NCBI GenBank assembly: GCA_947313745.1 | Contig: CAMZNG010000006.1 | Coordinates: 1 to 64,000, forward strand | Reading direction: 5' to 3' | From: an uncultured Mycoplasmataceae bacterium | GTDB taxonomy: Bacteria; Bacillota_I; Bacilli_A; Mycoplasmatales; Hepatoplasmataceae | DNA length: 64,000 nucleotides | Part shown: piece by piece, positions 1 to 64,000 of the stretch | Position numbering within the stretch: position 1 is the first letter of the stretch | Layout of the letters: each line of letters begins with the position of its first letter | Notes under the pieces: model-generated | The model's input: only the letters and a program-made list of their open reading frames with translations | Databases searched by the model: none | What the model was told of the DNA's origin: nothing | Made by a program: the position numbers and the translations under genes

Positions 1-1
1 A

Positions 2-121
2 TACGGAATCATTCGAAAGAATTTTGATTTCAGGAATAATTACATTGAATCATAATTCAACAACCAAAAAAATAAACGGATTCAATCACTAAGAAGAAAA
101 ATAAATTCTAAAAATAAATAA
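2..121 (+). pseudogene. Eroded 3' end of an IS3-type transposase (orfB)
   Basis: Reading from base 2, the translation contains NNYIES, an internal TAA, then FNNQKNKRIQSL and a lysine-rich tail ending in TAA at 119-121. The spacing resembles the C-terminal YIxFYNxxRIQ segment of IS3-family integrase-type transposases, which precedes the last helix. Only about 40 codons are visible because the window starts inside it, and the internal TAA shows it is not functional as seen. A terminator follows at once. The family assignment rests on this short motif only. Confidence 0.4.
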
Positions 122-124
122 AAA

Positions 125-150
125 AACCTTTTTACAAGGTTATTTTAGTT
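125..150 (+). terminator. Rho-independent terminator after the transposase remnant
   Basis: Inverted repeat AACCTT (125-130) and AAGGTT (136-141) with a five-base loop, followed by a T-rich stretch. It lies directly downstream of the transposase-like reading frame. Confidence 0.55.
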
Positions 151-463
151 TATACTTTTTTAGTAATGTGAATTATATTTAGTAGACTCGATAAATTGAT
201 TGATAAATTCGTTGGGAAATCTAATTTACATAAAAAACTTTACAGTGCCAAAACAACTCTTGTTTCATTTGTTGCATATATCACATACTTTTAGATCATA
301 GAGAGAGAAGTAAGGGATTTATCTCTAAAACGCGTTCTATGGCCCTTGTAGAAGCCTTTAAGAAGTTTTGATCAGGAGAATACCTTTGTTTCTATTTCTA
401 ATGTATCCTCATTAAGTTCTAGTATGACCTTATTGTCATCAAAAGAGTTAAATTTATTTATAA
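151..463. other. Gene-poor stretch, no intact gene recognised
   Basis: About 310 bases without an intact gene. Short open stretches occur on the plus strand (about 225-400, with changes of frame) and on the minus strand (about 430-300), but none gives a recognisable domain and each is broken by TAA or TAG. Local base composition is slightly richer in G and C (for example around 325-355) than neighbouring intergenic DNA. This is compatible with decayed coding sequence, perhaps linked to the transposase remnant, but that is inference. Confidence 0.4.
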
Positions 464-500
464 TAAAAAAACGCTTGAACAAAACAATTGTGTTCAAGCG
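464..500 (-). terminator. Terminator of rpsD
   Basis: Perfect 9-bp inverted repeat CGCTTGAAC (472-480) and GTTCAAGCG (492-500), followed on the minus strand by a run of T. It lies 14 bases beyond the rpsD stop codon in the direction of transcription. Confidence 0.85.
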
Positions 501-514
501 CTATCTTTTGTTTA

Positions 515-1120
515 TTATTTATTGTAGTACTCAACAACTAAAGATTCATTTATTTGTCCAGATAACTCTTCTCTTTGAGGAAGCCTTACTAAGCTTCCTT
601 TCATTTTTGTAGAATCAAATGTAACAAATTCTTTTATTGTGATATGACTTAAATTAGTTTTCATAAAAGTATTGTCTTTTGTTCTTTCTCTTACTGAGAT
701 TTCATCTCCAACCTTTACAGTATATGAAGGAATATCAACTTTCTTTCCATTAACTAATATGTGTCCATGATTAACAAATTGTCTTGATTGTCTTCTAGTG
801 TTTGCTAAACCTAATCTAAAAACAATATTATCTAATCTTGTTTCTAAAAGTATTAATAAATTTATACCTAAAACACCTGACATTTTTGTAGCTTTTATGA
901 AAGTGTTTCTTAATTGTTTTTCACTCAAACCATACATAAATCTAACCTTTTGTTTTTCATATAAATGCTCTCCATAGTTAGAAAGTTTTTGATGCTTTGC
1001 ACCATGTTGCCCTGGGGCAGTAATTCTTTTTTTTCCTTTAACAAATTCTTTATTGTTTTCAAGTATGGAAAACCTTAGTCTTCTTGCTTTTTTGTTATTA
1101 GGACCTGTATATCTTGACAT
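515..1120 (-). CDS. rpsD: 30S ribosomal protein S4
   Basis: Primary 16S rRNA-binding protein of the small subunit body, nucleating 30S assembly. The 201-residue product starts [15 protein letters not shown], the usual S4 beginning, and has the S4 RNA-binding fold at about residues 92-155 ([12 protein letters not shown] through [11 protein letters not shown]). The ATG at 1120 is preferred over in-frame starts further upstream because a strong AGGAG (1125-1130) sits five bases before it. It is monocistronic, with its own terminator. In Bacillus rpsD also lies near ezrA and thiI, so the neighbourhood supports the call. S4 autoregulates in Firmicutes, but I see no convincing leader structure here. 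Confidence 0.97.
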
Positions 1121-1304
1121 ATCGTCTCCTTTTTTATTATGATATAAGTACATAAAACCTTATTCCTAAATCAAATAGATTATGTTAATGCTTTCTACAT
1201 AACAGCTTGTATACTTGCAATACACTAGCCACAATCTAAAATTAATTAATAATAAGTGCTGATTTATGTAAATAAATTATATCTTATTGTTAAAATTAAA
1301 TTGT

Positions 1305-2975
1305 ATGGAATTAAAAATAATAATAATTACAATAGTAACTACAATGTTTACAATCTTAAATCTTACTTTGTTATCGATGATAATGGTTTATAGAAGAAAA
1401 AACAAACTAAAAAACGCTAAAAAAAATTTAGCAAAGTTTTCTCCTGTTGATTTACAAAGAAAACTTGAAAGTTATTCTCAAAACACAAAAAACAATGATG
1501 AGATAGTGGATATAACAAAAAGAATAAACGAACTTCATTTAAGAGAGTTTAAAAATATTGAAAAGGAAATAAAGCATTTAAATAAATATGTACTCCCAAC
1601 AAACATTTTTAAGTTTCATAAGTTTTCTTCAGGTTTTAAGGAATTGATAAAGAATATTACTGAATATGAAAAAGAGTATTTGGCAATAAGGTTCAGACTT
1701 TTTGACTTAACATTTGATATAGAAATTGAAAATTTAATTATTTCAAAACTAAAAAATAAGGCTTCAAGTGCAAATCAATACGTTATAGATTCAAGTAATG
1801 AAAGGGTAAATAACTCTAGAAAACTTCATTTAAAAACAAACAGACTAAGAGAAGCTCTTAAAAAATTAGATGAAACAAAAAATGATCAAACAAGACACTT
1901 GAGTCAACCTTTTATCAAAGAAATGAAAAATGTTGAAAGAATGGCTGAATCAATTCAATACAATGCAAGATTTATAGAAAATAATATAATCTATTTAGAA
2001 AACGAAGTTAAAAAATGAATTAAGGAAATAGTTGAAACATACAACAACAACAAGGATAATTTACAAGAAATTAAAAATGATGTTTCACAATGTGTAAAAA
2101 AAATAAAAAAACTTAGAGAAGAAATTGATGAAGGAATAGATGGGTTGAAACATAAATTTGTCATTGAACAATCAATTGCTTTAAACAAAAACATAAAAGA
2201 ATTAAAAACGTTAATTGAATCAAACCTTGATTTTTCAGAATTCTTGAATAAAAACGAAAATGTTCATGACATCCTATTAAAATTTATACATAAAAATCAT
2301 TCTCTTTTTGTAAGTGAAATTAAAAGACATAAAACAGATGATGAGTTTGAAAGACTGATGTTAATTGAGAATGCACTAAGAAGTTTAGAAGATGTAATAA
2401 CAAAATTTGAAAGAGAAAAAATGAATCAATTTACTATTAGATTACCGGAGAGTATGTCAAATATTTTGCTAAACATAATTAATTCTTATGATGAATATAT
2501 AAAGGTGGTTAAAAAAAATGTTAGTGATATATCAAATATTAATTCTAAAACAAATGAAATAAATAATGAAATTGCATTAATGAATACTGGATTATTACAA
2601 ATAGAACAAAACTTGAATGGGATTCATGGAACATTAAAAGATCTTTATGAAAAAGAAAAAAACAACCTACAAAACAACGTTTCAATCTTAAGAAAAGATT
2701 TTAGAAACAATACTGAAAAAATAGATGAAAGCATATTTAAAGAAGCAAGAGAAATAAAAAAGAAGATAGATTTATTGGTTGAAAAAACAAAAGGATCTTC
2801 ATTTGAGTTTTTTTTCCTAAAGGAAGTTTTAATGATTTTAAATAAATATCGTGGGGATAGTGATGAATTTGATTTGATGGTTGTATCTCTTGAAGAATCA
2901 TATAAGAATGAAAAAATAAATGCATCAATTAGAAAGGCAAAGGAGATTATTGAAATGTATGGAATCAAAGAGTAA
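1305..2975 (+). CDS. ezrA: EzrA-like septation ring regulator
   Basis: EzrA is a membrane-tethered spectrin-like coiled-coil protein that restrains FtsZ-ring assembly. The 556-residue length is almost that of Bacillus EzrA (about 560). There is one N-terminal membrane segment (about residues 5-27) with a basic stop-transfer stretch, then long helical, charged, repeat-like regions to the end. One in-frame TGA at 2016-2018 is read as Trp and joins the two halves. Synteny with rpsD upstream and thiI downstream supports the name; sequence similarity in this family is low, so the call leans on architecture and context. ATG at 1305 is chosen over TTG at 1287; TAAAAT at 1291-1296 lies 8 bases before it and there is no Shine-Dalgarno. 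Confidence 0.7.
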
Positions 2976-4152
2976 AAGGTATATTGTAGTTAGATTTTCT
3001 GAATTATCACTTAAGGGTGGAAATAAAAAGGAATTTATTTTAACGTTAATAAGAAATATAAACGAAAAAATAAAAGCAGAAAATATTGATGCAAAGGTTT
3101 TAAACAAAAGGGATAAATTAGAAATAATATCCGAAAAAAATATTGATAAAATTCCATCTGTTCTTAAATATATTGTTGGTATTTCCTCATACTCATTTTT
3201 TTATGAAACATCAATTACAAAGAAAAATATTGAAGAGGTATTAAATAATCAATTATTGCACTATCCTAAGGATACAACGTTTAGAATTAGTGTCAAATTG
3301 ATAGATAAAGAACTATACGATGATAAAGAAAAAGTTGTAGAATGATTAGCTTGGTTTGGAACAAATAAATTAGGATTTAAAATCAATTTAAAAAGATATA
3401 AAATAGATATAAATATTAGATTTGAAAATGGAAAAGCAATTATTCATTTTGGAAAAAAAGATGGAATAATTGGTTTACCATCAGGAGTAAATGGAAAAGC
3501 ATTAGCACTCCTTTCAGGGGGGATTGATTCTCCTGTCGCAGCATACAAAACAATTTCAAGAGGGGTAAATACATCCTTTATTACATTCCTTACTTCAAAG
3601 ACCTCGAATAAAGATGTATTAGATAAAATAAAGAATCTTGCTCTTCAAGTTAATAAATACAATGGAATTCCACAGAAATTGTTTTTTGTTAATTTTGAAA
3701 GGGTCCAAATAGAAATTTTAAAATTAAATGATGAGAGTTATAGAATAATATTGTTAAGAAGATATTTTATGAAATTTGCAGAACTAGTTTCCAAAAAATA
3801 TGGATATAAATTCCTTATAACTGGCGATTCATTAGGACAGGTTGCATCACAAACCCCGGAATCAATGACTCAAATAAATAACGCTATAAAAAAATTAATA
3901 ATAAGACCGCTAGTATCTTTATCAAAAAATGAGATAATTAAAATAGCGGAAGAAATAAAAACATATAACATTTCAATTGGACCAGGAGATGATATGTGTA
4001 GTTCTTTCACACCAAAAAATCCAATAATTTTTCCAAAAAAAGGAAAAATTAAAGAACTAGAAAATATGCTGATTAATATGGAAGATATTTTATATAAGGT
4101 TCTTGATGAAGAAACAAGAGTAATAGATTTAGGAGAATTAAAAAATGATTAA
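2959..4152 (+). CDS. thiI: tRNA 4-thiouridine sulfurtransferase ThiI
   Basis: ThiI adenylates U8 of tRNA and, with sulfur from a cysteine desulfurase, makes 4-thiouridine. The 397-residue protein has an N-terminal ferredoxin-like/THUMP region, then the PP-loop SGGIDSPVA (SGGIDS at residues 186-191). It has no C-terminal rhodanese domain, as in the Bacillus form. The ATG at 2959 overlaps the end of ezrA by 17 bases, with AGGAG at 2941-2945 upstream. Several TGA Trp codons are needed (for example 3343-3345). No iscS is adjacent, unlike Bacillus, so the sulfur donor must lie elsewhere. Confidence 0.93.
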
Positions 4153-5098
4153 ACAATTTTTAGAAGAAATAAAGAATCACAAGAAAATAATATTATACAG
4201 ACATCAAAAACCTGATGGAGATGCTTTTGGTTCTCAATTCGGTCTTGGAGAATTGATAAAAGATAATTTTAAAAATAAAGAAATATTATTTTCAGGCGAA
4301 GAAGAAGAACTTAAAGGAAACTATTTAAACAAAATATTTAAGGGTCCTTTAAAAAAGATAGATGATAATGATTTAAAAGATGCTTTATTAATTATTCTTG
4401 ATACAGCAAACATTGAAAGAATAGAAGGTATTGATTCTTTTGATAATGTAAAAAACAAAGTTATAAAAATTGATCATCATGCTACAGCAGAAGATTATGG
4501 AGATATAAAAATAATTCATGAAAAATATTCTTCAACTTCAGAAATAATATCAGAAATAGCAGAGAAATCTAAATGAAACATTAGCAAAAAATCTGCTGAA
4601 TATCTACTTACAGGATTGATAACAGATTCTGGAAGGTTTATGTTTAGTTCTGTTAGTGAAAACACACTGCATCAAGCTTCGATTTTAGTTAAAAATAATG
4701 CTAAAACTTCTAAATTATCTGGAATGTTAAATGATAGAGATATAAACTTTGTTAGGTTACAAGGAAAAATTCTTTCTAGTTTTAAAGTCAATAAAAGTGT
4801 AGCTTCATATATGATGCCAAAACATTTACACAAGAAGTTTGGGGTTAGTTATAGCACTGCATCATCAATGGTTTTTTTACTAATGTCATCAAAAGAAATA
4901 AAATATGGATTATTTTCTTCTTATGATTCTAAAAATAAAGTTTGAAAAGTTTCTATAAGATCAAAAGAAAAACCCATTAATAAAATTGCAGAAAAATATA
5001 GTGGCGGAGGGCACAAGATGGCCTCTGGTGCAAAAATTAATGGAAAAGGAGAATTTAACAAATTGCTAAAAGAATTAGTTAATTTGAGTAGTAAGTAA
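4145..5098 (+). CDS. nrnA: DHH-family bifunctional oligoribonuclease / pAp phosphatase NrnA
   Basis: NrnA degrades 2-5 nt RNA fragments and dephosphorylates 3'-phosphoadenosine 5'-phosphate, a CoA/ACP metabolism by-product. The 317-residue protein shows the DHH motif (D110-H111-H112), an early RHQKPDGDAFGSQ metal-binding segment (residues 20-32), and the C-terminal DHHA1 glycine motif SGGGHKMASGA (from residue 286). It starts inside the thiI 3' end (8-base overlap), and its TAA shares a base with the dnaE ATG (TAATG), implying translational coupling. TGA codons at 4574 and 4943 are Trp. Confidence 0.9.
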
Positions 5099-7941
5099 TG
5101 AAAAATCCAAACCTCCTAACTAGATCTTCGTATACTTTTTTTAGTTCGTTGCTTAAGATAAGCGATATTGTTTCTTATTCAAAAAAAAATGGATATGAAA
5201 ATGCGTTTTTAATAGATAAAAATATTATGTATGGAGCAATGGAATTTTATTTATTGTGTAAGAAAAACAATATTAAACCAATAATAGGATTAGAAATAAA
5301 CATAGATAATAAAAGGGAAGTATTGATTGCAAAAAATTTAAAAGGATACAAGGAACTTATGGGATTATCATCTAAAATCCAATTAGAGAATAATAACATT
5401 GTTATTGATTATGAAAACTTAATAAAGTTTAATAATTTGGTTAGTCCTGTTTTATACAAAGGCATCAATGACATTGTTGCTTTAAAAGATTTTTATTCAA
5501 TCGGGATTGGAGAATTTAAAGAATCTTCAACACATTTTTTAGATAGGAAAGAATTTGAATTAACATATGGGAAAGAGACACTAAAGGAAGTTGATTTATT
5601 AATTGATGAAGTTGAACTAGAAATAAATGAATCAAAAAACATTCTTCCAAATTTTATTGATAATGGAGAGAAAGTTGATTCTAAAGTTTTTTTAGAATTA
5701 AAGTTAAAAGAAAAATTAAAGAAAATATTAAATGATGATAAAACATTAGATAGAAAAAAATATATTGATAGAACTTCTTTTGAGCTTTCTATAATTAATA
5801 AAATGAAATTTGAGTCGTACTTTCTTATTGTTTCTGATATTGTTGAATGAGCAAAAAATAAAAAAATATTTGTGGGTCCTGGTAGGGGTTCTGCTCCTGG
5901 ATCAATGATTTCATACTTATTAAATATAACTACAATTGACCCAATAAAGAATGGCCTTCTTTTCGAAAGATTTTTAAACCCTGACAGAATAACAATGCCA
6001 GATATTGATATTGATTTTGAGGATTCAAGACGTGATGAAGTTATAGAGTATATTTCAAATAAATATGGTAAAAATAATGTTGCGCAAATAATAACTTATC
6101 AAACATTAAGAGCAAGAATGTCATTCAAAGATATCGCTAGAATAAAAGGACTGTCCGCTTCAGAAACAAATGTAATTACAAAGGTAATTCCAGAAGAATT
6201 AAGTTTAGAAGAAGGATATAAAAAGTCAAAAGCATTTAGAGAAATGATTGATTCATCAGAACTCCATAAATCTATTTTTGAATCTGCAAAATTAGTAGAG
6301 GGATTACCAAGGCAATTTTCAACACATGCTGCAGGAATTGTTATTTCAGATAGTGAAATATATAAATCAGTCCCAGTACAAAAAGGATATGGAAATTTTA
6401 TTCAAACACAATATTCAATGGATTACATGGAGTATAATGGATTGTTAAAAATTGATATTTTAGGCTTAAGAAACTTATCTTTTATTAAAGAGACAATTAA
6501 TCTAATAAAAGAAAATAGTGGTATTTCAATAAATATTGAGGACATAAGTTTTGATGAAAAAAAAGTTTATCAAATATTTTCTATGGGTAAAACAATGGGT
6601 ATATTTCAATTTGAATCTCCAGGGATGAGAGCTGCTTTAAAAGAAATTGGTGTGTCAAATTTTGAAGAAATTGTAGCAACTACATCATTGTTTAGACCTG
6701 GTCCAATGAAGATGATTTCAACATTCGCATTAAGAAAAAAAGGGATTGAAAGTATAAATTATCTTAATGAGGAAATAAAAAAAGTACTTGAACTAACTTA
6801 TGGAATAATGATTTATCAAGAACAAATAATGAAGATAGTTCAAATATTTTCTAGTTTTACATTATCTAAAGCAGACATCCTGAGAAGAGCAATTGGAAAG
6901 AAAGACATAAAACTTCTTGAATCTTTAAAAGAAGATTTCTTCAAAGGGGCAAAAAATAATGGATTCCCAGAAAATGTTATTCAAGAAACTTATGATCATA
7001 TTTATGAATTTTCTAATTATGGATTTAACAGGTCACATGCATTTGCTTATTCCACAATTTCCTATTGACTTGGATGATTAAAGGTCAATCATCCATTAGA
7101 ATTTATGACTTCATTATTAAACTCTGTAATTGGAAATTCTTCCAAAACTTCTCTATATATTTCTGAATGTGAAGATAACGGAATAAAAATTATGGAACCA
7201 TCATTATTTGATTCAAAAAGAGATTACTTAATAAAAGATGATAGTATTTTTATTTCCCTTAGAGCAATAAAAAGAGTGGGCGATTCAATCCTAAAAAAAA
7301 TAGAGGAGATACTACCAAAAATAAACAAAGAGATGAGTTTGGTAGATTTATTTATTGTATTTGAAAAAAATGATATTACAATGTCATCTGTTGAAATTTT
7401 AATAAAATCAAATGCTCTTAGAGATTTTAATTATAATAAAGAAACATTATTAACTAACATTCCAAAAATATATGAATATCTTAAAATGATAAAAGTTAAA
7501 AAAGAAGATAAAATAGATTTTGACAAAACGATTATACCTGAACCATCAATAACAAAAGTTGACCCTATAAAAGAAAACGAATACTTCTTAGAAGTAATGG
7601 GATTTTCTCTTCAAGATAAAGAAAAGAAAAAGGAGTTTGATGATCTTGAGAAAAAATTAAATATTAAAAAAATTGAATTTTCTAAATTGTCACAAGATTC
7701 AAAAATTGAATTGATTGGAGAAATTATTTCAGTTAGAGCAATAACAACAAAAGCAGGTAAAAATATGGCATTTGGATTTATAACTAATGGAGAAAGAAAA
7801 ATAAATATAACATTATGACCGACAACATATGATAAATATGTTTCCCTTCTTAATATTGGAAAAAAATTATTTATATCTGGAAAAATTGATTTTAAAAGAG
7901 GAGAAACAATTATTGTTAGCGAAATGAGGGAGGTCATTTAA
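5098..7941 (+). CDS. dnaE: DNA polymerase III alpha subunit (DnaE type)
   Basis: Replicative C-family polymerase. The 947-residue protein carries the glycine-rich loop VGPGRGSAPGSM (just before residue 270), the catalytic aspartate motif PDIDIDFED (residues 301-309), the SxFRPGPM segment, and a C-terminal OB-like region. Mollicutes normally pair DnaE with PolC. The N-terminal PHP-like domain is present but its metal-binding histidines are gone: where active PHP domains have HxHxxxS and TDHG, this has TRSSYTFFSS and IDKNIMYG. It is translationally coupled at both ends (TAATG with nrnA and with the exonuclease). Internal TGA Trp codons lie at 5848, 7066 and 7816. Confidence 0.95.
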
Positions 7942-8825
7942 TGAAGAAAGCACTATTAATAGATGGTAATGCACTTTTATATAAGGCATTTTATGCTTCA
8001 TATTTTTTACTTGAAAAAGGAGAAGGGTTAGATAATAAGGGAAATCCAATAAATGCTCTAAGAACATTTTCGATGATGATGATGAATTTACGTAGTAAGT
8101 TTTATACTTCGCATGTTCTTGTAGCATTTGATGAAAAAGATTTAAAAACCTTTAGAACTAAACATTCCTTTTATAAAGACGGAAGGAGAAAAACACCTGA
8201 AGAATTACATTATCAAAAACCCTTAATAGAAGAATTTTTAACTCTTTTCGGATTAGATTTTTTTTCACATAATTGTTTTGAAGCAGATGATATTATAGGA
8301 ATTCTTGCAAAGAAGTATTCAAAAGAAGGAATAAAAGTTGATATTGTGACATCTGATAAAGACCTTTTACAACTTGTTGACAAAAATATTAATGTACACA
8401 TATCAAAGAAAGGTGTTTCTGAAATGACTGAATATAGAGAAGATAACTTTGCAAGCCTTACAAATGGCTTAAAACCAAGCCAAATAAAGGATTTAAAGGG
8501 CATTATGGGCGATTCTTCTGATAATCTTAAAGGAATCATAGGTATAGGAGAAAAGGGCGCAATGACCCTCTTAAGTGAATATGAAACTTTAGAAAATATA
8601 ATTATGAACATTGATAGTTTATCTCCATCAATACAAAAAAAAGTAAAAGATGGAAAGGATTTGGGAATTTTATGTAAATCAATTGCAACAATAATAACAG
8701 ATGCTGACTTAAAGATTGAATTTGATGATATTTTTGTTAAACCATTAATAAAAAATGAGTTAATTTCATTTCTAAAAAGAAATTCACTATATAATATTGC
8801 TAAGAGAATTGAGGAAAAATGATAA
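7941..8825 (+). CDS. 5'-3' exonuclease (PolA N-domain-like flap nuclease)
   Basis: Stand-alone homologue of the 5'-nuclease domain of DNA polymerase I, which removes RNA primers and flaps during lagging-strand synthesis; no polymerase domain is attached. The 294-residue protein has the metal-binding motifs EADDIIGILAKK and TSDKDLLQL, then GDSSDNLKGIIGIGEKGA, the helix-hairpin-helix region. The ATG shares its A with the dnaE TAA. The last residue is Trp encoded by TGA (8820-8822) before TAA at 8823-8825, so the gene overlaps coaE by 7 bases. Its placement after dnaE matches a replication operon. Confidence 0.92.
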
Positions 8826-9361
8826 TTGTATTAGTGGGATCACCATTATCTGGAAAAACAACACTTTTAAAAGAACTTCAAAAAAAAGGAGTTCCAGTTT
8901 TTCAAGCAGATTCATACATAACATCAATTTATAAAAAAGGTGAGATTGGTTATGAAATTATCAAAAAAGAAATAGGAAATGAATTTGTTGGCCCAGATTT
9001 TGTAAATAAGAGATTATTAGCAGAATGAACCGTAGAAGGAGAAAACCTTAATAAATTAAACTTCCTTATTCATCCACTAATAAAAGAATATTTAAAAGGA
9101 AAGGACAACTTTGTTGCTGAATTACCAATCTTAACTAATTCACCAATTAAATTTTCTTATGACAAAATAGTCTTGGTAAAGGCATCGGATGATGAAATAA
9201 AAAAAAGATTTAGCAATACAAACATTAAAAATCCTGAGTTTATTAAAAGAATAATAAAAGATTGAAATAAGGAGATGAATTTTGATTATGTAGTTGATAC
9301 AACAAATAATATTGATTTAAGTAGTATTGATAATATAATTAAGTTATTAGATGGAAAATAA
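8819..9361 (+). CDS. coaE: Dephospho-CoA kinase
   Basis: Last step of coenzyme A synthesis: phosphorylation of the ribose 3'-OH of dephospho-CoA. The 180-residue protein begins with a P-loop (GSPLSGKTT, residues 7-15), followed by the FQADSY segment (substrate-binding Asp) and the HPLIKEYL helix typical of CoaE. It is a little shorter than usual. It needs TGA read as Trp at 9026 and 9262. It overlaps the exonuclease before it and dnaB after it. The order exonuclease-coaE-dnaB-dnaI resembles the Bacillus polA/coaE/dnaB/dnaI neighbourhood, which strengthens a call that the P-loop alone would not settle. Confidence 0.82.
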
Positions 9362-10469
9362 AATAAATTTAAAAACAAAATACAAGGTAAGAGTATCATT
9401 CGATGATCCATCATCGGTAAATGATATAATAATTTCTTATTATCTTCCATTGATACAATCAAAATCTTTTTCTCTATATTCAACTTTACTGCTTGATTCA
9501 AGAAACACAATGATTAATACTATTTTTATTTCGATTGATAGAATAGTTTCAATGTTGAATCTTTCATTTGAGGATATTGAAAATGCGATAACAAAACTTG
9601 AAATAGTAAACTTAATAAAAATATTTAAATATTCAGATGACAAAATTATTTTTCACATGTTAAAACCATTGTCTCCAAAAGAGTTTAATAATTCATTTCA
9701 ATTGAGAGAATTATTGAAATCCGCCGCAGGAAATAATAATTTTGAAATAAGCAATAAGTTATTTAATTCATTGAAAGATCATAATCTTGATCATGACTTA
9801 GAAAATCTAACAAAGAAACTAAAAGTTGATAAAACAAAAGGTCAAAAACTTAATGTTTCTTATGATTTTGATTTAATAAAATCTGTTCTTATTGCAAAAA
9901 AAATTGATTGAAATTCTTTTTGAAACAAAGATTTAGAGCAAGTTATTTTAGATTTAGTTATTGTATATAGAATCAGTGCTTTTGATATTGCGATTGAAAT
10001 TATTGAAGAGTTAAAAAAAGGTTTGATAAATTTAGATTCTCTTAGAGATAAAATAAGAATCAATTTTGAAAAAGGAAATAACTTTAATTCTATTATTGAC
10101 TCTGGAAACAAAACAAAGGAAATCAAACTAGAATACTTAAAGGAAATGAATGTAAAAGATTATTTTGTTTCAAAATTAAATAGGGTTCCGTCACCAAAAG
10201 AAAATAAGATGATTGTTAAACTTAATAATGAATATAGAATGAAAAATGATATGATAAATATATTGATTGATTATTCAATCCTTGTAAATGATGGAGCAAT
10301 TAATGAAAATTATATTTTTAAAATTGCTGACACATCATTAAAAGAAAATATAAATACTTCAGAAAAATTAATTCAACATTTAAGGGTTAGTTATAAAATG
10401 AAGAAGACAAAAAATGTAAAAGAATTTATAAATAAAAATATTCAAATGAAGGATAAACCAATTTTTTAG
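9351..10469 (+). CDS. dnaB: Replication initiation / membrane attachment protein DnaB (Firmicute type)
   Basis: Firmicute DnaB is a helicase-loading co-factor related to DnaD, not the helicase itself. The 372-residue protein has an N-terminal winged-helix-like part (residues about 15-110, rich in SYYLPLIQSKSFSLYSTLL-type helices) and a helical C-terminal region similar to DnaD C-domains (LNRVPSPKENKMI near residue 270). The assignment rests on those weak similarities and its position between coaE and dnaI. Its ATG lies in the last codons of coaE (11-base overlap). TGA codons at 9909 and 9921 are Trp. The stop TAG is two bases before the dnaI ATG. Confidence 0.78.
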
Positions 10470-10470
10470 T

Positions 10471-11298
10471 ATGATAAAGTTTTTGAAAGAAGAGATTAAA
10501 AAAAATAAAGAAATAAGTGAAACACTAAAAGATTGTAGTGATGATTTCTTATTAAGAAACTCTTCAATAATTTTTACTGCACTAGATAAAGGAAATATCT
10601 CAGAAGGGTATAAGGTTTCGATAAAAATTTCTGACGATATTATTGAATGAGATTATGTTCCTGATTCTAAAGATGCAAAGTTAGTTGAAAAAATACACCA
10701 AATAAGAAAACATTATAATTATAAATTACCCTCTGATTGAGAAAAATTTTACTTGATTGACTTAAATGATGTAAATTGAACTGAAAATAAGCGTGAATTT
10801 GCAATCCATGCAAAAAGAATTATAAAATCAATTGAAGAGAATAAAGAGACAAAAGGGTTGTGGCTATATGGAATAAATAACTCTGGGAAAACATTTGCTT
10901 CAATAGCTCTTTTAAATATGCTAACAAAACATAATAAAAAGGTCTCATTTGTTAGTATTTCTGAATTAGTCTCTAAAACACAATATTCTATAAATAACCC
11001 TGAAGAAAGCTATGGATTACTTAATGAAAAAATAAAAAAGTCAGATGTAGTTGTTTTAGATGATTTAGGATCTGAAAGACCAACTCCATGATTCAAAGAA
11101 AATGTTTTATTACCAATCATTGATTATAGATTTAAAGCTAATAAGTTAACAATAATAACATCTAATTCAAGCATAAAAAAATATGCCAACAAATTGAAAA
11201 GTAGATCTCAAAACCCTGAAATAGAAGAGGATACAAATAATAAAATAATTTCTAGATTAAAAGATTTAACAGGGAATAATGAAATAAATATCGGATAA
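10471..11298 (+). CDS. dnaI: Helicase loader DnaI
   Basis: AAA+ ATPase that loads the replicative helicase at the origin and at restarted forks. The 275-residue protein has a helical N-terminal part (residues 1-120) and a C-terminal AAA+ core with Walker A GINNSGKT (134-141), Walker B VVVLDDLG and a sensor-1 region with TSNS. Five or more TGA codons are Trp (for example 10648, 10738, 10777, 11089), so only a fragment is visible under the standard code. It is the last gene of the dnaE-dnaI operon and is followed directly by a terminator. Confidence 0.9.
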
Positions 11299-11299
11299 A

Positions 11300-11328
11300 A
11301 AAATACCTTATAATAAGGTATTTTTATT
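11300..11328 (+). terminator. Terminator of the dnaE-dnaI operon
   Basis: Hairpin AATACCTTAT / ATAAGGTATT (11302-11322) followed by TTTATTT, four bases beyond the dnaI stop codon. It also faces the end of the convergent minus-strand gene at 11343. Confidence 0.85.
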
Positions 11329-11342
11329 TAGGTATTATATTT

Positions 11343-12245
11343 TTAATCATCATAATTATTTAAGTCAACAAAGTCATTAAAAAATGTTTTATATCAACTT
11401 CTATAATCTTCTTCATTATCATGATCGATTGGTGTTGATGAATCATATCCATTAACTAAACCTTTAATTTTTCCATCTTTATTAAAAATCATTGTTGAAC
11501 CTTCTGAAATATTAAACTCTGTTTCTTCATTTGATGGATTATAAGTAAACGATAATTCTGGTGCTGGTGGATCTGGTTCTGGTGGAGTGTCATTTCTAGT
11601 AACTACTTTTCAACCTTTGTAGTCTTCCTTGCTATCATCACTTCCTTCTGTAACATCTAATTGTAATTTTGTAGCATCGCTTCAACTTCCACTTCCTTCA
11701 GTAACATTACTTTGAGAAAGAAAACCTTCAGATCAATCGCCATCAATCATTCTATTATTTAGTTCATATCCACCTTTACCATTTTCAATTAAAAATAAAT
11801 CTTCTTCCAAATTGTGAGTGCTATCAATATCAATTGAATATCAAGTGGTATTTGATTCATCCTCTTTGTCAACTCAATATGAAAAGGGACCAATTCCTTC
11901 AACATCTGAATAATCTCCTTTTGATCCTGCAGCATCACCATATGTCATATAATTTGTTGCATCTCCTTTTTCCTTATAAAAGAATAAACCTATATTTTTA
12001 TCAGTATCATTTTCAAGTATTTTCTTTTTTGCTTTTTCTATTGAAATTTTATTATCATTTAAAATTTTAGAATTAAGATTAAATTTATTTGGTCTAAATA
12101 AAAAGTAAAGTCCAACACTAAGTCCAACAACAAGTATAAAAAGAAGAGAAAGAATTATAGTTATTTTCTTTCAACTACGCTTTATAATCTTTTTTTCACT
12201 TTTCACTTTGCTTTTTTTATTTGTATCTAATGTATTATTTATCAT
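11343..12245 (-). CDS. Membrane-anchored extracellular protein, unknown function
   Basis: Not recognised. The 300-residue protein has a lysine-rich cytoplasmic head (1-25), one strong hydrophobic segment (about 29-52, ending GLYFLF), then an acidic, Ser/Thr/Asn/Gly-rich domain predicted outside the cell. It has no lipoprotein cysteine, so it looks like a type II membrane protein. A Pro/Glu linker (TPPEPDPPAPEL, about residue 210) separates two outer parts, and a VTEGS motif recurs twice about 17 residues apart. Tryptophans are mostly TGA, so the gene is missed under the standard code. TATAAT at 12252-12257 lies 6 bases before the ATG, with no Shine-Dalgarno. Likely a lineage-specific surface protein. 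Confidence 0.85.
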
Positions 12246-12251
12246 AAATTT

Positions 12252-12294
12252 ATTATACACTAATAATAATATTAGGTATTTTATTATATATAAT
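12252..12294. promoter_or_regulatory. Divergent promoter region
   Basis: A minus-strand TATAAT (12252-12257) lies 6 bases from the ATG of the surface protein gene, and a plus-strand TATAAT (12289-12294) lies 7 bases from the ATG of the CNNM gene. No Shine-Dalgarno separates either box from its start codon, so both transcripts should begin at or very near the ATG. No clear -35 hexamers are visible. Confidence 0.6.
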
Positions 12295-12301
12295 TAATAA
12301 A

Positions 12302-13558
12302 ATGAATATTTTTGAAGCAATTTCCTTATTTTTAATATTGTTATTATTGGTGATGGTATCAGCATTTTTTTCTTTTTCAGAGATGGCTATATCATCAGCA
12401 AGCAAAATAAAACTTCAATCAATTTTAAAGAATGCAAAATCAAAAAAAGAAAAAAAACAATCTAAAAGAGTTATTAATTTTATTGATAATTATAATCAAC
12501 ATATTACATCAATTGTAGTGTGCAACAATATTGTTAATGTCCTTTCTTCAACATTATCAACCGCATTATTTGCTGCAATATTTAATGATTCAATCGGTGG
12601 ATATTTAGGTTCGTTTATTTTTATGACAACATTAATAATAATCTTTGGAGAACTTATTCCAAAGATGCTTGCAAAGAAATTTTCAGAAAAGGGGACAATG
12701 AAGTTTTCATTTATTTTACATTTTGTAAATATTTTTTTAACACCAATAACCTTTATATTGTCAAAAATGGTGAAGGAAGAGAAGAAAATAACACTTTCTT
12801 CTGATCAAGAAATAAATTTTGCCATTGAGGAATCAACGGTTTCAGGAATAACTTCAAAACATGAACAAAATTTTATTAAAAATTCTCTAATGATGGATAA
12901 GATATTTGCAGAAGATATAATGATTTTGAAAAAAAATGTAAAAACATTTCCTGAGAAAATATCTCTTAAAGAAATAAAAAAAGAGATTTATAAATATAGT
13001 TATACAAGATTCCCGTTAATTGATAATAAAGGAAATGTTACTTCGATACTTTCAACAAAAAGAATATTAGTTCATTTAGCAAATAATAAAGAAATTAATA
13101 TTGACGAATACAAAATGGATTTTTTAAAAATAGAATTAGATGAAAAACCTATAATAATTTTTGAAAATTTAAGAAATAGAAGAGAAAAAATGGCAATTGT
13201 TGTTAATGACGATAATAGATTTGTTGGTATTGTAACAATTGAAGATATTATAGAAATGTTAGTTGGTAAAATATATGATGAAGAGGACATTGAAAAAGAT
13301 GGTATATATAGATTAAGTGATACCACATTTATTGTTCCTCCATCAATTAAGTTAGATCATTTAATAAAAAAACATATATGTAATATGAAAATAAATTCAC
13401 AAGATAAATCATTGACAATCCAAGAATTAGGAAATAAAATATGTGGAAAAGTATTAAAAGATGGTGATCATTTTACATATAAAAACAATATAATTTGAGT
13501 CAAGAAAGATAAATATAATAAAAATAAACTAATTTTTGAAATAGATTTGATAAAATAA
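12302..13558 (+). CDS. CNNM/CorC-type transmembrane protein with CBS pair
   Basis: Member of the CNNM (DUF21) - CBS - CorC/HlyC family, implicated in Mg2+ (or Co2+) efflux or its regulation, and often annotated as hemolysin-like. The 418-residue protein has an N-terminal DUF21 membrane domain with about four hydrophobic segments (residues 5-150, including the GELIPKMLAKKFSEKG motif near residue 120), a CBS-domain pair (about 195-325; TRFPLIDNKGNVTSIL, VVNDDNRFVGIVTIEDIIE) and a short C-terminal CorC-like domain. A TGA Trp at 13496 extends the protein 20 residues to TAA at 13556. Predicted leaderless from TATAAT at 12289. Confidence 0.9.
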
Positions 13559-13589
13559 CTATGTAATATATTATTTAATAATAAAAACT

Positions 13590-14759
13590 ATGGAAAATAT
13601 AAAAAAATTAAATCCATCAAAAATAAAGATGGGGAAAAGAAAGATGTACTCATTATTAATAATTGGTTCTCTTTTACTTTCTATTTCCAGTTATTATTTT
13701 GTTTTGTCTGCACAATTATATACACCAGGGTTAGGTGGTATTGCTAATGGAATAACATATTCTCTTTTGGCAATTCTTAAGCATGCAAATCCATATATTG
13801 ATGAACCAACATTTAAAACAGCATCCTATTGAATTCTTTATGGAACATTTAATTTACCAATGATATACTTAATAATTAAATGATATTCAAAAAGATTTTT
13901 TACTTTGTCTATAGCATCGTTGTTTTTATCTTTATTTTTTACATTCTTTTTTACATGAACACCAGGATTTAATGTTTCTTTAATTCCAAAAGATTTTGGC
14001 GACTCTAAATCAATGATGCTAATCATTTTATTTGTATCAATGATTGCAGGGATTATTTATGGAGTTGGTGTGGGACTAACATTTAGAATAGGGGGATGTA
14101 CAATGGGTCTTGATCCAGTTATAAGGCATTTTTCAAGAGATAAAGACAAAAACATTGCTCCATATCTTTTTGTTATAGGAATGGTTAATTCAATGGTTTG
14201 AATTTTTGTTCAATACATAATACATGCATCATATGGTGATCCTGGAATATATGGAGGAGATAAAGTTGGTTGAAATTGAATGAGTTTTATTCAAAATACA
14301 ATTATGTCTCCACAATTTTTAGGATCTTGGTTGTTTATTGGAACATATTCTTTGGTTACAAGCACTATATATTCAACAAATAAAAAAGGTCAAATATTTA
14401 TTACAACTTCAAAAACAAAAGAAATATCAAATTATTTAAATGAAACAAATTTCCATAGGGGGCATACCCTTGTTGAAACAGAAGGTGGATACTCAGGAAA
14501 AAAAACAAAAGCATTACAAATGATAATCAATATGGAGGAAATGTTTGATGTTGTTGAGTTGATTGCTGCTATTGATGAAAATGCTTTAATAACAGTTACA
14601 GAACTAAAAAGAGTTTATGATGTTCATAATTGAATACCGATGACTAATGAAGATAAAGAGAAGAAAAAAGAAGCATTAAAGAATGAGGAAAAAAGAACGG
14701 CAGCTAGAGAAAAAAGAAAAAAAATGAAAGAAGAAAAAAAACTTAGCAAAAAAAAATAA
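13590..14759 (+). CDS. YitT-family membrane protein (DUF161/DUF2179)
   Basis: Polytopic membrane protein of the YitT family, function unknown. The 389-residue protein has about five hydrophobic segments (residues 25-260), with the family's glycine-rich GVGVGLTFRIGGCTMGLDPV segment near residue 155, then a soluble DUF2179-like domain (about 265-345; HRGHTLVETEGGYSGKKTKAL) and a strongly basic Lys/Glu tail (350-389). TGA Trp codons occur at 13830, 14199, 14271 and 14631. It is followed by a terminator shared with convergent ppa. Confidence 0.88.
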
Positions 14760-14782
14760 ATTCATTTGAATTTATTTTTATT
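14755..14782. terminator. Bidirectional terminator between yitT-like gene and ppa
   Basis: Inverted repeat AATAAATTC (14755-14763) and GAATTTATT (14768-14776) with a T-rich tail on the plus strand and an A-rich flank that serves as a T-run on the minus strand. It overlaps the final codons of the gene to its left and ends at the ppa stop codon. Confidence 0.65.
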
Positions 14783-15317
14783 TAATATATTTTTTTGGAT
14801 GTTCTTTTTTCATTTTTGCAATAAAATCATCTTTACTTAAATCATTATATTTTTCATACAATTCTTTTGTTTCTTTTAATTCATTTATTGCATATCTTTC
14901 ATCTTCAAAACCATTGATAACAACTGATTTTTTTTGTAAGTTTTTATAATTTTCAAAAAAATCTTTTATTTCATCAAGTCTATGTTTTTCTATATCCTTT
15001 AATGATTTCACATTGTCATATCTTGGATCAACATCGATTACACCAAGTATTTTTGTATCTGTTTCACCACCGTCAATCATTTTTACAGCTCCAATAATTC
15101 TAATAGGAACCTCAACTCCAGGTAGTAATTCATGATCTGAAAAAACAAGAACATCAAGAGGATCTCCATCTCAATCTAGTGTGTTTTCAAAATATCCATA
15201 ATTCAATGGATAAACCATTGAACCATAAAGTATTCTATCAACCTTAATTTTTCCATCCTCAATCTCATATTTAATGTTTGAACCTTTTGGAATCTCAATT
15301 ATAATATTTTCTTTCAT
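14778..15317 (-). CDS. ppa: Soluble inorganic pyrophosphatase (family I)
   Basis: Hydrolyses pyrophosphate released by nucleic acid, aminoacyl-tRNA and other syntheses, pulling those reactions forward. The 179-residue protein shows the family I signature GDPLDVLV with three metal-binding aspartates, preceded by [11 protein letters not shown] and followed by the [11 protein letters not shown] segment. One Trp just before the signature is TGA, so the full gene is seen only with the mollicute code. ATG at 15317 has a strong AAAGGAG five to nine bases upstream. It is transcribed alone and divergent from the ECF S-component gene. Confidence 0.96.
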
Positions 15318-15341
15318 TATTTCTCCTTTACTTTTATGTAC

Positions 15342-15347
15342 TATAAT
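15342..15347 (+). promoter_or_regulatory. -10 box for the ECF S-component gene
   Basis: TATAAT ending 9 bases before the ATG at 15357, with a second overlapping TATAAT directly after it (15348-15353). The region between ppa and this gene is short, and there is no Shine-Dalgarno before 15357. Confidence 0.6.
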
Positions 15348-15356
15348 TATAATACA

Positions 15357-15893
15357 ATGAATAATGAAATTAAGAAATTAGTTATAACATCAATGTTTTT
15401 GGCTGCTTGTGGTGCTTTGAGTATTTTTCAAATACCATTACCTTTTATTGCATCCTATGCTGGGTTTGATTTAGCTATTATTCCTTTATTATTATCAAGG
15501 AGGTTTGTTGGATTAACAAAATCAATAGTGATCGCATTGATTTATCCATTTTTTACATTGATATCAGTTATTCCAAACTTTATTGGCGTTCTTTTTTTGA
15601 TGATGCAATCAACATCGATAGTTTTGATTGATTTTATATTTAATAATAAAAAATATAATATTTTTGGAATAATCATTTCTATAGTACTAATAACCATTAT
15701 AAGTGTAATAATTAATATATTTATAATAATGCCTTTATATGTTGGAGAACATACTTATTGAAGTAATCCAATCCCAAACATTGTTGCAGCAATTTTTACA
15801 TCCATTACCATTACATCAATAAGATTAATGGTCGGTTATGCACTTACTTGACCATTATGAACTTTATTTAATAGTGAAAGGTTTAAAAAATAG
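15357..15893 (+). CDS. ECF transporter S component-like membrane protein
   Basis: Substrate-binding membrane subunit of an energy-coupling factor vitamin/cofactor importer, which works with the shared EcfT/EcfA module encoded elsewhere. The 178-residue protein has about five to six hydrophobic segments, a short basic N-terminus, and the S-component pattern of a first helix followed by a loop with [17 protein letters not shown]. The substrate (riboflavin, folate, thiamine precursor or other) cannot be told from sequence. ATG at 15357 is preferred over 15336 because the upstream codons would overlap the TATAAT box. TGA Trp codons at 15759, 15849 and 15858. The stop is one base before the next ATG. 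Confidence 0.72.
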
Positions 15894-15894
15894 T

Positions 15895-16383
15895 ATGAAA
15901 ATATTAATTATTTCTGATGTTCATAAAAATATAAAACAAATGGATATTATACTATCCAAAAACAAAGACTATGATTTAAAAATATTTTTAGGAGATTTTG
16001 AATTATTTTCAAGAGAGAAACACAAAGAACAATTAAACAAATTTGATTTTTCGGTAACTGGAAATTGTGACATTCCTAATTTATCTAAAACATATGAATT
16101 CATTACATTAAATAATAATAAGATTTTAATAACACATGGACATATGTTTTCATCATTTTTAAAAAAAATAGATTTTAAAAAATTGAATGATTTTGCAAGA
16201 AAAAATAGTGCAAATATAATATTGCATGGACATGATCATATAGCAACAAATATAACTCAAAATAAAATAACAAGATTTAACCCTGGATCAATTTCATTTC
16301 CAAGAAATGGAAACAAACCTTCATATGGAACACTAACTATAAATAATGATGGCTCTTTTAACTTTAAACATCATTATATTTAA
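15895..16383 (+). CDS. YfcE/MJ0936-type metallophosphoesterase
   Basis: Small calcineurin-like phosphodiesterase. The 162-residue protein has all metal-binding motifs in order: SDVH (residues 7-10), GD (LGDFE), GNCD, THGH and HGHDH. Proteins of this size hydrolyse phosphodiesters such as bis-pNPP or cyclic nucleotides in vitro; the natural substrate is unknown. It starts one base after the ECF S-component stop and is probably co-transcribed. In-frame codons upstream of 15895 belong to the preceding gene. Confidence 0.88.
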   Translation: MKILIISDVHKNIKQMDIILSKNKDYDLKIFLGDFELFSREKHKEQLNKFDFSVTGNCDIPNLSKTYEFITLNNNKILITHGHMFSSFLKKIDFKKLNDFARKNSANIILHGHDHIATNITQNKITRFNPGSISFPRNGNKPSYGTLTINNDGSFNFKHHYI

Positions 16384-16454
16384 TTATTTATAAATAAGTT
16401 TTTTAAAATAAAGTTTATTTACCAATTATAAATGTTATTATTTATATTGGTATT

Positions 16455-16531
16455 GCCCACGTATCTCAGTAGGATAGCGCACGTGCCTACTAAGCATGGG
16501 GTCGGAGGTTCGAATCCTTTCGTGGGCACCA
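16455..16531 (+). tRNA. tRNA-like gene, arginine-type body with ACU anticodon (possible pseudogene)
   Basis: Folds as a 77-nt cloverleaf with encoded CCA: acceptor GCCCACG/CGTGGGC, anticodon stem CGTGC/GCATG, T-arm GGAGG/CCTTT with TTCGAAT loop, 5-nt variable region. The anticodon loop CTACTAA reads ACU, formally a serine AGU anticodon, but the short variable loop and the loop/T-arm context resemble bacterial tRNA-Arg(UCU or CCU). The D-stem TCTC/GCGC has two mismatches (10:25 T-C and 12:23 T-C). Either a decaying arginine tRNA gene or an unusual tRNA. A run of T follows at 16533. Confidence 0.75.
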
Positions 16532-16556
16532 TTTTTTTATTTTAATTTAGAAAAGC

Positions 16557-17249
16557 ATGAAAAAGAAATATTATGATGAAATTAAGGATAAAATTGATGA
16601 ATCTTTAAAAAAGAAGGATTATGATTTTGCAATTAAATTAATAAACGAAGAAATATCAATGCCATATATTCCGATGGAATTTGAAAATTACTTAATTGAA
16701 ACATTAAAAAAAATTCCATTAAACAATAATGAAGAGAGATATACATTTACAATTGAAAAAATAATTGATTTATTAATTAAGTTAGATGATGATAAGAATG
16801 ATTATTCTGAATTAATAAATCAATTAAATAAGTTTAATCTTGAAAAAAACCTTAATGAGATTACATATTTTTTTTTAAAGGCCAAAAATAAAAAAAATAT
16901 TTCATTGGTTTTTGATGAACTTTGCAAACAAAAAACAAATGTTATTTTGGATCTTGGTAATCCATCAGAAATAGAATCGATTGAAGAAACGGTTGAATAT
17001 ATTAGAGATAAGAAAAAAATGGAACTAACCTTGGATAAATATCCTCTATTAATTGAGCCAGGAAATGAATTATTAAAAGAAATATATTTAACAAAACATT
17101 TTGGACAAAAATTAGAAGAGGGGTTTGATGAGGTTGTTGTTTATACTTTATCAAAATTATTTTCATACCCAGATTTATTGAAAGAAATAAAAGACTTAAA
17201 AAACATACAAAATAAATTGAAAATGTTTAGTTCAATTAACAATTTATAA
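16557..17249 (+). CDS. DUF3196-type protein (MG237-like), unknown function
   Basis: A 230-residue soluble, mostly helical, charged protein without membrane segments. In Mycoplasma genitalium an uncharacterised helical protein (MG237) precedes tig (MG238) and lon (MG239); the same order here is the main argument for homology. The sequence shows repeated amphipathic helices resembling a TPR-like array and no catalytic motif. It lies 25 bases after the tRNA-like gene without a clear promoter or Shine-Dalgarno. A role with trigger factor or Lon would be guesswork from position. Confidence 0.7.
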   Translation: MKKKYYDEIKDKIDESLKKKDYDFAIKLINEEISMPYIPMEFENYLIETLKKIPLNNNEERYTFTIEKIIDLLIKLDDDKNDYSELINQLNKFNLEKNLNEITYFFLKAKNKKNISLVFDELCKQKTNVILDLGNPSEIESIEETVEYIRDKKKMELTLDKYPLLIEPGNELLKEIYLTKHFGQKLEEGFDEVVVYTLSKLFSYPDLLKEIKDLKNIQNKLKMFSSINNL

Positions 17250-17289
17250 AAGTATAATTAATATAAATAAAATTTAATAAGGAGATAAA

Positions 17290-18570
17290 ATGACAAAATT
17301 TAAATTAGAAAAAACAAATGAAATCGCTGAAGTTAAAATAAGTGCAAGCGGCGAACAATGAAAATTATTAATTGATAAATCAAAAAAGAAACTTATTGAT
17401 AACTTAGAATTAAAAGGGTTTAGAAAAGGAAAGGTTCCTTTAAACATTGCAAACAAAAATATTTCAATGGAAGAAGTTAGAAACAATGCTTCAAGTCTTT
17501 TATTGGATATCAACTATGAGAAAGCAATTGATTTATTAGCAAAGGAAAACATAGCAACTAGACCTCAGTTTAGTATTTTAAAAATCTCTGATAACGAGGT
17601 TGAAATAGCATTAAAATCAATTTTAATGCCCGAAGTTAAACTAGGCAATATGGATTCTATAAATGTTGAATATAAAAAGAAAAAGATAAATGAAAAAGAA
17701 CTAAAAGAAGAAGTAGATAAAATTAATAAATATTTAATTGAAAATAAGGAAATTTCTAATAAAGATGCAGTTATTAAAAAAGGAAATATTGTAAACATTA
17801 ACTATTTAGGAAAAGTAAATGGAAAACCTTTCGATGGTGGAGAAGGAAAAGACTTTGATTTAGAAATTGGTTCAAAATCATTCGTTGATAATTTTGAAGA
17901 TCAATTAATAGGAATGAAAAAAGGGGAAGAAAAAATAGTAAATGTAAAATTCCCTGATGAATATCCAGCAAAAAATCTAAAAGGGAAAAAAGCAACATTT
18001 GATGTTAAAATAAATGCTATTAAAGAAAAAATTACGTTATCTGGAAAAGCATTGCAAGAAAAACTTGAAACTTTAGGATTTGATTCAAAAGAGGAAATTA
18101 TTTTAAGAATCAAAGACTCTTTTGAAGACAGAATTAAAAACGAAGCAAATGACATTTTCTTTAGAAAATATATGGAAGAAATAATGAAATTAAAAGATAC
18201 TGTTATAAAAGTTCCTGAAGAGATTGTAAAACAACAAGTTGATGAAGAATGAAAAAGAATTGAAATGCAAGTTCAACAACAAGGGATGAAAGTTGAAGAT
18301 TATTTAAAAATGCTTGGAATGCCTAAAAAAGAATTTAAACAAAAAAATCTAAAAGAAGCATCAAGAAAAAGAGTGAAAGAAGGATTGGTATATTCAAAAC
18401 TAATTAGTGATTTTAAAATAAAAGTAACTAAAGAAGAACTTGAAAATGAATATATGAAACTTGCAATACTAAATAAAACAACAGTTGAAGATATAAAAAA
18501 AGAAGTTTCAAATAATTCATTAGAACAAAATATAATTTTTGAAAAACTTATTAATAAATTAAAAAAATAA
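17290..18570 (+). CDS. tig: Trigger factor
   Basis: Ribosome-associated chaperone with peptidyl-prolyl isomerase activity that receives nascent chains. The 426-residue protein has the N-terminal ribosome-binding domain with the signature near ELKGFRKGKVPLNIA (about residues 39-53), an FKBP-like domain (about 155-245; VNINYLGKVNGKPFDGGEG), and a helical C-terminal chaperone domain. ATG at 17290 is preceded by AAGGAG. TGA Trp codons lie at 17359 and 18250. It is followed 24 bases later by lon, with its own Shine-Dalgarno. Confidence 0.96.
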
Positions 18571-18593
18571 ATTTGTAAAGGAGATTTAGAATA

Positions 18594-20933
18594 TTGGCAA
18601 CAAAAAAATTACCCATCATATTATTAGAAAAAGAAATAGTTCTTCCATTACAAATAAAGGAAGTAACACTTTCAAAAAAAGAAGACATTTTAGCAATAAA
18701 GAGATCAAAAGAAAATAATGAAAATTATTTGCTAATAACTTCAAAAATAAACGATGAGGAAAAAGTAAAAAATTCTATTATTGCATATGGAACTTTAGTA
18801 AAAATAATAAAGTTTAATGATGTTGAGAAAATGGGGAAAATAGTAGTAACAATTGAAGGAATTAATAGAGTTTCAATTTTTTCTTATTCTAAATCTAAAT
18901 ATGGTTCAATGCTTTCTTCATATGTTGAAAATGAAAAAATAAATAAAAATTCTAAAGCGGTTAAAGAAATAAGAGAGTTTTTAGAAATAGCAATTTCAAA
19001 ACCTGCAAACCTTCCCTTTGATATAGATGATTCAGAAGAAGAAGTATTAAGAGGTTTGGATAATTCACAATTTATTGATAGATTTTCTTCTTTCCTTCCT
19101 TTAACACTAAAGGAATCAGAGAAGTTATTATCACATTTTAATATTGAAAAAAGATATTTGTTTGTTGTTTCTAAGTTTGGTAAAATAATAAATAATGGCA
19201 AAGGAATATTAACTTCAATAGAAGAAAGAGAAGTAAAAGAAGGGATTAACGATAGGGTCAAAGAAAAAGTTCAAGGACAGCAAAAAGAATTTTATTTAAG
19301 AGAACAATTAAAAGCTATTCAAGCAGAATTAAATGATATAGCAGGAATAAAAAATGAATTTGATACCTTAAGAGCAAAAGTTAATGACAACCCTTATCCA
19401 AAGCACATAAAAGAGAAAGCATTACAAGAAATAAAGAAACTTGAAATGACTCCTTCTCAAGCACAAGAAGCAAACATAACAAGACAATATATTGATTGAT
19501 TATTAAATTTGCCATATTGACAATTTGATAAAGAAATAATTGATATAGAAAAAGCAAAAAAAATCCTTGATTCTGAACATTTTGGATTACAAAAAACTAA
19601 AGAAAAAATCATTGAATTCTTAGCAGTTAAACAACAAAACCCTAAGGCAAAGGGATCAATACTTGCGCTTGTTGGTCCTCCAGGAACAGGAAAGACAACA
19701 ATGGCAAAATCAATTGCTAAATCTTTAAACAGAAAATTAGTAAAAATTTCTCTTGGTGGAGTTAAGGATGAATCAGAAGTTAGGGGACATAGGAGAACAT
19801 ATATTGCTTCGATGCCTGGTAAGATAATTCAAGCAATGAAAAAGGCAAAGGTAAATAATCCAATAATTTTATTAGATGAACTAGATAAAATGTCTGCTGA
19901 TTTTAAAGGTGATCCAACTTCTGCAATGTTAGAGGTTTTAGACTTTGAACAAAATACAAATTTCCAAGATCACTACATTGAAGAGGAATATGATTTATCA
20001 AATGTTACATTTATTGCAACGGCAAATTATTATCAAAATATACCAGAACCATTAATTGATAGATTGGATATTATTGAGGTTTCTTCATATACAGAATTAG
20101 AAAAGATTCAAATATTTAAGAAGCATCTTTTAAAGAGAATAAAGAATGAAACAAAAATTTCTCCTAATATATTTAAATGAACAAATGAATCAATAAAAGA
20201 ATTAATAAGACACTATACAATTGAGGCAGGAGTAAGACAACTTTATAGAGAGGGTAATACAGTAGCAAGAAAACTTCTTGTTAAACTTCTTTCTGGAGAA
20301 TTAAATAAAACAAAATTAACAATAACACCTGAATTACTAAAAGAACTTTTAGGTCCTCAAAAATATGATTATACAAAAATTGACAAAACTCCACAAATTG
20401 GGACAACCATTGGACTAGCTTGAACACAATATGGTGGAGATATATTGCCAATTGAAGTTACACTATTTCCTGGAAAGGGAGAAATTATACTAACAGGACA
20501 ATTAAAAGATGTTATGAAAGAATCTGCAACGATTGCACTTTCATACATAAAATCAAATGCAAAGAAATTGAAAGTTAATATTGATAATTTAAAAGATATG
20601 GATATTCATATACATTCTCCTGATGGTGCTACACCTAAAGATGGACCATCTGCTGGAGTGACATTTACAACAGCAATAATATCTGCATTGAGCAAAAGAA
20701 AAGTTTCTCAATATATTGGAATGACAGGAGAAATAACTCTTAGAGGACATGTTCTTCCTATTGGGGGATTAAAGGAAAAATCAATATCTGCTTTTAGATC
20801 TGGTTTAAAGAAAATATTTATACCTGAAGAGAATATAAAAGACTTAGAAGAAATACCAGAAAATGTTAGGGCAAAATTAGAAATAATTCCTGTAAATAAT
20901 TATGAAATGATTTATGATACAATCTTTAATTAA
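18594..20933 (+). CDS. lon: ATP-dependent protease Lon
   Basis: Cytosolic AAA+ serine protease degrading misfolded and regulatory proteins. The 779-residue protein has the N-terminal LAN substrate-binding domain (1-200), the QQKEFYLREQLKAIQ coiled segment, Walker A GPPGTGKT (361-368), Walker B ILLDELDK, and a C-terminal protease domain with the catalytic Ser in DGPSAG (S686) and the GGLKEK lysine. The start appears to be TTG at 18594: no ATG or GTG fits the conserved N-terminus, and AAAGGAG lies nine bases upstream. TGA Trp at 19497, 19518, 20178 and 20421. The valS ATG is five bases after the stop. Confidence 0.96.
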
Positions 20934-20938
20934 ATAAA

Positions 20939-23470
20939 ATGAAAGTTTATAACCCGTTAAAAACAGAAAAAGAAATTCAATCATTTTGAAAAAAAAATGA
21001 TTATTTTAAATATCAAAATAAAGGATTAAAAACATTTTCAATAATTATGCCCCCACCAAATGTAACGGGAAAACTTCATTTGGGTCATGCATGAGATTCG
21101 TACTATCCAGATATGATTATAAGATATAAACAATTAAATGGTTATGAATCAATTTGATATCCAGGGATGGATCATGCTGGAATCGCAACACAAGCAAAAG
21201 TTGAAAAAGAATTATATGAAAAAGAAGGAAAAAATAGATTTGATTTCGGAAGAGAAGAATTTGTAAAAAAGATCTGAGACTGAAAAGAAAATTTTGCAAA
21301 TAATATTGAAAAGCAATGAGATAAACTAGGTATTGCAATTGATTATGATAAAATAAAATTTACATTAGATAATGATGTTAATAAAATTGTTAATGAAACA
21401 TTTATTTCATTATATAAAAAAGGATTAATTTATAAAGATGTTAAATTAATAAATTGAGATCCAAAACTAAGAACTGCAATATCAAACATTGAAATTAATC
21501 ATAAAAATGAAAATTCAAAAATATTCAATATAAAATATAAGTATGAAAATAGCGATAAATATGTTGTTATTTCAACAACTAGACCAGAGACAATTTTTGG
21601 AGACTCTGGTGTATTTGTTAATCCTAAGGATGATAGATATAAGGAGTTGATAGGTAAAAATTTAATTAATCCATTAAACAACGAGAGTCTAAAAGTATTT
21701 GCTGATTCATATGTTGACATAGAATTTGGTACTGGAATTATGAAAGCAACACCAGCACATGATTTCAACGATTATAATCTTTATAAAAAATATGGGTTAA
21801 AGCTTATAAATATCTTCAATGAAGATGCAACATTAAATGATAAGTGTGGAAAATGAAAAGATCTTGATAGATATGAGGCAAGAAAAGAGATTATAAATCA
21901 CTTAAAAAAAATAAACTTACTAGAATCAATTGATGATCATAAAATGTCAATAGGAATATCAGAAAGATCAGGATCTGTTGTAGAGCCTATGTTATCAAAT
22001 CAATGATTTTTAAAATCATCTCATTTAGCTAAAATGGCAAGAAAAAATCAAAATTCAAAGAAATCTATCGATTTTTATCCAATGAGATTTGAATCAACTT
22101 TTATATCTTGGTTAGATAATATGGAGGATTGGTGTATTTCTAGACAACTTTGATGGGGTCATAGAATACCTGCTTGATATAAAGATGAAGAAATAAGAGT
22201 TTGTATAGAAAAACCTGGTAAAGAGTGAAAAGAAGAAGAAGATGTTTTAGATACTTGATTTTCATCTGCATTATGACCATTGGTGTTTTTAGATGAAGAT
22301 ATAGTTTCAAGATCGGATAATCCCGAATACTTATCAGATACTTTATTTACAGGATATGACATAATTTTATTTTGAGTATCAAGAATGATTTTTCAATCTC
22401 TTGAATTAGATGGAAGAGCACCATTTAAAAAAGCAATTATCCATGGTTTAATAAGAGATAAACAAGGAAAAAAAATGTCAAAATCATTAAACAATGGTAT
22501 TGATCCTATGGAAGTAATTGATAAATGAGGTTCAGATGCACTAAGAGTGTTTTTGCTTGGGAGTTCAACTCCTGGTCAAGATATTAAGTTCAACGAATCA
22601 AAAATACAATCAGCATGAGATTTAAATAATAAACTATTTAATGCAAATAAATTATTAAACATTATATCAAAAGGAAAAAAAATAAGTAGATTAAAAATTA
22701 ATGATATGGAATTATCGAAAATTGATAATTATATTATTTATAAAATAAATAATTTCAAAAAAATAATCGAAAGAAATATCGAGGAATACAATCTAACATT
22801 AATTTTTACAGAAATGAAAAAATTAGTTTTTGATGATTTTACAAACAATTATTTAGAATTTATAAAAATAAATAAAGATGAAAAAGAAATTGAAAAAGCA
22901 ATAAACATTTTTGTTGAATTATTAATTGTATTACATCCAATGATTCCATTTATTACTGAGGAAATTTATAGAGAAATAGGTAAAATGATAACATTAAATA
23001 AATCTATACTTCTTGAGAAATATTTTTTATTTGATACAAAGATAAACAAAGACACTGAAGCCTTACTTTCTGTTATAAAAACTTATAAAATAATAAATTC
23101 GAACCATTCCTTTACAAAAGGAAAGGAAATTGAAATTTATATTGATAGTCAAATAAAGTATGACATTAACTTCATAAATAAATACGTTTCACATCTTAAT
23201 GCAAAAGTTATAAAAGAAAAGAAAGAGTCATATTTTTCAGTTGACATTTATCCTGGTATAGGGATGATTTATGCAAGGTTTACAAATTCAGAAAACAATG
23301 ATATTAATTTATTAAAAAACAAAGTTAAAAAGAAAATAGACTTTGAATTAAAAAGAGCAAAAGGTATGTTGTCAAATAAGAAATTTATTGAGAATGCAGA
23401 TAAAAATTTAGTGGATGCCGAAGAAGAAAAAGAAAGATTTTATGAAGAGTCATTAAGGATGATAAAATAA
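20939..23470 (+). CDS. valS: Valyl-tRNA synthetase
   Basis: Class I synthetase charging tRNA-Val. The 843-residue protein has the HIGH-type motif in [15 protein letters not shown] (residues about 38-52), the KMSKS motif in [11 protein letters not shown], the CP1 editing domain with the [12 protein letters not shown] segment (about 218-230), the ALWP/DTWFSS-type signature region with TGA tryptophans, an anticodon-binding domain and a C-terminal coiled coil. More than a dozen TGA Trp codons fragment it under the standard code. Translationally coupled to rluD through TAATG. Confidence 0.97.
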
Positions 23471-24378
23471 TGAAAATTGATTTTGATATAGAAATAAAAA
23501 AAAGATTAGATCAATTTCTTTCCTATGAACTTAATGATTTTTCAAGAGAAAGAATTAAGAAAGAAATAAAAACAGGAAATGTTAAAGTAAATGGAAATTT
23601 AATAACTAAACCTAGTTATGAATTATTAGGAAGTGGAGTTATCGATATATTAATAACTAATGAAAAAATAGATTCATCATTAAAATTATGAAAAGATGGG
23701 AAAATGCCAGAAATAATCTATGAATGCGATGATTATTTAATAATAAATAAATATTCTGGTCTCGTTGTACATCCAGGGTTTGGAAACGAGGATAAAACCT
23801 TAGTTAATATTTTACTGGCTAATAATATTCCTCTTTCTCATTTAGGAACAAATAGACCTGGGATTGTTCATAGAATTGATAAAAATACATCTGGAGTTAT
23901 GATTATTGCAAAAAATGATAACTTTCATAATTTTATTTCTGAGAAATTTGAAAATGGAGAAATTGAAAAAAAATATGTTTTAATCTCAGAAAACAAATAT
24001 AAAAATTCGAAAGGTATAATTGAGGTTCCTATTGGTCGTGATTCAAAGAATAGAAAATTAATGAAAGGGCAATTAGAAAATTCAAAATTTGCAAAATCAA
24101 TTTTTAGAGTTTTAGAGTCATTTAAAGAAAATGAATATGTTGAATTTCAAATATTAACAGGAAGAACTCACCAAATAAGGGTTCATAGTAAATTCATTGG
24201 ATCACCAGTATTAAATGATATTGAGTATGGAAAAAAAATTATTGATAAAGAGTTTGGACAATTTTTACATGCAAACGAAATATCATTTATTGATAAGAAA
24301 GGAAAAAAAGTAAAATACAAAGCAGACCTCCCTGAAAAATTCAATGATAAGTTAGTTAGGTTAAGGTCAATAAAGTAG
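23470..24378 (+). CDS. rluD: RluD-family 23S rRNA pseudouridine synthase
   Basis: Isomerises uridines to pseudouridine in large-subunit rRNA. The 302-residue protein has an N-terminal S4-like RNA-binding domain (about 12-75) and a RluA-type catalytic domain with HRIDKNTSG, whose Asp is the nucleophile, plus GRTHQIRVHSKFIG. One TGA Trp at 23689. Which of the RluA-family targets it modifies cannot be decided from sequence; RluD is the common name for the S4-containing single-copy Firmicute form. Its ATG overlaps the valS stop. Confidence 0.88.
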
Positions 24379-24384
24379 TATAAT
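24379..24384 (+). promoter_or_regulatory. -10 box for the RNase J-like gene
   Basis: TATAAT directly after the rluD TAG and 10 bases before the ATG at 24395; no Shine-Dalgarno intervenes. Confidence 0.6.
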
Positions 24385-24394
24385 TTATTTAGTT

Positions 24395-26038
24395 ATGGCA
24401 AAAATAAATATCCTAGCCCTTGGAGGGTTAGATGAAAAACAAAAAAGATTATATGTTTTAGAGATTGATTCTAAGATTTTTATTTTAGATTCTGGAGTAT
24501 ATGAACCACTTAATTCTGATTTTGGAATTAAGCATTTTATTCCTAATACAGAATATTTAAAAGAAAACAGAGATAAAATAAAAGCAATATTTTTATCTTC
24601 AGCAAACAAAATGAATATTGGATCTGTTGGTCAAATTGTTAACATTAAAAATGATGTTGAAATTTATGGTTCAGAAACAACAATAGATTCTCTTGATATA
24701 TTTTTTAAAGAAGATTCAAAAGAATGAAATAAAATAAAATTTAAAAAGGGAGAAGTAAAAAAAATAGCAGGAATTGATATCAAAGGTATAAATATGCCTT
24801 CTATAATGCCTGGAACATTTGGTTATCAATTTAAGACAGAAGACGGAAACATAATATATTTAACAGATTATATTTTCGATTCGATTATTGAATATGATAT
24901 TACACCAATGAATGAAATATCAAGCTTACAAAAGGAAAAAAATATTTTACTTATTTCAGATGTATCAAAAGTTGAAGAAAAATCTTCTTTATCCTCTAAA
25001 TTAAGAATAAAAAATTTAGTTGAAAAATATTTTTTAAAAGAAAGAAGATTAGTATTTGTTACATATGAAGATGAAATAATAAATTTTGTTGAGATATTAA
25101 AACTTGCAAGAGAATACAAGAAAAAAGTTTTCATAAAATCAAATATTTTATTTGGATTATTAAAAATTATGATGTCAAATGGTGATATTGAGGAATTTCC
25201 AATAAGAGAATATTCAAATTATAGAAAAGAAGAAGAAAACAAATCCATTGTTATTCTTTCAGGAACAAGAACAAAACTTTATAGAGAAATTGAAATAATG
25301 ATTGATACAAACAATAAGGAAGATTTTTCATTTGAAAAAAAAGATTTTGTATTCATGACAGCACTTCCTCAAGCAGGGAACGAACATATTTTTGCAAGTG
25401 TTTCAAATAAAATAACAACTGTAAATCCAACGGTTATAAAACCAAAGTTAAATGATAAAGTTTTATTTGGAACAACAGAATTTGATTTAAGAAATTATTT
25501 ATCTTTATTAAAACCTGAACATTTTATGCCTGTATCAAGTTACTATACACAACTTTCATTAGCAAGTGAAGTTGCAATTCAAAGTGGTGTATCAAGCAAA
25601 AAAATAATAATAGGTGATAATGGTGAGAAATTTTCAATTGAAAATGGATCATATAAAGGTATGACACAAAAATCAATTCCTGTTTCTTCGTTGGTATTAG
25701 ATAATCTTGGAAATGATTCAATAACTAATGAATTAATCGATGAAAGAAAAATATTAGGAAAAAACGGAGTTGTATCAATATCATTTATTTATGATTCTAA
25801 AAATTTATTGATAACATCTGATATTGATATTCAAATGAAAGGATTGGTTATTTCCAAAGGAAAAGAAAATGTCATTGAAAAAATTAAAGATTTTATCATT
25901 GAATCATCAGATAGTCTTTCGGAAGGTAAAACACACATAAACAAAGGACTTCCTTCAATAAAAAAGGAATCTTCTAAAATATTTAGAGAAAATTTTAAGA
26001 AAGTTCCAACAATCATATTTAACGTAATGGATAAATAA
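24395..26038 (+). CDS. rnjB: RNase J family protein, catalytic motif degenerate
   Basis: RNase J enzymes are metallo-beta-lactamase/beta-CASP nucleases; Firmicutes often carry an active J1 and a weak J2 partner. The 547-residue protein keeps the fold: an N-terminal ALGGLDE strand, an IPNTEYLKENRDKIKAIFLS segment, a beta-CASP region and the C-terminal domain. The hallmark HGHEDHIG metal-binding loop is replaced by SANKMNIG (residues 69-76), and the later PVxGxxRH region reads PVSSYYTQ. So the metal ligands are lost and it is probably catalytically inactive, perhaps a structural RNase J partner. TGA Trp at 24725. The symbol is a best guess by analogy with J2. Confidence 0.8.
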
Positions 26039-26064
26039 GTTTATTTATGGTGGGGTGATAGAAA

Positions 26065-28947
26065 ATGAAAGAAAAAAAGGCAAAGAAAACAACCAATAAA
26101 GGTAATAAGAAAAAAGGATTAGTTTTAATCCTACTTTCTTTATTAATGCTTTTTTCATCAACATTATTTCCATTTATTGTTAATCCTTTTTATTTTGTTC
26201 AAATTTTTACAACAATTTTATTTCTTGGAAATGGATTAAATATTGTGTTTTGGATTTTTGTTATATTTTTTTCAAGTTGATTTTTTCTTGATATTAACTT
26301 AGATTTTTTTTCAAAACAAAGATTTGTTGCAATATTTTTAATTTTAATATGTATATCATTATTTGTCACAACATCGCTTCTTTTTGCTAGTTCTGATACA
26401 AAAAATGCAACATATTTAAGTCTTAAAACAATATATCGTATTATGCTTATAGACCCAAGTAGAACAGTTATCAAAAACTTTCCTTATGATTATTCAACAC
26501 CTTTGCTTATTAATGGGGGAATATTATTACCATTAGTGATTTGAATATTTGGAGGAGTTATTTTTATTCCGTTAACATTATTAATAATATTAATATTATT
26601 TCTTTATTTTGTATATGTAATTGTTGTAAATGATTATGAAATATTTTTACAGAAATTAAATCCAATTTCAAAAAACGATGGTGAAATCGAAACTAATAAA
26701 CAAGGTGAAACAATAGATTTAAATCAACCTACAAAAGAATTTCAATTAAAATTAACGAGGGAAGAACAACAGAAAAAAGACATAATTGAAAAAATAAGAA
26801 TTAATTCAAATAAGAATAATTACAATGATTTATCTAAAAAAATACTAAAAGAGAAAGAAAATATAAATGATTTAAGAGAAAAAGTTTTAAAAAGAATAGA
26901 TAATACAAATAAAAAAAATAGAATGAATTCAACTATTTCTGAAGAAAGAAGAGAAGAAATACTTAGATCATTAGGAGTAGAAAAACAAACCTTTACAAAG
27001 AAGAAAGATTATTCAAAACATAAAGATACAAAATATACTTTCATAAAAGAAGAAAAAGATGAACCAATCATTAAAGAAAAAAAAGATAAAATAACTGTTG
27101 AGAAAAATATACAACCTTTTAAAAAAGAAAAAGAAGAGCAATCTTTCTCAAATGAATATACTATTTCAATTACAAATGAAATGTTAATTAATTATAGTGA
27201 AAAAGAAATAAATAAGGAAATAGATTCTATTAAAGATTATTATGAAGAAATATTTTCTGACGATAAATTTGAAGAGAGTATTGAAAAAATTATTGTAAAT
27301 AATGACATTGATGAAAATAAAAAAGTCGAAAGAAAAGTAATTATTGAAGAAATTAATAATGAAATTACCGTTGAAGATTATCTTGATATACCAAAAGAAA
27401 TTGAAGCAATCATTACAAAAGAAATAGAAGTAACAGAACCAATAGAAGTTAAAAAAACTATTCTTAAAGCAAGAGAGAAAAAAATTATTACTAAAAAAGA
27501 AATAACTGATGAGCAAGAGATTGAACGTCCAAAAAATTGGTGTTCTCCTTTCACTCTTCCTTCAACATCAATTCTTTCTCAAACAAAAATTAATTTTGAT
27601 AGTGCTAAATTAGTTTCAGAAGTTACTGAGAAATCAAAGAGATTAAGTGATGTCTTAACATCCTTTGGTATAAAAGCTTCTGTTCATTCATTTGAGATTG
27701 GACCAACAGTATCGACATTTAAAATTCAACTTGAAGCAGGGATAAAAACAAGCAAAGTAACCAATTTAGAAGATAATATGAAATTAACATTAGGTGCAGA
27801 ATATATTAGGATAATTGCTCCTATTCCAGGAACTTCATTTATAGGTATTGAGGTTCCTAATTCTATAAAAAAACCTGTTAGATTTAAAGATGTTTTTGAC
27901 GAAACAAAAGAGGAAAAATCAAACGAAGGAATTCAAATTTCAATTGGTCAAGATGTTTCAGGAAAACCTTTATCATTTGATTTAACAAAAGCTCCTCACT
28001 TGCTTGTTGCTGGATCAACAGGTTCAGGTAAATCTGTAGCAATCAATACAATACTTGCATCAATCTTACTTAGATATAAACCAACCGATGTTCAACTTGT
28101 ATTAGTTGATCCCAAGATGGTAGAATTTACTCCTTTCCATGGAATACCACATCTAACTATAAAAGTTATTACTGATCCAGTAAATGCAAATAATGCTCTT
28201 AAAGCAATGGTTGAAGAAATGGAAGAAAGATATAAAGAAATGGCTAAAATGGGTGTTAAAAAGATTGAGGAATTAAATGAGAAACTAATCAAGAATGGAG
28301 AACAAAAAAGACCATACATCGTCATAATAATTGATGAACTTGCAGATTTAATGATGACTTCTGCAAAAGAAGTTGAAGATTCAATAATGAGAATAACTCA
28401 AAAAGCAAGAGCCGCAGGAATACATATGGTTCTAGCAACACAAAGACCATCAACAGAAATTATTACCGGAACAATAAAATCAAACATACCTTCAAGAATG
28501 GCATTTACTGTTGCATCATCAATAGACTCAAGAACCATTCTTGGTCAAATAGGTGCAGAAAAACTTATTGGAATGGGTGATATGTTAGTTTCTCTTTATG
28601 GAAAACTTCCTGTTCGTGGTCAAGGAGCATATATATCAAACGAAGAAATTGAGGATATAACAAAATTTACAAAATCACAATGTTCTCCTTTTTATACAAT
28701 TGATTTAGAAAAAACAAAAAATGATATATCTACATTAGGTAATAATTTAGTTTCGATTGATGATCCAATGTATTTAGCATCAATTGAAATTGTTATAAGA
28801 CAAAATAAAGCATCAACATCAATGTTACAAAGACATTTGAACATTGGATATAATAGAGCTGCAATAATAATTGATACTCTTGAATCAGAAGGTATCATTG
28901 GTCCATCAAGAGGTTCGAAACCAAGAGAGGTATTAGTCGAAGAATAG
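26065..28947 (+). CDS. ftsK: DNA translocase FtsK/SpoIIIE
   Basis: Septum-associated motor that pumps chromosomal DNA during division. The 960-residue protein has four or so N-terminal membrane segments (about 20-195), a long, highly charged Lys/Glu linker (200-480) of low complexity, and the motor: Walker A GSTGSGKS (650-657), Walker B IIIDELADLMM, then the AGIHMVLATQRPS segment, and a C-terminal winged-helix gamma domain (MLQRHLNIGYNRAA). TGA Trp codons at 26278 and 26542. The upstream GGGGTGA is a poor Shine-Dalgarno. The stop TAG is one base before the thioredoxin ATG. Confidence 0.95.
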
Positions 28948-28948
28948 T

Positions 28949-29263
28949 ATGGAAAAAATAAAAATTGATGTTCTTAATAAAAAAATAGAAACTGATGAAA
29001 ATCTTGTAATTATTTTTACAACCGAATGATGTGGACAATGTAAAATGTCAAAAGAACTTATGGAAAAAATAATTGAAAACTATAGCAATGTTGTTTTTCT
29101 TGAAATTGATGTTGATGATAATAATCTTTGAGATAATGAATCTCTTGGAATTAAAAAAGTTCCTATAACAATAGGATATAAAAATAAAAAAATTATATTT
29201 AATGAACATGGATTTCAAAATGAAGAAAAGTTAAATGATTTGTTAAAACAATTAAAAACATAA
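28949..29263 (+). CDS. Thioredoxin-like protein
   Basis: Thiol-disulfide oxidoreductase of the thioredoxin fold. The 104-residue protein has the active site W27-C28-G29-Q30-C31, with an unusual GQ between the cysteines (classical thioredoxin has GP), and a cis-Pro segment KKVPITIGY. The active-site Trp and another Trp are TGA, so no long ORF is visible under the standard code. It starts one base after the ftsK stop. It could be the main cellular thioredoxin or a specialised paralogue; the changed dipeptide should shift its redox potential, which is inference. Confidence 0.85.
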
Positions 29264-29291
29264 TTTTGTATAATTATATTAAGTAAATACT

Positions 29292-29918
29292 ATGAATAAA
29301 AAAATAAATGATTTAAAAATTTCTGAAGAAAATAAAATACTTTTCTTAAAAATGGAAAAAAAAATACCTTCTCTTGAAAAAAAAGTTCAAGAGTATTTTG
29401 ATTCAAGTTTAATCATATCTTCCGATGCTATTAAAAATGCATTTTCTAACAATGTTGATTTGTTAAAGATACTTGATGAAAAAAAAGAAATAATCAAAGA
29501 GGTAAAAAATGATTTTTATTCTATAAGGGAAAAATATCAAATTGATTTTTCTCAAGAAAAACTTGTTGATGTTACAGAGGAAAATAAATTAAGTATTACT
29601 CAAAATATTCTCGATAGTAGAACACAGCTAGTTAATTCAGAAAAAAAGATGTTTATTCTAAATAAGAAAATAAAATACATTAAAAAGAAAAATAAAAAAA
29701 GAAAAATGGAAATGGATCAAGAATTTAAATTGTTGGAAAATAAAATAAAGGAAAATGAATTGATGGATATTTCTTTCATAAAAGAAGATTTAAATTTAAT
29801 GAAGAATTTTATAGATGAAGATGAAATGAATAATAAAAAATTGTTTTATTTATTTCCAATAATAGTTATGATTTTTTCGGTGTTTTTTATGGCGGTGATT
29901 ATATGAAAAATAATTTAA
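29292..29918 (+). CDS. Tail-anchored coiled-coil protein, unknown function
   Basis: Not recognised. A 208-residue, Lys/Glu-rich, mostly helical protein with a coiled-coil region (about 110-165, including KKIKYIKKKNKKRK) and a single C-terminal membrane segment (about 186-205), so it is probably anchored by its tail with the body in the cytoplasm. The last residues WKII use a TGA Trp at 29904; the true stop is TAA at 29916-29918, giving a 16-base overlap with cmk. A TATAAT at 29269-29274 lies 17 bases upstream of the ATG. Confidence 0.7.
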
Positions 29919-30562
29919 GAATTGCAATTGATGGAGGAGCAGCAACGGGAAAATCAACAGTTTCAAAAAAGGTTGCCAAAAAATTAAACCTTACTTATGT
30001 CAATACTGGACAAATGTATCGTTTGATTGCATTTTTTGCTTTGACTAATAATTTGGGAAAAAATGAAGACAAACTTTATCAAAGAATAAAGAATATGAAT
30101 GTCTCATTTGATAACGATGGTTTTATAACTTCAGATTTATTATCATTTAAAAAAGAAGATTTAGAGACAAAAATTGTTTCGTCAACAGCAAGTTTAATTG
30201 CAACATATAAAAAAATCAGGGAAGTTTCAGTGGAAGTTCAAAAAAAAATAGGAAGAACAAAAGGAGTGTTGTTAGAAGGAAGAGATATAGGAACCATAAT
30301 AATGCCAGATGCAGACTTTAAATTTTTCTTAGTGGTTGATCCAAAAACAGCGGCTATAAGAAGGGTTGATCAACATAAAAAAAATGGAGAAGAGGTTTCC
30401 TTTGATGATGTATTAAAAGATATTATTAATAGAAACAAACAAGATACAACAAGAAAAATTGGCCCTTTATTAAAGTCTTCAGATTCAATAATTATAGATA
30501 CCTCAAACAAAAATATAGAAAAAATTGTTTTAGAAATATTAAGGGTGATTGAAAATGGATAG
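29903..30562 (+). CDS. cmk: Cytidylate kinase
   Basis: Phosphorylates CMP and dCMP for nucleotide and phospholipid synthesis. The 219-residue protein has the P-loop GGAATGKS (11-18), the substrate-binding NTGQMYR segment (usually DTGAMYR), the [18 protein letters not shown] motif and the C-terminal RRxxxxKKNGEEV lid region. It starts inside the end of the tail-anchored protein gene and overlaps der by 8 bases; cmk-der adjacency is common in Firmicutes and mollicutes. Confidence 0.96.
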
Positions 30563-31880
30563 AAAATTACCAACTGTTGCAATTGTTGGGAGGCCTAATG
30601 TTGGGAAATCAACTTTATTTAATAGATTAATTGAAAAGAGAATATCTATAATGCATGATGAATCTGGAGTAACAAGAGATAGGATTTATCATCATTGTGA
30701 GTGATTAAATAGGGGATTCAATTTAATTGACTCTGGAGGATTTTCAAAAAATTTAAATTTGTCATTTCAAACAGAGATAAATACACAAGTAGAAATTGCA
30801 ATGTCAGAAGCAGATGTTATTGTATTTTTGTTGTCAGCAGTTGATGGCATTACAAAAGAAGATCTTATTGTATCAAAGAAATTAAAAGATATTGGTAAAA
30901 AAGTAATTGTTGCAATTAATAAATCTGACAATCTTGAAATGTCTTTAACATCATCAAACTACTACTCTCTTGGATTTCAAGAACCAGTTCCAATTTCGTC
31001 TATTCATGGTATAGGAATATCAAACTTACTAGATAATATTATTTCTTTAATACCAAATAAAAAAACAAATTTATTGAGTTCTTCTTTAAGAATAGGGATA
31101 ATAGGAAAACCCAATGTGGGAAAATCAACGTTAGTTAATTCATTATTAAGCGATGAAAGAACAATTGTATCAAACATACCAGGAACTACAAGAGATTCTG
31201 TGGATACATTCATTAAGGTAAATGGAAAAGATTTTACAATTACAGACACTGCTGGATTAAAGAAGAACAAACAATCATTAAATGATATTGAATGATATGC
31301 TGAATTAAGAACAAGATTAACAATAATAAATTCAGATATAACAATATTGCTTATTGATAAAAAACAAGAAGTTTCACAAATAGATGAAAAAATAATGGGT
31401 ATTTTAAAAGATGAATATAAACCAGTAATAGTTACAATTAATAAAATAGATGAACTATCAACAGATGATAAGAAAGAAATAAAATCAATAATTAGAACAA
31501 AATTTAAGTTTGCTCCTTGAGTTCCAATTATGTTTATTTCTGCAAAAGAAAGAAAAAATATTTATAAATTAATTGATAAAGTGAAAGATATTGATGAAAG
31601 AAGGAAAGTGGAAATCAATAAATCTTCATTAAATGAATTTTTAATGGAAATACAAATGATAAAAAAACCACCAAGACACAACGGAATTAATATAAAATTA
31701 AGTTATATAACTTATTTGAATAAAAAGTTTCCGCACTTTATAATTTTTTCAAATCATCCAGAATGAGTTCATTTTTCATATGTGAGGTTTGTTGAAAATC
31801 AAATAAGAAATATTTTTAATTTGGAAGGAATACCTATTAAAATAAGCGTTAGAGGAAAAAGAAATGACAAAAGAAGATAA
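30555..31880 (+). CDS. der: Ribosome biogenesis GTPase Der (EngA)
   Basis: Double-GTPase needed for 50S maturation. The 441-residue protein has two G domains with GRPNVGKS (residues 12-19) and GKPNVGKS (about 182-189), DSGG/DTAG G3 motifs, NKSD and NKID G4 motifs, and a C-terminal KH-like domain ending in [17 protein letters not shown] Trp at 30702, 31293, 31518 and 31764. The true end is TAA at 31878-31880, so it overlaps gpsA by 17 bases. Confidence 0.96.
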
Positions 31881-32889
31881 AATAAATAAAATAGTGATTG
31901 TTGGGTCCGGGGCTTTTGGGACAGCCATTGCAGAGGTTTTAGTCAGGAGTGCTGAAGATAGTAAAAAAGATGAAAGAGAAGTAATTCTTTTTGGCATAGA
32001 TAAAAAAGAAGTAAATGATATAAATAAGAATCATAAAAATAGTAAATATTATTCTATGAGATTGTCTCCCAAACTAAAAGCTTCAATCGATCCAAAGGAA
32101 TCATTTAAAGATGCTGATATAATTTTATTAGCAATACCTTCAAAAGCATTTAAATCATCTCTTGAAGAAAATGTTGTTCCAAATTTAACTAAATCTGCAT
32201 ATTTCATTAACTTAGCAAAAGGATTAGATTATGATAAAAATAAAATATTAACTGACATAATAAAAGAAGAAGTTCCTAAAAATTTAAATAAGGGAACATT
32301 AAAATTATCAGGAGCATCTTATGCATCTGAATTAATTTACAAGGCTCCTACATCATTTATATTATCTTCAGATGATATTGAACTTTCAAGGGTCGTTGAA
32401 AAAGAATTAAGTAATTATGTAATGAAAATATCACCTCAAAATAATTTGGTTTCAACTGAATGACTATCTATCATAAAAAATCCTTTAGCAATATTGATGG
32501 GTCTTATATCAGGACTTGGTTATAAAATGAATACTAAAGCATTATTTTTCACTGAGGCAATTAATGAAATGATAATGGTTATAAACCATTTTGGATTAAA
32601 TAAAGATATTGTTTTTACACCCGCAGGTATAGGAGACTTATATTTAACAGGTAGTTCAATGAAATCTAGAAACTATACAACAGGATATAATATTGGCAAA
32701 TCTAACAAAGTTACAAAGAAAGCATTAAAAACTTTCGAAACAACCGAGGGATTAAGATCAATTAAGACATTGAATGATTTATCAAAGAAACATAAATTAG
32801 GTCTAACATCAATAGAAATGTTATATAATATAACATATAACAAAGAAAAGCCTTCTGCGGCAGTTCAAAATTATATAGATAAATTTTAA
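31864..32889 (+). CDS. gpsA: NAD(P)-dependent glycerol-3-phosphate dehydrogenase
   Basis: Reduces dihydroxyacetone phosphate to sn-glycerol-3-phosphate, the backbone for phospholipids. The 341-residue protein has a Rossmann motif GSGAFG (14-19), the LLAIPS segment, LAKGLDYD, the SGASYASEL substrate region (usually SGPSFA) and PAGIGDLYLTGSS followed by SRNYTTGYNIGKS. TGA Trp at 32461. Its ATG lies inside the der 3' end. It links glycolysis to the pgsA phospholipid gene also in this window. Confidence 0.93.
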
Positions 32890-32911
32890 AAATAATAAGG
32901 AGAAAATTATT

Positions 32912-33196
32912 ATGAATAAACAAGAAATAATTGCAAACATTGCTGAAACTCACGGTTTAACAAAAGTTGTTGCAAAACAAATATTTGAACAAGTGTTTGA
33001 TGATATAGTTGCTTCAATGATGTCATCATCATCAGATGGAAAATTCAAGGTTCCTTCATTCGGTACTTTTAAAATCGATGAAAGAAAAGCAAGAATTGGA
33101 AGAAACCCAAGAAATGGTGATCCAATGAGCATACCATCAAAAAATGTTTTGAAATTCAAAATTTCAAAAACTTTATCAGATAAAATAAACGATTAA
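32912..33196 (+). CDS. hup: HU-type DNA-binding protein
   Basis: Small histone-like protein that bends and compacts DNA. The 94-residue sequence begins MNKQEIIANIAE, with the conserved core GKFKVPSFGTFKIDERKARIGRNPRNGD covering the beta-arm region. AAGGAG is placed eight bases before the ATG. It follows gpsA by 22 bases and is closed by a strong terminator. Confidence 0.96.
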   Translation: MNKQEIIANIAETHGLTKVVAKQIFEQVFDDIVASMMSSSSDGKFKVPSFGTFKIDERKARIGRNPRNGDPMSIPSKNVLKFKISKTLSDKIND

Positions 33197-33216
33197 ATAT
33201 TAATTCAAATTTAAAT

Positions 33217-33248
33217 AAATAAGGTGTAGTTAGCATCTTATTTTTTTA
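33217..33248 (+). terminator. Terminator after hup
   Basis: Stem AAATAAGGTG (33217-33226) with CATCTTATTT (33234-33243), one G-T wobble, 7-base loop, then a T-run to 33247. Confidence 0.88.
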
Positions 33249-33318
33249 TAAATATAAGACATATAAATTACTAATAGATATATAATTTTATTATTAAAAG
33301 AAAAGAGGTATATTAAAT

Positions 33319-34062
33319 ATGTCAAATGAAACTTTAATGTGAATTTTTTGAGGAATATTTGTTGGAATAATAATAATGGCTTTTATAACTATTTCTGTTC
33401 AAAAAGCATTTTTTGAAAAAAATAAAGTATATGCATTAAAGCAATCTTCATCACAGAAGACTGGTGCTGAAATTGCTAAAGCAATATTAGATAAAAATGG
33501 AATAACAAATGTTAAGATAACAATTGGAAGAGAAGGCTCAGATCATTTCGATCCTAAAACAAACACTATTTCATTATCTCCGTCAATACATAACTCTTCA
33601 TCTGTATCTGCAATGGCAATTGCTGCTCATGAAACAGGACATGCTATACAATGAGCAAAAAAATCAATCTTTATTAGATTAAGAGATTCTGTTGCTGTCC
33701 CGGTTCAAATAGCAACACAAATTGGACAAACAATGTTTTCAATGAGTTTGTTTATATTGTTATTTGCTAGTGTTGGATCAGGACTTGAAAATTGAATGAT
33801 GTGAACAACGATAGCTGGTTTATTCATTTATGTAGCTATGGGAATATTCCAATTAATAACTTTACCTGTTGAATTTGGAGCATCAAAAAAAGCAAAGAAG
33901 GAATTAAAGGAACTTAAATTGATGGTTACTGAAAATGATATCAAGGGAACAAAAGGAGTCTTAAATGCTGCTGCAATGACTTATGTTGTGGCTTTTGTAA
34001 CAACAGCATTAACTCTTGCGATGTTCGTGATTAGATTTTTATTGCTTACAAGAAGAAATTAA
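33319..34062 (+). CDS. YugP-like membrane zinc metallopeptidase
   Basis: Putative neutral zinc peptidase of the YugP family; substrates unknown. The 247-residue protein has an N-terminal membrane segment, the HExxH zinc motif in HETGHAIQ (H104, E105, H108) and three further hydrophobic segments, with a C-terminal TM before the basic end. The ATG at 33319 is needed to include the first membrane helix, whose tryptophans are TGA; in-frame ATGs further in would drop it. AAGAGG lies upstream. Probably a monocistronic unit behind the hup terminator. Confidence 0.87.
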
Positions 34063-34079
34063 TTTTAAATTAAATAATA

Positions 34080-34667
34080 ATTAAGAATGATATAAAAAAA
34101 ATAATTTCTGATGGAATAATAAATAAAGAAAAATTAGTAAAAAAAAGATATCAATTTTTAGGAATTGATGAGACACAAGCAATGTTTATTTCTAAAATAT
34201 TTAAGGATGATAATGATAATTATAAAAAACTATCTATCGAAGACTTGTCAAGTATTTTTGATACAACAATAAAAACATCTGAAAAAATTATTAAATCACT
34301 AGTGTCTGATGGATATGTAAAGATTTTTTATGATGATAACAATATGAAATTTAATTTTCAAAATTTAATAGAGACACTAATTAAATCATATTGGGTCCCA
34401 AATGATAAAACACCCTTAAAGAGAAAGATTATTTGAATAAAAGAAACTCTTGATATAACTCTTGAAAATGAAAATGAAAAATGAATTAAAGACATCATAT
34501 CAAATGGAGAGTGATTAAAGTTAATGATAGTAATTAATAAAATATCAAAACTAGAAGATCAATCTTGACCTTTGCTTGAATCATTGTATAATTCATTAAC
34601 ACTAAAAGAGGAAAACAAAAGAAGTGATATCAAAGAACTATTAGATATTAACTGGTTAGAAAATTAA
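34080..34667 (+). CDS. dnaD: DnaD-like replication/primosome protein
   Basis: DnaD acts in helicase recruitment with DnaB and DnaI, both encoded earlier in this window. About 195 residues: an N-terminal winged-helix part (YQFLGIDETQAMFISKIF through LSIEDLSSIFDTT) and a C-terminal DnaD-like helical domain. The start is uncertain. The first in-frame ATG (34182) would delete the first helices, while the reading frame is open back to 34074 with no ATG, GTG or TTG near the expected start; ATT at 34080 is proposed because an AT-rich TTAAAT ends 9 bases before it. TGA Trp codons at 34434, 34482, 34512 and 34566. It overlaps convergent recU by 20 bases. Confidence 0.7.
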
Positions 34668-35118
34668 TATATTCTTCTAATTCGTTAATATTAATAAGTT
34701 TTGCAATATTTTTAAGAGCATCAATATTGATGCTCTTTTTGTCTGTTTGTGTCTTATAAACCAAATAGTCATCAATTCCTAATGAAAATAATTCATTAGT
34801 TGTTGATAGATAAATAAGTATTATAGAAATTCCTCCATGCCTTCTTATGGAAGATAATTGTTTTTCTTGGTGTTCTTTAAGTCTTTTAAATTCAAATCTA
34901 ACCCCTGAAAGATTCTTGACCTCAATTAAAACAAATTTTGAATTATATATTCCAATAAAATCACAAAGTGCTTTGTTAGAATAAATCGGAACAATCTTTC
35001 CATTTTGATTAATCATTTTTATTGGGGTGGGAGATTTGATGAAAAAACCTCTTTCACTTTTGTTTATTTTTAGTAATTTTTTTGATATATTATTTTCTAA
35101 TTTTCTACCAGTAGCCAT
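34648..35118 (-). CDS. recU: Holliday junction resolvase RecU
   Basis: Cleaves four-way junctions in recombination and chromosome segregation in Firmicutes. The 156-residue protein has the core of the RecU fold: KSPTPIKMINQNGKIV, then CDFIGIYNSKFVLIEVKN, which supplies the catalytic Asp and the ExK pair, and the LKEHQEKQLSSIRRHGGISIILI segment. It is shorter than Bacillus RecU (about 200), lacking N-terminal residues. Convergent overlap with dnaD at the 3' ends. In Bacillus recU and dnaD are also neighbours, which supports both calls. Confidence 0.87.
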   Translation of the reverse strand: MATGRKLENNISKKLLKINKSERGFFIKSPTPIKMINQNGKIVPIYSNKALCDFIGIYNSKFVLIEVKNLSGVRFEFKRLKEHQEKQLSSIRRHGGISIILIYLSTTNELFSLGIDDYLVYKTQTDKKSINIDALKNIAKLININELEEYINFLTS

Positions 35119-35166
35119 ATATTAATAATTTAGCAAAAGGAATATATATTTTCTTATTTTATTATA

Positions 35167-35172
35167 TATAAT
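35167..35172 (+). promoter_or_regulatory. -10 box of rnpB
   Basis: TATAAT about 7 bases before the predicted first base of RNase P RNA at 35179. No convincing -35 hexamer is visible at the usual distance. Confidence 0.65.
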
Positions 35173-35178
35173 TATATT

Positions 35179-35538
35179 AGTCATAGCCAGCCAATTGCTG
35201 ATACATATGTATTAGAGGAAAGTCCATGCTAGCACAAACTGAGATGTTTGTAGTGATTGTGATAAGGGAAAAAATAACCTTATGGGTATAATTAATAGTT
35301 ATGCTACGGCAAGAAATATATTTCTAAGGGAAACTATGAAGTATTCTTAAAGTGCAACAGTGACGAATCGAAGGGAAACTTTCGGGTGAAACGGGTAAAC
35401 CCCACAAGCTAGAAATCCGAATTAGGAAATTATTCCATGGTAGGAGAATTTAAACCCAAGAAATGAATTGAGGTTTAGAAAGCATTGCTTAGATAAATGA
35501 TTGGTAGAACAGAACATGGCTTACGGGCATGACTTAAA
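35179..35538 (+). ncRNA. rnpB: RNase P RNA
   Basis: Catalytic RNA that trims tRNA 5' leaders. Conserved parts are visible: the GAGGAAAGTCCATGCT segment (P4 and flanks, about 35215-35230), the GGGAAACT and GTGAAACGGGTAAACCCC region, and the 3' P4 partner ACAGAACATGGCTTAC followed by the closing P1 strand ATGACTTAA that pairs with TTAGTCAT at the 5' end. Size (about 360 nt) and layout fit the Bacillus-type (B class) RNA. The 5' end is placed by the -10 box and P1 pairing. Confidence 0.93.
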
Positions 35539-35573
35539 TATTGTTGACAATTTTATTGTTAACAATATTTTTT
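35537..35573 (+). terminator. Terminator of rnpB, overlapping a possible next promoter
   Basis: Long inverted repeat, 35537-35551 with 35555-35569 (15 bp, one wobble), three-base loop, then a T-run. Its right arm contains TTAACA (35559-35564), which lies 19 bases before a TATAAT at 35584-35589 upstream of the following gene. Confidence 0.85.
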
Positions 35574-35614
35574 ATATATAATATATAATTAAAGTAATAT
35601 AGGAAAAAGAAAAA

Positions 35615-36118
35615 ATGGGAATGATAATATTCATAGTTATATTTTTTGGAATAATAGCACTTCTTGTTATAGTGGCTTTTATTGGTTCAAAAAAAGATAA
35701 ACAAGAAAGACTAATAGAAAATGATAAAAAAAGAAAAATTTCATCAAAAGCTGAAAGATCAAGAATAATAATTTTTATTTCATTGGATAAATTGATAAAA
35801 GATATTAATAAAGAATTAAAAAACTTCGTTCCATCAATTGGTATAAAATCATTAGGGGATATAAACAGAGAATATTCAAATAAAATAAAAAACATTCAAA
35901 ATTCAGTGGATTTAAAGAATGTTTATGATGATCCTGATTACAAACTTGAAATAAATAATGTCGTTAATAACTTATCAAAATGTAAACCTTCTTCTTGAGA
36001 AAAAAATATTGACGTTCAATTTTCAATTAATTTAATAAAAGCCAAAGCAAATGTTTTGAAAAAAAATGAAAAGTATAATGAATATGTAAAAGAAGGAAAT
36101 AATAAGAAATGAAATTAA
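35615..36118 (+). CDS. Small N-terminally anchored protein, unknown function
   Basis: Not recognised. A 167-residue protein with one N-terminal membrane segment (about 3-24) and a basic, helical cytoplasmic or external part (KAERSRIIIFISLDKLIKDI onwards). Two TGA Trp codons (35996, 36110) extend it to TAA at 36116-36118, overlapping pgsA by 10 bases. AGGAAAAAG upstream may act as Shine-Dalgarno. Its position in the pgsA-cinA-recA operon suggests co-expression only. Confidence 0.65.
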
Positions 36119-36708
36119 ATATTCCTAATGTTTTAGTTTTGATAAGGTTGATGATTGTTCCAGTGATAATAATTTTACTTATTGTAGGATTCAATAATGA
36201 AAATTATATTCATTATGGAGATTCAGGTTTTGGAACTTCCACAATTTTGATTGTTTCAGGATTTCTTTTTGTTTTTGCATCCTTTACAGATTGACTTGAT
36301 GGATATTGAGCAAGAAAATATAATCAGATAACAACCTTTGGAAAACTTTTCGATCCTCTTGCAGATAAAATATTAGTAAATTCAATTCTTATAATATTTT
36401 CAACTCAATTAGGAACAGCAATGATTATTTTTACGATTATTTTTATATCAAGAGATATTCTTGTTGACGGATTAAGAATGATGTTGGCTTCCCAAGGGAT
36501 TGTTCTTGCTGCAAATAAATTGGGTAAATTGAAAACATTATTTCAAATGATTGGATTAATAATTTTATTCTTTGTTTTTCCAATTAATAATAATTTACAA
36601 ATAAAATATCTTGCAATGATTCCTTTGATGATTGGATTATTTTTTTCAATATGATCTGGAACATTTTATTATGTTAAAGGACTAAAAGAAATTAAAAAAA
36701 ATGATTAA
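36109..36708 (+). CDS. pgsA: CDP-diacylglycerol-glycerol-3-phosphate phosphatidyltransferase
   Basis: Integral membrane enzyme making phosphatidylglycerol phosphate, the committed step to PG and cardiolipin. The 199-residue protein has the CDP-alcohol phosphotransferase signature DWLDGYWARKYNQITTFGKL followed by FDPLADK, matching Dx2DGx2ARx8Gx3Dx3D, and about five hydrophobic segments. The Trp codons inside the signature are TGA. It starts within the preceding gene and overlaps cinA by 8 bases. Confidence 0.94.
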
Positions 36709-37159
36709 TACTTTATTTGAAAAATTAAAAAATAATAACTTATCTATCTCTGCAGCTGAATCAGTTACAGGAGGAAAATTTTCTTCTTTAATTGTAAGTA
36801 AAAATGGAGCAAGTTCTTTTTTCAAAGGATCATTTATTTGTTATTCAAATGAATTTAAATATAACATTCTTAATGTTAGAGAAGATATTAAAATAATCTC
36901 TCATGAAATGGCAAGTGAGCTCTCAATAAAATCTAGGGAACTATCTAAGGCGAATATATCAATATCATTTACAGGAAACTCATCAAAAAATGGCATTGAA
37001 ATGAAACCAAAAGGACTTGTATATATTGCTATTTCAAATAGTGACACGATGAAGAATATAAAGTATGTTTCAAAAGAAAACACAAGAGAAAAAATTATTG
37101 ATGATATTTCAAATAAGGGAATTAAATTTCTTTTGGAATTTATTGAGAAAAATTATTAA
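36701..37159 (+). CDS. cinA: CinA C-terminal domain protein (NMN amidohydrolase-like)
   Basis: Stand-alone CinA C-domain (PncC family), which deamidates nicotinamide mononucleotide in other bacteria. The 152-residue protein has the conserved SAAESVTGGKFSSLI segment (residues 17-31), FKGSFICYSNEFK and SFTGNSSKNG. The N-terminal MoaB-like half of full CinA is absent. It sits between pgsA and recA, as in many Firmicutes; the classic cinA-recA linkage supports the call. With nadE it would be the second NAD-related gene in this window. Confidence 0.9.
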   Translation: MINTLFEKLKNNNLSISAAESVTGGKFSSLIVSKNGASSFFKGSFICYSNEFKYNILNVREDIKIISHEMASELSIKSRELSKANISISFTGNSSKNGIEMKPKGLVYIAISNSDTMKNIKYVSKENTREKIIDDISNKGIKFLLEFIEKNY

Positions 37160-37188
37160 TTTATAATAATTTATTGTTGGTGAAAAAA

Positions 37189-38169
37189 ATGAAAGAAAAA
37201 GAATTTAATAAAATATTAAAAGATATAGAAAAACAATATGGAAAAGGATCAATTATGTCCCTTAACAGTAAGGATATTAATAGAGACATTGAAACAATAA
37301 GTACAGGTTCAATCTTGTTGGATGATGCTATTGGTGTTGGAGGTTATCCAAAAGGAAGAGTAATTGAAATTTATGGACCGGAATCTTCAGGAAAAACTAC
37401 TTTTGCTTTATTAGCAATTGCTGAAGCACAAAAAGAAGGTGGAGTTGCTGCTTTCATTGATGCAGAACATTCTATTGATATTAAACATGCAGAAAGAATG
37501 GGAGTTGACTTATCTAAGATAGTGATATCTCAACCTGATTCAGGGGAACAAGCATTACAATTAGTTGATCATTTATGTGGAACAGGAGAATTTTCAATTA
37601 TTGTTGTTGATTCAGTTGCGGCATTAACTCCCATTGCAGAATTAGAAGGTCAAATGGAGGATCACACAATTGGTGCACAAGCAAGATTAATGTCAAAATC
37701 GATGAGAAAACTTTCTGGAACAATAAATAAAACTAATACTATTGTTATATTTATAAATCAAATAAGAGAAAAAGTAGGTGTTATTTTTGGTAATCCTGAA
37801 GTAACCCCGGGAGGAAGAGCACTAAAATTCTTTGCTTCACTAAGATTGGACATAAGAATAAGAGAGAGAATTAAAGATGGCACAGAAGTCATTGGTCAAA
37901 GGGTAAAAATAAAAGTTGTAAAAAACAAAGTTGCACCCCCTTACAAAGAAATTGAAACAATTTTTTATTTTGATCATGGGATAGATAGAAATGAAGAATT
38001 ATTGGAATTGGCAGTTAAAAAAAATATAATAGAAAAATCAGGGTCTTGATATTCATATAAAGATAAAAAGCTTGGACAAGGTAAAAAAGATTCGGCATTA
38101 TTTTTAGAAAAAAATAAATTAATAGATGAAATATATAATTTAGTTTTTAATTACAAAACTAAAAAATAG
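37189..38169 (+). CDS. recA: Recombinase RecA
   Basis: Homologous recombination and strand exchange ATPase. The 326-residue protein is full-length in the core: Walker A GPESSGKT (63-70), AFIDAEHSID (usually AEHALD), VDSVAALTP, the L1/L2 loops with GAQARLMSKSMRKL and GVIFGNPEVTPGGRALKFFAS. One TGA Trp at 38047. recA is degraded in some mollicutes, but here no frameshift or truncation is seen. ATG at 37189 follows GGTGA; TATAAT at 37162-37167 lies just after cinA. Confidence 0.97.
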
Positions 38170-38175
38170 TATAAT
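38170..38175 (+). promoter_or_regulatory. -10 box of ymdB
   Basis: TATAAT immediately after the recA TAG and 9 bases before the ymdB ATG (38185); no Shine-Dalgarno in between. Confidence 0.6.
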
Positions 38176-38184
38176 TATTATATT

Positions 38185-38970
38185 ATGAAAATACTTATTC
38201 TAGGAGATATATATGGAAAACCAGGAAGAGATGCTGTTGCATCATATCTTCCCTTTATGAAAAAACAACTTAATCCAGATGTTGTAATTGCAAATGCTGA
38301 GAACACATCAATAGGTGGAAAATCATTAACTAAATATGATTATGATTATTTATCTGCATCAGGAGTTGATTATTTCACAATGGGAAACCATACTTTTAGA
38401 AATAAAGAAATTTATGATTATATTGATAAAATAAATAATATGGTTAGACCATCAAATTTAAAGAATGAGAATGCAGGAAAAGGCAGTTTAATTTTTGAAG
38501 TAAAAAATAAGAAAATACTTTTATTCAATTTGTTAGGAGAAGCATTTATTTCTAACCCAGTAAGAAATCCATTTTTAGAAGCTGATAAAATTTTAGAAAT
38601 GAACGAAGGAAAATATGATCTTGCAATACTTGATATACATGCTGAAGCAACAGCAGAGAAAATTGTTTTAGCTAATTACATTTCTGATAAAGTAGGAATT
38701 GTATTTGGGACACACACACATATTCAAACCTCTGATGAAAGAATACTAAACGGAACAACAGCATATATAACTGACATTGGAATGTGTGGTGTTTTTAATT
38801 CGGCTATAGGAGCAAACTTCTTAGAGGTTGAAGAAAAAATGAGTGGAAGAGATACAAAAAAAAGTTTTAAAGTCGCAGAAGGACCAATTAGAATTAATGG
38901 TATTTTGGTAACTTTGTATGACAATACTTTGAAACCAATGTCAATAGAAAGAATAGTAATAAACCCATAA
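38185..38970 (+). CDS. ymdB: YmdB-family metallophosphoesterase (2',3'-cyclic-nucleotide phosphodiesterase)
   Basis: The Bacillus homologue hydrolyses 2',3'-cyclic nucleotides and affects biofilm genes. The 261-residue protein shows the metal-binding motifs GDIYGKPGRD (7-16), NAENTSIGG, MGNHTF, DIHAEATAEK and GTHTHIQTSDERIL in order. It matches the family's normal length. In Bacillus rny lies between recA and ymdB; no RNase Y gene is present in between here. Confidence 0.92.
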   Translation: MKILILGDIYGKPGRDAVASYLPFMKKQLNPDVVIANAENTSIGGKSLTKYDYDYLSASGVDYFTMGNHTFRNKEIYDYIDKINNMVRPSNLKNENAGKGSLIFEVKNKKILLFNLLGEAFISNPVRNPFLEADKILEMNEGKYDLAILDIHAEATAEKIVLANYISDKVGIVFGTHTHIQTSDERILNGTTAYITDIGMCGVFNSAIGANFLEVEEKMSGRDTKKSFKVAEGPIRINGILVTLYDNTLKPMSIERIVINP

Positions 38971-39024
38971 AAAAATAAAAAAAATAAATTAAAGAAAAGT
39001 TATACAATTTTTACTTTTTTGTTA

Positions 39025-39030
39025 TATAAT
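39025..39030 (+). promoter_or_regulatory. -10 box of the rRNA operon
   Basis: TATAAT about 190 bases before mature 16S rRNA, within an AT-only stretch after ymdB. TTATAC at 39000-39005 is a weak -35 candidate (19-base spacing). Confidence 0.6.
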
Positions 39031-39047
39031 CATTAAGGTGTTTAATT

Positions 39048-39149
39048 AGGTTAAAAAATTACACATTAAGCAAAGTTAATTAATTTTGTTTCTTGTTTTT
39101 TTAACCTTCATTAAACCCGAGCATAGCTCTTTGAAAACTAAATAGAACC
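39048..39149 (+). promoter_or_regulatory. rRNA leader: hairpin and boxA-like processing element
   Basis: The leader contains a long hairpin, AGGTTAAAAAA (39048-39058) pairing with TTTTTTAACCT (39097-39107), then a CTCTTTGAAAACTA element (39127-39140). The latter recurs in the 16S-23S spacer (about 40854-40867). The block 39127-39149 is complementary to 40795-40817 downstream of 16S, so it forms the 16S precursor processing stem; the same CTCTTTGAAAACT sequence is the usual Firmicute rRNA antitermination/processing motif. Confidence 0.7.
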
Positions 39150-39222
39150 ATCAATTCTTTTTTTGAGAAAAAAGAATACAAACCAGTAATAAATAAATTT
39201 GAGAAAATTAAACTTATTAAAA

Positions 39223-40751
<1,529 letters not shown>

Positions 40752-41033
40752 ATGGAAAGATACAAAGTATATATTCTGTTTTTATAACAGAACCCGGTTC
40801 TATTTAGTTTTGAGAGAATTATTCTCTCCTTGCCAGCAATGGCAAGTGATAGCTCTTTGAAAACTAGATACATCCTTAAAATAAAATATATAAAAATCTA
40901 AGATAATTAGGATATTTTATTTGAGAATAATATTTGTAAAAAAATATTACTCAAGTTTATAATAAGACACAATTTATTGTGATCTTTAGCGTAGTTGCTT
41001 TTTAAAGTAACTATTCGATACACGCGTAACTTA
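40752..41033 (+). other. 16S-23S spacer without tRNA; processing stems
   Basis: Spacer of about 280 bases holding no tRNA. It has a hairpin TTCTGTTT/AACAGAA (40774-40792), the 3' arm of the 16S processing stem (40795-40817), a TTGCCAGCAATGGCAA hairpin (40830-40845), and a second CTCTTTGAAAACTAGATACATC block (about 40853-40875) complementary to 44001-44023 after 23S, forming the 23S stem together with AGATAATTAGGAT (about 40900-40912) and ATCCTAATTATCT. Confidence 0.8.
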
Positions 41034-43967
<2,934 letters not shown>

Positions 43968-44034
43968 TGTAAAATCCTAATTATCTATAGATGAATAGAT
44001 GTATCTAGTTTTCAGAGAGTTATCTGAAATAATA

Positions 44035-44063
44035 TTGACAAATAAAGTACTGACAAGTATTTA
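44035..44063 (+). promoter_or_regulatory. Possible internal promoter before 5S rRNA
   Basis: TTGACA (44035-44040), 17 bases, then TATTTA (44058-44063), between 23S and 5S. It is one of the best -35/-10 pairs in the window. The sequence downstream also folds into an AT-rich hairpin just before 5S, a likely processing signal. Confidence 0.4.
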
Positions 44064-44102
44064 TATAAATCTTTGTATGAAATCATGATTTATAAAAATA
44101 TT

Positions 44103-44210
44103 TGTCGGTGGCGATACAATTGGAGGTACACCTGATCCCATCCCGAACTCAGAAGTTAAGACCAATGTGGCCGAAGGTAGTGGCAACGCGAGAATAGGAA
44201 ACCGCCGACT
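44103..44210 (+). rRNA. rrf: 5S ribosomal RNA
   Basis: About 108 nt. Closing helix GTCGGTGGC with GCCGAC near the 3' end, and the conserved CACCTGATCCCATCCCGAACTC and AAGTTAAG segments. Located about 135 bases after 23S and followed by a T-run. Confidence 0.95.
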
Positions 44211-44271
44211 TTTTTTGAAAAGAAGTGATTAAATATATGAATCATCATTTTTCAAAAGAAGTAACTTTATC

Positions 44272-44306
44272 AAGCAATCTAGTAATTTAAAATTAGATTG
44301 CTTTTT
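44272..44306 (+). terminator. Terminator of the rRNA operon
   Basis: Perfect 10-bp stem AAGCAATCTA (44272-44281) and TAGATTGCTT (44294-44303) with a TTTTT tail. A weaker hairpin and T-run also sit directly after 5S (44210-44217). Confidence 0.88.
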
Positions 44307-44346
44307 TCTTTATTTAAATATATGTTCTATTATTGCATTACTTTTA

Positions 44347-44352
44347 TATAAT
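44347..44352 (+). promoter_or_regulatory. -10 box of the 44362 membrane protein gene
   Basis: TATAAT 9 bases before the ATG at 44362; no Shine-Dalgarno between them. Confidence 0.6.
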
Positions 44353-44361
44353 TAGAATACT

Positions 44362-45111
44362 ATGAAAAAATTAAAAGATATTGAAAAAAGTATAAAAGGA
44401 AATTATACTAATTTACAAGAAAGACAGAAGTTTAAAAATAATAAGAACATAAAAGTTATTGTTACAAACAAATGGATACTAAGTTTAGTAGAAACAATTT
44501 TAACTACTATAAAATTATTTATAGCCCTTTTCACATTTTTAACAATTATTTCTTGAGTTTCATTTCCAAAAGATGTTTTAAAAATATTTAAAATAATAAC
44601 TCTTGTTTTAACCATAACATTTGCAATCGGAAATTTATTAACAACACTTATAGACAAAATATTAATAAGAATTAAACTAAATAAAATATGAGGAAAAAAT
44701 AGAGATATAAAAGGAGAATACATAATACAAAAGGGTTTTTCATCAAAGGTGAATGTCAAAACAAAAGCTAGTATGGAGACAAAGTTCTCGATTGATTTTA
44801 ATAATAAAATAAATGTATTTGATAACAAACTTAGAATTTCAATTGATGAATTATTAACACAACAAAAGAAAAAAAGAGGAACCTTAAAAGACGATGATAA
44901 TAACTTAGAAGAATCAGAAATAAAAAAAGAAGATTCTTCAAAATGAAATATATTAAAATCAATAATAGATGTTAAGAATAATATATTTTATATAGAATTT
45001 AGAAAAGATTCTGAAACAATAAATGTTGAAATAGACTTGGAAAATAAAATAGCTAATTGATATGGGAAAATACCTAATAATATTGATTATGGATATTGAA
45101 AATGAATTTAA
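44362..45111 (+). CDS. Membrane protein with two TM segments, unknown function
   Basis: Not recognised. A 249-residue protein with a basic N-terminal region (1-35), two adjacent membrane segments (about 40-68 and 76-103), and a long charged region with an acidic stretch (DDDNNLEESEIKKED, around residue 175) and a Trp-rich C-terminus that uses several TGA codons. Stop TAA at 45109. It stands alone between the rRNA terminator and gatC, with its own -10 box. Confidence 0.7.
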
Positions 45112-45147
45112 AAAAAGATTTTTAATTCTTTGTTTGTTTTCAAAAGG

Positions 45148-45153
45148 TATAAT
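45148..45153 (+). promoter_or_regulatory. -10 box of the gatCAB operon
   Basis: TATAAT 9 bases before the gatC ATG at 45163; no Shine-Dalgarno between them. Confidence 0.65.
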
Positions 45154-45162
45154 TAAAATATT

Positions 45163-45462
45163 ATGAAATTAAGAAATAGAATAAACTTTTTAATGGAGAA
45201 AGCTCATCTAAAATTATCTCCAGAAGAAATAAAACAATTTGAAAAAGACCTTGTACAATTTAAGGATGATTTAAAAATTCTTGATGAATATAGTGTTGAA
45301 AATATAGAACCATTAAGACAACCATTTGAGAAAAGTGCAAGCATATTAAGAGATGATAATTTAGTAGAAAATAATTCATCAAAAATTATGGAAAACTCTT
45401 CAAATTCGATTAATGGATATGTTTTATTAACTGAAAAAGAAAGTAAAAAAAATGTTCAATAA
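45163..45462 (+). CDS. gatC: Aspartyl/glutamyl-tRNA amidotransferase subunit C
   Basis: Small belt subunit that holds GatA and GatB together in the GatCAB transamidase. The 99-residue protein has the family pattern KAHLKLSPEEIKQFEKDLVQFKDDLKIL and the EPLRQP segment, where GatC usually reads V(E/D)P. First gene of the operon and overlaps gatA by 11 bases. GatCAB converts Glu-tRNA-Gln to Gln-tRNA-Gln in organisms without GlnRS. Confidence 0.9.
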   Translation: MKLRNRINFLMEKAHLKLSPEEIKQFEKDLVQFKDDLKILDEYSVENIEPLRQPFEKSASILRDDNLVENNSSKIMENSSNSINGYVLLTEKESKKNVQ

Positions 45463-46813
45463 GGAAAAGTGAAAAAAGATAAATCTTGCTTTTTATAGAG
45501 ATGAAGTAATAAAGAGTAAAAAAGAAGATCATTCAATAATTGAAGCAATTGATTTTACAAAATTTAAAATAGAAAAAAAATCACAATTACTTGATGGTAT
45601 TCCATTTGGAATAAAGGATAATTTTTCATTAGAAGACACAAACACATCTTCTGCTTCAAAAATATTAAAAGGATTTAAACCAAATTATACCTCTACAGTA
45701 TTTAAAAAATTAGTAAGTAATGGAGCAATTCCAATACTAAAGACTAATTTAGATGAATTAGCAATGGGAGGAACAGGGTTGACTTCAAACCATGGTCCAG
45801 TCTATAATCCTTTTAATAAAGAGCATATTGCTGGAGGATCTTCTTCAGGGTCAAATTATATTGTTGCTGATGGAACCGTTCCTTTTTCAATTGGTTCAGA
45901 CACTGGTGATTCAGTGAGGAAGCCTGCTGCATACACTGGGGTAATAGGGTATAAACCAACTTGAGGAATAGTTTCAAGATATGGTCTGTTTGATTTTGCC
46001 CCAACTTGAGATACTGTTGGATGATTCACAAACAATGTTAAAGAATCAGCTCTTCTTTTAGATGTTCTGCAGGGTTACGATAGTTTGGATGCTTCATCAC
46101 TTCATTCTACTGATAAGAACTTTTTAGAAGAAATAAATTTAGAAAATGAAAAATATAAAATATCAATAATTCCTGAACTTGAAAAATATATTAAAGATGA
46201 TGAAGTAAGAAATGATTATCACAAGGCTATTGATTTACTTAAAAAAGATGGACATGAAATAATTGAATTTAAACCAAATTTAAAAATTTTTGAATCAACA
46301 TTAATAGTTTATAGGATAGTTTCTTCATTAGAAGCATTTACTTGTAATTCAAATTTAACAGGTTTTTTATTTGGTAATAATTTTAAAAAAGATGTTGGAT
46401 ATTTAGAAGGTTTAAACGAAGCAAGAACCAAAGGTTTTAACTATGAAGTCAAAAAAAGATTCTTATGATCACAAGAGGCTAGATATTCGAAAGAGAAGTA
46501 TTATTTAAAAGCATTAAAGATAAGAAGATTAATTAATGATGAAATAAATAAAATATTAGAAAAAGTTGATGTTTTATTAATCCCAACAACTACTGATTTA
46601 TCATCAAACATAAATAATTTAAACACTTTCGACTCAAAAAATGTTTTAAACAACTTTTTAACTATATTTAACAGTAATGGATCACCATCTCTTTCTTTAC
46701 CGATTACAAAAAAAGGACACCAGTCAACTTCTGTGAATATTTCTTCCTTGCCATTTCAAGATAAGAAAGTATTTAAATTAGCAAATAGATTAGAGGAATT
46801 AAATGAAAAATAA
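45452..46813 (+). CDS. gatA: Glutamyl-tRNA amidotransferase subunit A
   Basis: Amidase subunit that releases ammonia from glutamine. The 453-residue protein shows the amidase-signature triad: Lys in GIPFGIKDN, the cis-Ser in AGGSSSGSNY and the nucleophilic Ser in GSDTGDSVRKPAAYTG. The last motif has GDS where most family members have GGS. The N-terminus (MFNKEKWKKINLAFYRD) includes TGA Trp, and more TGA lie at 45962, 46007 and 46022. Overlaps gatC before and gatB after. Confidence 0.95.
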
Positions 46814-48221
46814 TAAATATATATTTACATTTGGAGTAGAAATCCATGCTGAACTTTTAACAAACACAAAAGCATTTTCACCATCGAAGGTTGATTTTGG
46901 AGCAAAACCTAATACATCTATACACCCAATTGATTTAGGATATCCAGGATCAAAACCTACTGTTAATAAAAAAATGGTTGAATATGCATATAGATTATCA
47001 AAAATTTTAGAAATGGATATTTCTGATAAATTATGGTTTGATAGAAAAAATTATTTTTATCCAGATCTTCCGAAAGGTTTTCAAATAACACAATATTATA
47101 GACCGATAGGAGTTAATGGAAAGTTTTCAATCATAACAAATGATAATGAAAAGGATATTACAATAACAGAAATACACATGGAAGAAGATACGGCAAAACA
47201 AACAAAAATAAAAGAAGGTATTTTATTTGATTTTAATAGATCGGGAATACCTTTGATTGAAATTGTTTCTGGCCATGAGGAATTATCTTCTGTGGAAGAT
47301 GTGGTGGAATATGTCAGACAATTAAAAGATCAACTTGTCATTATGGGAATTAATGATGGAAAGATGGAGGAAGGTTCTTTTAGGGTTGATGTAAATGTTT
47401 CGGTTAGGAAAACAAATCAAAAAGAATACGGAACTAGAACCGAAGTTAAAAACCTTAATTCTTTTAAGAATATAAAAAAAGCATTAGAATTTGAAATAAA
47501 AAGGCATATAAACATATTGGAAGCAGGAAAAGAAGTAGAATCATATACAGTTAGGTTTGATGAGGAAAGCAACGAAACAATTCAAATGAGACCAAAAGAT
47601 AGTGAAAATGACTATAACTTCATCCATGAGGGGAACATAACTCCAATAACATTATCAAAGAAAGACATCGAGGAATTTAATTCTTTTAATGATATTAAAT
47701 TAATTTCATTTAAAAATAAATGAAAAAATAAAATAAGTGATAGCGATCTTTCAATAATTACTTCATCAAAAAGAATATTTGATTTATTTAATAGTTTAAT
47801 TTTAAAGAATGATTTCAAAGAGGTTGTTAATTTATTAATTAATAATTTTAAGCCAATGATTAACGAAGCAAATTTAAGTGTTATAAGAATTGATGAAAAC
47901 GAAATTGAAGAAATAATAAATTTAAAGAAAAAAGGAAAAATAGATAATAGAGAAATTGATAAATTGTTAGTTAAAATGTTTGGTGGGAGCATACAAAAAG
48001 AATTAAAGAACATTTCTTCAAAACAACTTCTTTCAGATGAAAAAATAATAGAAATAATTAAAAAGATAGTAGAAATTAATAATGAAATGATCACAAGAGA
48101 TAAAGATAGACCAGAAAGAATTGAAAAATTTATAATGGGACAACTAATGAAAGAAACAAAAGGAAAAGCAAGTCCTCAAGTTGCAAATAAATTGGTGAAA
48201 GATATTTTATGAACAAAATAA
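46803..48221 (+). CDS. gatB: Aspartyl/glutamyl-tRNA amidotransferase subunit B
   Basis: Subunit that binds and phosphorylates the mischarged tRNA. The 472-residue protein has the signature FGVEIHAELLTNTKAFSPS at the N-terminus, DRKNYFYPDLPKGFQITQY, IHMEEDTAKQ, and FRVDVNVSVRKTNQKEYGTRTEVKNLNSF, with the helical YqeY-like tail (about 330-472) ending in GKASPQVANKLVKDIL. TGA codons at 47721 and 48210 are Trp, so the stop is TAA at 48219-48221 and the next ATG (48209) lies inside. Confidence 0.96.
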
Positions 48222-48400
48222 AATCAATAATTCTTTTACTCCTTTTTATTGGATCATATATTATTGTTTTCTTTGGTATTGTTGGAGAGGTTATTTCATT
48301 AATTTTGATGATTATATTTATAGTTTTTTTGTTTATTCCATTCGGAGGGAATATAATTGATTCAACAAAAAATCTTAATGAAATAATAAAGGAGAACAAA
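48209..48400 (+). other. Two-TM membrane ORF in frame with mnmA (alternative start)
   Basis: An ATG at 48209, inside the gatB 3' end, opens a 64-codon frame with two strong hydrophobic segments (about residues 5-21 and 25-46), which runs without a stop directly into mnmA. It is either an N-terminal membrane anchor on a longer MnmA (440 residues) or a separate element made only as a fusion. No stop codon separates the two. Confidence 0.5.
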
Positions 48401-49531
48401 ATGAAAAAAGAAGAAAATTTTTTTCCAAATAAAAAAAATAAAATTGCAATAATGTTATCTGGCGGAGTTGATTCTGCGGTTGTAGTAAAATTACTATTGG
48501 AAAAAAAATATGAAGTTGAAGCTTTTTTTATGAGGAATTGAGATTCAACAACAAATTTTGAATTAAACAAAATATTAACAAAGGATGAAATTTGTCAACA
48601 AGAAGAGGATTATAAAGATGCTGTTAGTGTTGCAAAGCACTTCAATATAAAATTGCATAGAATAGACTTTGTCAAAGAGTATTGAGATGATGTGTTTTCT
48701 GTATTTTTGAAGGAAATTGAAAGAGGTTTGACACCAAATCCTGATATATTATGTAATAGACACATTAAATTCGGAAGATTCATACAATACATTGAAGATA
48801 AGCACCCACAATTTAATTTTATTGCTACGGGACATTATGCAAAAATCATAGAAAGAGATGGTATTAAATTGCTTTCTCAAGCAAAAGACTCATTAAAAGA
48901 CCAAACATACTTTCTAGCGGAAATTGAAAGAAGAATGATAAATAAAATTGTCTTTCCATTGGGAGATCTTGAAAAAAGTGAAATTAGAGAGATTGCAAAA
49001 GAATCAAAAATACCTGTTGCAACTAAAAAAGATTCTACAGGGATATGCTTCATAGGGAAAAGAAACTTTCCTGAATTTATTTCTAATTATCTAGAAAAAA
49101 AACCAGGGAAAATAATTGACGAAGAATCTGGTGAAGTGGTTGGAAAACATAATGGAGCTTTGTTTTATACAATAGGACAAAGAAAGGGTTTAAATCTCGG
49201 TGGATTTGATAAACCATATTTTGTTAGTTCAAAAGATATTAAAAAAAACCAAATATTTGTTTCATCCGGAATTGAAAATAAGAACCTTTTTTCAAAAGAG
49301 ATTTATGCAAACAATTTTAATTTTTTGGTTGATGAATCATTGTTAGATAGGGAAACAACAATTAAATTTAAAACAAGGCACTCAGAAACAATATATAAAG
49401 GTAAACTTATATTGATAGGGGATTCAAAGGTAAAAGTGATTGCAAAAGAAAAAGTTAAAGCAGTTACACCAGGCCAGGAGTTGGTTGTCTATTTAAACAG
49501 AATTTGCATAGGAGGAGGACAAATAATTTAA
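48401..49531 (+). CDS. mnmA: tRNA-specific 2-thiouridylase MnmA
   Basis: Inserts sulfur at C2 of the wobble uridine in Glu, Gln and Lys tRNAs. From ATG 48401 the product is 376 residues, the normal size: PP-loop SGGVDS (20-25), TPNPDILCNRHIKF with the first catalytic Cys, ATGHYAKI, KDQTYFL, and KDSTGICFIG with the second Cys, then the C-terminal barrel. This start is chosen because AAAGGAG lies 7 bases before it, although the frame stays open upstream to 48209 (membrane segments). TGA Trp at 48539 and 48683. Confidence 0.95.
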
Positions 49532-49532
49532 T

Positions 49533-50432
49533 ATGAAAACGAAAACAATGATTCATTATATTCTTTCATTACTAACCGAATTTTTATTGATTGTTGTTTC
49601 AATTTATTTGTTTGTCTTCTCTATTTTTAGAGGTAATATTAGTGGTTGAGGATGAACTTTTCTTATGTCGCTCATTGTTTTATTAATTTTTCTTTCTGCA
49701 ATAACTATGATATTAAGTGAATTTAAAAATTTGATAAAAACAATTATCCCTATATTTACTTCTGCTTTTGCATTATCGTTTTTTATTATGATAGTTGAAA
49801 TTTTATGTTCTAAATGAAAATCACTATATATATCTTCGATGACTGAAACCGACAAACCTAATGTAGGATTAATAATTATCTTAATAATATTCATAATTAT
49901 AGTTGTAATTTCTTTGTTATGATCAAATATTTATCTAACAATTTTTTCAATGGTTCCAACAACATCTAATAGAGCCGAGGAATGAGAAGTAATAAATTAT
50001 CTTAAATTATTTTTTTCACATTCAAAAATATATCATTTGGAAAATTTTTCATATTTAACAAATAATAAAAATAAATTATTCATTATAAAATTTATCACTG
50101 ATGATAATATAGAAAGAAAAATAAATTTTGAATATAAAAAAATATTTAGAACTCAAAATGAACTAAAAGAAGAAAAAACAGAAGAAAAAATAATACCTCC
50201 TTCAGATGAAATACTTTCTTTGCAAAAAGCAATTAAAAATACAAACAAAGTATTTGATGAAGAATTAAAAGGTATAATCTCATATATGTCAAATAATCTT
50301 CCAGAAGTAATTGGTGAAAAAGATAATAATATTGAAATAATAAAAAATAAAACTTTATTTAAAATGTATAAAACAATTAGCAAAACAAAAAATAAAATAG
50401 ACTTTGAAAGTAAAAAAGGAGAATTATCATAA
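49533..50432 (+). CDS. Polytopic membrane protein, unknown function
   Basis: Not recognised. A 299-residue protein with four hydrophobic segments in the first half (about 10-30, 45-62, 68-90, 112-135), followed by a soluble domain (140-299) with a Glu/Lys-rich stretch (NELKEEKTEEKIIPPSDE). Many tryptophans are TGA. It starts one base after mnmA and is coupled to the HAD-hydrolase gene by TAATG, so it belongs to the gatCAB-mnmA transcription unit. Confidence 0.72.
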
Positions 50433-51295
50433 TGGAAAAAATACCTAAAGCATACTTTATAGATATTGATGGAACTTTAGTAAAGGGATCAAGTAAACTA
50501 AGTATAAAAGATAAGCATTCAATAAAAAATGCAGCAAAAGAGGGGGCATACATAATATTATCAACTGGAAGATCAATACAAACTGTGTGACCAATTTGAG
50601 AGCAAATTACACTAAAAAATAAATATACAAGATATGTTATTGCAAATAATGGTTCTGCCATTTGAGATATGGAAGGAAAAAAAATACTTAGTGAGAATTT
50701 TCTTGATGAAAAAACATTTGTTGATGTTGCAGAATACTTGTATAAAAAAGGATATGCATTTAGAAATTCTCTTGAAACAAATTTTTATTGCAAAAAAAAT
50801 ATCTTATCTAAAATAGTTAGTGTGAAAAAGAAATTTAAAATTGAAAATGATTTTTCAAAACTTAAATATAATAATGATACTGCAAAGAAATTAGGGGTAA
50901 TAACTTCAATGTCAAAAAGGAAAGTAAGAAAAATTTCAAACAAGTTAAAAGAATTATTTCCACAATTAGAGATTTCAATAACTGGTCCAGGATTATACAT
51001 TGAAATGAATGCAAAAGGAATTTCAAAAGGAAAAGGTGCTAAATTTTTATCAGAAAAATTAGGATTTGATTTGAAAGATTCTGTTCATATTGGAGATTCG
51101 ATGAATGATTTTGCAGGGTTTAAGGTTGTTGGGACAAAAGTAGCAATGGGTAACGGTATGAATTTATTAAAGAAAGAAGCTGATATTATTACAAAATCAG
51201 TTTCTAAATCAGGTGTTTCTTTCGCGATAGATGAATTAACTAATAATAATTTAAAGATAAAAACATCAGAAAAAATTAAACAATTAAAATTATAA
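50432..51295 (+). CDS. Cof-type HAD-superfamily phosphatase
   Basis: Type IIB HAD phosphatase; such proteins dephosphorylate sugar phosphates, nucleotides or FMN-like compounds. The 287-residue protein has motif I DIDGTL (D11 and D13), motif II STGR, motif III Lys in KGISKGKG and motif IV HIGDSMNDFAGF. TGA Trp codons lie near 50588, 50597 and 50663. Substrate unknown. Last gene of its operon. Confidence 0.9.
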
Positions 51296-51497
51296 GCCAA
51301 CATTATTTTTCATTATAAATAACAACCATCTACTTAGTTGTCCTTTTTAATACATGAATATCTTCTTAAAAATAGTTATCATTTATTTAAATATTAAATT
51401 TATAGGTTCCAACAATGTAATAACTAATAGCTAAAAAATAAAAGGGGACATAAATTTTGTAAATGCACTTAAATTGAAATTAAGTAACAATATATAA
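51296..51497. other. Intergenic region between convergent genes
   Basis: About 200 bases without a gene. A short ACAAC/GTTGT hairpin with a T-rich tail (51322-51348) may terminate the HAD-phosphatase operon. The stretch 51441-51480 (AAAGGGGACATAAATTTTGT onwards) is compositionally odd and could be a relic of an insertion-sequence end, but no partner repeat was found in the window. Confidence 0.35.
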
Positions 51498-52523
51498 TTA
51501 ACAATCATCATTTAATATTATTGTTTTTTTTGACAAATTAAATGAAAGATTATCCTTGTTTTTTATATATATAAATGATTCAACTTTATGATTATCTTCA
51601 TTATTTTTTTTATGTCCAAATTCGTAATCTTTTGAATTTTTAAGTATTATTTTACCATTATTATTCATTGCTAAAATAATATTAATGTCAGTTCCGTTCA
51701 ATTCCAAAACATACTTCATTATTTCTCTACGAATCCTTGATTTTGTAAATGATTTATTAGAAATAGAATCAATCAATACACTAAATGAATTATATTTATT
51801 ATTTTGAAGGTTGTTTTTAACATATTTTATTACATTTTTATTTGATGATGATGTAATAATTTTTCCAATGATTATTTCAAAGTAATCCTCAATTGTTCTG
51901 TGATTTTCATTTGTTATTATATTTTTACTAGAGTTTAACCCAGATAAAATTTCTTTTCTAATAGATGTTGCAGAAGTATATCTCTTACTTTTTAATCTTT
52001 TTATTCTTGCGAATTCAATATTTAAACCCATTTTTTTTGCTTCTAAAACATATGATATACCTAAAATATCATTTGGCTTAAATTTTCTTCCAAAGAGATT
52101 TTCTATTGCTTTTGGAAGAGAGTGAAATTCTTTCTTTAATTTATTAATGTTTTCTTTATTATCAATTATCTTGCTAACAACCTCATTAATTTCCTTTAAA
52201 GACAATTCTTCAGAACCGAAAAATATTTTATTAACACCAAACTTTAAAAGTGTTTCTATTGCTTTCTTTGCAAAAATATTTGAATTATTCAAAACAAAAA
52301 AAGGAGGTATCTCCACAACTAAATCAACATTATTTTTAATGGCACTTTTTGCTCTGACTCATTTATCATAAATAGCTAAATCACCCCTTTGAACAAATTC
52401 TCCACTCATTGCTACAACAATAAAAGAATCTGGATTGCTCTTCTTAATCTTATTTATTATTCTTATGTGTCCATTATGGATAGGGTTAAATTCTGCAATA
52501 ATTCCTATAATATCTTTTTTCAT
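51498..52523 (-). CDS. tmcAL: tRNA(Met) cytidine acetate ligase TmcAL (YlbM)
   Basis: Nucleotidyltransferase-fold enzyme that activates acetate with ATP to make N4-acetylcytidine at the wobble base of elongator tRNA-Met. The 341-residue protein has the HxGH motif in FNPIHNGH (16-19), the MSGEFVQRGDLAIYDKW segment with a TGA-encoded Trp, and SATSIRKEI near residue 190. The C-terminal half is less conserved. ATG at 52523 is 10 bases from a TATAAT on the minus strand, and the promoter is shared with divergent alaS. Confidence 0.88.
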
Positions 52524-52533
52524 AACTATATTA

Positions 52534-52543
52534 ATTATATAAT
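52534..52543. promoter_or_regulatory. Palindromic shared -10 element of tmcAL and alaS
   Basis: The palindrome ATTATATAAT supplies TATAAT on the minus strand (52534-52539, 10 bases from the tmcAL ATG) and on the plus strand (52538-52543, 9 bases from the alaS ATG). The start codons are only 29 bases apart and neither has a Shine-Dalgarno. Confidence 0.65.
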
Positions 52544-52552
52544 TAATAATAT

Positions 52553-55200
<2,648 letters not shown>

Positions 55201-55213
<13 letters not shown>

Positions 55214-55623
55214 GTCTTGATTTAGGAATAAAATCATTAGGTATTTGTGTCTCTGATCCATCAAATATAATTGCTATTCCATTGGAAAATTTTATGTTTG
55301 AAAGAGGAAATTTTATTATTGCAAAGAATAAAGTAGAATCTTTAGTAAAGGAATTTAATATAAAAATAATTCTTTTAGGACATCCATTAAGAACAGATGG
55401 AATGAAGTCTGAGGCAACAGAAATGTCTGAACATTTCTATAAAATTTTAAAAGAAAACCTTGTTGGTGTTAATATAAGATTATATGATGAAAGATTCTCA
55501 ACACAAAGAGGAATAGAATTGTTAAAAAATAAATATAAAGATCCAGCAACAATAAGAGAATTAAAAGACATGGCTGCAGCATATACAATGTTAATTGATT
55601 TTTTAACATATAATAATAGTTAA
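55201..55623 (+). CDS. ruvX: Pre-16S rRNA nuclease YqgF/RuvX
   Basis: RNase H-like fold protein that trims the 5' end of pre-16S rRNA. The 140-residue protein has the first metal-binding Asp in LSLDLGIKSLG (D7), the ILLGHPLRTDG strand and the DERFSTQRG motif with DMAAAYTML near the C-terminus. ATG lies inside the last codons of alaS; alaS-ruvX linkage is typical of Firmicutes. Confidence 0.93.
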
Positions 55624-55644
55624 TATATAAAAAAGGGGGAAACA

Positions 55645-56280
55645 ATGAAAGAAGATAATAGATTAATTTTAATTTCTGGTGGTACAGCATCAGGAAAAAG
55701 CCTAATTTCAGACATAGTTAAAGAGCAACTCGAAACCAAAGGTGAAGAAGCAACAATAATAAGGATGGATAATTACTATAAAAGTTTAAGTGATCTTGGA
55801 GAAGAAGATGTAAATAAAGTAAACTGAGATAAACCATCGGTGTTTGATTGAGATCAGTTATTAATTGACATAGATATTTTACTTTCCGGGAAAAGAATAG
55901 AGAGAAAAAAATATTGTTACAAAACTGGAATTTATGGAAATGAGAAAATTTTATTAACCCCCAAAAAGAATTTGATTATTGAAGGAATATTTATTTTTAG
56001 AAATAAAAAATTAAGAAATAAAGCTACACAATTAATTTATGTTGATGTGGATCCAAAAATAAGAATGCAAAGAAGAATGGAAAGAGATTCAATTGATAGG
56101 TATGATGAATCATTTGATGAAAAGAAATTTGTAGATAGATGAAAAAAAGTAATTCAACCAATGCATAAAAGATATGTTAAAAAAACAAGGAAATATGCTG
56201 ATGAAATAATTAATAATGATAATGAAATCAATAAAGAAAAAAAATTAGAAATAATAAAAAAAATAATAAATAATAAATAA
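55645..56280 (+). CDS. udk: Uridine kinase
   Basis: Salvage kinase phosphorylating uridine and cytidine. The 211-residue protein has the P-loop GGTASGKS (12-19), RMDNYYKSL, the NWDKPSVFDWDQL segment with three TGA tryptophans, EGIFIF and the RRMERDSIDR motif. A GGGGGAAAC stretch upstream of ATG acts as Shine-Dalgarno. It continues the alaS-ruvX unit. Confidence 0.94.
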
Positions 56281-56314
56281 TGGTAAAATATTATTAATAT
56301 AAAGGAAAAAAATA

Positions 56315-56824
56315 ATGGCAAATGAAAAATTTAATGTAGGTATAAACCTAGATGATACAAATAAAGTTGATCTAACTTCGCAAGGGAAGAAAGACCTTGA
56401 AAAAAAACTAAGAAATTTAATTGATGAACAAAGACCAAAAGTTCAAGAAGAATTAGCTGAAGCTAGAGCACAAGGTGATTTATCTGAGAACGCAGAATAT
56501 GATTCTGCAAAAAATAAACAAGCAGAAATCGAAATGGAAATTGCAAGAATTGAAGATATTCTTACTAGAGCGAAGATTGTTAGAACATCAAAATCAGTTA
56601 ATGAGGTTAATATCGGACACACTGTTGTATATAAAAAGGGATCAAACTCAAAAGAGAATAAAATAGTTATAGTTCCTGATGCTGAATATGATCCTTTAAC
56701 AGAGATTCCTAAAGTAGGCGCAGGAACAATACTTGCACAAGCAATCTTAGGAAAAAAAGTAGGAGATACGGTAATTATTCCAGCTGAAAAACAATATAAA
56801 ATAACAATTACCTTAATAAAATAA
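56315..56824 (+). CDS. greA: Transcription elongation factor GreA
   Basis: Rescues backtracked RNA polymerase by stimulating transcript cleavage. The 169-residue protein has the N-terminal coiled-coil with RAQGDLSENAEYDSAKNKQAE, whose tip acids act in the polymerase secondary channel, and a C-terminal FKBP-like domain. There are about 12 extra residues at the N-terminus compared with the Escherichia protein. AAAGGAAA precedes the ATG. A terminator follows. Confidence 0.95.
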   Translation: MANEKFNVGINLDDTNKVDLTSQGKKDLEKKLRNLIDEQRPKVQEELAEARAQGDLSENAEYDSAKNKQAEIEMEIARIEDILTRAKIVRTSKSVNEVNIGHTVVYKKGSNSKENKIVIVPDAEYDPLTEIPKVGAGTILAQAILGKKVGDTVIIPAEKQYKITITLIK

Positions 56825-56836
56825 TTACAATTAATT

Positions 56837-56860
56837 AATGCAATGAATATTGCATTTTTA
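56837..56860 (+). terminator. Terminator after greA
   Basis: Stem ATGCAAT (56838-56844) with ATTGCAT (56849-56855), four-base loop and a TTTTATTT tail. Confidence 0.85.
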
Positions 56861-56880
56861 TTTCAATGTATAATAAAGAT

Positions 56881-57480
56881 ATGATTAAACAAGAAAAAAT
56901 AGAAGATATTTTATTAGAAGCTTTAAAAAAAGAAGAAACAATAGTAAAAAAAGAAGTGATTAATGCTACTTCAATGAAATTCTTAGGTTCTAATTCAACC
57001 GATCTTTATTTATTTACTCAAAAGAATTTTGTTAGTAAAATTTTAAAAACAAATATTTTAAACATTAAGGATGCTGTTTTAAAGATTGAAAAAAAGAATA
57101 TTAGAAACATTTATTTAAATAATAAATTGGTGAGTACCTTTAAATTGAAAGAACTTTCTTCTAAAAAAAGCATCGATACTATTGATATGGAATCTTTAAA
57201 AAATAGAAATAATGATTTATCAAATGAAACAAATATTATTGAATCAATTTTTTCTTATGAAACATTGGCAATTAATAAGAAAAAAATAGAATTAAAATTT
57301 TTTAACAAATTTTTGTCAAAGGAATACACAATAGAAATAAAAACATCTCTTATGAAAGGTATTATAAGTTTTTTCCCAAGAAAAAAACTTATAAAGAAAA
57401 TAGGGAAACTACTTGAATTAAAATATGAACCATCAACTAATGACACAATTGAAATTCTTAAATTATTACATATAGTTTAA
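56881..57480 (+). CDS. Unknown protein with a possible DnaA domain I-like N-terminus
   Basis: Not recognised with certainty. A 199-residue basic, soluble protein. The first 75 residues (IEDILLEALKKEETI, then a short strand pair, then FVSKILKTNILNIKDAVLKI) follow the helix-strand-helix layout of the KH-like DnaA N-terminal domain, but no DnaA motif confirms it. The rest is Lys/Phe-rich without known motifs. TATAAT at 56869-56874 lies 6 bases before the ATG, suggesting a leaderless message; ATG 56866 is in frame upstream but overlaps that box. Confidence 0.65.
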   Translation: MIKQEKIEDILLEALKKEETIVKKEVINATSMKFLGSNSTDLYLFTQKNFVSKILKTNILNIKDAVLKIEKKNIRNIYLNNKLVSTFKLKELSSKKSIDTIDMESLKNRNNDLSNETNIIESIFSYETLAINKKKIELKFFNKFLSKEYTIEIKTSLMKGIISFFPRKKLIKKIGKLLELKYEPSTNDTIEILKLLHIV

Positions 57481-57499
57481 TTATTTTTGTTAAAATTAT

Positions 57500-57579
57500 A
57501 AAGTGATAAAAAAATCACAACAACCGCACTTTATTAGGTATAAAGCGTAAGCACCTAATTAGGCGAGTCTATGGAGGTT
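57500..57579 (+). promoter_or_regulatory. Ribosomal protein L21 leader
   Basis: Structured 5' UTR of rplU: a GTGAT/ATCAC hairpin, then CGCACTTTA with TAAAGCG and TTAGGT with ACCTAA pairings, then GAGTCTATGGAGG containing the Shine-Dalgarno. The layout matches the Firmicute L21 leader family, in which L21 is thought to repress its own operon. A TAAAAT (57491-57496) is a candidate -10. Confidence 0.7.
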
Positions 57580-57584
57580 AACAA

Positions 57585-57905
57585 ATGGCAGGATATGCTA
57601 TTATTAAAACTGGCGGAAAACAAATAAAAGTAACCGTTGGAGAATCCATTTGAGTAGAGAAACTTGATGTTGAAGTTGGAAAAACATTTAACTTTAATGA
57701 AGTTTTAGCATACTCAGATGGAAAAAAATTATCATATGGAAAACCTTTACTTAAAGGAGCAACTGTTAAAGCAACTGTTCAAAAACAAGGTAGAGGACAA
57801 AAATTAACAATATTCAGAACTAAAGCAAAATCAAATTGAGCAAGAAAACAAGGTCATAGACAACCTTATACAAGATTATTAGTAGATGCAATAAATGTTA
57901 AATAA
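57585..57905 (+). CDS. rplU: 50S ribosomal protein L21
   Basis: Binds 23S rRNA in the large subunit. The 106-residue protein starts MAGYAIIKTGGKQIKVTVGE and ends with the KSNWARKQGHRQPYTRLLVD region, including FRTKAKSNWARKQGHRQ, typical of L21. Its tryptophans are TGA, so a full ORF is not seen under the standard code. GGAGG lies seven bases before ATG. First gene of the rplU-prp-rpmA operon. Confidence 0.96.
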
Positions 57906-57907
57906 GC

Positions 57908-58216
57908 ATGATAAAAATTAAAATCAATAAAACAAAAGGACATATTACTAAATTTATTATAAGTGGACATGCAAATTCTACTAATGATGGCAAAAATGAT
58001 TTAATATGTGCAGGAGTTAGTGCAATATCAATTGGAATATTAAATTCTTTAGATACAAGCAAAATTGATATAGAAGTTAAAGATGGGTTTATATCTATTG
58101 TTGTAAATGAATTTTCAAATGATAATGAATTTACATTGAATATTTTAAAAAAATCTTTAGAAACAATTAAAGAAGATAATGGAAAATATATTTCTATTAT
58201 AGAAGAGGTAAAATAA
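57908..58216 (+). CDS. prp: Ribosomal-processing cysteine protease Prp
   Basis: Removes the N-terminal extension of L27, which is essential for ribosome assembly in Firmicutes. The 102-residue protein has the catalytic pair H21 and C34 in [21 protein letters not shown] spacing, matching the family. It is located between rplU and rpmA as usual, and its TAA overlaps the rpmA ATG (TAATG). Confidence 0.94.
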
Positions 58217-58503
58217 TGCAATTTAAATTAAATTTACAATTATTCGCTCATAAAAAAGGAGTAGGTTCAACTAAAAATGGTAGAGATTCTGCTGGTAGAA
58301 GATTAGGTCAAAAATTATCTGATGGACAATCAACAAAAGCAGGAATGATTATTTTTAGACAAAGAGGAACAAAGATTCATCCTGGTGAAAATGTTGGTAG
58401 AGGCGGAGATGACACTCTATTTGCATTGATTGATGGAATTGTTAAATATGATGTTAAAAGAGGAAGAACAAGAGCAAATGTTGTTCCTATGAAAACAAAG
58501 TAA
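58216..58503 (+). CDS. rpmA: 50S ribosomal protein L27 with Prp-cleaved extension
   Basis: Peptidyl-transferase-centre protein whose N-terminus contacts tRNA. The 95-residue precursor starts [19 protein letters not shown]; cleavage after LQLF by Prp would leave the mature AHKKG N-terminus. The core [17 protein letters not shown] and [23 protein letters not shown] is standard L27. Co-encoded with its protease. Confidence 0.97.
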
Positions 58504-58530
58504 AACTTAGTTAAAAACTAAGTTTTTTTA
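58503..58530 (+). terminator. Terminator after rpmA
   Basis: AAAACTTAG with CTAAGTTTT and a seven-base loop, ending in a T-run. Starts in the rpmA stop codon. Confidence 0.88.
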
Positions 58531-58549
58531 TTTTTATAATATAATATTA

Positions 58550-59341
58550 ATGATTATGTCAAATGAAATAGTAAATTGAATAAAAAACGAAGTAAAAAAA
58601 GCAAAGGCAAAAGGGGTAATTGTTGCTGTTTCTGGTGGAATTGATTCAGCGGTTGTTGCAGCATTAGCTATAAAAGCATTTCCGAAGAATTCTCTTGGAT
58701 TGTGGATGGATATTGATTCTTCACAAGAATCAAGTAGAAATGCCCTTAGAATTTTTTCAAAATACAATATGAAAAACATAAGAATTAATATAAAAAATGA
58801 TTTTGATAATTTGTTCAAAACAATATTTGAAGTTCCTGATCTTTATAAGGATGTAAAAACTTATGAAAATTACATAAAAACAGGAATAATGCCAGAAGCA
58901 GATAAATCTTACCTTGAAGATCCTAACATTGACTTAATTAAAGGAAACTTAAAAGCAAGGATTAGAATGAGTATATTATACTCATATGAACAAAAAAATA
59001 ATTTCCTAGTTCTTTCAACATCTAATTTATGTGAAGATGAGATTGGTTATTATACAAAATGAGGTGATGGAGTAGGAGATATTGCACCAATAATACACTT
59101 ATTAAAAAGTGATGTTTATAAATTAGCAAAAGAATTAGATGTTCCTTTAAATGTAATAAACTCAAAACCAACAGCAGACCTTTGAGAAGGACAAACAGAT
59201 GAAGAAGAAATGGGCTTTACTTATGATGAATTAGAAAAATATATTAAAGGCGAAAAAATAAGTTCATCATCTAAAAATAAGATTGAATTACTTAAGTTAA
59301 AAAATAATCATAAGAAAAAAAATATTCCCTCTATGAGATAA
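58550..59341 (+). CDS. nadE: NH3-dependent NAD(+) synthetase
   Basis: Last step of NAD synthesis: adenylation and amidation of nicotinate adenine dinucleotide. The 263-residue protein has the PP-loop SGGIDSAVVAALA, the LVLSTSNLCEDEIGYYTKWGDGVGDIAPI segment and ADLWEGQTDEEEMGFTYDEL. Two ATGs (58550 and 58556) each lie 9-10 bases after a TATAAT (58535-58540 and 58540-58545), so the start is uncertain by two residues. TGA Trp codons at 58577, 59060 and 59183. Its stop is one base from that of the convergent next gene. Confidence 0.92.
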
Positions 59342-59342
59342 A

Positions 59343-59723
59343 CTATCTATACTTATGCTTTAAGATATTACCAATAACCATCTTCTTTTTTTTAATAATT
59401 CCTTGCGGGAATATATAAATAAATTTTGTATTATCTATTTTTTTTGATATTTTATTTTTTGAAAATTTTTCTTCAATATAAATTATTTCTTCATCAAAAT
59501 TAACTCAAACTATATCTACTTCGTAAGAAAGACCAAATGTAGATATGTTTTTTTCTTTATAAATAAAAAATGATTTTTCATAACTTAACTCACCATTTTT
59601 AATCAAAGAATTAAACTGGTTTATTAAACCTTTTATTCTTTTTGTTTTTATGTTTATATTTTTATTATTTAATAATAAAAAATATTCTCTTTCATTAATT
59701 TTTTGTTTAGCTTTATTTAACAT
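59343..59723 (-). CDS. DUF192-like protein, unknown function
   Basis: A 126-residue protein, basic and without a signal peptide. Its second half (VDIVWVNFDEEIIYIEEKF, then TKFIYIFPQGIIKKKKMVIGNIL) follows the DUF192/UPF0127 pattern, whose members usually are secreted or periplasmic; here the N-terminus is cytoplasmic-looking. One Trp is TGA. Function of the family is unknown. The end of the gene faces nadE tail to tail. Confidence 0.65.
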
Positions 59724-59802
59724 ATTAAATAAATTATAACCAACAAATTATTTTTTTAAAATCATTTGATATAATAAATATAGTTAAGAAGGAAGTAATA
59801 AA

Positions 59803-60516
59803 ATGGCTGGACATTCAAAATGAGCAAATATAAAACATAAAAAAGGTGCGCAAGATGCTAAAAGAGGAAAGATATTCCAAAAATTATCAAAGGAAATAAT
59901 GATCGCTGTTAAAGAAGGCGGAAACAATCCTGAAACAAATTCAAGATTAAGGTTATCGATTGAAAAAGCAAAATCTGCAAACATGCCATCTGACAACATT
60001 AAAAGAATTTTAACAAAATCAGATAAAGATAACTCTTCTTGAAAAGAAATAACATATGAAGGATATGGTCCGGGTGGAGTTGCTGTTTTAGTAAATTGTC
60101 TTACTGATAATATAAACAGAACTTCTGCTTCAGTAAAATCAAATTTTACCAAGGGCGGAGGAAACCTTGGGACTAATGGATCAGTTTCTTATTTATTTGA
60201 GGCAAAAGGAATTATTGCATTAGATTCTTTGCTTTATTCATTTGATGATATTATGGAAATTGTTTTAGAAGCTGATATTTTAGATATTAAAGAAGATGGT
60301 GATGTAATTATTATTGAAACTTTACCAAATAAATTAATATCTACAAAAGAATTATTAGAATCAAAAAATATCAACGAATTTCTTTCTTCCGAAGTTAGTA
60401 AAATATCATCATCAACAATTGAAGTTGATGAAAAAATAGCAGAAAAACTTGAAAAACTTATTGAAATTCTTGAAGATAACGATGACGTTCAAGAAGTTTA
60501 TACAAACGTTGAATAA
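59803..60516 (+). CDS. yebC: YebC/PmpR-family transcription or translation factor
   Basis: DUF28 family member, variously described as a DNA-binding regulator or a factor relieving ribosome stalling. The 237-residue protein has the N-terminal [22 protein letters not shown] signature with a TGA Trp, the [12 protein letters not shown] strand and [15 protein letters not shown], followed by the acidic C-terminal domain. AGAAGGAAG precedes ATG, and a TATAAT at 59770-59775 gives a short leader, unlike the leaderless genes. Confidence 0.9.
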
Positions 60517-60555
60517 TTTTGAGTAATAAAAAGTACTAAAAATTAATATTTTACA

Positions 60556-60561
60556 TATAAT
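60556..60561 (+). promoter_or_regulatory. -10 box of the ybeY operon
   Basis: TATAAT 9 bases before the ybeY ATG at 60571; no Shine-Dalgarno between them. Confidence 0.62.
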
Positions 60562-60570
60562 AATATATGT

Positions 60571-61038
60571 ATGATAATTAATTCAAGTAAAATATTTTTT
60601 TATAGAAGGGATGAAATAGTAAAAAAAATTCCATTCCAAAAAGCAAAAAAAGACATAAAAAATATTTTGAAATATATTGGAAATGAACAAAATGATCAAA
60701 AAAAAATATCAATGTCAATTCATTTCGTTGATTCTAAAAGAATTAAACAATTAAACAATGATCATAGAGGCAAGGATTCATCAACGGATGTATTATCTTT
60801 CCCGCATAATGAATATGATGGTAAAAGATTTTACATTGGTGATGTTTTTATAAATGAAGACATTATAGAATCACAATCTATCGAAATAGAATCAGACCCA
60901 GAAACAGAATTAAAATTTTTAGCAATGCATGGGATGCTTCATTTGGTTGGGTATGATCATATTAAAAAAGAAGATGAAAAAAAAATGTTAAAAAAACAGA
61001 AAGAAATATTTATGAAGTTAGGAATTAGAAATGATTAA
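60571..61038 (+). CDS. ybeY: Endoribonuclease YbeY
   Basis: Zinc metalloendoribonuclease for 16S 3'-end maturation and ribosome quality control. The 155-residue protein has the zinc site in AMHGMLHLVGYDH (three His) and the STDVLSFPHNEYDG segment. First gene of the ybeY-dgkA-cdd-era cluster, with 8-base overlap to dgkA. Confidence 0.95.
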   Translation: MIINSSKIFFYRRDEIVKKIPFQKAKKDIKNILKYIGNEQNDQKKISMSIHFVDSKRIKQLNNDHRGKDSSTDVLSFPHNEYDGKRFYIGDVFINEDIIESQSIEIESDPETELKFLAMHGMLHLVGYDHIKKEDEKKMLKKQKEIFMKLGIRND

Positions 61039-61396
61039 TTGATTTAAAAGAGTAGCAAAGAAATTTTTAAATGCATTTAGAGGTTTAATGGTAATGATTA
61101 AGGAAGAAAAATCTTTATGAGTTCATTTATTAGTTACAGTTATTGTAATAATCATAGGGATATTATCTAACTTAACTTTATGATCATGGATTGCATTAGT
61201 TTTTTCAATAGCGTTAGTTATTTCATTTGAAATTATAAACACAGCAATAGAATATTTGGTTGATATAGTATCTTTTGAATATAATGTTAAGGCAAAGAAA
61301 ATAAAAGATGTTGCTGCAACAGCAACTCTAGTTGTAACTATTTGTGCAATTGTGGTTGGTGTGTTGGTATTTGGACATGCTTGAAATTGATTCTAA
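61031..61396 (+). CDS. dgkA: Diacylglycerol/undecaprenol kinase family membrane protein
   Basis: Small integral membrane kinase phosphorylating diacylglycerol or undecaprenol. The 121-residue protein has three membrane segments and the catalytic VISFEIINTAIEYLVDIVSF helix with two acidic residues. Four tryptophans are TGA, so no long ORF is visible under the standard code. In a wall-less cell the lipid target is more likely diacylglycerol, which is inference. Confidence 0.9.
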
Positions 61397-61409
61397 GAAA
61401 GGAAAGTAA

Positions 61410-61802
61410 ATGTATAAAAAATTAAAAAAATTAATAAATAATTCTTATTCACCAATTTCAAAATTTAAAGTTTCATCAATTGTTATTGATGAAAATAACA
61501 ATGAATATAGTGGTGTAAATGTTGAGTATATTATCCCAACAATTTCAACTTGTGCCGAAAGAAATGCTATTTCAAAATCGATTACAAATGGAAGTAAATT
61601 TGGAACAATAAAAGAAGTCCACATTCTTTCTATTAATAAAGACTTTGTTTTCCCTTGTGGATTGTGTAGACAAGCTATTTTTGAATCATCAAATGGGAAA
61701 GCAAAAGTGTTTTTATATAATCAAAAAGGTGAAGTTAAAGAGTATCTTATTTCTAAACTCCTTCCTCACGCATTTTCTAAAAAGGATTTAAAAAATGTTT
61801 AA
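61410..61802 (+). CDS. cdd: Cytidine deaminase
   Basis: Zinc enzyme converting cytidine to uridine in pyrimidine salvage; with udk in this window it feeds UMP pools. The 130-residue protein has NVEYIIPTISTCAERNA, with one zinc Cys and the catalytic Glu, and PCGLCRQ with two more zinc cysteines. A GAAAGG stretch precedes ATG. Overlaps era by 8 bases. Confidence 0.94.
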   Translation: MYKKLKKLINNSYSPISKFKVSSIVIDENNNEYSGVNVEYIIPTISTCAERNAISKSITNGSKFGTIKEVHILSINKDFVFPCGLCRQAIFESSNGKAKVFLYNQKGEVKEYLISKLLPHAFSKKDLKNV

Positions 61803-62667
61803 ATCAGGTTTTGTAACCATCGTGGGGAAACCGAATGCTGGGAAATCTACATTATTAAATTATATAATTGGTCATAAAGTATCTATTGCAACAAATAAAC
61901 AAAATACCACAAGAAATCAAATAAAAGGAATTTTTAATGATGATAACTCCCAAATAATATTTGTTGATACACCAGGTTTTATTAGGGTAAAAACAAGGCT
62001 TGATGAAGATATGCATAAAAGAATTGTTGATTCTTTAAAAGGTGTAGATATAATTTTATACCTCCTTCCTTTTTGAAAGGATCTTGATGAAGATTATTTA
62101 ATAAATATAGAATTAACAAAAAATTCAAAGGCAAAAAAATATTTACTATTAACAAAAGTTGACAAAGCAACCAGTAAATCAAAAGTTTTTGAAGCTGCGG
62201 AAAAATTTAATAAAAATGATATTTTTGACAAAATAATTCCAATTTCTTCTCATAGAGATATAAATATACAATCACTAATAGGCGAAGTAAAAAAAGACTT
62301 GAAAGAAGATGTTGCTTATTATGATAAAGATATATCACATGAGTTTTCAGAAAAATTTTATATATCAGAAATAATTAGAGAAAAAGCATTATTTAATTTA
62401 AATGATGAAATACCTCATCATTTATTTGTTAATATTGATGAATTAAACAACAAAAATAATGTTGTTTATATTAGGGCAGAAATAATCATTGATAGAGATA
62501 ATTTGAAGAGGATTGTAATTGGGAAAAATGGTGAAAAACTAAAGATAATAGGACAAAAATCAAAGGAGGAGTTAGAAAGGTATTTTGATAAAAAAGTATT
62601 TATTGAAACTTTTGTAAAAGTAAAAAAAGATTGACAAAACAAAGATTCAATAATAAAAAACATTTAG
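61795..62667 (+). CDS. era: GTPase Era
   Basis: Ribosome-assembly GTPase binding the 16S 3' end. The 290-residue protein has G1 GKPNAGKS (11-18), G3 DTPG, G4 TKVD, and a C-terminal KH domain with GKNGEKLK. TGA codons at 62074 and 62632 are Trp, and the stop is TAG at 62665-62667. It belongs to the 16S-maturation set here together with ybeY and ruvX. Confidence 0.95.
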
Positions 62668-62698
62668 ATAAAACACTTATTAAAACTAATATATTATT

Positions 62699-63409
62699 AT
62701 GATTGAAAAAATAATTACAGGAATTGTCATAGATAAATTTTCTTTCGAAGATGAGCATATAGTTAAAATTTTAAGCGAAGGTGGAAATTTAATTTCTTTA
62801 AAAGCAAAGGGTTTAAATAATTTATCATCAAAAAATAACGCTTCTTTAAATCCTTTTAATATTTGTGAGGTTGAGTATTTCACTAGTTCAAGTGGAATGA
62901 GTGGAAGGTTAAAAACTGCAAGAGTTTTAAAGGAATTCATTAAGGATACTGAATTATCTCTTAATGTAATGATGGTTATGAAAAATATAATTCTCGGAAC
63001 AAAAAGAAATACCAATATTACATTTAATACAATAAAATCAATATTATTATCCTTGGAGAATAATAATTATTCTTTTCAAAAGGTATTATCTTTAATGATA
63101 ATTACACTTAGAAACGAAGGGTATAAACTTGTTGTTGATGCTTGTGTTAAGTGTGGTTCTAACCAAAATATAAAAGGTTTTTCAATCTATGAAGGGGGAC
63201 TTATTTGTGATAAACATGAAGAAGGTCAAAAGTATTTTGCAAATCCATCTTTGTTAAAAAAAATTATTGAAATAAACATTATAATAAATCCAATAGAATG
63301 CAATGATTTAAATTTTCATCCAAATGAAATATCAATGTTAAAATCAATGTATAAAATGTTTTTTGAAAATCAGTTAGGTATAAATTTATACTTAATAAAT
63401 AAGATATAA
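62699..63409 (+). CDS. recO: DNA repair protein RecO
   Basis: Mediator loading RecA on SSB-coated ssDNA. The 236-residue protein has an N-terminal OB fold (ITGIVIDKFSFEDEHIVKIL) and a zinc-binding region with CVKCG and ICDKH. Similarity in this family is low; its place between era and glyS, the normal Firmicute order, is strong support. Confidence 0.88.
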   Translation: MIEKIITGIVIDKFSFEDEHIVKILSEGGNLISLKAKGLNNLSSKNNASLNPFNICEVEYFTSSSGMSGRLKTARVLKEFIKDTELSLNVMMVMKNIILGTKRNTNITFNTIKSILLSLENNNYSFQKVLSLMIITLRNEGYKLVVDACVKCGSNQNIKGFSIYEGGLICDKHEEGQKYFANPSLLKKIIEINIIINPIECNDLNFHPNEISMLKSMYKMFFENQLGINLYLINKI

Positions 63410-63436
63410 AGTAAAAAGGGTAAAATTAAGTTAGTT

Positions 63437-64000
63437 ATGAAAAATACAAAAGAAATAATTTCACATTTAAAAGATAAAGGTTTTGTTTATTCTGGGTCAT
63501 CAATTTATGGTGGTCTTGCTAATTCATGAGATTTTGGTCCTTTAGGAACAATGTTAAAAAATAATATCAAGGATTCTTGAAAGACTTTTTTTATTGATCA
63601 AGAAGAAAATATATATCATTTAGATTCTAGTATAATATTAAATTCTAAAGTTTGAAAATCGTCAGGACATATTGATAAATTTAACGATCCAATGATTGAT
63701 TGCAAGAGTTGTAAAGAAAGGTTTAGAGCTGATCATTTAATTGAAGAAGAAAATAATATTAATGTTGATTCATTATCATTTGAAGAACAAACAAAAATGA
63801 TTCATAAAAATATAAAATGTCCAAATTGTAAAGCTAGTAATTGAACCAATGTTAGGGCATTTGAGTTAATGTTTAAGACGTCTTCATCAAAAACCAATGA
63901 AGATGAAAGCAATTTATATCTTAGGCCAGAAACTGCTCAAGGAGTATTTATTAATTTTAATAATGTTGTCAATACATTAAATGCAAAGGTACCTTTCGGG
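63437..64000 (+). CDS. glyS: Glycyl-tRNA synthetase (dimeric type), 5' part
   Basis: Class II synthetase charging tRNA-Gly; the window ends within the gene. The first 188 residues show [25 protein letters not shown], the [17 protein letters not shown] zinc-ribbon-like insert with four cysteines, and [10 protein letters not shown] (motif 2 region). Five TGA Trp codons occur in the part seen. TAAAAT at 63421-63426 lies 10 bases before the ATG with no Shine-Dalgarno. Confidence 0.94.

What the first reader, a model, noticed from the sequence alone, without database searches (positions are those of the whole stretch)
16455..16531. tRNA-like gene with an ACU anticodon on an arginine-like body
The cloverleaf has a complete acceptor, anticodon and T arm and an encoded CCA, but the anticodon loop CTACTAA gives ACU. 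Serine tRNAs have a long variable arm, absent here, whereas loop and T-arm context fit tRNA-Arg(UCU/CCU). The D-stem has two mismatches. It may be a decaying arginine tRNA gene, or a functional tRNA that is edited or used in an unusual way. If it is the only Arg tRNA for AGA codons, which dominate here, it cannot simply be dead.
Basis: partly seen in the sequence, partly recalled or inferred. Interest (0 to 1): 0.6.

Follow-up and report, generated by a model that had tools for sequence, protein, structure and literature searches.

The report
Disabled-looking copy of an essential tRNA
In the draft genome of a crustacean-type gut symbiont, the only gene that could read the commonest arginine codon has a changed anticodon and two broken pairs, so either the working copy is missing from the assembly or the assembled letters are wrong; a new way of reading the code is unlikely.

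Summary
In detail: one tRNA gene at 16455-16531(+), anticodon ACU, no long arm, two D-stem mismatches, encoded CCA. It is the syntenic ortholog (yfcE - tRNA - hypothetical - tig) of tRNA-Arg(UCU). All nine held relatives of the family carry that tRNA with UCU, and the closest differs at only 4 of 77 bases. Three changes are unique to this genome: G10U, A23C, U34A. All are uncompensated transversions at near-invariant sites, and no other tRNA of the genome shows that. No second Arg(UCU/CCU) gene, or intact UCU arm, is in the assembly. AGA and AGG make up 525 of 536 Arg codons in the window, AGA still aligns with Arg in relatives, and AGU/AGC do not. TadA was not found. Published data show an A34 ACU tRNA reads AGU and not detectably AGA. 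As written, the gene cannot be the cell's AGA decoder. Best reading: a recently disabled copy whose intact partner is absent from the 24-contig, 83%-complete assembly (about 0.5), or a local consensus error (about 0.35). Working decoding by ACU or by editing is not excluded (about 0.05) but nothing supports it.

The parts
16455..16531 (+). tRNA gene, ortholog of tRNA-Arg(UCU), anticodon read as ACU
   Evidence: ARAGORN; Rfam; alignment with nine relatives
16489..16491 (+). anticodon ACT (TCT in all nine relatives); change T to A at 16489 (position 34)
16464..16464 (+). position 10, G to T, breaks D-stem pair 10-25
16478..16478 (+). position 23, A to C, breaks D-stem pair 12-23
16528..16531 (+). 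discriminator A73 (also A in G002, G in the other relatives) and encoded CCA
15838..16383 (+). YfcE-family phosphodiesterase, upstream neighbour, same place in G001
16557..17249 (+). hypothetical protein, downstream neighbour, same place in G001 (38% identical)
17290..18570 (+). trigger factor tig, next gene, same order in G001

Best explanation
This is the vertically inherited tRNA-Arg(UCU) gene of a mollicute of family Hepatoplasmataceae, still at its ancestral locus but recently disabled: the anticodon went from UCU to ACU and two D-stem pairs were broken. The cell reads its AGA/AGG arginine codons with an intact tRNA-Arg(UCU) gene that is not in this incomplete assembly. Shown: orthology, synteny, the three lineage-specific changes, continued use of AGA as arginine, absence of another UCU gene in the assembly. 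Inferred: that the changes are real, that the gene no longer works, and that an intact copy exists.
For: Orthology and locus: 95% identity with Arg(UCU) of G001, all nine family relatives have UCU, same neighbours yfcE and tig. Defect: three uncompensated transversions at sites that are otherwise near-invariant; the other 25 tRNAs of the genome show none, their unique changes being mostly transitions or paired changes. An AGA-reading tRNA must exist: 525 of 536 Arg codons are AGR, in 56 of 58 ORFs; AGA frequency equals that of G001 (25.0 against 24.4 per 1000) and AGA aligns with Arg in 162 of 265 columns, a rate like AAA with Lys. The rest of the tRNA is unchanged although proteins are only about 56% identical to G001, so the damage is recent. 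The gene as written cannot read AGA: PMC11066159 measured an A34 tRNA with anticodon ACU at 9.4% on AGU and below detection on AGA and AGC.
Against: No second Arg(UCU) or UCU arm found in 695 kb, and in the relatives typed by anticodon there is one each (G001 and G005 from single contigs). Every other isoacceptor of G001 is present in G000, so the assembly does not look short of tRNAs. The explanation needs both a duplication and a gap at the right place.
Confidence: 0.5

Rival explanations
1. The assembled letters are wrong or unrepresentative here: the real gene is an ordinary tRNA-Arg(UCU), and the three changes are consensus errors or come from a minor or chimeric read set.
For: It is the only candidate AGA reader in the assembly, the body is otherwise perfectly kept, all relatives have UCU at this place, and all three changes are transversions at functional sites, unlike changes in the other tRNAs. 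It needs no extra gene.
Against: Coding accuracy is good: no stop inside 58 ORFs puts the substitution error rate below about 0.0012 per base (ORFs were chosen as open frames, so this bound is approximate), and no frame break was seen against G001 proteins. Three errors within 26 bases would need a local cause. The site lies well inside a 142 kb contig.
Confidence: 0.35
2. The ACU tRNA is functional: charged with arginine and able to read AGA through an unusual wobble, or its A34 is changed to another base after transcription.
For: It is the only candidate for AGA in the assembly; ArgRS is present; Arg identity bases A20, C35, U36 and A73 are kept by inspection (roles from general knowledge); acceptor, anticodon and T stems and CCA are intact.
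Against: No TadA found in the assembly. Measured ACU decoding excludes AGA within detection (PMC11066159). The genome's other A34 tRNA, Arg(ACG), appears to read only CGU: all 11 CGN codons end in U where 37% would be expected, P about 2e-5. AGU codons, which ACU would read, are used as often as in G001 (8.7 against 8.3 per 1000). The D-stem is damaged. No case was found in 320 genomes of the order or 395 of the class.
Confidence: 0.05
3. The gene is live as an arginine tRNA that reads AGU, so that serine AGU codons are partly or wholly read as arginine.
For: Anticodon ACU pairs with AGU; Arg identity bases are kept.
Against: AGU/AGC align with Arg in 0 of 114 columns against G001 and with Ser in 29; a normal tRNA-Ser(GCU) with long arm is present; this would also leave AGA unread.
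Confidence: 0.02

Closest known systems
tRNA-Arg(UCU) of Mollicutes (read with cmnm5U34), present in all Mollicutes analysed in PMC3711424
   Same: Whole body, locus, Arg identity bases, AGA-dominated arginine usage
   Different: Anticodon ACU instead of UCU; pairs 10-25 and 12-23 broken
Unmodified A34 tRNA-Arg(ACG) of TadA-less Mollicutes (PMC3711424)
   Same: An A34 arginine tRNA in a genome where TadA was not found
   Different: That one reads a four-codon box in which misreading is harmless; here the box is split between Ser and Arg
Engineered orthogonal tRNA with anticodon ACU in E. coli (PMC11066159)
   Same: Same A34 anticodon, unmodified
   Different: Artificial body; it read AGU and not AGA, the opposite of what this genome needs

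Membership tests
tRNA (RF00005) | cloverleaf above the Rfam gathering score | tested here: met
   47.1 bits against 29
tRNA-Arg(UCU) orthologs of Hepatoplasmataceae | body sequence and gene neighbourhood | tested here: met
   95% identity to G001, same yfcE and tig neighbours
tRNA-Arg(UCU) orthologs of Hepatoplasmataceae | anticodon UCU | tested here: not met
   ACU at 16489-16491
tRNA-Arg(UCU) orthologs of Hepatoplasmataceae | intact D stem | tested here: not met
   U10.C25 and U12.C23
tRNA-Arg (ArgRS substrate) | A20, C35, U36 and A or G at 73 | tested here: met
   read from the sequence; identity roles from general knowledge of bacterial ArgRS; charging itself not testable here
tRNA-Ser | long variable arm | tested here: not met
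   short variable loop; both true Ser tRNAs, GCU and UGA, exist elsewhere in the genome
inosine-34 tRNA | TadA deaminase in the genome | tested here: not met
   No match to NF008113 or PF14437 in G000; the genome is incomplete

The most novel reading that the evidence does not exclude
A bacterium whose only AGA/AGG decoder is a tRNA-Arg with a genomic ACU anticodon, made to work by an unknown change of A34 or by a ribosome that accepts A.A pairing at the wobble position.
Probability: 0.04. Interest if true: 0.85.

Novelty: new member of a known kind. Interest (0 to 1): 0.35.

Why it matters
AGA/AGG carry 98% of the arginine codons in this window, and tRNA-Arg(UCU) is the one arginine tRNA that PMC3711424 found in every Mollicute analysed. 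If the three changes are real and no other copy exists, the accepted decoding rules for this codon box would fail. If an intact copy exists, it is a snapshot of a core tRNA gene being replaced. If it is an error, it warns that single-base errors in draft genomes can imitate codon-reading novelties.

Tried and rejected
Second Arg(UCU/CCU) gene in the assembly: RF00005 at E up to 10 gave only one extra 12-bit fragment, and a UCU-arm pattern with up to 3 mismatches gave only this locus and one chance hit. Reassignment of AGU or AGA: alignment with relatives keeps AGA as Arg and AGU/AGC not as Arg. A34-to-inosine: no TadA; a deaminase-like hit in G001 scores best with ComEB, not TadA. Template-switch origin of U34A (it creates a 6-base inverted repeat with the D loop): about 10% of random single changes do the same, and the other two changes gain nothing. 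Other Arg-like ACU tRNAs: pattern hits in the order and class are not tRNAs wherever the locus was fetched and scanned with ARAGORN; order hits without a locus were judged from the matched letters only. Named relatives through trigger factor in genome contigs gave only distant bacteria.

Full report
What is there. The window holds one tRNA gene, 16455-16531(+), anticodon ACU. Acceptor stem, anticodon stem, T arm, short variable loop and CCA are in order; D-stem pairs 10-25 and 12-23 are both U.C. Its Rfam score, 47.1 bits, is the lowest of the genome's 26 tRNAs. MFE folding of this RNA no longer gives the normal D arm, while the UCU orthologs of two relatives do fold one.

Where it is. The genome is G000, 695 kb in 24 contigs, 83% complete; the window is the start of a 142 kb contig. 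UGA is read as Trp. The same-genus genome G001 has a contig of 615,622 bases and 25 tRNAs, which matches the published Candidatus Tyloplasma litorale; G005 (657,101) and G007 (606,194) match Ca. Hepatoplasma crinochetorum Av and Ca. H. scabrum (PMC10928387). These names are inferred from exact lengths. The organism is thus a Tyloplasma-like member of Hepatoplasmataceae, probably a gut symbiont of a crustacean (inference).

What the gene descends from. Every relative in the family (nine genomes, five genera counting its own) has an ortholog with anticodon UCU. G001 differs at four positions: 10, 23, 34 and 73. A73 is shared with G002, so the unique changes are G10U, A23C and U34A. In G001 the gene lies between yfcE and a hypothetical gene followed by tig, exactly as in the window.

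How odd it is. For each of the 26 tRNAs, changes unique to G000 were counted at sites invariant in four relatives. The other 25 have 19 such changes, many of them paired stem changes, mostly transitions, with no uncompensated transversion. This gene has three of three (Fisher P about 7e-5 with an approximate denominator; the gene was picked because it looked odd, so this is descriptive). For a few tRNAs the fourth relative lacked the right partner in the fetched stretches, which only lowers the number of invariant sites there.

Why an AGA reader must exist. In 58 ORFs (18,458 codons) there are 440 AGA, 85 AGG and 11 CGT, and no CGC, CGA or CGG. AGA is as frequent as in G001 and aligns with Arg; AGU/AGC do not. 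The remaining 25 tRNAs include every other isoacceptor of G001, but arginine is left with only ACG. A loose tRNA search and a UCU-arm search found no other gene.

An A34 tRNA with anticodon ACU read AGU at 9.4% in E. coli, with AGC and AGA below detection (PMC11066159). TadA was not found here, and even inosine would add AGC, a serine codon. Within this genome, the A34 tRNA-Arg(ACG) seems to serve CGU alone: 11 of 11 CGN codons end in U, P about 2e-5 against the genome's own four-fold boxes. PMC3711424 reports that TadA-less Mollicutes can read all CGN with A34, so this last point is specific to this genome.

Verdict. The evidence leaves a defective copy with an unseen intact partner, or a wrong local consensus. 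Window accuracy argues against random error (below about 0.0012 substitutions per base, an approximate bound because the ORFs were chosen as open frames), and a missing second gene is possible in an 83%-complete draft. Neither can be shown with the data held here; the raw reads would decide. A new decoding mode has no positive support and stays as a low-probability reading.

Noticed in passing
window, all ORFs: CGN arginine codons are almost gone: 11 CGT and no CGC, CGA or CGG in 18,458 codons, in a genome where no TadA was found.
   Followed up: partly
G000:C8 and C20 (L007, L010) against G001: G000 has both tRNA-Trp(CCA) and tRNA-Trp(UCA) (ARAGORN calls the latter SeC), while the single-contig same-genus genome G001 has only the UCA one.
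   Followed up: no
L182, ORF on the minus strand: G001 carries a 239 aa deaminase-like protein with HAE and PCxxC motifs that weakly matches ComEB and an anti-phage deaminase, not TadA.
   Followed up: partly
L180 and L181: Only G003 and G004 of the family keep a TadA-like gene, beside a dnaX-like gene; the other genera appear to have lost it.
   Followed up: partly
window 57512-57580: A ribosomal protein L21 leader RNA precedes the L21 gene.
   Followed up: no
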